Origin: a virus
DNA length: 29,290 nt
Strand: one strand, 5' to 3'
IMG/VR virus record: IMGVR_UViG_3300042868_007974
Coordinates: 1 to 29,290 of that record
Of the stretch, positions 1 to 29,290 are shown piece by piece (position 1 is the first letter of the stretch; each line of letters opens with the position of its first letter). The notes beneath the pieces were generated by a model. The model was not told where the DNA came from and did no database searches. It saw only the letters and a program-made list of their open reading frames with translations. The translations under genes and the position numbers were made by a program.

Positions 1-17
1 GGTATAACAGTTGTCAT
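1..17 (-). CDS. Start of a further early gene, cut off by the window edge
   Basis: Only the first five codons (MTTVI) are inside the window. The ATG overlaps the stop of the preceding gene in an ATGA junction, the same arrangement used repeatedly in this arm, and a purine-rich GAGGGATGAAGA stretch lies just upstream. Nothing can be said about its function. Confidence 0.4.
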
Positions 18-358
18 TCTTCATCCCTCATCAATGATACCGTGTCACGCACCCGCGGCGCTGATTCGTCCCAGCTATCTGCCGTGCCGTAGTCACCTCG
101 GATGGCGCTCATGCGCTCGGTCTTTCGGAACTCAGGCTCGATGCGCCACCATTGCTCCGATGCCTCGAGGTATTCAAACCAGTCATCATTGCGCTCAAAG
201 AGCGGATGGTTGAGCCCCTCCACGTCGACCGTGGTGTACTGCCGTTGTGGGATGTGCGGTCGCTTGCCGTATCCCTTGGTGCGCACTACACCCACCTTGT
301 CACGTGCTCGGATGAAACGGTCGTATGCCTTTTGTTGTTCTGCTGATAGCTGTATCAT
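14..358 (-). CDS. Hypothetical early protein, 114 aa
   Basis: I do not recognise this protein. It is charged and soluble, with no membrane segment or Cys/His metal motif. The N-terminal third is basic (several Arg/Lys around residues 15-35), the middle is aromatic and acidic (DDWFEYLEASEQWW), and it ends in acidic residues. GAGGAG lies 8 bases before the ATG. The start overlaps the stop of the sigma factor gene (ATGA), so the two are probably translationally coupled, which makes a role linked to the sigma factor possible but untested. Confidence 0.75.
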   Translation of the reverse strand: MIQLSAEQQKAYDRFIRARDKVGVVRTKGYGKRPHIPQRQYTTVDVEGLNHPLFERNDDWFEYLEASEQWWRIEPEFRKTERMSAIRGDYGTADSWDESAPRVRDTVSLMRDEE

Positions 359-927
359 TCGTCCTGCTCCTCAAAATGTTTATCGTGCTCAATGTTGTCC
401 AGTGAGATCGGTTCCCTGCTGATGTATCCTCTTAGTTGGTGAATCTTCTCTGTCGATACACCTAGTATCGTTGCCAGCTCCTGTACAGTTGGTTTACGGC
501 CTAGCACCTGCGAGAGTGCACGCTCGTTGTAATTCATTTTCTTTAGCGCCTCGGCAATGTTCACTGGCAGTCGGATAATATTGCTCGTGTTATCCAGCTC
601 CCTGCGCACCCCCTTGAGGATGAATGACTTGGCATAGGTCGCAAACTTAGCGTTGTTGGTTGGTTTCCACCTGCGAGCGGCAATGAGTAATTGCTCGTTA
701 CCCATCGCCAGTATGTCCTCCAGTGGCATCTTGCCGTGTTGCCATGCCGTCATCTTTGTGACCAAGTGCGAGACAAAGCGCAGGTTATGTGTCACCAGCC
801 TGTCCAGCGCCTCGTCGTCTCCCTGCTGTATGCGCTCTGCTAAGGCGTGCTCCTCCTCCGTTGATAGTGGCTCGATGCCGTACAGTGATTGTAGGTAATC
901 CGTTTTAATGTCGTTTTCTTGCGGCAT
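355..927 (-). CDS. Sigma-70 family factor lacking region 4, 190 aa
   Basis: This is a sigma-70 type RNA polymerase sigma factor. Residues about 10-45 match region 1.2 (PLSTEEEHALAERIQQGDDE followed by A..RLV..NLRFV). Residues about 45-110 match region 2, with the GN..L..A..R pattern, FATYAK, and the R..R stretch before IRLP that in the family contacts the -10 element. Residues about 115-175 match region 3, including a helix-turn-helix-like GRKPTVQELATILGVSTE and the ISLD signature of region 3.2. The protein then ends in an acidic tail (EHDKHFEEQDE). Region 4, which normally binds the -35 box and the polymerase beta flap, is absent; no frameshift explains this, as the next gene starts at the stop codon. 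An upstream in-frame TTG exists, but the ATG at 927 has a GGGGA Shine-Dalgarno and is preferred. It is the obvious candidate for recognising the four repeated late promoters in this window. Confidence 0.9.
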   Translation of the reverse strand: MPQENDIKTDYLQSLYGIEPLSTEEEHALAERIQQGDDEALDRLVTHNLRFVSHLVTKMTAWQHGKMPLEDILAMGNEQLLIAARRWKPTNNAKFATYAKSFILKGVRRELDNTSNIIRLPVNIAEALKKMNYNERALSQVLGRKPTVQELATILGVSTEKIHQLRGYISREPISLDNIEHDKHFEEQDE

Positions 928-1051
928 TGAATATGTCCCCTGCAAATATTAAAGATAAACCAACGATCGCCCATAAAAAATTAGACAGATCAAACTGGAC
1001 GGTGAGCCAGTAGCCCGACAACAAGAAAATACAAAGTCCTAAACCTTTCAA
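905..1051 (-). CDS. Small two-segment membrane protein, 48 aa, TTG start
   Basis: Translating from TTG at 1051 gives a 48-residue protein with two hydrophobic segments (about residues 4-18, LGLCIFLLSGYWLTV, and 26-38, LWAIVGLSLIFAG) joined by a short QFDLSN loop, ending in a basic tail (ARKRH). This is the shape of a small inner-membrane hairpin. The TTG is supported by AGGAGG seven bases upstream and by a TTGA overlap with the stop of the preceding gene. Its 3' end overlaps the start of the sigma gene in another frame by 23 bases. Function is unknown; small proteins of this shape are common in phage early regions. Confidence 0.7.
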   Translation of the reverse strand: MKGLGLCIFLLSGYWLTVQFDLSNFLWAIVGLSLIFAGDIFNAARKRH

Positions 1052-1227
1052 AATGGTGCCTCCTGTAATAGTAGTTGTGCCATCGCATATGGATCTGCTT
1101 TGGGCTCACGTGGCAGTGCCTTGAGGCTCATGCCGCCAGTAAGGTAGGGGGTAGCCTCCAGTTTAGATACAAACTTGCGGCAGGCACCCCCAAACTCGTC
1201 AATCAGTATGTACTTGTACTGGCTCAT
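1048..1227 (-). CDS. Hypothetical early protein, 59 aa
   Basis: A short soluble protein beginning MSQYKYILIDEFGGACRKF. The pattern of a short beta strand, DEFGG, then an R/K-F turn resembles small conserved phage proteins of unknown role; no enzymatic motif is visible. The ATG at 1227 is chosen over an upstream ATG because AGGAG lies ten bases before it and the longer version would run through the neighbouring gene. Its stop overlaps the TTG of the membrane protein downstream. Confidence 0.65.
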   Translation of the reverse strand: MSQYKYILIDEFGGACRKFVSKLEATPYLTGGMSLKALPREPKADPYAMAQLLLQEAPF

Positions 1228-1360
1228 TAGCTTGTTGCTCCTTTTTCCAGTCGTGCCATACCTGCAGTAGGTTGACCTCGGGTGTTGGTGTCGAGAGGAT
1301 GTGGGCAATAAACTCCTCTTGCTCTTTGTTCATGCGTACGATTTGGTTTAGTCCGTGCAT
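1199..1360 (-). CDS. Hypothetical early protein, 53 aa
   Basis: A 53-residue protein (MHGLNQIVRMNKEQEEFIAH at the start) predicted to be mostly helical and charged. GAGGAG lies eight bases before the ATG, and the ATG overlaps the previous stop by one base (TAATG). Its 3' end overlaps the start of the next gene by 29 bases in a different frame, and the Shine-Dalgarno of that gene lies inside it. No function recognised. Confidence 0.6.
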   Translation of the reverse strand: MHGLNQIVRMNKEQEEFIAHILSTPTPEVNLLQVWHDWKKEQQANEPVQVHTD

Positions 1361-1506
1361 TATGTGTTCTCCTCAATGTCAATGGTCGTTGTGCTAATTA
1401 GATCTTCTTTTTCAGATTCGTCTAATTGAACATAGATTGCCTCTTCAATCCACTCACGTGGGTTTCTGTTGGCCTGTATTTTTATCTCAATGGTATACGT
1501 CTTCAT
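1360..1506 (-). CDS. Hypothetical early protein, 48 aa
   Basis: A 48-residue acidic protein: an alternating N-terminal strand (KTYTIEIKIQA), then a helix with WIEEAIYVQL and an acidic C-terminus. The length and strand-helix order would suit a very small alpha/beta fold. It overlaps the genes on both sides by one base (TAATG), a strong sign that it is translated as part of the block. CCTCC complement (GGAGG) lies just before the ATG. Not recognised. Confidence 0.65.
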   Translation of the reverse strand: MKTYTIEIKIQANRNPREWIEEAIYVQLDESEKEDLISTTTIDIEENT

Positions 1507-1769
1507 TACACCTCCAGTGGTTTAACTACTACTGCCTTGATGTGTTGAATGGTTGTCACTGATTTGACAAACTCCTCGTTGCTGAGCTTGCGTACCAGTG
1601 GTGCGCTGATGTTCTCGCGGTCGTACTCCTGCACCTCGGCGGCAAACTGCTCGCCTTGGTAGTTGCCCACACCACGGGCGATGAGCTCTGCCTTGAGCTT
1701 GGATTTGATTTCTTCTAGCGCTTGGATCTGCTGGGATACTGCGCCGTACTGGTCAATGATGTTGTTCAT
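1506..1769 (-). CDS. Coiled-coil small phage protein, 87 aa
   Basis: The first 35 residues (IDQYGAVSQQIQALEEIKSK then LKAELIARG) form an amphipathic helix typical of a coiled coil, followed by VGNYQGEQFAAEVQEYDRE, which reads as beta strands, and another short helix. Many phages encode small proteins of this helix-then-hairpin plan in the early region; no function is established that I can cite. AGGAG precedes the ATG by five bases. Confidence 0.75.
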   Translation of the reverse strand: MNNIIDQYGAVSQQIQALEEIKSKLKAELIARGVGNYQGEQFAAEVQEYDRENISAPLVRKLSNEEFVKSVTTIQHIKAVVVKPLEV

Positions 1770-1794
1770 AATTTCTCCTGTTTAAAATGGTATT

Positions 1795-2100
1795 TTACTG
1801 AAGTCCTGTCAGGAAGTCAAGCCACTCCTGTCCACGGTGCTCCAGCACGTATTCAGGCGAGCCCTTGGTGCCCTCCTTGACCTCAGTGCGTGCCGGTATG
1901 CGGTTGCCGTAGTAGTCGTTGAATGACTCGGTGCCAAGCAGGCACCAGCCGTCACTGATGGCCTGCATCATGGCGCGCCCATACGAGCCCTGCAATGACC
2001 ACAAGCCGCCGTTGATGGCGCGCTGGAGGGATGCGTAGTACTCCTGATCATCGATCTCTGCCTCGGTTTCGATGTTGTTGATGTCTTTGATTGATAGCAT
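1795..2100 (-). CDS. Hypothetical early protein, 101 aa
   Basis: A soluble acidic protein with a central GGLWSLQGSYGRAMMQAISD stretch that looks helical, followed by GWCLLG and a DYYGNRIPART segment. This plan recalls small phage proteins of unknown function. AGAGGAC lies upstream of the ATG at normal distance. It is separated from its neighbours by 4 and 25 bases, so it is cotranscribed. No function assigned. Confidence 0.75.
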   Translation of the reverse strand: MLSIKDINNIETEAEIDDQEYYASLQRAINGGLWSLQGSYGRAMMQAISDGWCLLGTESFNDYYGNRIPARTEVKEGTKGSPEYVLEHRGQEWLDFLTGLQ

Positions 2101-2104
2101 GGTA

Positions 2105-2296
2105 TTAGTCCTCTAATGTAAATTCTTCGATCTCTACTGTCTCAGTGTCCTGCGCATCGTCTTGGTCAATCAGTGCCTGTACCTTGAGGACGTGCTCCTC
2201 TGCCTTTTCCAGTGTGCTAAACACGCGCAGGTTCTCCCAATAAATCTCGCCGTGTTCGAGCTCTTGTGAGCTCTTTACTAAGTAAACTGTTCTCAT
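2105..2296 (-). CDS. Hypothetical early protein, 63 aa
   Basis: A 63-residue protein starting MRTVYLVKSSQELEHGEIYW and then F.TLEKAEEHV..VQALI. The strand followed by 'F.t.e.A' helix is the pattern of small alpha/beta phage proteins in which a hydrophobic strand precedes a helix. The C-terminal third is very acidic. GAGGAG precedes the ATG, and the start overlaps the previous stop (ATGA). Confidence 0.7.
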   Translation of the reverse strand: MRTVYLVKSSQELEHGEIYWENLRVFSTLEKAEEHVLKVQALIDQDDAQDTETVEIEEFTLED

Positions 2297-2445
2297 TCTT
2301 CATTCTCCTCATCTGCTAATCTGATCCGAGCATTCTCGGGGTTGTGGTACCACCTGTCGATGATGGCACGTGCATCGTCGTCATCGTAGGCATAAATCAG
2401 TGGTCGGTCGATGCCGTCCACGGTTGGTAAGTATAGTGCTCCCAT
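2293..2445 (-). CDS. Hypothetical early protein, 50 aa
   Basis: Fifty residues, beginning MGALYLPTVDGIDRPLIYAY and then four consecutive Asp, DARAIIDRWYHNPENARI, ending acidic. It has GGAGGAG before the ATG and one- to four-base overlaps with both neighbours (TAATG upstream, ATGA downstream), which fixes its frame. Not recognised. Confidence 0.65.
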   Translation of the reverse strand: MGALYLPTVDGIDRPLIYAYDDDDARAIIDRWYHNPENARIRLADEENEE

Positions 2446-2636
2446 TACTCCTCCTCTGCGGGTTCAAATTTAGGTGTGGTGTGCTCATCATCAATCAGCC
2501 CGTGCGCGGCGGCGATCTTCTGCCAAATCTTATCCACTAAATGCGCCGTGGTGCCGGACGTGTCGCAGTCCTCGCAGTGCTGGGTGAGTATCTCTGCCAG
2601 TAATGCTAATTGGTTTTTGGTTAGTTTATTCGTCAT
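2445..2636 (-). CDS. Hypothetical early protein, 63 aa
   Basis: Begins MTNKLTKNQLALLAEILTQH, a basic then amphipathic helix, followed by CEDCDTSG with a CxxC pair that could form half of a metal site or a disulfide, then another helix and an acidic tail. The ATG at 2636 is preferred over an upstream ATG because GAGGA lies before it and the longer form would lie fully inside the previous gene. Overlaps the upstream gene by 11 bases. Function unknown. Confidence 0.6.
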   Translation of the reverse strand: MTNKLTKNQLALLAEILTQHCEDCDTSGTTAHLVDKIWQKIAAAHGLIDDEHTTPKFEPAEEE

Positions 2637-2979
2637 TGTCTTCGTCCTCTTCGTCAAATATATAGTATGGCACCTCAAGAAACTTGCCCTCGAATGGCAC
2701 CTCGGTAATAAAGTAATTAAGGCGGTTGACTAAATGGTACCCGTCCACAATGTACAGGTTGCCGTCATCCCCATCGACCAGTGTCCATACGCGCCTTGGA
2801 TCGGTGTCAAAGATACTGCGCACAAAGTCCAGCTCTTCGCCGTAGGTCTCAAACTTGTCCTCAACAAACTCATCACCAAATTCACCTTGCGGTTGTGCAA
2901 ATTGATTCTTGACTGGCTTGTACTTAGCCTCCCATGCCTCCAGCTCTTTTTCCCATGCTGGAAATGTTGTTGTGCTCAT
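2626..2979 (-). CDS. Hypothetical early protein, 117 aa
   Basis: An acidic protein starting MSTTTFPAWEKELEAWEAKY, a Trp-rich amphipathic helix, followed by an aromatic and acidic C-terminal half (RVWTLVDGDDGNLYIVDGYH, reading as beta strands) and ending in EEDEDNDE. The start at 2979 has GGGGGAG nine bases upstream. The many Asp/Glu and the small size are compatible with a DNA-mimic or host-factor-binding early protein, but that is only a guess from composition. Confidence 0.7.
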   Translation of the reverse strand: MSTTTFPAWEKELEAWEAKYKPVKNQFAQPQGEFGDEFVEDKFETYGEELDFVRSIFDTDPRRVWTLVDGDDGNLYIVDGYHLVNRLNYFITEVPFEGKFLEVPYYIFDEEDEDNDE

Positions 2980-3182
2980 TATTTGCTCCCCCAAAATGAT
3001 CCATTGGATCGTAGTCGTTGATCAATACGGTTGTACTCCTCGTCTTCTGCCTGCCACTCCTCGGTGTCATAGTCGTATACATAAAACCCTTGGTCTACGG
3101 CCTCTTGATAGGCCTTGGCAAAGGTCGGTGCATCGATGGTGAGGGTGTTGCCCTCCTCGTCCTTAAAGTATGCCGTAATCAT
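2979..3182 (-). CDS. Hypothetical early protein, 67 aa
   Basis: Starts MITAYFKDEEGNTLTIDAPT and continues FAKAYQEAVDQGFYVYDYD, a two-strand, one-helix pattern, with an Arg/Ser-rich C-terminus. GGGAG lies eight bases before the ATG; upstream in-frame starts would run into the neighbouring gene. The stop overlaps the next ATG (TAATG). Not recognised. Confidence 0.65.
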   Translation of the reverse strand: MITAYFKDEEGNTLTIDAPTFAKAYQEAVDQGFYVYDYDTEEWQAEDEEYNRIDQRLRSNGSFWGSK

Positions 3183-3183
3183 C

Positions 3184-3384
3184 TTAACGTCTCCCTTGTT
3201 TGGCACGATTGTAGCGCTCGTCATCACGATCCATACTGGCGAACATACCAGCATTGCATCCGTGTGCAATGTCACTTTGGTATGTGGCACCGCAGTGCTC
3301 GCATATAGCGCGGTACATTTGACCGCAGTCCAAAAACCGCATCTTTTCTTTAAACTCGGTAATCATTGGTAATTCTGTGCACAT
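3184..3384 (-). CDS. Small putative zinc-ribbon protein, 66 aa
   Basis: Residues 20-43 contain C20, then CEHCGATYQSDIAHGC with Cys28, Cys31, His41 and Cys43, spacing that would suit a small zinc-binding knuckle, although the family cannot be named. The C-terminus is basic (RAKQGRR), which would fit a nucleic-acid-binding role. The ATG at 3384 has AGGAGG four bases upstream, the same short spacing used by two other genes in this arm; an ATG at 3408 is possible but has no Shine-Dalgarno. Confidence 0.7.
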   Translation of the reverse strand: MCTELPMITEFKEKMRFLDCGQMYRAICEHCGATYQSDIAHGCNAGMFASMDRDDERYNRAKQGRR

Positions 3385-3407
3385 ATATCCTCCTATTAGT
3401 CTGTACA

Positions 3408-3656
3408 TTATAGCGACCTTGGCCGGCCACTGTCAATCATTATCTTCACTGGGAAAAACTCAGGATCGCGGGTGTGACTGATGCCCTCATAGGCATCTAA
3501 AAACTCCCATACTGCCGTTTTGGTGTCTGCTATCTCCCATTCATTGGCATAGTCTAATATGTCTTGGCAGGCTTGCTCATCACAGGTCAAGTCCAGCTTG
3601 TCGGTATATTGCTTGATGTTATCAAGTGTCACAATCATGCTAAGTAGGTTGTTCAT
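3408..3656 (-). CDS. Hypothetical early protein, 82 aa
   Basis: Starts MNNLLSMIVTLDNIKQYTDK and has DYANEWEIADTKTAVWEFLD in the middle, then a basic end (SGRPRSL). Mostly helical by inspection. GAGGA lies about eight bases before the chosen ATG; a longer reading from an upstream ATG would overlap the previous gene and has no Shine-Dalgarno. No known family recognised. Confidence 0.65.
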   Translation of the reverse strand: MNNLLSMIVTLDNIKQYTDKLDLTCDEQACQDILDYANEWEIADTKTAVWEFLDAYEGISHTRDPEFFPVKIMIDSGRPRSL

Positions 3657-3660
3657 ATCA

Positions 3661-3930
3661 TTAGTCCTCGTATACGCCGATCTCGCCGGCATTGATCCAT
3701 TCTGCGTGCAGGCCATACTTGCGTAGGGTGTTGGTGATCAGTGGGTTGATACCAAAATCCCAGTCGGGTATGTTGCGCCCGTCGTAGTAGTCTGCCCAGC
3801 ACGTGTCACGGTCGTACTCGCCGTAGATACCCTCGGCGCTGATCTGAAAATTCTCAATGTCACTGCGCTCGTATACTGGAGCGCCGATCTTCTTGAGTGC
3901 GTTGAATGCTAGTCTGTGGTTACGTGTCAT
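3661..3930 (-). CDS. Hypothetical early protein, 89 aa
   Basis: Begins MTRNHRLAFNALKKIGAPVY, a basic helix, followed by DIENFQISAEG and a DYYDGRNIPDWDFGINP segment that resembles the acidic loop-and-strand portions of small phage proteins. GGAG lies before the ATG, and the start overlaps the previous stop (ATGA). Function unknown. Confidence 0.7.
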   Translation of the reverse strand: MTRNHRLAFNALKKIGAPVYERSDIENFQISAEGIYGEYDRDTCWADYYDGRNIPDWDFGINPLITNTLRKYGLHAEWINAGEIGVYED

Positions 3931-4127
3931 TGATTATGCTCCAGTTCGTTGATTAAAAGTGCGTGCTCTGTGGCGCGATCCTCGGCGCGGTAGAGCTCGA
4001 TTGCTTGCAGGTTCAGGCTCTGCGCCCGTGCTACCTGATCGGGGATGCTACCCTTTGGTACCTCGCCGTTGATTATGCGGCGCTGAATGGCTACCGACTC
4101 GGCCATCATTTGGTCTGCTGTCATCAT
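3927..4127 (-). CDS. Hypothetical early helical protein, 66 aa
   Basis: Nearly all residues are predicted to be helical (MMTADQMMAESVAIQRRIIN, later ARAQSLNLQAIELYRAED). AGGAGG lies four bases before the first ATG. The pattern of small helical bundles with regularly spaced hydrophobics is common in phage early genes and carries no functional clue. Confidence 0.65.
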   Translation of the reverse strand: MMTADQMMAESVAIQRRIINGEVPKGSIPDQVARAQSLNLQAIELYRAEDRATEHALLINELEHNQ

Positions 4128-4138
4128 ACTGCCTCCTA

Positions 4139-4408
4139 TTAAACGTCGTACTCGTGGTGAATGCAAAGCACTGCCTGCCAGTCATTCAGTTTATCAACAA
4201 AGAATGAGTAGCGCTTGCAGAAATAGCCGCCAGCCTCTTGCTGGGTCTCGTAGCGCCACTTCTCCCAAAAGAGCTGGTCGATCTGCTCGGGGGTGATTGG
4301 TGCGTAATCCGTGGCCTTAACGGCGATGTACTCGTCATTGCCATCGATGCCGTGTGACAGGCCGCCGACTTGGGTGAGGGTTAGGTTGTCGTATTTGAAT
4401 GTGCTCAT
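4139..4408 (-). CDS. Hypothetical early protein, 89 aa
   Basis: Starts MSTFKYDNLTLTQVGGLSHG and includes ITPEQIDQLFWEKWRYETQQ and a RYSFFVDKLNDWQA segment. It has two Cys and several His but no recognisable metal motif. AGGA precedes the ATG at 4408; an in-frame TTG upstream is less likely. Function unknown. Confidence 0.65.
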   Translation of the reverse strand: MSTFKYDNLTLTQVGGLSHGIDGNDEYIAVKATDYAPITPEQIDQLFWEKWRYETQQEAGGYFCKRYSFFVDKLNDWQAVLCIHHEYDV

Positions 4409-4419
4409 GGTCTTAGTCC

Positions 4420-4665
4420 TCAATCAATGTTAATAACAAGGCGGTCTGCTGTAAGCACGAGGTGGTTGCCCAGCTCGTCAGTGCCGATGGCAAAAATCTC
4501 TACACCCCTATACTTACCACTGCGTAGGTGCTGGGCACGATATGATAACGCTAGACTGCGGTCGCTTACCCCTAGGTTAGTAAACCCACCGTCTAACAGG
4601 CCGTTTAAAAACTCGATGGTCAGGATACGATTTTCACTGCCTTTAATTTCTGCGTGTCTTGGCAT
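4420..4665 (-). CDS. Hypothetical early protein downstream of hammerhead 1, 81 aa
   Basis: Starts MPRHAEIKGSENRILTIEFL and contains YRAQHLRSGKYRGVEIFAIG, reading as a mainly beta protein. The ATG at 4665 has GGAGG four bases upstream. An open frame continues to 4896 through the ribozyme, but that extension is low-complexity and contradicted by the ribosome-binding site. This is the first gene of the mRNA piece produced if the hammerhead at 4681-4732 cleaves; it sits 15 bases past the end of the ribozyme core. Confidence 0.7.
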   Translation of the reverse strand: MPRHAEIKGSENRILTIEFLNGLLDGGFTNLGVSDRSLALSYRAQHLRSGKYRGVEIFAIGTDELGNHLVLTADRLVINID

Positions 4666-4680
4666 ATAGCCTCCTATGTT

Positions 4681-4732
4681 GGTCTCATCAGTGCACGCAT
4701 TACGTGCATACCAGCTCACGCTGGTTTCGACC
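4681..4732 (-). ncRNA. Type II hammerhead ribozyme, copy 1
   Basis: Read on the minus strand, all hammerhead parts are present in type II order (open end at stem II). Stem II is GGTC (4732-4729) with GACC (4684-4681). The GAA core is at 4728-4726. Stem III is ACCAGC/GCTGGT, six pairs, closed by a GTGA tetraloop. The cleavage triplet is GTA, with cleavage expected between 4709 and 4708. Stem I is TGCACG/CGTGCA with loop TAATG, followed by the CTGATGA core (4691-4685). A15.1-U16.1 and C15.2-G16.2 are kept. The element starts four bases past the stop codon of the upstream gene and ends before GGAGG of the next. No stem I/stem II tertiary contact could be assigned by eye. Confidence 0.9.
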
Positions 4733-4735
4733 TGC

Positions 4736-4957
4736 TTACAGTATACCGTAGAGCGGTGTGCACTCCTGCACCCTGATCTCCAGCCCCGTGCGCTCGCGCT
4801 CGGCCTCGGCAAACTGCTCTGCCTCTGCCTTGGCTTTGAACGTGCGCTCTTTGAAATCGTGCTCACGCTTGAGTGCCAGCGTGCCCTTGTTGCCAAGGGT
4901 CTCGTACGTCTTCCAGCTCAGTTGCACGCTGTACTCTGTTTTGCCTGTGGTGATCAT
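4736..4957 (-). CDS. Hypothetical early protein between the two ribozymes, 73 aa
   Basis: Starts MITTGKTEYSVQLSWKTYET and continues with a long charged helix rich in Lys/Glu (FKERTFKAKAEAEQFAEAER). It ends YGIL, and its TAA stop is the first triplet of the sequence shared by both ribozyme copies. GGAG lies before the ATG at 4957, which overlaps the previous stop (ATGA). A longer frame to 5011 exists but lacks a Shine-Dalgarno. No known family recognised. Confidence 0.7.
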   Translation of the reverse strand: MITTGKTEYSVQLSWKTYETLGNKGTLALKREHDFKERTFKAKAEAEQFAEAERERTGLEIRVQECTPLYGIL

Positions 4958-5277
4958 GCGGTCTCCTTTGCGGTTATGAATTGAAAGTACTCGGGATTGA
5001 ACGCGCCCCATGCCTCTGCCTTGTCACCGATTAGGGTGCCAGTGTTGGTGCTATGGTCAAACACTGCTATGCAGTCCTGATCCAGCGCCGTAGCCAGTAT
5101 CGCAATACTGCCAGTGATAAAATCACACTGGATAATGACTGTTGGCTCGGCGCCGTCCTGACTGATACGGATCTGACGTACACCGCCGACGTGCTTTAGT
5201 GCCTGCACCAGTGTGAGCTCGACGGTGTTGCGCTGGTTTAAGAATGGATTGTCCTGCCCGATATTGATTGTGTACAT
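4954..5277 (-). CDS. Hypothetical early protein downstream of hammerhead 2, 107 aa
   Basis: Starts MYTINIGQDNPFLNQRNTVE and is mainly beta by pattern (RQIRISQDGAEPTVIIQCDF, then GSIAILATALDQDCIAVFDH). The start at 5277 has GAGGAG seven bases upstream. An open frame extends upstream to 5334 but would translate across the ribozyme, giving the unlikely sequence MATRYARDACTDETN, so it is rejected. First gene of the bicistronic piece expected between the two ribozyme cuts. Confidence 0.7.
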   Translation of the reverse strand: MYTINIGQDNPFLNQRNTVELTLVQALKHVGGVRQIRISQDGAEPTVIIQCDFITGSIAILATALDQDCIAVFDHSTNTGTLIGDKAEAWGAFNPEYFQFITAKETA

Positions 5278-5292
5278 AGTGCTCCTCGTGTT

Positions 5293-5344
5293 GGTCTCAT
5301 CAGTGCACGCATCACGTGCATACCGTGTCGCCACGGTTTCGACC
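5293..5344 (-). ncRNA. Type II hammerhead ribozyme, copy 2
   Basis: Same architecture and same 52-nt length as the copy at 4681-4732. On the minus strand: stem II GGTC/GACC, GAA core, stem III ACCGTG/CACGGT closed by a GCGA tetraloop, cleavage triplet GTA with cleavage expected between 5321 and 5320, stem I TGCACG/CGTGCA with loop TGATG, then CTGATGA. Compared with the other copy, three consecutive stem III pairs differ and all three remain paired (G-C to A-T, T-A to G-C, G-C to C-G), while core and stem I stay constant. This is covariation within one genome, strong support for a folded RNA. The loop remains a GNRA in both. Confidence 0.9.
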
Positions 5345-5347
5345 TGC

Positions 5348-5566
5348 TTATTTGACCTCTACTGTTAATAAATACTCGGGGTCTTCGCTTACATATAATT
5401 TGTAGGCTTGGACTAAATCGGCATCACTAAGTGCCTCAAACTCTGCCTCTATGCTTACCTCGTCACCCTCGGTAAACTCATCGTTTGCGTCACGATCTTC
5501 AATTTCAGACTGAACAAGCTGATCAATAATATCGTCACGACTAATAATGATGTGCTCTGTTGCCAT
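5348..5566 (-). CDS. First gene of the early operon, hypothetical acidic protein, 72 aa
   Basis: Starts MATEHIIISRDDIIDQLVQS and is strongly acidic throughout (DRDANDEFTEGDEVSIEAEF). No motif is recognised. AGGAG lies eight bases before the ATG. It is the promoter-proximal gene, about 265 bases after the predicted transcription start, and its TAA stop abuts hammerhead copy 2. Cleavage there would release a monocistronic mRNA consisting of the long leader plus this gene, which could give it an expression or stability different from the rest. Confidence 0.75.
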   Translation of the reverse strand: MATEHIIISRDDIIDQLVQSEIEDRDANDEFTEGDEVSIEAEFEALSDADLVQAYKLYVSEDPEYLLTVEVK

Positions 5567-5831
5567 GGTATAGCTCCTGTTGTTTGGTTAGTACTGCCTC
5601 GAGCGCACTGGTTAGAATGCGCTCTGAGCATTACTATCTGCCGACCGTTGAGACAGCCTACTCTGTCGGTATATCTTCTCTCACGCATCCTGTCATGAGG
5701 TCTGCCACACGTTTTACTTGGCTGGTACTTAGTCACCAAGAGCGCCGTATCGTGGCGCTAACCGTAGCAATCAGTCTGCGTATTGTAGTCATCCCGACTA
5801 CTCACTACTGCGACCAAGACTGCTAAACAAC
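5567..5831 (-). other. Structured early leader RNA, about 265 nt
   Basis: This stretch has no credible gene on either strand. On the minus-strand transcript several hairpins stand out: GTAGTC-GGGAT-GACTAC, AGCGCC-ACGATAC-GGCGCT, CTTGG...CCAAG, a CCGAC...GTCGG stem, and GAGCGCA-N10-TGCGCTC (a perfect seven-base stem about 40 bases before the first gene). No T-tract follows any of them, so they are not typical intrinsic terminators. No tRNA or known riboswitch could be fitted. It could be an mRNA-stabilising leader or an independent small RNA. Confidence 0.5.
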
Positions 5832-5837
5832 GTAGTT

Positions 5838-5867
5838 AGTATAGTGACTTTTGGTATCAAACGTCAA
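5838..5867 (-). promoter_or_regulatory. Sigma70-type early promoter
   Basis: On the minus strand TTGACG (5867-5862) is followed after 18 bases by TATACT (5843-5838), one mismatch each from the -35 and -10 consensus. The predicted transcription start is near 5831. It is placed upstream of the whole minus-strand gene block and is the only strong sigma70-like promoter I see for it. Confidence 0.7.
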
Positions 5868-6154
5868 CAATTATCTGCATCCTTATATCTATTGGGTTTG
5901 CTGGTGATTTAAATACTTGATTGGATTGTGGGGTTTTGTGGGAGCTCAGCTCTACCTGATTCTGTGGTTTTCTCGCTCACCTCCCAATCCACCCCTCGCG
6001 CGCGCATCGCCCTGAGAGCCCCGTGCCACCTCATAGGCTAGAGATCGCAGACCACTTGATAGCTACCCCTCACCTCATAGGCAAACAGCGTGGCGACCCC
6101 TTCTCGCCCCTCCAATCCGTCAATAGGTGTTTACCCTAATAGGCAGTTAGGCTA

Positions 6155-6171
6155 TGCACCATATTGGTGCA
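6155..6171. promoter_or_regulatory. 17-bp palindromic operator-like site, copy 1
   Basis: TGCACCA-TAT-TGGTGCA: two perfect seven-base half-sites around a three-base centre. The same half-sites recur at 6340 and 6381 with different centres, so the arms rather than the middle are conserved, as expected for a dimeric DNA-binding protein. Confidence 0.6.
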
Positions 6172-6271
6172 CGCGGCGACTGGGCTCGGCTGACAGGGTG
6201 CTGGGCGCGGAGATAGCCACATAGGTAGTAAGGTTATGTGCTCGCGCCCTATCCATTCCACATTATGAGAT

Positions 6272-6335
6272 GTTAGTGCTCACTGGGTGAGTGGCTCATT
6301 GCCTGAGCTAGCGCCCTGCCCCAGTGCCCACTAAC
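6272..6335. repeat. Imperfect inverted repeat, 16-nt arms
   Basis: The left arm (6272-6287) and the reverse complement of the right arm (6320-6335) agree at 14 of 16 positions, GTTAGTG and CACTGGG on both sides of a 2-base mismatch. The 32-base loop holds an inner hairpin, GCTCA-TTGCC-TGAGC. It could form a large cruciform or RNA hairpin; no T-tract follows. Confidence 0.55.
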
Positions 6336-6339
6336 TTAG

Positions 6340-6356
6340 TGCACCAATATGGTGCA
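6340..6356. promoter_or_regulatory. 17-bp palindromic operator-like site, copy 2
   Basis: TGCACCA-ATA-TGGTGCA, the exact reverse complement of copy 1. It lies 41 bases centre to centre from copy 3, close to four helical turns, with a TTGACA hexamer between them. Confidence 0.6.
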
Positions 6357-6380
6357 TACGCCAGCTTGACAGTGAATCTG

Positions 6381-6397
6381 TGCACCATTTTGGTGCA
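6381..6397. promoter_or_regulatory. 17-bp palindromic operator-like site, copy 3
   Basis: TGCACCA-TTT-TGGTGCA. It begins ten bases after a TTGACA and would cover the -10 position of any promoter using it. GGGGGC and a T6 tract follow eight bases later, so a weak terminator role for the hairpin is an alternative reading. Confidence 0.6.
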
Positions 6398-6618
6398 TAG
6401 GGGGCTTTTTTAAATGTGATACACCCTATTTGGGTCCTGTCCGGGTCAGGGTCGGTGGCCCCATGCCCAAGACTGAATTTTTATATTTTTGCGAAAAACA
6501 CAATTCCCTAAGTAAAAACCCTAACTTGTAAAATTTTTTTTTAAAAATTGTAAAAAGTAAATAAGAATCATTATCATTTGCGTTGAACAAAATCAGTAGG
6601 TTAGAGCAGCCCGCCGGT

Positions 6619-6722
6619 GGTGACGGGGGTAGCGTACCCTTTTTATCTTTTTTTTTAAAATTTTTTAAAAAATAGCGTAAGCGTGGGGGGAGGGTCAAAT
6701 ATGGCTCGCAACCCCCGTCACC
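6619..6722. repeat. Perfect 12-bp inverted repeat flanking an AT-rich segment
   Basis: GGTGACGGGGGT at 6619-6630 is the reverse complement of ACCCCCGTCACC at 6711-6722. The 80 bases between contain long T and A runs. Just inside the left arm GGGTA-GCG-TACCC (6627-6639) is followed by T5 and T10 tracts, which could also act as an intrinsic terminator reading rightwards. The combination would suit a DNA-unwinding site or a barrier between the control region and the late arm. Confidence 0.45.
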
Positions 6723-6755
6723 CCGTCGAAATTCAATTTTTATTTTTAACAACCA

Positions 6756-6788
6756 GGGCAAACACTCCAGCTTTTTTGCATTAGTGTT
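6756..6788 (+). promoter_or_regulatory. Late promoter motif, copy A (terminase block)
   Basis: GGGCAA at 6756 and GCATTAGTGTT at 6778, 22 bases apart start to start, the same spacing as in the three other copies. It is the most divergent copy (GGGCAA for GGGCGG, GTGTT for GTATA). The ATG of the next gene begins 14 bases after the start of the second box, with no Shine-Dalgarno. Confidence 0.7.
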
Positions 6789-6791
6789 AGT

Positions 6792-7100
6792 ATGAACAAA
6801 TACGTCTACCAGATACAGGGCGCGCTGGAAAGTAAACAAGGCCAGCTATTAGGGCTTCGTGTTTTGGTATGCGATGTGTATAACTTTGATTCGGTTGATG
6901 TGCCTGTAGAGGTACTCGATTCAGAAACCGCAAAGTACTTGCAGTTCAGACTTTCCATCACCGCCGAATCGGTTAACATTGCATCACTACCGGTCGAAAT
7001 ACAAAATAGGATACGCGCGCCGTTAGGGCGATGGCTGGACCACTGGGTCCTCGATAATTTTTATGGCGATAACAGCAAATACAAAAATACTAACTCTTGA
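6792..7100 (+). CDS. Hypothetical first late gene, 102 aa
   Basis: Begins MNKYVYQIQGALESKQGQLL and reads as a mixed alpha/beta protein with no recognised motif. It stands where a small terminase subunit would be expected, directly upstream of the terminase region, but nothing in the sequence (no helix-turn-helix seen) proves this. It starts right at late promoter copy A without a Shine-Dalgarno and overlaps the next gene by 38 bases in another frame. Confidence 0.65.
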   Translation: MNKYVYQIQGALESKQGQLLGLRVLVCDVYNFDSVDVPVEVLDSETAKYLQFRLSITAESVNIASLPVEIQNRIRAPLGRWLDHWVLDNFYGDNSKYKNTNS

Positions 7101-8055
7101 CTATTGGAAACACGCAAGCCACCTGCAGGTAGGTGATTACGTCTTTGATGCAAAAGGTAAGTTAGTAAAGGTCACAATGGTTCAAGAATATCATAGCGCA
7201 AAATGCTATGAGGTAACATTCAACGACTATCTCTCCGTCACTGGCGATTCTAAGCTAGCATTCCCCACAGAAAACTTTAAGTACCGCAATCGCTTGATGG
7301 CATACAAGGGCAAGCTACGATTTCGACGCCCACTTAGGCCATTAAGCACTGAGGACCTGCTAGTAACTCCCCTGGTAAACAAAGCCAACCGCAAAGTCAT
7401 CTCGGTTCCCACAGCCAACCCGCTCTGTTTGCCGCACAAAGACCTACCAGTGCCGCCGTTTCTGTTTGGCTTTTGGTTTTTCTCCCGCAAGTCCACTGGA
7501 AAAATGGTACCAGCACGCGGCACAGCAGAATTGGTGCACGAAACATTCCGAGATCACGGTTACAAGGTGCGCGTTTGTGGTATTACCCGCACTGGCGAGC
7601 GTGAATTTTCTGTTACGCCTAAGATTGAGTCGCAGCTAATCCCCAATATCCCCAAAGTAATAACAAATAACTACTTACTTGCGTCTGAAGAGCAGCGAAT
7701 AATGTTACTCAGAGGCATCATTTGCGCCAAAAACCGCCAATATTGTGAGCGAACGGACACATTTCGCTTTTCTTCTAAGAATTACGACACCGTGCGGCGC
7801 GTTCAGGCCCTGGCAGAGTCGCTTGGGTGTAAAACTTCCATGCAATCGGACAGTAACAAAAAGGATTACACCGTAAAATTTAAATCTCGGATCAATTTAC
7901 ACCCCGAGCAGGCATCACCGCCGGTAAAAATACACTATGGCCGCAGGTACATCGCAAAAGTGGACAAAATTCCAGCCCAATTGTGTGTGCACATTGAAAC
8001 CGACGGCCCAGACGGCACCATTTTAGCAGGAGAAGGATTTATAGCATGTCTTTAA
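7063..8055 (+). CDS. Degenerate intein-like Hint/LAGLIDADG protein, 330 aa
   Basis: The order of blocks is that of an intein with a homing endonuclease. Residues 6-37 resemble Hint block A (NTKILTLDYWKHASHLQVGD), residues 48-66 block B (CYEVTFNDYLSVTGDSKLAF), about 132-270 a LAGLIDADG-type region (FLFGFWFF, then RIMLLRGIICAKN and the typical FSSKNYDTVRRVQALAESLG), and 296-330 blocks F/G (YIAKVDKIP, then GTILAGEGFIACL). Key catalytic residues seem lost: no N-terminal Cys/Ser, the block B His is replaced by Ser63, the C-terminal His-Asn is absent, and the acidic residues of both LAGLIDADG helices are not seen. It is a complete stand-alone gene, so it cannot splice in the normal way. Its stop overlaps the large terminase start by ten bases; inteins in large terminases are known, which suggests a relic or a repurposed protein. 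No Shine-Dalgarno is evident. Confidence 0.7.
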   Translation: MAITANTKILTLDYWKHASHLQVGDYVFDAKGKLVKVTMVQEYHSAKCYEVTFNDYLSVTGDSKLAFPTENFKYRNRLMAYKGKLRFRRPLRPLSTEDLLVTPLVNKANRKVISVPTANPLCLPHKDLPVPPFLFGFWFFSRKSTGKMVPARGTAELVHETFRDHGYKVRVCGITRTGEREFSVTPKIESQLIPNIPKVITNNYLLASEEQRIMLLRGIICAKNRQYCERTDTFRFSSKNYDTVRRVQALAESLGCKTSMQSDSNKKDYTVKFKSRINLHPEQASPPVKIHYGRRYIAKVDKIPAQLCVHIETDGPDGTILAGEGFIACL

Positions 8056-9491
8056 CACAAAAACAAGCGCAGACGCTTACCAAATTTGCAGAGGCACACA
8101 AGCACTGGCCCAAGCAGCAGCTTGACGCCGCTATTTGGCAGGTCAAGTGGGCGCTGCAGGCACTACCACACCAAAAAGAACCAGATGATGGAGAATACGA
8201 TACCTTTCTTATGCTTGCCGGCCGCGGATCGGGCAAGACGCACACTGCTAGCCACTGGATTGGCATTCGTGCTTGGAGGTATGACAACACCCGCTGGCTC
8301 GTCACCGCTCCCACCTCAAACGATATACGCGCAACTTGTTTTGAGGGAGACAGTGGACTTCTCAATATCATTCCCCCGTCACTTATTCGCGATTACAACA
8401 AGTCCCTCTTTGAGATTACCCTCACCAACGGATCCATCATTCAGGGTATACCCGCCTCTGAGCCAGAACGGTATCGTGGTAAGCAATACCATGGTGCCTG
8501 GTTCGACGAGCTGTGTGCGTTTGATTACCTCGATGCTGCCTACGACGGCGTACAGTTTACCCTCCGTCTTAAAGACCCCCGCATCCCCCGCGTGCAGCAA
8601 ATTATTACCACCACACCCAAACCAAAAGAATTAATTGTAGATCTTAACGAGGGTAAGGTAGGTGGTGACGTGTATGTCGTTAACGCCTCGTCGTTTGACA
8701 ACCGGGAAAACCTCTCAGAAACCTTTTTTAAGCAGCTAGATACCTACGAGGGTACCGACCTTGGAAGACAGGAGATCTACGGCGAGATCCTGGATCCGGA
8801 ATCTTCGGGTATTGTCAAACGCAAACAATTCCGCATGTGGCCGGCCAATAAGCCAACCCCTACGCTTGAGTATGTCATTGCATCGTACGATCCGGCGACT
8901 TCTGAAAAGACAATGAACGACCCCACGGCGTGTGAGGTCTGGGGCGTGTTTGATAGGGAAGACGCTGGCACGTGCGTCATGCTGCTGGATTGCTGGGATG
9001 CGCATCTTTCGTATCCAGAACTACGCCGCAAGGTGATTGATGACTTTAAAGAAGTTGTGTATGGTGCGGACAATGACTTCGGTAAGGGCAAAAAAGCCGA
9101 CCTGATACTGATGGAAGATAAGTCGGCGGGTATCTCCCTGATCCAGGAGCTCCAAGGCGCGGGTGTGCCGGTGCGGGGATACAACCCAGGCCGCGCGGAT
9201 AAAATCCAGCGATTAAACATTGTCGCACCGCTTATTGCTAAGGGTAAGGTATTCATACCGGAGGACCCAGACAAACCTGGTGAGTTCGCTCCTTGGGCTA
9301 AGAAGTTCATCCGGCAGGTTTGCTCGTTTCCTGAGGCTGGCGGCCATGACGACTACGTTGATGCCCTTTCACAGGCCCTACGCGTGCTCAGGGACAGCGG
9401 TTGGTTGCAACTGGACCCCCTGCCCCCGCGCGACTATGATTACGCCGATGACGACTCCAGAAAGAAGTTTGCCAATCCCTACAGCCAATAA
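8046..9491 (+). CDS. terL: Terminase large subunit, 481 aa
   Basis: The ATP-driven motor and nuclease that packages phage DNA into the prohead through the portal. Residues 59-67 are the Walker A loop (GRGSGKTHT), 149-155 Walker B with the catalytic acid (HGAWFDE), and TTTPKPKE near 188-195 is the coupling motif region. The C-terminal nuclease domain of RNase H fold starts at ASYDPATSE (Asp282), with further acids at LILMEDKSAG (Glu357/Asp358) and GGHDDYVDAL (Asp435/Asp436). The length is normal for the Terminase_6-like group and no intein interrupts it. Its start overlaps the Hint gene; no clear Shine-Dalgarno, so coupling is likely. Confidence 0.95.
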   Translation: MSLTQKQAQTLTKFAEAHKHWPKQQLDAAIWQVKWALQALPHQKEPDDGEYDTFLMLAGRGSGKTHTASHWIGIRAWRYDNTRWLVTAPTSNDIRATCFEGDSGLLNIIPPSLIRDYNKSLFEITLTNGSIIQGIPASEPERYRGKQYHGAWFDELCAFDYLDAAYDGVQFTLRLKDPRIPRVQQIITTTPKPKELIVDLNEGKVGGDVYVVNASSFDNRENLSETFFKQLDTYEGTDLGRQEIYGEILDPESSGIVKRKQFRMWPANKPTPTLEYVIASYDPATSEKTMNDPTACEVWGVFDREDAGTCVMLLDCWDAHLSYPELRRKVIDDFKEVVYGADNDFGKGKKADLILMEDKSAGISLIQELQGAGVPVRGYNPGRADKIQRLNIVAPLIAKGKVFIPEDPDKPGEFAPWAKKFIRQVCSFPEAGGHDDYVDALSQALRVLRDSGWLQLDPLPPRDYDYADDDSRKKFANPYSQ

Positions 9492-9526
9492 GGGCGGTTT
9501 ATCCTTTCTTTGTGCATTAGTATAAT
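9492..9526 (+). promoter_or_regulatory. Late promoter motif, copy B (portal block)
   Basis: GGGCGG at 9492 and GCATTAGTATA at 9514, 22 bases apart. It lies directly after the large terminase stop. The second box runs into TATAAT. The following ATG (9531) is 17 bases after the second box start, again without a Shine-Dalgarno. Confidence 0.8.
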
Positions 9527-9530
9527 TAGA

Positions 9531-10031
9531 ATGGACTTTCTCAAAACTCCCCAACAAATGCTGCTTGAAGAGGCTGGATCTACAGCCTCAAACGCAAAGA
9601 GCATGATCAAGCCTCCACAGCAAATGCTAATGGAGAAATCTGGGCTGCCCCAACAATACACAGATGGTGTGCAGGCAGGAATGTCGGTTAATGACATGAT
9701 TGCCGCTATTATGGCCCAAGGCCAAACCCCCCAAAAGTTTAAAGAAGGCGGCCGAAGCCTAGCCAAAAAACTAATAATGCCCGGCGCAATCGCTGGCCTA
9801 CTTGCCCCCGATATTGCAGAGGCATCACAGCAGGCAAAAGAAGGAAAGTATGGAGAAGCTGGAGCAACCGCAGGATTAGTTGCCAGTGGATTTTTACCTG
9901 GCCCGCTACAAGCAATTTTAATGGGTCTTTATCCAACGGAATTGGGTAAGGGCACCTTAGATGAATACTATAACGAACGAGTACCCGGAAGCGTTTTGCC
10001 CGCTCGTTTAAAACCAGAAAACATGAAATAA
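9531..10031 (+). CDS. Hypothetical protein with repeated PPQQMLM motif, 166 aa
   Basis: Two copies of a short motif stand near the N-terminus (KTPQQMLLEEAG at residues 5-16, KPPQQMLMEKSG at 27-38), followed by a hydrophobic, Gly/Ala-rich middle (LIMPGAIAGLLAPDIAEASQ, later GATAGLVASGFLPGP) that could insert in a membrane or line a virion channel. The ATG at 9531 is preferred over an upstream in-frame TTG that lies inside the promoter motif. Position between terminase and portal suggests a virion or ejection protein; this is inference only. Confidence 0.7.
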   Translation: MDFLKTPQQMLLEEAGSTASNAKSMIKPPQQMLMEKSGLPQQYTDGVQAGMSVNDMIAAIMAQGQTPQKFKEGGRSLAKKLIMPGAIAGLLAPDIAEASQQAKEGKYGEAGATAGLVASGFLPGPLQAILMGLYPTELGKGTLDEYYNERVPGSVLPARLKPENMK

Positions 10032-10034
10032 CCT

Positions 10035-12872
10035 ATGGCACAACCAACAATACCTTTGCAGATGGGCGCTAATTTACCTGGTTTAGAGACCGAGGAAGAT
10101 ATTAAAGAAGCGCAGATGCAAGATGTTCAGATGGACTACTACGAAGAAGCGCTGGGATTAGAACCCGGCGACGTAGAAGAAGAAGTCATTGAACTAGACG
10201 ACGGTAGTGTCGTAGTTAATTTTGTACCCAAGGCATCACCCCAAGAAGCGCCAGAGTTTTACTCGAACTTGGCCGAGATCTTGGAGGATGATGTATTAGA
10301 AGGATTAGCAACAGAATACCTGGACCTCATTGAGGTTGACAAAGAGTCACGCAAGCAACGAGATAAACAGTACGAAGAAGGTCTTCGTCGCACTGGACTC
10401 GGCAAGGACGCGCCCGGAGGAGCCACGTTTGACGGAGCTTCCAAAGTCGTCCACCCCATTATGGCAGAGGCATGCGTTGATTTTGCTGCGTCTTCCTCAA
10501 AAGAATTACTGCCACCCGACGGCATTGTTAAATCAAACATCAAAGGCAACGCAGACCGCATCAAAGAAGAGACGGCAGCTCGCAAGGTGGACTTCCTTAA
10601 CTGGCAGCTCTCCGAGCAGGTGCCAGAGTACCGCGACGAGATGGAGCAACTGCTCACACAGTTACCCCTTGGTGGTTCACAGTTCCTAAAGTGGCGCTTT
10701 GACACAGAACAAAAGCGTCCTACCTGCGAGTGGGTAGCAATTGATAACATCTACCTGCCATACGCAACAACCAACTTCTACACGTCCCCGCGCGTAACTG
10801 AAGTACAAGACATTACAGAAGACACATTCTTGCAGCGTGTTGAGGCCGGTATTTATTGTGATATTAATACAGACTACTCTTCAGACGCGCCGCTAACTGA
10901 ACAGACTGGTGCCCAAAAAGCCAACAACAAGATTGAAGGCAAAGAGGACCCATCTAAAAATATTGACGGCCTACGCCGCGTCTATGAAATTACTTGCTAC
11001 ATTCGTCTTGATGATGACAGCGAGACAGACGGCCGTAGGGCTCCATACATTTTAACCATTGATGAAACAACCTCAAAGGTTGTAGGCTTATATCGTAACT
11101 GGGAGTGTAACGATGAGAAACTCGAGAAGCTCGACTGGTATGTCGAGTTTAAATTCATTCCTTGGCGTGGAGCTTACGCTATTGGACTACCTCATCTCAT
11201 TGGTGGCCTTTCTGCTGCTCTTACCGGTGCTCTGCGTGCTCTTCTTGACGCTGCTCATATCAACAACAGCCAGACACTACTTAAACTCAAGGGTGGACGA
11301 ATTGGTGGGCAATCAGACAGAATCGAGCCAACACAGGTAGTAGAGATTGAAGGCGCACCGGGTGTGGACGACGTCCGCAAGCTGGCGATGCCAATGCCGT
11401 TTAATCAGCCGTCCAGCGTTCTGTTTAATTTACTTGGTTGGTTAACCGACGCAGCTAAGGGCGTAGTCAGCACCGCCGAAGAAAAAATTGGCGAAGCAAA
11501 CAACAACATGCCGGTTGGCACAGCCCAGGCTCTGATTGAGCAAGGCGCTAAGGTATTCTCCTCGATCCACGCCCGTCTGCATCGCTCACAGGCTAAGTCA
11601 CTGGCAATTATTTCCCGTCTAAATCATTGGTACCTTAATGAAATGGACAACCAGTCGGGCACTGAGATTCAGATCCGTGACTTTGCAGCAAACAACGACA
11701 TTCGTCCTGTTTCTGATCCCAACATTTTCTCTGAAACGCAGCGCGTTGCACAAAACCAAGCCCTCTTACAGATGGCTACCTCAGCACCTCCAGGGATGTT
11801 TGACATTCGTGCAGTCTATCGCCGCGTCCTCGGTCAGCTTAAGGTTCCCTCGATTGATGAGGTATTACCAAACCCAATGGGTGCCAAAGAGTCTAACCCA
11901 GCCCTGGAGAACGTCTCCATGACTATGGGACGACCAGCAGCTGCTTACCCAGACCAAGATCACATCAGTCACATCAAGATTCACTTAGCCTACGCAGCAG
12001 ATCCAGCATACGGTGGCAACCCAGTGATTGGGCCCGTATTTGCACCAAATGCCTTAGAGCACATCAAGCAACACTTGACGCTGCACTACCTGCAATCCAT
12101 GCGCGCGTACGTGGCGCAGGCTCAAGGCGGCCGCGATACACTGGAGCTCAACCAAGAGAAGCCACTTGACCTCGAGGCGCAACAAGCACTAGCCATAGCC
12201 TCGCAAATGGTCTCTCAAGACTCCCAGCAAGACATGGAGCCATACATCCAGCAGATTCAGCAACTGGCTCAAAAAGTACAAGAGGCACAGCAGCTGCAAC
12301 GTCAGACTGCCGCCGAGGCCGATCCAACCGCACAGGTTATCCTCAAGACCCAGATGGCTGAGACAGAGCGTAAGGCACAGGAATCACAAGCCAAACTGCA
12401 GCAGTCTGCCGCTAAAGACAAGATGGAATACGAGTTGGATATTGCTAACTTGCAACGCCAAGTTGCTGAATTGCAGGCCAAGTACGAGACCCAAACCAAA
12501 ATTGACGCCAACAAGAACGCAACACAGATCGCACTGGCAGATATTAACAATGCCTCGCGCGAGCGCGTGGCTCAGATTAACGCCGAAATGGGACTTACCG
12601 CCGATCAAATGGCTATGGCGCATGAGCACCAGCAAACCGCCCTGGCAGCAACCAACGCAGCCGAGCACGATCTGATTAAGCATGGCCTGGAAGTAGAACG
12701 TAGCCAGATGGCAAACGAGGCAGCAATGGTACAGCAACAAATTCAAGCCCAGCAACAAGCGCAACAAACTGGCCTGGATCACGCAACAAAAATGGAACAG
12801 GCAAATCAGTCCCATGTACAAGCATTACAACAATTAGCAGCACAACCACCCAAACCAACAGGAGCAATATAA
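10035..12872 (+). CDS. Portal protein with long coiled C-terminus, 945 aa
   Basis: The portal is the dodecameric ring through which DNA enters and leaves the capsid and on which terminase docks. The call rests on position (after terL, before scaffold and capsid), on an acidic N-terminus, and on a core of about residues 90-640 with segments seen in large phage portals (SKVVHPIMAEACVDFAASSS, DEMEQLLTQLPLGGSQFLKW, then GLPHLIGGLSAALTGALRAL and TAEEKIGEANNNMPVGTAQA). From about residue 715 to 935 the protein turns into a Gln/Ala-rich coiled coil with few aromatics (QQIQQLAQKVQEAQQLQRQT), likely the barrel or an internal tail. There is no good Shine-Dalgarno; it starts 3 bases after the previous stop. 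Confidence 0.85.
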   Translation: MAQPTIPLQMGANLPGLETEEDIKEAQMQDVQMDYYEEALGLEPGDVEEEVIELDDGSVVVNFVPKASPQEAPEFYSNLAEILEDDVLEGLATEYLDLIEVDKESRKQRDKQYEEGLRRTGLGKDAPGGATFDGASKVVHPIMAEACVDFAASSSKELLPPDGIVKSNIKGNADRIKEETAARKVDFLNWQLSEQVPEYRDEMEQLLTQLPLGGSQFLKWRFDTEQKRPTCEWVAIDNIYLPYATTNFYTSPRVTEVQDITEDTFLQRVEAGIYCDINTDYSSDAPLTEQTGAQKANNKIEGKEDPSKNIDGLRRVYEITCYIRLDDDSETDGRRAPYILTIDETTSKVVGLYRNWECNDEKLEKLDWYVEFKFIPWRGAYAIGLPHLIGGLSAALTGALRALLDAAHINNSQTLLKLKGGRIGGQSDRIEPTQVVEIEGAPGVDDVRKLAMPMPFNQPSSVLFNLLGWLTDAAKGVVSTAEEKIGEANNNMPVGTAQALIEQGAKVFSSIHARLHRSQAKSLAIISRLNHWYLNEMDNQSGTEIQIRDFAANNDIRPVSDPNIFSETQRVAQNQALLQMATSAPPGMFDIRAVYRRVLGQLKVPSIDEVLPNPMGAKESNPALENVSMTMGRPAAAYPDQDHISHIKIHLAYAADPAYGGNPVIGPVFAPNALEHIKQHLTLHYLQSMRAYVAQAQGGRDTLELNQEKPLDLEAQQALAIASQMVSQDSQQDMEPYIQQIQQLAQKVQEAQQLQRQTAAEADPTAQVILKTQMAETERKAQESQAKLQQSAAKDKMEYELDIANLQRQVAELQAKYETQTKIDANKNATQIALADINNASRERVAQINAEMGLTADQMAMAHEHQQTALAATNAAEHDLIKHGLEVERSQMANEAAMVQQQIQAQQQAQQTGLDHATKMEQANQSHVQALQQLAAQPPKPTGAI

Positions 12873-13078
12873 TGGCCGAAAATTTACAAGGCTTTCGTCA
12901 AACGTACCAAGAAACTGGCAAAGCATCCAGCGGCGGCGGCCCTGGTAACAAAAAAGTAGACGCGGGCCCATCGGGTTCCAAGCGCCCAAATAACGCCGTA
13001 AAAGGTAAACCAGCCCGTTCAAGCAAAGTTGGACCAGGTAAAAACCTAAAAGACATCGGCGGCGGTAATTTTTATTAA
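12872..13078 (+). CDS. Small basic Gly-rich protein, 68 aa
   Basis: A low-complexity, Lys/Gly/Pro-rich protein (SSGGGPGNKKVDAGPSGSKR at residues 19-38), likely disordered and positively charged. It overlaps the portal stop by one base (TAATG), so it is coupled to the portal. Such peptides sometimes bind DNA or a virion surface; the role here is unknown. Confidence 0.65.
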   Translation: MAENLQGFRQTYQETGKASSGGGPGNKKVDAGPSGSKRPNNAVKGKPARSSKVGPGKNLKDIGGGNFY

Positions 13079-13084
13079 TGTTTG

Positions 13085-13117
13085 GGGCGGAATTTTTCGC
13101 TCCATTGCATTAGTATA
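13085..13117 (+). promoter_or_regulatory. Late promoter motif, copy C (head assembly block)
   Basis: GGGCGG at 13085 and GCATTAGTATA at 13107, 22 bases apart. The next ATG (13121) is 14 bases after the second box start, without a Shine-Dalgarno. A second box at -10 distance from GGGCGG would place transcription start at or beside that ATG. Confidence 0.8.
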
Positions 13118-13120
13118 AGT

Positions 13121-13312
13121 ATGAAAGACTTTATTTCTGAAATTATCTCGCGCACGCGAGACGAACAAGCAAAATTAGCGGAAACCCTTACCGCTGGCAG
13201 CAATGTCAATACTTTCGCAGATTATCAACGTTTTGTTGGTCGTCACGAAGGGTTTTCAGTAGTACTTGACATTATTAACGAAATTTTGAGGGAAGACGAA
13301 GAAGACCTGTAA
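13121..13312 (+). CDS. Hypothetical small protein, 63 aa
   Basis: Begins MKDFISEIISRTRDEQAKLA and ends acidic (NEILREDEEDL); two helices with a polar turn (FADYQRFVGRHEG) between them. Phages often have such a small protein between portal and scaffold genes, function unknown. The ATG at 13121 is chosen because an upstream in-frame TTG falls inside the promoter motif. Confidence 0.7.
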   Translation: MKDFISEIISRTRDEQAKLAETLTAGSNVNTFADYQRFVGRHEGFSVVLDIINEILREDEEDL

Positions 13313-13332
13313 AGGTTAAGGAGCGCTGGATA

Positions 13333-13770
13333 GTGTTTGATTTAAAAGGCAATGAGGAACCGGATACACGATCAGAGGAAGAATGTTTTCCCAACATCGA
13401 CACCGGAATTGAAGTAGCTGGAGACCGTGTCTTAGTGCAACTACGACGCGAGAAGTCGACCAGTAAAGGCGGTATCATCTTAGTTGATGAAACCAGACAG
13501 ACGTTACGTTTCAACGAGACCGTGGCTAAGGTAATCCAAATTGGACCCCTAGCATACAAATCACCAGAAGATTTAACACCGTGGCCCGAAGGCAACTGGT
13601 GTAACGTTGGTGACTTGGTTCGCACCATTAAGTACGGCGGCGATCGGTTTGTTGTGCAGCCAGATGACGAAGGATCACCCGTGGTCTTTATTACGTTGCA
13701 GGCACGTGAAATCATTTCTCGCATCAAGTCGTTTGAGTATGCGCAGAAGATGAAGGCGTTTGTAGATTAA
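13333..13770 (+). CDS. GroES-like co-chaperonin, 145 aa
   Basis: Residues about 25-135 follow the Cpn10 pattern: VAGDRVLVQLRREKSTSKGG is the first strand pair and start of the mobile loop, IILVDE follows, then ETVAKVIQIGP, VGDLVRTIKYGG and a final beta strand pair. In this family the protein caps host GroEL; phage versions such as T4 gp31 help fold the capsid protein. Its place just before scaffold and capsid genes fits that role. It starts at GTG with AAGGAG nine bases upstream. The 28-residue N-terminal and the loop insertion make it longer than bacterial GroES (about 97 aa). Confidence 0.8.
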   Translation: MFDLKGNEEPDTRSEEECFPNIDTGIEVAGDRVLVQLRREKSTSKGGIILVDETRQTLRFNETVAKVIQIGPLAYKSPEDLTPWPEGNWCNVGDLVRTIKYGGDRFVVQPDDEGSPVVFITLQAREIISRIKSFEYAQKMKAFVD

Positions 13771-13786
13771 CTTTTGAAAGAAAAGT

Positions 13787-14779
13787 ATGGCAGATAATGA
13801 AAAAGACGTTCCTATCAAGGAACAAGAAGACGGCTCAGTTTTAGCCCGTGTACAGGCCCCAGAAGGGTTTGATGACGAAGAAAACCAAGAGGAAGGCAAA
13901 AAAGTAGAAGCCTCCGATGAGGACAGCTCTGACGAACAAGATGATCATCAAGATGACAACGATGACCAGAATGACGAAGAGACCGATGAAGAGCGCGAGA
14001 AGATTCGTGAGGCAAGGCGTGAAGAGCGTCGGCTAAAGAAGGAACTCTCAAAGCAACGCACGGCCTCAGATAAACACAAGATTTCAGCACTTGAAAAGCG
14101 TAACGAAGAATTAGCTCGTCGCTTGGCTGCAGTAGAGAATACAGCATCATCGTATCAGTTTGCGCAGATTGACAAGGCCGTGGAAGATGAAGCCACCCGC
14201 GTTGAATATGCAAAAATGAAGATGTTGCAAGCTGCCCAAGAAAACGATGCGGTTGCCCAAATGGAATACCTGGAGCAATTAACAGAAGCTAAGCAACGTT
14301 TGCAGCAAGTGCAGCACTACAAAAAACAACAGCTCGAGGCTGCTAAGGCTCCAAAGCAAAACGTGCCAAACGAAATGACGGCAGAAGTACAACGTAATGC
14401 TGAGCGCTGGCTAAAGAAGAACTCCTGGTTTGACACACAGGCCCGAGACACAGATAGTAGAATTGCCAAAGTTATTGATCAAGAACTCGCATCCGATGGT
14501 TGGGATCCAAGTGATTCCGAATACTGGGAAGAGTTAGATAATCGATTAGCTGCACGTCTACCACACCGCTACACGGCGAAGGGTGGTAAAACACAGCGCT
14601 CGGCGGGCCCAACAGCCTCCAGCCGAGTAGCTAACACAGCAAGCGCCAAGCCCGGCACCATCACGTTAAGTCGTGATCGTGTTCAGGCAATTAAAGACGC
14701 AGGCGCGTGGGACGATGTAGAGAAACGAAACAAAATGATCCGCGCATACGCATCGTATGATCGCGCTAATAAAGGATAA
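13787..14779 (+). CDS. Capsid scaffolding protein, 330 aa
   Basis: Typical scaffold composition: a very acidic N-terminus (about residues 35-68, Asp/Glu/Gln-rich), a long charged coiled coil (about residues 65-195, REERRLKKELSKQR onward), and a basic, Ser/Thr-rich C-terminal part (residues about 265-330) of the kind that binds the capsid shell. It lies between the co-chaperonin and capsid genes. A protease domain is not visible. The Shine-Dalgarno is weak (GAAAGAAAAG). Confidence 0.8.
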   Translation: MADNEKDVPIKEQEDGSVLARVQAPEGFDDEENQEEGKKVEASDEDSSDEQDDHQDDNDDQNDEETDEEREKIREARREERRLKKELSKQRTASDKHKISALEKRNEELARRLAAVENTASSYQFAQIDKAVEDEATRVEYAKMKMLQAAQENDAVAQMEYLEQLTEAKQRLQQVQHYKKQQLEAAKAPKQNVPNEMTAEVQRNAERWLKKNSWFDTQARDTDSRIAKVIDQELASDGWDPSDSEYWEELDNRLAARLPHRYTAKGGKTQRSAGPTASSRVANTASAKPGTITLSRDRVQAIKDAGAWDDVEKRNKMIRAYASYDRANKG

Positions 14780-14784
14780 TTAAA

Positions 14785-15342
14785 ATGGCAAATACAAGAA
14801 TTAAACGTGACCTAGACGACCGCATGGCTGACCGGGCACAAGAAGTAATGGAACGCGCGACAACTGCGAGTTCCGATGACATTGCACGTCGTGAACGCCT
14901 TGATGCGTTTAGAGACAAGTGGGCAAATAGTGCGTTGCCCGATCTTCCCGCGGGGATTATTCCCGGGATGCACTTGTGTTGGTTATCAACAACCAATACT
15001 TACGACAGTATCGACAAACGTATGGCATTGGGTTATGAGCCAGTTAAAGCTAGCGAATTAGGCAAAGGCTTTGAAGGACTAGGCAAAATGAGCTCGGGCA
15101 AGTTTGAAGGCTGTGTTAGTTGTAATGAAATGGTACTCTTTAAGTTACCAGAAGACATCTACCAAGAAGTAATGCGTATGCTCCACTTGGAGGATCCGCT
15201 TGAACACCAACGTAATATTACCGCGCAGGTTCGCGACACAGCGCAGGGTAATAAGGGTGGTCGTTCGGTTCTTGAGGGCGGTCTTTTGGAAATGGAAAAG
15301 GATACTACAAGAGCGAATAATAAAAATGTTCGCTTCTCTTAA
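14785..15342 (+). CDS. Virion-associated hypothetical protein, 185 aa
   Basis: Charged N-terminal helix with many Arg/Asp, then a compact segment GMHLCWLSTTNTYDSIDKRM (residues 61-80) and GYEPVKASELG, seen in my recollection in head-region proteins of many phages, then a CVSCNEM motif with Cys110/Cys113 and a Lys/Arg-rich tail. Role unknown; position between scaffold and capsid suggests head assembly. AAGGA precedes the ATG. Confidence 0.65.
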   Translation: MANTRIKRDLDDRMADRAQEVMERATTASSDDIARRERLDAFRDKWANSALPDLPAGIIPGMHLCWLSTTNTYDSIDKRMALGYEPVKASELGKGFEGLGKMSSGKFEGCVSCNEMVLFKLPEDIYQEVMRMLHLEDPLEHQRNITAQVRDTAQGNKGGRSVLEGGLLEMEKDTTRANNKNVRFS

Positions 15343-15374
15343 CATTCTTCAAAAATAACAAAGGAAATACATAA

Positions 15375-16040
15375 ATGTCAACAACATTTAAACCCTTTGG
15401 TCTGAAGCCCGTATACCATCCTAGCGGCTTAGACCGTGCCGTGCCATTTGTTGGCACGAACAGCTTTGTTGCAGGAACCACTGGTTATAGCGCTCCGTAC
15501 AGTTTAAACTCTGGTGAAACATTTTTCCAATACACACCAGTAGGTTTAACTGCATCAGGCCAATTAGCAATCGCAGCAGCATCAGCAGCAACTAGCCCAG
15601 TTTATGGCGTATTCGACGGTGTAGAATATACAACCGCTGAAGGTCGTCGTACATTAGGCAAGTCAGCAGCTAAAGCAACCCTTGACGCAGCTACCGACAT
15701 CGTTTTTTGGATTTTCCAAGATCCGTCATTGGTATATGAGATTCAAGTAGCGGGTTCTGCTACATCAGCAGCAATCGGCTCACAGTATAACTTCTCTGCA
15801 ACAGCTGGTTCCAGACCTATTGACGGCTACACCATTGGTGTTGGCGGCGCAGGTTTCTCGACAACAGCTTTGGCTGCTGCGGAAGTTGGTACAGGTGTTC
15901 AAGGTCAAGTACGTGTAGTAGGCTTAGGCCGTGAAGTTGCGTTCCCAACAGGCGAGTTAAATGCCTGGGGTGACGCGTTTACAATCGTTCAAGTGCAAAT
16001 CGCAAACAATGCGTTCCTTGCACCTAAGACTTCACTCTAA
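15375..16040 (+). CDS. Probable head decoration or minor structural protein, 221 aa
   Basis: A Gly/Ala/Thr-rich, mostly beta protein (starts MSTTFKPFGLKPVYHPSGLD; includes SAATSPVYGVFDGVEYTTAE). Small Gly/Ala/Thr-rich beta proteins directly before the capsid gene are commonly head decoration or stabilising proteins, but no family is recognised with certainty. AAGGA Shine-Dalgarno is present. Confidence 0.55.
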   Translation: MSTTFKPFGLKPVYHPSGLDRAVPFVGTNSFVAGTTGYSAPYSLNSGETFFQYTPVGLTASGQLAIAAASAATSPVYGVFDGVEYTTAEGRRTLGKSAAKATLDAATDIVFWIFQDPSLVYEIQVAGSATSAAIGSQYNFSATAGSRPIDGYTIGVGGAGFSTTALAAAEVGTGVQGQVRVVGLGREVAFPTGELNAWGDAFTIVQVQIANNAFLAPKTSL

Positions 16041-16058
16041 TCAACGAAAGGATAAGCA

Positions 16059-16976
16059 ATGGCAACCCCAATGCGTAGTACAGACTTTCGTGCGGTAGTC
16101 GAACCGATTATCAACGAAGTCTTTGATGGTGTATATGAGCAACGTGCCGACGAATGGAAAGGTTTTGTAGACCAAATCCAGGGTATCCCACGTAACTATC
16201 ACGAAGAAGTAATGCTGTTCGGTATGAACGCAGCTCCTGCAATGCCTGACGGCACTCCAGTTAGCTACGATCAAGGCGGTACACTGTACATCACCCGATT
16301 CATTTATCAAATCTATGGCTTGGCATATGCCTTGACCAAAGTATTGATGGAAGACGGCGATCACATCCGTATCGGCTCAACCTTCGCTAAGCACCTCGCT
16401 CAGTCGATGATTGAAACCAAAGAAACCCTCTGCGCAAACCTCTTGAACTTCGCGTTCACAGCTGGTTACGTAGGCGGCGACGGCGTAACTCTGGTCAACA
16501 CAGCTCACCCTGTTGCAAACGGTTTGACATACTCGAACCAATTAGCTACAGCAGCTTCGTTAAGCCAGACTTCTGTTGAGCAAATCCTTATTCAGATCCG
16601 CGGCGCTATTGACAACAATGGTAAGCGTATCCGTCTAAAGGCTGAGCAATTAGTGGTTCCACCAGCACTCGAGTTCCAAGCAGAAGTAATTCTGAAGTCG
16701 GTTCTCCGTTCTGGTACCGCTGACAACGATTTGAACCCAATCAAATCAACAGGTATGTTGCCAAAGGGCACACACGTGGTAACACGTTTGTCCTCAAGCA
16801 AAGCCTGGTGGGTTCAGACCGATGCAGAAAACGGCTTGATGCTCGTAATGCGTCGTCCAATGGAGAAATCCATGGAAGGCGATTTCGAGACAGACAGCAT
16901 GCGTTACAAAGCAACCGAGCGCTATGCGACCGGCTGGCACGACGCACGTAACATCTACGGCACTTCCGGTTTGTAA
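16059..16976 (+). CDS. Major capsid protein, 305 aa
   Basis: Resembles the phage head subunit family with the HK97-type fold related to Mu gpT. Features include FVDQIQGIPRNYHEEVMLFG, SYDQGGTLYITRFIYQIYGL and, at the C-terminus, the typical ATGWHDARNIYGTSGL ending. Length is normal for this family. It is preceded by AAAGGA and followed within 25 bases by an intrinsic terminator, so it closes the head assembly unit, as is common for a highly expressed capsid gene. No transmembrane segment or intein is visible. Confidence 0.85.
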   Translation: MATPMRSTDFRAVVEPIINEVFDGVYEQRADEWKGFVDQIQGIPRNYHEEVMLFGMNAAPAMPDGTPVSYDQGGTLYITRFIYQIYGLAYALTKVLMEDGDHIRIGSTFAKHLAQSMIETKETLCANLLNFAFTAGYVGGDGVTLVNTAHPVANGLTYSNQLATAASLSQTSVEQILIQIRGAIDNNGKRIRLKAEQLVVPPALEFQAEVILKSVLRSGTADNDLNPIKSTGMLPKGTHVVTRLSSSKAWWVQTDAENGLMLVMRRPMEKSMEGDFETDSMRYKATERYATGWHDARNIYGTSGL

Positions 16977-16997
16977 TCCAAACCACTGTAGTACGTC

Positions 16998-17026
16998 AAA
17001 AAGACCACCCACAAGGTGGTCTTTTT
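16998..17026 (+). terminator. Intrinsic terminator after the capsid gene
   Basis: AAAAAGACCACC-CACAA-GGTGGTCTTTTT: a seven-pair GC-rich stem (GACCACC/GGTGGTC) extended by A-T pairs and followed by a T run, a textbook Rho-independent terminator. A late promoter follows after only seven bases. Confidence 0.9.
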
Positions 17027-17033
17027 GCTTTTA

Positions 17034-17066
17034 GGGCGGTTTCACCCCATACTTTGCATTAGTATA
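17034..17066 (+). promoter_or_regulatory. Late promoter motif, copy D (fibre block)
   Basis: GGGCGG at 17034 and GCATTAGTATA at 17056, 22 bases apart. Unlike the other copies, the next start codon (17162) is 106 bases downstream. This leader, about 90 nt, contains TCCCAT and ATGGGA as possible stem arms and only a weak GGA before the ATG. Confidence 0.8.
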
Positions 17067-17161
17067 TATAAGGAAGACTTATCCCATTCTGACTGCCGCC
17101 ACTTCCCGGTACGACGACTTAGAGACAGCATGGGACACCCACTAAGAAATGGAAATAAATT

Positions 17162-17572
17162 ATGTCAATGACAACATTCTCCGGCCCAGTCCGCTCCCTC
17201 GCTGGTTTCATGACTCCAGTTGAGCCAACCCCAAACGTTAGCACCACATTAACCCAAGCCGAAACTGGTGGCGATTATGTGATTCTATCGACTGTTGACG
17301 GCGGCCCAGCTGCAGCTATCACAATCACCCTCCCACAAGTTGAGGGCACATCTACAAGCCCAGACCCACGCTACAATGGTATCCGCGGCGGTTTGTTTAA
17401 TGCTGATACTGTAATTACCCACATTGTTGCAGCATTTGCTGGCCAAACAGTTAACGGCGCGGCTTCCGTAAACGTTCCTCCTTTGCATTTTGCAGAGTGG
17501 ATTGGTAACGGTAATCAAAACGCCCCTTGGCTTTGCCGTATTACCCCATTAGTTTCTGCGGCAGCACCTTAA
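17162..17572 (+). CDS. Hypothetical beta-rich structural protein, 136 aa
   Basis: Starts MSMTTFSGPVRSLAGFMTPV. Rich in Thr, Val, Gly and Pro with almost no charge, a profile typical of beta-sandwich virion proteins. First gene of the fibre unit. A second in-frame ATG two codons on is an equally good start. No family recognised. Confidence 0.6.
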   Translation: MSMTTFSGPVRSLAGFMTPVEPTPNVSTTLTQAETGGDYVILSTVDGGPAAAITITLPQVEGTSTSPDPRYNGIRGGLFNADTVITHIVAAFAGQTVNGAASVNVPPLHFAEWIGNGNQNAPWLCRITPLVSAAAP

Positions 17573-17582
17573 TTAACTCCAC

Positions 17583-17611
17583 GGGGCTCTGGCCCCCTGT
17601 TTAACTTTTTT
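17583..17611 (+). terminator. Possible weak terminator or attenuator
   Basis: GGGGC-TCTG-GCCCC stem followed nine bases later by a T6 tract. The spacer is long for an efficient terminator, so partial readthrough into the next genes is likely. Confidence 0.3.
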
Positions 17612-17622
17612 GGAGATTAATT

Positions 17623-17924
17623 ATGAGAGAAGTAATTGTAACAGCAACTGCAGGCGGTGATACACCACCAGTAGTAATTGACCAATACTTAAATCCAGCT
17701 TCTGTAACTTACTACAAAACTGGTAGTGGAACTGTTCAAGTAACGGTAACGGATCCGTACCCAGTTGTAGATTTAGAATTTACAGCACCAACTTTTACTT
17801 GGGTTACAGCACCAACAACTGCGCCAAACGCGGCTAACTTTTTAGGCCAACCATATCGGGCTATTCGCCTAAGTGGTGGAACTGCTGGCGACACACTGAC
17901 TGTAGTTCAAGCCGGAGCTAAGTA

Positions 17925-17925
<1 letters not shown>
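17623..17925 (+). CDS. Hypothetical beta-rich structural protein, 100 aa
   Basis: A Thr/Val/Pro-rich protein (starts MREVIVTATAGGDTPPVVID) with TVQVTVTDPYPVVDLEF in the middle. The alternating hydrophobic pattern suggests a small beta-sandwich virion protein. TTGGAG lies before the ATG. Its TAA stop overlaps the next ATG. Confidence 0.6.
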
Positions 17926-22505
<4,580 letters not shown>

Positions 22506-22514
22506 GAGTTTTAA

Positions 22515-22733
22515 GTGGCAACTTGTGCAGTAATTGACAATAACAACACAGTAATTAATCTGATAGTGGCGGACGTAACTGATCCGCCACCGTTAGATTG
22601 TAAACTCGCAAACAAACCAGACAATGTGTTTGTTGATATTGGGTTCACCTGGGACGGAACTAATTTTTTTGATAAAGAAAAAAATATATGTTTGCCCGTT
22701 ATTTTAGAAGAGCAGCCAACCGGTTTGGAATAA
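22515..22733 (+). CDS. Small tail-associated protein, 72 aa
   Basis: GTG start with AGGAG ten bases upstream. The sequence (ATCAVIDNNNTVINLIVADV, later VFVDIGFTWDGTNFF) has the plan 'strand, polar turn, strand ... G.tWDGtnF' common in small proteins next to phage fibre genes, thought to be assembly or structural accessories. No enzymatic residue seen. Confidence 0.7.
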   Translation: MATCAVIDNNNTVINLIVADVTDPPPLDCKLANKPDNVFVDIGFTWDGTNFFDKEKNICLPVILEEQPTGLE

Positions 22734-22751
22734 ACCAAGAAAGGTAATACC

Positions 22752-23795
22752 ATGAAAATTGCTGTATACGCAATTAGCAAAAACGAAGAACAATTTGTCA
22801 AAAGATTCTGTGAGTCAGCCAAAGAAGCTGACATTGTTTTAATAGCGGACACGGGATCTACTGACAACACCGTTCAACTAGCAAAAGAGTGCGGCGCGCA
22901 GGTGTACACGATTGGTATTAACCCGTGGCGTTTTGATAAAGCCCGCGATACTGCACTAGCACTGATTCCAATGGACGTAGATGTTTGCGTTTCTTTGGAT
23001 TTAGACGAGGAGTTGCAGCCAGGTTGGAGAGAAGAAATTGAACGCGTTTGGAAAGAAGATACCACCAGATTGCGTTACAAGTTTGACTGGGGTGCTGGGA
23101 TTGCGTTTTTCTATGAGAAAATCCACCACCGCAAAGGGTATCACTGGCATCATCCATGCCATGAATACCCAGTACCAGATGTAAGAACTAAAGAAGTATG
23201 GGCGCAGACGGATATGCTGCTTGTGATCCACAAACCGGATCCAACCAAATCCCGTGGTCAGTATTTAGACTTGCTGTTATTGGCAGTCACCGAAGATCCA
23301 CGCTGCCCACGCAACGCATTTTACTACGCTAGAGAATTGACGTTCTATAGCAAGTGGCAAGAAGCCGTTGACGCATTAAACAAGTATTTAGCAATGCCAG
23401 AAGCTACATGGCCTAATGAGCGTTGCTATGCAATGCGTCTATTAGGTAAATCGTACGATGAGCTGGGCTGGGACGGATTAGTTTGGCACCGTCGCGCATG
23501 CGCGGAGGCGCCCAACACACGCGAACCATGGTGTGATTTAGCGATGGCTTGCTACCGTAAAGGATTGTGGGAAGAGTGCTTTGCAGCAGCAAGCAACGCA
23601 CTGAAGATTAAAAACAAAGAGGCTGTATATACAATGGATCCAACAGTATGGGGTGCACGTCCACACGATCTATTGTCTATTGCGGCGCATATGTTAGGCA
23701 TGAAAGAAGAAGCAATTAAGCATGGCGAGATAGCACTTCAGTTTGAACCTAACAATGAACGATTAGTAAAAAACTTGGAATATTACAAGGCTTAA
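22752..23795 (+). CDS. GT2-type glycosyltransferase with C-terminal TPR-like repeats, 347 aa
   Basis: Residues 8-20 (ISKNEEQFVKRFC) and 33-40 (DTGSTDNT) are the nucleotide-sugar binding start of a GT-A/GT2 fold, and LDLDEEL (Asp83, Asp85) gives the metal-binding DxD. A His-rich patch (KIHHRKGYHWHHPCHEYP) follows near residue 122-140. From about 190 to the end there are TPR-like helical pairs (YARELTFYSKWQEAVDALNK, then LAMACYRKGLWEECFAAASN and AHMLGMKEEAIKHGEIALQF). This domain order is known in glycosyltransferases such as SunS-type enzymes. AAAGG precedes the ATG. It stands between two fibre genes, so the natural substrate may be a fibre; a host-surface target is the alternative. Confidence 0.85.
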   Translation: MKIAVYAISKNEEQFVKRFCESAKEADIVLIADTGSTDNTVQLAKECGAQVYTIGINPWRFDKARDTALALIPMDVDVCVSLDLDEELQPGWREEIERVWKEDTTRLRYKFDWGAGIAFFYEKIHHRKGYHWHHPCHEYPVPDVRTKEVWAQTDMLLVIHKPDPTKSRGQYLDLLLLAVTEDPRCPRNAFYYARELTFYSKWQEAVDALNKYLAMPEATWPNERCYAMRLLGKSYDELGWDGLVWHRRACAEAPNTREPWCDLAMACYRKGLWEECFAAASNALKIKNKEAVYTMDPTVWGARPHDLLSIAAHMLGMKEEAIKHGEIALQFEPNNERLVKNLEYYKA

Positions 23796-23798
23796 TTA

Positions 23799-26700
23799 AT
23801 GGCGATTTCATTCGTTGCTGCCGGAACAGTTGGTACAGGATCAAACCCCAACGTTACTGTTCCAGCTGGAATTCAAAAAGATGATTTATTGCTGATTGTT
23901 ACAGCAGGATCTGCCACACCCACAACACCAACGGGGTGGACTCAATTAGCGGCTCAAGGCGCTGGTCAGTTTATAACGGTTCTTTTTAAATTTGCAACGG
24001 CCTCTGAAGCAACCGTAAATTTAACACAATCAGGCACATCATCAAAAGCCGTTATGGTGGCCTATCGGGGTGCTGGCGGTGTTGAGGTACTTCCTGCGTT
24101 TACTACAGGTTCTAGTACAACAGCAACACCAAACACAGTCACCACCACATACACAAACGACTACGTTATTAGTTTGTATGCTTGTGCGGTTAATACTACA
24201 ACTTTTACTCCAAATGCTTCAACCACTTCGCGTGTTAATAGCGCGGCCACTGCAGCACTTCGAGGTTTATTAATTGCCGATGAATTACAAGCGGCGGCAG
24301 GCACGTCAACCGCACGTGCCGCTACGTTATCCACAACTCGATCATGGTCGGCTATTCCAATCGCAATTATTGAAGCTCCCCGAGTATTATACTGGGTTGG
24401 CGGTAACGGAACTTGGGACGCATCCACAACAACCAGATGGTCAAACACCTCCGGCGGCGCTGGCGGTGTTGTAGCACCAACACTAGTTGATGACACAATT
24501 ATTAATGCCAGCTCCGGTTCACCGACCGTAACGTTATCTGGTTCGCCGTCTTGTAAATCATTAACAACCACTGGCGCAACATGCACAATTGATTCAACAG
24601 GTGCATTAAGCATTAATGGTGGAATGACGTTATCGTCAACTACAACATGGACCGCTTCGGGAAATTTAAACTTTCTTGGAACCGGCACCATTACTACTAA
24701 TGCGGTGTCAATTGCTAGCGGAATTACACTTAATGGACCAAGTCAAACTTTCACTTTAGGTGATACGTTAAATACCTCGACTACATTTACGTTAACTGCT
24801 GGAACATTAGCGTTAGGTACAAATTCATTAAATGCAAGCGCATTTAGCACAAGTAACTCAAATACACGATCCATTTCATTTGGCAGCGGATCTGCAATTA
24901 ATTTAAGCGCTGGCGGTACTGCTGTTACAGTTTGGCAAGGATCTACGGCAACCGGGTTTTCTACAAGCGGAACGCCAACTGTAAACTTTACTTACACTGG
25001 AGGCACCAGTACACGAACAATTGTTCACGGAACTACTGGAGATACTGCAACAACAGCCGCAATTAATTTTAATATTACCGCAGGATCTGATACGGTATCA
25101 ATTACAAGCAATTCGGCAATTCAAAATTTAAATGCAACAGGATTTAGCGGCACTTTAAGTTTTCTTTCTGGTTCTATATACGGATCGCTTACACTAGTAT
25201 CTGGCATTACTTGGACAAATACCGGAACATTGACATTTAGATCAACCAGTTCTGGGCAAACCATTACAACTGCTGGTAAAACAATAGATACACTTACATT
25301 TAACGGGGTTGGTGGCGCGTGGACACTACAGGACAATCTTACTGTATCGTCCGGAATTACTTTAACAAACGGCTCACTAACAACAAATGATAAAACAGTT
25401 AACGCAACCACTTTTACAAGCTCAAATGCAAACGTAAGAACATTAAATCTTGGATCAAGCACAATTAATTTAAGCTCTACAGGAAATGTTTGGAATTTAG
25501 GAACAACAACTAATTTAACATTTAATTCTGGCACAAGCCAAATAAATTTAACAGGTTCAACATTTCCTGATTTTCTTGGTGGTGGTTTAACATATTACAA
25601 TTTAAATTTTAGTAACAGCCCTAGTGCTCAAATAACGGGCAATAACACATTTAATACACTATCATTTTCTACGCTAACATCTACTGCAGCGTTAGAATTA
25701 ACCGGCACAACACAAACGGTCACAAATTTTAACGTTGATGGTGGTTCATATACTAATTTTATTACACTAACCGGCGGCACATTATCAAAATCAAGTGGCA
25801 CCGTCAGTTTAAGTTTTGCTGCTATTTCTACCGCAGCAACAGGCGGAGCAACATGGAACGCCTTCGGATGCCGACAACTTAGTGCTGCAGCCACTGGTTG
25901 GAATTTTGGTGCACAAACTCGATATTTAGTTGGTGCCGGAGCAATTTCTGACTTTGATGCAGTGGGGAGATGGTCAACAACATCCGGCGGGGCAGCTAAT
26001 GCAATGTCCCCTTTTCAATTTGATGATGTAATTTTTGATACAAATTCTGGTTCAGTAACATTTTCCGTTACCACTTCAAATGATTCAACTATTAAAAGTT
26101 TAAATGCCTCAACTTTTACCGGTATTTACAACGTTGCGGCGGCGACAACGTTAAACGTTTACGGTAGCTTTATTCTCGGCTCCAGCATGACTTTGACAGG
26201 TAAATACAGTAATTTATATTTATACGGAACTACATCAGGCAATTTGTTAACCATTGGAACATCTAATAAAAATATTGCTAACAGTTTATACTTAAATTGC
26301 TCTTCCGGTGACTACACATTAACAACAAATTGTACGATTGATGCTGAATTTGATTTATTGTCCGGAACATTTAATTTTGGCAGTAATACCTTTACTGCTG
26401 ATAGAATTACCGATCTGCCCCTTACTGGAAATGCAACACTTAATTTAAATTCATCCACAATTAATCTTAATGGAACATCTAATCCTTTTAATTATGTAAG
26501 GTTAATAGAGGCAAACACAACCGTAAACGCCGGAACCTCTACAATAAACTTAGTTGATTTTTCTACAAGTGCTAGTGGTTTTGATTTTACTAGTAATAAA
26601 ACGTTTAACGTTGTAAATTTAAACGGCATAGTCGCCGGAGAAGTTGTTTCGTTTAATAGTAGCCCAACTATCAGTAGGCTAACCACAAACAATACGGTTG

Positions 26701-27776
26701 GTGGTTATACTTTGCAGTTTCAAAACAATACCACCACAACAATCGGACAATTTGATATTAGAGGAACAGCTGGAAATTTAGTATCTGTACTTTCTTCATC
26801 AACAAGCGTTAACGCAACATTAGCGTCATTGGGCAGTGCGGTACAGTCTAATATAGATTACATTTCGTTTACTGACATTACAGCATCTCCCACACCAACT
26901 GCCACAGGAACAGTTCCGTATTATTGGTATGTGGGGGCAAATTCAACGCAAGATACAGCAACAACAGGCCTTGTTTTTTCATCGGATGCCTCCTACACAT
27001 ATTACAATTTAACATCGGGCACATCGTGGAGCGTTCCGGCTAATTGGAATAATTCCGTTAACAATGTTTATTTAATTGGCGGCGGCGGTGGCGGATCAGG
27101 CTCAGTAGTTGCGTCTTCAACCGGATCGCATAACTCCGGTTCTGGTGGTGGCGGTGGCGGTTTTACAGCGTTAACAAACACAACATTAACCGCAGGCGGC
27201 ACAGTTTCTTATGCTATCGGAGCAGCCGGGGCAAACGGAACGGGATCAACTTCAGCATCAACCGCAGGTGGCGGCGGAACAACCACATTTAATATTTCCA
27301 ATACTGCGGGCGGAGGCGGCGGAGCCGCAACTGGCCTTGGAACAAGAACAGCTGGCACCGCAGGAACGGGAAGCACATTTAATGGCGGTACTGGCGGATT
27401 AGGTACTGCACCAGGTACGAACACAACCAACGCCGGCGGCGGCGGTGCCGGCTCTGGTGGTTTAGATGGCGCTGGTGTAGGCGGAGGAGCAAACTCGGGG
27501 GCAACTATTGGAACTGGTGGCGCCGGAAACAACAATTTAGGTGATTACCTTTTTGTATCCGGCGCGCCATACGGCGATGGTGGTAACGGGGGTTCAACCA
27601 CCGGAGCGGGTGTTGCCGCAACAGGACGTGGCGGTGGCGGTGGCGGCGGCGGAACAACCGCCGGTTCAGCAACAGTCCGCGCGGGCGCGCTAGGCACACA
27701 AGGCGTTATTGTACTTCGGTACCAAGTACCAGCGGCAGGAAACACCGGTAACTTTTTAACATTCTTTTATCAATAA
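23799..27776 (+). CDS. Large repetitive adhesin or fibre protein, 1325 aa
   Basis: Residues 1-195 form a beta domain that starts MAISFVAAGTVGTGSNPNVT (pattern VTVPAGIQKDDLLLI...GW). From about 198 to 1090 come low-charge Thr/Ser/Asn-rich strand-turn repeats (for example LNLGSSTINLSST and LNLNSSTINLNGTS) typical of a beta-helix or stacked fibre; the 'YWVGG.GTWDA..RWS' module recurs near residues 198, 707 and, loosely, 1040. The last part (about 1093-1310) is a Gly-rich domain (VYLIGGGGGGSGS) common at the C-terminus of phage adhesins. No signal peptide or enzymatic motif. It starts two bases after the glycosyltransferase stop. Confidence 0.8.
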   Translation: MAISFVAAGTVGTGSNPNVTVPAGIQKDDLLLIVTAGSATPTTPTGWTQLAAQGAGQFITVLFKFATASEATVNLTQSGTSSKAVMVAYRGAGGVEVLPAFTTGSSTTATPNTVTTTYTNDYVISLYACAVNTTTFTPNASTTSRVNSAATAALRGLLIADELQAAAGTSTARAATLSTTRSWSAIPIAIIEAPRVLYWVGGNGTWDASTTTRWSNTSGGAGGVVAPTLVDDTIINASSGSPTVTLSGSPSCKSLTTTGATCTIDSTGALSINGGMTLSSTTTWTASGNLNFLGTGTITTNAVSIASGITLNGPSQTFTLGDTLNTSTTFTLTAGTLALGTNSLNASAFSTSNSNTRSISFGSGSAINLSAGGTAVTVWQGSTATGFSTSGTPTVNFTYTGGTSTRTIVHGTTGDTATTAAINFNITAGSDTVSITSNSAIQNLNATGFSGTLSFLSGSIYGSLTLVSGITWTNTGTLTFRSTSSGQTITTAGKTIDTLTFNGVGGAWTLQDNLTVSSGITLTNGSLTTNDKTVNATTFTSSNANVRTLNLGSSTINLSSTGNVWNLGTTTNLTFNSGTSQINLTGSTFPDFLGGGLTYYNLNFSNSPSAQITGNNTFNTLSFSTLTSTAALELTGTTQTVTNFNVDGGSYTNFITLTGGTLSKSSGTVSLSFAAISTAATGGATWNAFGCRQLSAAATGWNFGAQTRYLVGAGAISDFDAVGRWSTTSGGAANAMSPFQFDDVIFDTNSGSVTFSVTTSNDSTIKSLNASTFTGIYNVAAATTLNVYGSFILGSSMTLTGKYSNLYLYGTTSGNLLTIGTSNKNIANSLYLNCSSGDYTLTTNCTIDAEFDLLSGTFNFGSNTFTADRITDLPLTGNATLNLNSSTINLNGTSNPFNYVRLIEANTTVNAGTSTINLVDFSTSASGFDFTSNKTFNVVNLNGIVAGEVVSFNSSPTISRLTTNNTVGGYTLQFQNNTTTTIGQFDIRGTAGNLVSVLSSSTSVNATLASLGSAVQSNIDYISFTDITASPTPTATGTVPYYWYVGANSTQDTATTGLVFSSDASYTYYNLTSGTSWSVPANWNNSVNNVYLIGGGGGGSGSVVASSTGSHNSGSGGGGGGFTALTNTTLTAGGTVSYAIGAAGANGTGSTSASTAGGGGTTTFNISNTAGGGGGAATGLGTRTAGTAGTGSTFNGGTGGLGTAPGTNTTNAGGGGAGSGGLDGAGVGGGANSGATIGTGGAGNNNLGDYLFVSGAPYGDGGNGGSTTGAGVAATGRGGGGGGGGTTAGSATVRAGALGTQGVIVLRYQVPAAGNTGNFLTFFYQ

Positions 27777-27785
27777 GGCAGCAAA

Positions 27786-28799
27786 ATGGCACAAACCAAC
27801 AATACTACACTACAACTTTACTACAGCCCGACTGCAGCTGCAGTTCCGACAGCTGGTAATTTAGCCTTTGGTGAGTTGGCTATAAACATTTTAGACGAAA
27901 AACTGTATTTTAAAAACAGTGCGGGTGTAGTTAAACTGTTAGCAAGCCCCTCGGGCGCAACAGGCACCGTACAATCGGTATCTGTTGTGTCAGCAAACGG
28001 CCTAGCCGGCACTGTGGCAACAGCTACAACTACTCCAGCAATTACGCTATCCACTACCATCACTGGCATCCTCAAAGGTAACGGCACAGCAATTTCGGCC
28101 GCCGTGGCAAGCACAGATTACGCGCCAGCAACCTCTGGAACATCGATCCTCAAAGGTAACGGCACGGGTGGCTTCGCTAACGCAGTAGCAAGCACGGACT
28201 ACGCACCAGCAACTTCCGGTACGTCTATTCTGTACGGAAACGGTACTGGGGGTTTTAGCAGCGTTACTGTGGCGGCCCCGTTAACGTTCACCACCGGCAC
28301 ATTGGGTCTTGGCCCAGTAACCGCTGGCGCGTCTATTCTTTACGGCGACGGCGCAGGCGGCATTAGCAACGTAACCATTGGCACCGGAGTTTCATTTGTT
28401 GCAGGCACGTTGTCTGCAACGGGATCCGGCGGAACAGTAACTTCCGTAACTGGAACAAGCCCCGTTGTGTCTTCAGGTGGTACAACGCCCGCAATTAGTC
28501 TTGCAGCCAATTATGGTGATACACAAAACCCATACGATAGTAAGACCGCAAATTTTGTATTGGCGGCTCCTAATGGCTCGGCTGGAGCGCCAACCTTCCG
28601 TGCCTTATTAGCAGCAGACATTCCAACGCTTAATCAAAATACCACGGGTAACGCAGGTGGTCTATCAACAACCAACTGGACAGTTTTCCAAAGTGGTACC
28701 AAACTCTTTTTTGCTTACAACGGTGTCAATAAGGCCAGCATTGACTCAAACGGCAACATCATCACAGTGGGCAACGTAACAGCTTTCGGAACTCCGTAA
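27786..28799 (+). CDS. Tail fibre-like protein with internal repeats, 337 aa
   Basis: Residues 20-50 (PTAGNLAFGELAINILDEKL then YFKNSAG) form a fibre-attachment segment seen in many phage tail proteins. Residues about 93-165 contain near-exact repeats of ILKGNGT...AVASTDYAPATSGTS, and later ones read ILYGNGTGGFS and ILYGDGAGGIS. The C-terminal part (LFFAYNGVNKASIDSNGNII) resembles the end of fibre proteins that present a trimeric tip. It is joined to the next gene by a TAATG overlap. Confidence 0.75.
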   Translation: MAQTNNTTLQLYYSPTAAAVPTAGNLAFGELAINILDEKLYFKNSAGVVKLLASPSGATGTVQSVSVVSANGLAGTVATATTTPAITLSTTITGILKGNGTAISAAVASTDYAPATSGTSILKGNGTGGFANAVASTDYAPATSGTSILYGNGTGGFSSVTVAAPLTFTTGTLGLGPVTAGASILYGDGAGGISNVTIGTGVSFVAGTLSATGSGGTVTSVTGTSPVVSSGGTTPAISLAANYGDTQNPYDSKTANFVLAAPNGSAGAPTFRALLAADIPTLNQNTTGNAGGLSTTNWTVFQSGTKLFFAYNGVNKASIDSNGNIITVGNVTAFGTP

Positions 28800-29290
28800 T
28801 GCCAATACCAGCGTCGGGACCAATATCATCCACCGATCTTCAAACCGAATTCGGTGGACAAAACCCAATTAATTTAGGTGACTACTACGCCGGCGGTATC
28901 TATGTGGGTGCAAACACAATTGGCACCAACGGACCAGTACCAGCATCAGGCCCAATTAGCCTAAGTGATTTTTATGGCACGTCTAGACTTACTACTACAG
29001 TAAATTACATTGCTACACAAAACGTTGTTGGACAGTATATCACCTCAGCAGACGGAATAACTTGGACTACTCGTAATTGGCCCGATTCAAACGTTTGGTT
29101 TTGGGTGGCAAGAGGAACAGATAAATGGGTGGCTTTTCCAGAGAGCGGAAACACCGCATTGTACAGTACTGACGCTATAAATTGGACAAGCACAACTTTA
29201 CCAGTTTCAACAACTTGGTCCACAATAGGTTATACCGGTACTCGATTTGTTGCAGCCCCGTTTGGAGCATCAACTACTGGAGTTTGGTCT
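28799..29290 (+). CDS. Tail protein, C-terminally cut by window edge (164 aa visible)
   Basis: This frame is open to the right edge, so it is incomplete. The N-terminus has two copies of a phage tail motif (ASGPISSTDLQTEFGGQNPI and, later, ASGPISLSDFYG). From about residue 72 the sequence (SADGITWTTRNWP ... GTDKWVAFPESG ... STDAINWTSTTLP) has the SxDGxTW spacing of BNR/sialidase-type beta-propeller blades. It probably continues as a receptor-binding propeller. ATG overlaps the previous stop by one base. Confidence 0.7.
   Translation, partial: MPIPASGPISSTDLQTEFGGQNPINLGDYYAGGIYVGANTIGTNGPVPASGPISLSDFYGTSRLTTTVNYIATQNVVGQYITSADGITWTTRNWPDSNVWFWVARGTDKWVAFPESGNTALYSTDAINWTSTTLPVSTTWSTIGYTGTRFVAAPFGASTTGVWS

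Follow-up and report, generated by a model that had tools for sequence, protein, structure and literature searches.

Two type II hammerhead ribozymes at gene junctions of a leftward phage operon, and the sub-family to which they belong

Two 52-nt elements on the minus strand of a 29,290-nt record from an uncultured phage (the whole stretch of DNA analysed here, hereafter the window) have the sequence, predicted fold and comparative record of type II hammerhead ribozymes, each set between a small gene's stop codon and the Shine-Dalgarno sequence that serves the following gene. It is probable (about 0.8 in our estimate) that both self-cleave in cis, constitutively, and thereby split a leftward polycistronic transcript between its cistrons. 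Sequence, predicted structure, covariation, position and spread were obtained in this work, while cleavage and the chemistry of the resulting ends are carried over from the hammerhead family.

Organization of the operon

Along the minus strand the order is promoter, leader, gene A, the hammerhead HHR2, gene B, gene C, the hammerhead HHR1 and gene D. The features of this region, in the direction of transcription, are the following (R1 is a covariance model described below).

5348-5566, minus: gene A, 72 aa, first cistron past the leader
5348-5350, minus: stop codon TAA ending gene A, 3 nt upstream of HHR2
5345, minus: A immediately 5' of HHR2 stem II
5293-5344, minus: HHR2, type II hammerhead ribozyme (pattern and fold; model R1 71.6 bits, E 5.3e-20)
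5341-5344/5293-5296, minus: HHR2 stem II
5338-5340, minus: HHR2 GAA
5322-5337, minus: HHR2 stem III hairpin, loop GCGA
5321, minus: HHR2 A17
5321/5320, minus: HHR2 predicted cleavage site, 3' of A17, from the H17 position in the core
5304-5320, minus: HHR2 stem I hairpin
5297-5303, minus: HHR2 CTGATGA
5282-5286, minus: AGGAG, Shine-Dalgarno sequence for gene B, 6 nt downstream of HHR2
4954-5277, minus: gene B (PHROG 11722), 107 aa, weakly similar to S-adenosylmethionine lyases of phages
4736-4957, minus: gene C, 73 aa, ATGA start overlapping the gene B stop
4736-4738, minus: stop codon TAA ending gene C, 3 nt upstream of HHR1
4733, minus: A immediately 5' of HHR1 stem II (A in 229/233 relatives)
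4681-4732, minus: HHR1, type II hammerhead ribozyme (pattern and fold; model R1 72.8 bits, E 2.4e-20)
4729-4732/4681-4684, minus: HHR1 stem II
4726-4728, minus: HHR1 GAA
4710-4725, minus: HHR1 stem III hairpin, loop GTGA
4709, minus: HHR1 A17
4709/4708, minus: HHR1 predicted cleavage site, 3' of A17, from the H17 position in the core
4692-4708, minus: HHR1 stem I hairpin
4685-4691, minus: HHR1 CTGATGA
4670-4675, minus: AGGAGG, Shine-Dalgarno sequence for gene D, 5 nt downstream of HHR1
4420-4665, minus: gene D, 81 aa

A sigma-70-like promoter (5867-5838, minus strand, TTGACG-N18-TATACT), conserved in relatives, stands at the head of the operon. The initial annotation had spoken of early genes, an inference supported by this promoter, by a sigma-factor gene (355-945) and by the leftward small open reading frames (ORFs), all of which lie opposite to the structural genes. 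A homologue search found no relatives of gene A. The junction between genes B and C is an ATGA overlap and carries no ribozyme.

The leader itself (5566-5867, minus strand; element at 5589-5636), conserved and structured, runs for about 250 nt past the promoter and closes with TAGTAATGCTCA-hairpin-GAGGCAGTACTA immediately ahead of gene A. Its element recurs in 52 viral contigs, in 33 different sequences whose terminal hairpin covaries and whose flanks hardly vary, and matches no Rfam family; it could be an antitermination signal or another cis-acting RNA. Its link to the promoter is not strict, since a second copy in contig L177 lies 42 nt past an ORF, and in L170, L171 and L175 a longer conserved insertion precedes it.

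Structure of the two elements

Both copies run, 5' to 3', from the stem II strand GGTC through G12 A13 A14, A15.1, a stem III with a GNRA loop, G16.2 U16.1 A17 and the 17-nt stem I hairpin to CTGATGA and the closing stem II strand GACC. From this order of segments it follows that stem II is the open helix and that stems I and III are closed by loops, the type II arrangement. The conserved core (C3U4G5A6N7G8A9, G12A13A14, the A15.1-U16.1 pair and H17) is complete in both, so that the claim of every conserved residue in type II order, made from the sequence at first reading, holds to the letter, and a pattern search returned both elements at the positions originally proposed. The minimum-free-energy fold coincides exactly with the hammerhead secondary structure (z of -4.3 and -3.0 for the two copies), and the scissile bonds first predicted are correctly placed relative to the core. 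Three adjacent stem III pairs differ between HHR1 and HHR2 (A-U/G-C, G-C/U-A and C-G/G-C), all of them compensated as had been noted, and both loops keep the GNRA form (GTGA and GCGA), while stem I is the same in the two copies except for one loop base. Their cleavage triplet, GUA, is a minority form found in 31 of 226 relatives, which, like the lack of a drawable pseudoknot described below, counts against the cleavage reading. No further element of this kind occurs in the 29,290-base record, and the two copies, 87% identical across 62 nt, flank the B-C gene block.

In natural hammerheads loop I touches stem II, and a pseudoknot between loop I and the 3' tail is reportedly required for speed in one type II ribozyme. 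No such pseudoknot of at least four pairs can be drawn in the window copies (UAAUG or UGAUG against AACAUAGG or AACACGAGG), three pairs being the maximum. This does not exclude type II, because the feature belongs to the majority rather than all of the published members. By analogy with natural hammerheads, the A preceding stem II and the conserved U of loop I may be put forward as candidate tertiary partners, a guess given that the four-pair pseudoknot cannot be drawn.

Detection and the limits of the Rfam model

The full 52-nt pattern found no match in 100 shuffled sequences. A looser core pattern gave three matches where 1.06 were expected, which taken alone is only weakly unexpected, so that the weight of the identification rests on the complete structure and on the relatives. 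Rfam scans of the whole window or of 1.2-kb pieces, at the gathering threshold and at E<=10, reported no hammerhead. When the scan was confined to the 77 bp at 5280-5356, RF02276 (Hammerhead_II) aligned HHR2 end to end at 22.8 bits, against a gathering score of 37. The initial annotation had turned to this Rfam model for its computational check, and nothing indeed rises above gathering; the hammerhead reading nonetheless stands, since the model describes another architecture, in which stem II has 2 bp and loop I is longer, and also under-scores the best copies of the relative L102 (six matches of 26-35 bits, all under the 37-bit gathering score). A covariance model, R1, was trained on 47 diverse relatives with the window left out, and it recovers both window copies with E of about 1e-20 and nothing else up to E = 10. 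By this model the window copies belong to the sub-family defined here by a GGUC/GACC stem II, an A before stem II and a UNANG loop I. Surveys that depend on Rfam alone overlook hundreds of such copies, because the sub-type scores under the Rfam threshold, and R1 was built as a model for them.

Relatives, spread and covariation

Relatives were sought with a pattern in which the core and stem II were fixed and stems I and III left free. This pattern matched at least 119 viral contigs, and among the matches listed stems I and III were both formed in 118 of 119, so that the element is present in at least 118 viral contigs, many of them of common ancestry and some near-duplicates. A structural scan of the loci collected to that stage gave 255 matches, compared with none in the reversed sequences. 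In 47 diverse copies, the window excluded, 13 of 16 pairs show two-sided changes, and the covariation score is 0.75 as against 0.14 for shuffled copies and 0.05-0.10 with slid partners; these covariation counts are inflated because the copies had been chosen for pairing, which makes the 118 of 119 the fairer control. Together with the core and the predicted fold, this comparative evidence supports the type II hammerhead assignment with which the analysis began.

Stem II of the relatives has four base pairs, nearly always GGUC/GACC, and is directly preceded by A in 229 of 233 copies, while the stem I hairpin has 17 nt, six pairs and a UNANG loop whose U is kept in 201 of 203. The unpaired core bases are constant in hundreds of copies and the stems vary. 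In one relative (L157) HHR2 is identical at all 52 positions while the neighbouring protein B is 65% identical.

The ribozyme itself led to a cultured phage with a related element, Aphanizomenon phage vB_AphaS-CL131, where a type II hammerhead with a 3-bp stem II and a larger loop I occupies positions 7955-8014 (L122). The annotated start of Cl131_gp126 falls inside this hammerhead, and a better start (AGGAGGAATATG) is available downstream. A search for cultured relatives of the window by DNA similarity gave a weak terminase match only, and a match to Rhizobium phage RL38J1 was set aside, having no hammerhead. The same sub-type, often in two copies per contig, was also seen in GTDB contigs (L125-L153) binned with Gastranaerophilales, Synergistaceae, Clostridia and others; 26 of 30 pattern matches in them are structurally valid, and these contigs are probably prophages.

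A core variant with an inserted nucleotide

Both window copies have the canonical core, with no residue inserted after A9. Orthologues of gene D in L167-L173 are preceded by a hammerhead in which one additional U separates A9 from stem II. Of the distinct structural copies with a residue inserted between A9 and G10.1, 97 have U, one has A and none has C or G. Scans of viral contigs agree, with 66 stretches of the U-inserted form to two for A, C and G together; all stems are formed in 63 of the 66 U-inserted stretches and in neither of the other two. In a viroid hammerhead an extra A at this position makes cleavage moderately slower, C or G is very harmful, and U makes it 3-4 fold faster (review PMC3705267, after De la Pena and Flores 2001). 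The natural counts follow this order of rates (U, then A, then C/G), which indicates that catalysis in the phage RNAs is probably under selection. The core insertion is the best indirect argument that these phage RNAs are maintained for cleavage.

Position between genes

Each window ribozyme fills its intergenic gap, beginning 3 nt past the TAA of the preceding gene and ending 5-6 nt ahead of the next Shine-Dalgarno sequence. This placement is general. In 73% of the 226 copies an ORF of 30 codons or more has its stop codon at -1 to 6 nt from stem II, versus 7% for random positions on the same strands, and a Shine-Dalgarno sequence with a start codon follows within 40 nt in 78%, versus 10% in the control. 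In 35 copies a TAG stop shares the first G of the ribozyme.

It is tempting to read this packing as a form of gating by translation, in which a ribosome terminating on the upstream cistron would mask GAA together with the preceding stem II strand and so prevent folding, so that cleavage would proceed only while that cistron is untranslated and the ribozyme would in effect read ribosome traffic. The position of the stop codons speaks in favour of this proposal, and the TAG stops that borrow the first ribozyme base point to a joint constraint, but compact phage genomes could produce tight packing by themselves, and we hold the proposal to be a tentative one, well short of an even chance. More speculative is a generalization to a large phage group, whose early operons would share a gene-independent separator made of stop codon, type II hammerhead and Shine-Dalgarno sequence, ribosome-gated and available with two interchangeable cores (canonical, or with U after A9); this we think doubtful as a whole. 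Were it true, the hammerhead would be a ribosome-sensitive device for intercistronic processing and not a curiosity.

What the ribozyme accompanies is best seen from gene B. In L154, L155 and L158-L163 gene B comes directly after the leader, and no hammerhead lies upstream of it; in L156, L157, L164-L166 and the window another gene precedes it, and a hammerhead always lies upstream, a comparison that includes near-duplicate contigs and reduces to about four distinct arrangements of the first kind and six of the second. Contigs first fetched by the leader alone tell a similar story: 16 of 21 carry a hammerhead further down on the same strand, and in no case does the opposite strand carry one. 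In three of the contigs that lack a hammerhead (L247, L257 and L258), B or a relative of B comes first, and other short gene gaps are present. These observations suggest that the ribozyme follows gene junctions and not one particular gene.

Such behaviour bears on another proposal, that of a gene-specific switch, whereby cleavage would expose or remove structure at the downstream Shine-Dalgarno sequence and so control that gene. The short distance of 5-6 nt between the window ribozymes and this sequence would suit a switch, as would the tails of 26 of 226 relatives, where the sequence ATCAG is complementary to the core and would permit an alternative hairpin after cleavage. However, predicted accessibility of the Shine-Dalgarno sequence rises only from 0.54 to 0.59 on cleavage over 167 copies and is unchanged for the window copies, which argues against a simple on-switch; the window tails lack ATCAG; and an element that tracks junctions is ill suited to the control of any one gene. 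We therefore regard a gene-specific switch as improbable. The ATCAG tail was also considered as a general post-cleavage switch and rejected, its enrichment being confined to a subset (five or more pairs in 20% of copies versus 9% when shuffled) to which the window does not belong. Where it occurs (e.g., L006, L035, L047, L064), ATCAG directly follows stem II and is complementary to the core CTGAT, and one L047 copy has the core CTGAC with the tail GTCAG, both changed; tail-core pairing as an alternative hairpin after cleavage is possible in such cases.

Very improbable is a structural role without catalysis, in which intergenic double stem-loops or DNA joints for the recombination of gene cassettes would carry the core as a relic, for although copies of such similarity flanking a gene block are what recombination joints might look like, the unpaired core is kept in hundreds of copies while the stems change, and the U-only insertion follows catalytic tolerance (PMC3705267).

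Proposed processing of the transcript

According to the preferred reading, constitutive self-cleavage in cis, each ribozyme would fold between the upstream stop codon and the next Shine-Dalgarno sequence and cut 3' of A17. Two cuts would yield three messages, namely the leader with gene A, genes B and C, and gene D onward, keeping the translationally coupled B and C on one piece. Hammerhead cleavage 3' of H17 yields a 2',3'-cyclic phosphate and a 5'-OH. The upstream product would accordingly end at its 3' side in the stem III hairpin seen in the predicted fold, with a cyclic phosphate expected from the chemistry of the family, and the downstream product would have stem I at its very first nucleotide, bearing a 5'-OH, with the Shine-Dalgarno region beyond the hairpin left open. 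Decay that depends on the 5' end uses a 5' phosphate. With stem-loops on both new ends and no 5' phosphate on the downstream piece, the benefit to the phage would likely be that each block is stabilised and translated separately from the others. Since religation is also among the reactions of hammerheads, products that are circular or spliced can be imagined, although none turned up in the 2011 study (PMC3088659).

Other genes of the record

The product of gene B scores E 0.0036 against Pfam PF23780, under the family cut-off, and its best match among PDB profiles is a phage S-adenosylmethionine (SAM) lyase at E 0.25. The structure predicted for it, with a mean pLDDT of 85.6, resembles uncharacterised proteins from phages of Achromobacter, Ralstonia and Curvibacter at E 1.8e-8 to 1.3e-5 and has a weak match to a SAM hydrolase at E 2e-3, and a fold search of the PDB gave nothing at E<=0.001, hence no significant relative of solved structure. 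Conserved EPTVII and LDQDC motifs are present. A distant likeness to phage SAM lyases is suggestive only. SAM lyases are anti-restriction enzymes of phages, and gene B is possibly an early anti-restriction protein. Hammerheads adjoin another anti-restriction gene, ardA (PMC3088659).

On the plus strand, two overlapping ORFs (7063-8055 and 8046-9491) match different parts of terminase large subunits, so that the terminase appears split or frameshifted. A 1405-aa ORF (18288-22505, plus strand) consists mostly of GPT-type collagen-like triplet repeats with a 9-nt DNA period and is probably a tail fibre; a glycosyltransferase-like gene (22752-23795) follows it.

Comparison with known systems

Clustered prophage hammerheads, type II among them, were described by Perreault et al. 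in 2011, who proposed that they cut long phage transcripts, and some clustered phage-type hammerheads self-cleave in vitro and in E. coli (PMC3088659). Since clustering, proposed role and cleavage were all published then, the window copies add to an established type II class. The initial annotation had thought two hammerheads in one early operon worth describing; two are indeed present, but finding two per operon is usual and had already been reported by the same study (PMC3088659). The role of hammerheads in phages was still called open by a review of 2017 (PMC6155905).

A literature search found nothing on the placement of phage hammerheads relative to stop codons and Shine-Dalgarno sequences. 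In the papers compared, we likewise found no description of the GGUC/GACC-UNANG sub-family, of quantified stop/Shine-Dalgarno packing, of the junction rule or of the U insertion in phages; some of the copies found here may already be present in the alignments of the 2011 study (PMC3088659). Together, the locus and its relatives make the role of phage hammerheads testable, through the tracking of junctions, the packing against stop codons and ribosome-binding sites, and the viroid-like tolerance of the core.

The clusters of 2011 are the closest parallel, in that several hammerheads of the type II permutation flank single genes or short blocks in one transcript, and they too were read as processing into gene-length mRNAs (PMC3088659). 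The order of core segments in the window elements is that of RF02276. The published type II consensus includes the loop I/3'-tail pseudoknot (PMC3088659), which cannot be drawn in the window copies, and the sub-type of the window has a 4-bp GGUC/GACC stem II and a short UNANG loop I, in contrast to the 2-bp stem II of the Rfam model. The plus-strand hammerhead of chrysanthemum chlorotic mottle viroid has an extra residue between A9 and G10.1, like the phage relatives and unlike the window copies, although this is a plant viroid with A at the extra position, where the phages have almost exclusively U. A further parallel is HHphage of the haloviruses HF1 and HF2, a hammerhead that precedes the start codon of an early phage gene by 13 nt and for which an in vivo 5' end lies within 3 nt of the cleavage site (PMC3088659). 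It differs from the window elements in being a core variant in a high-salt archaeal virus and in standing ahead of the first ORF of its transcript, whereas HHR1 and HHR2 each stand between two.
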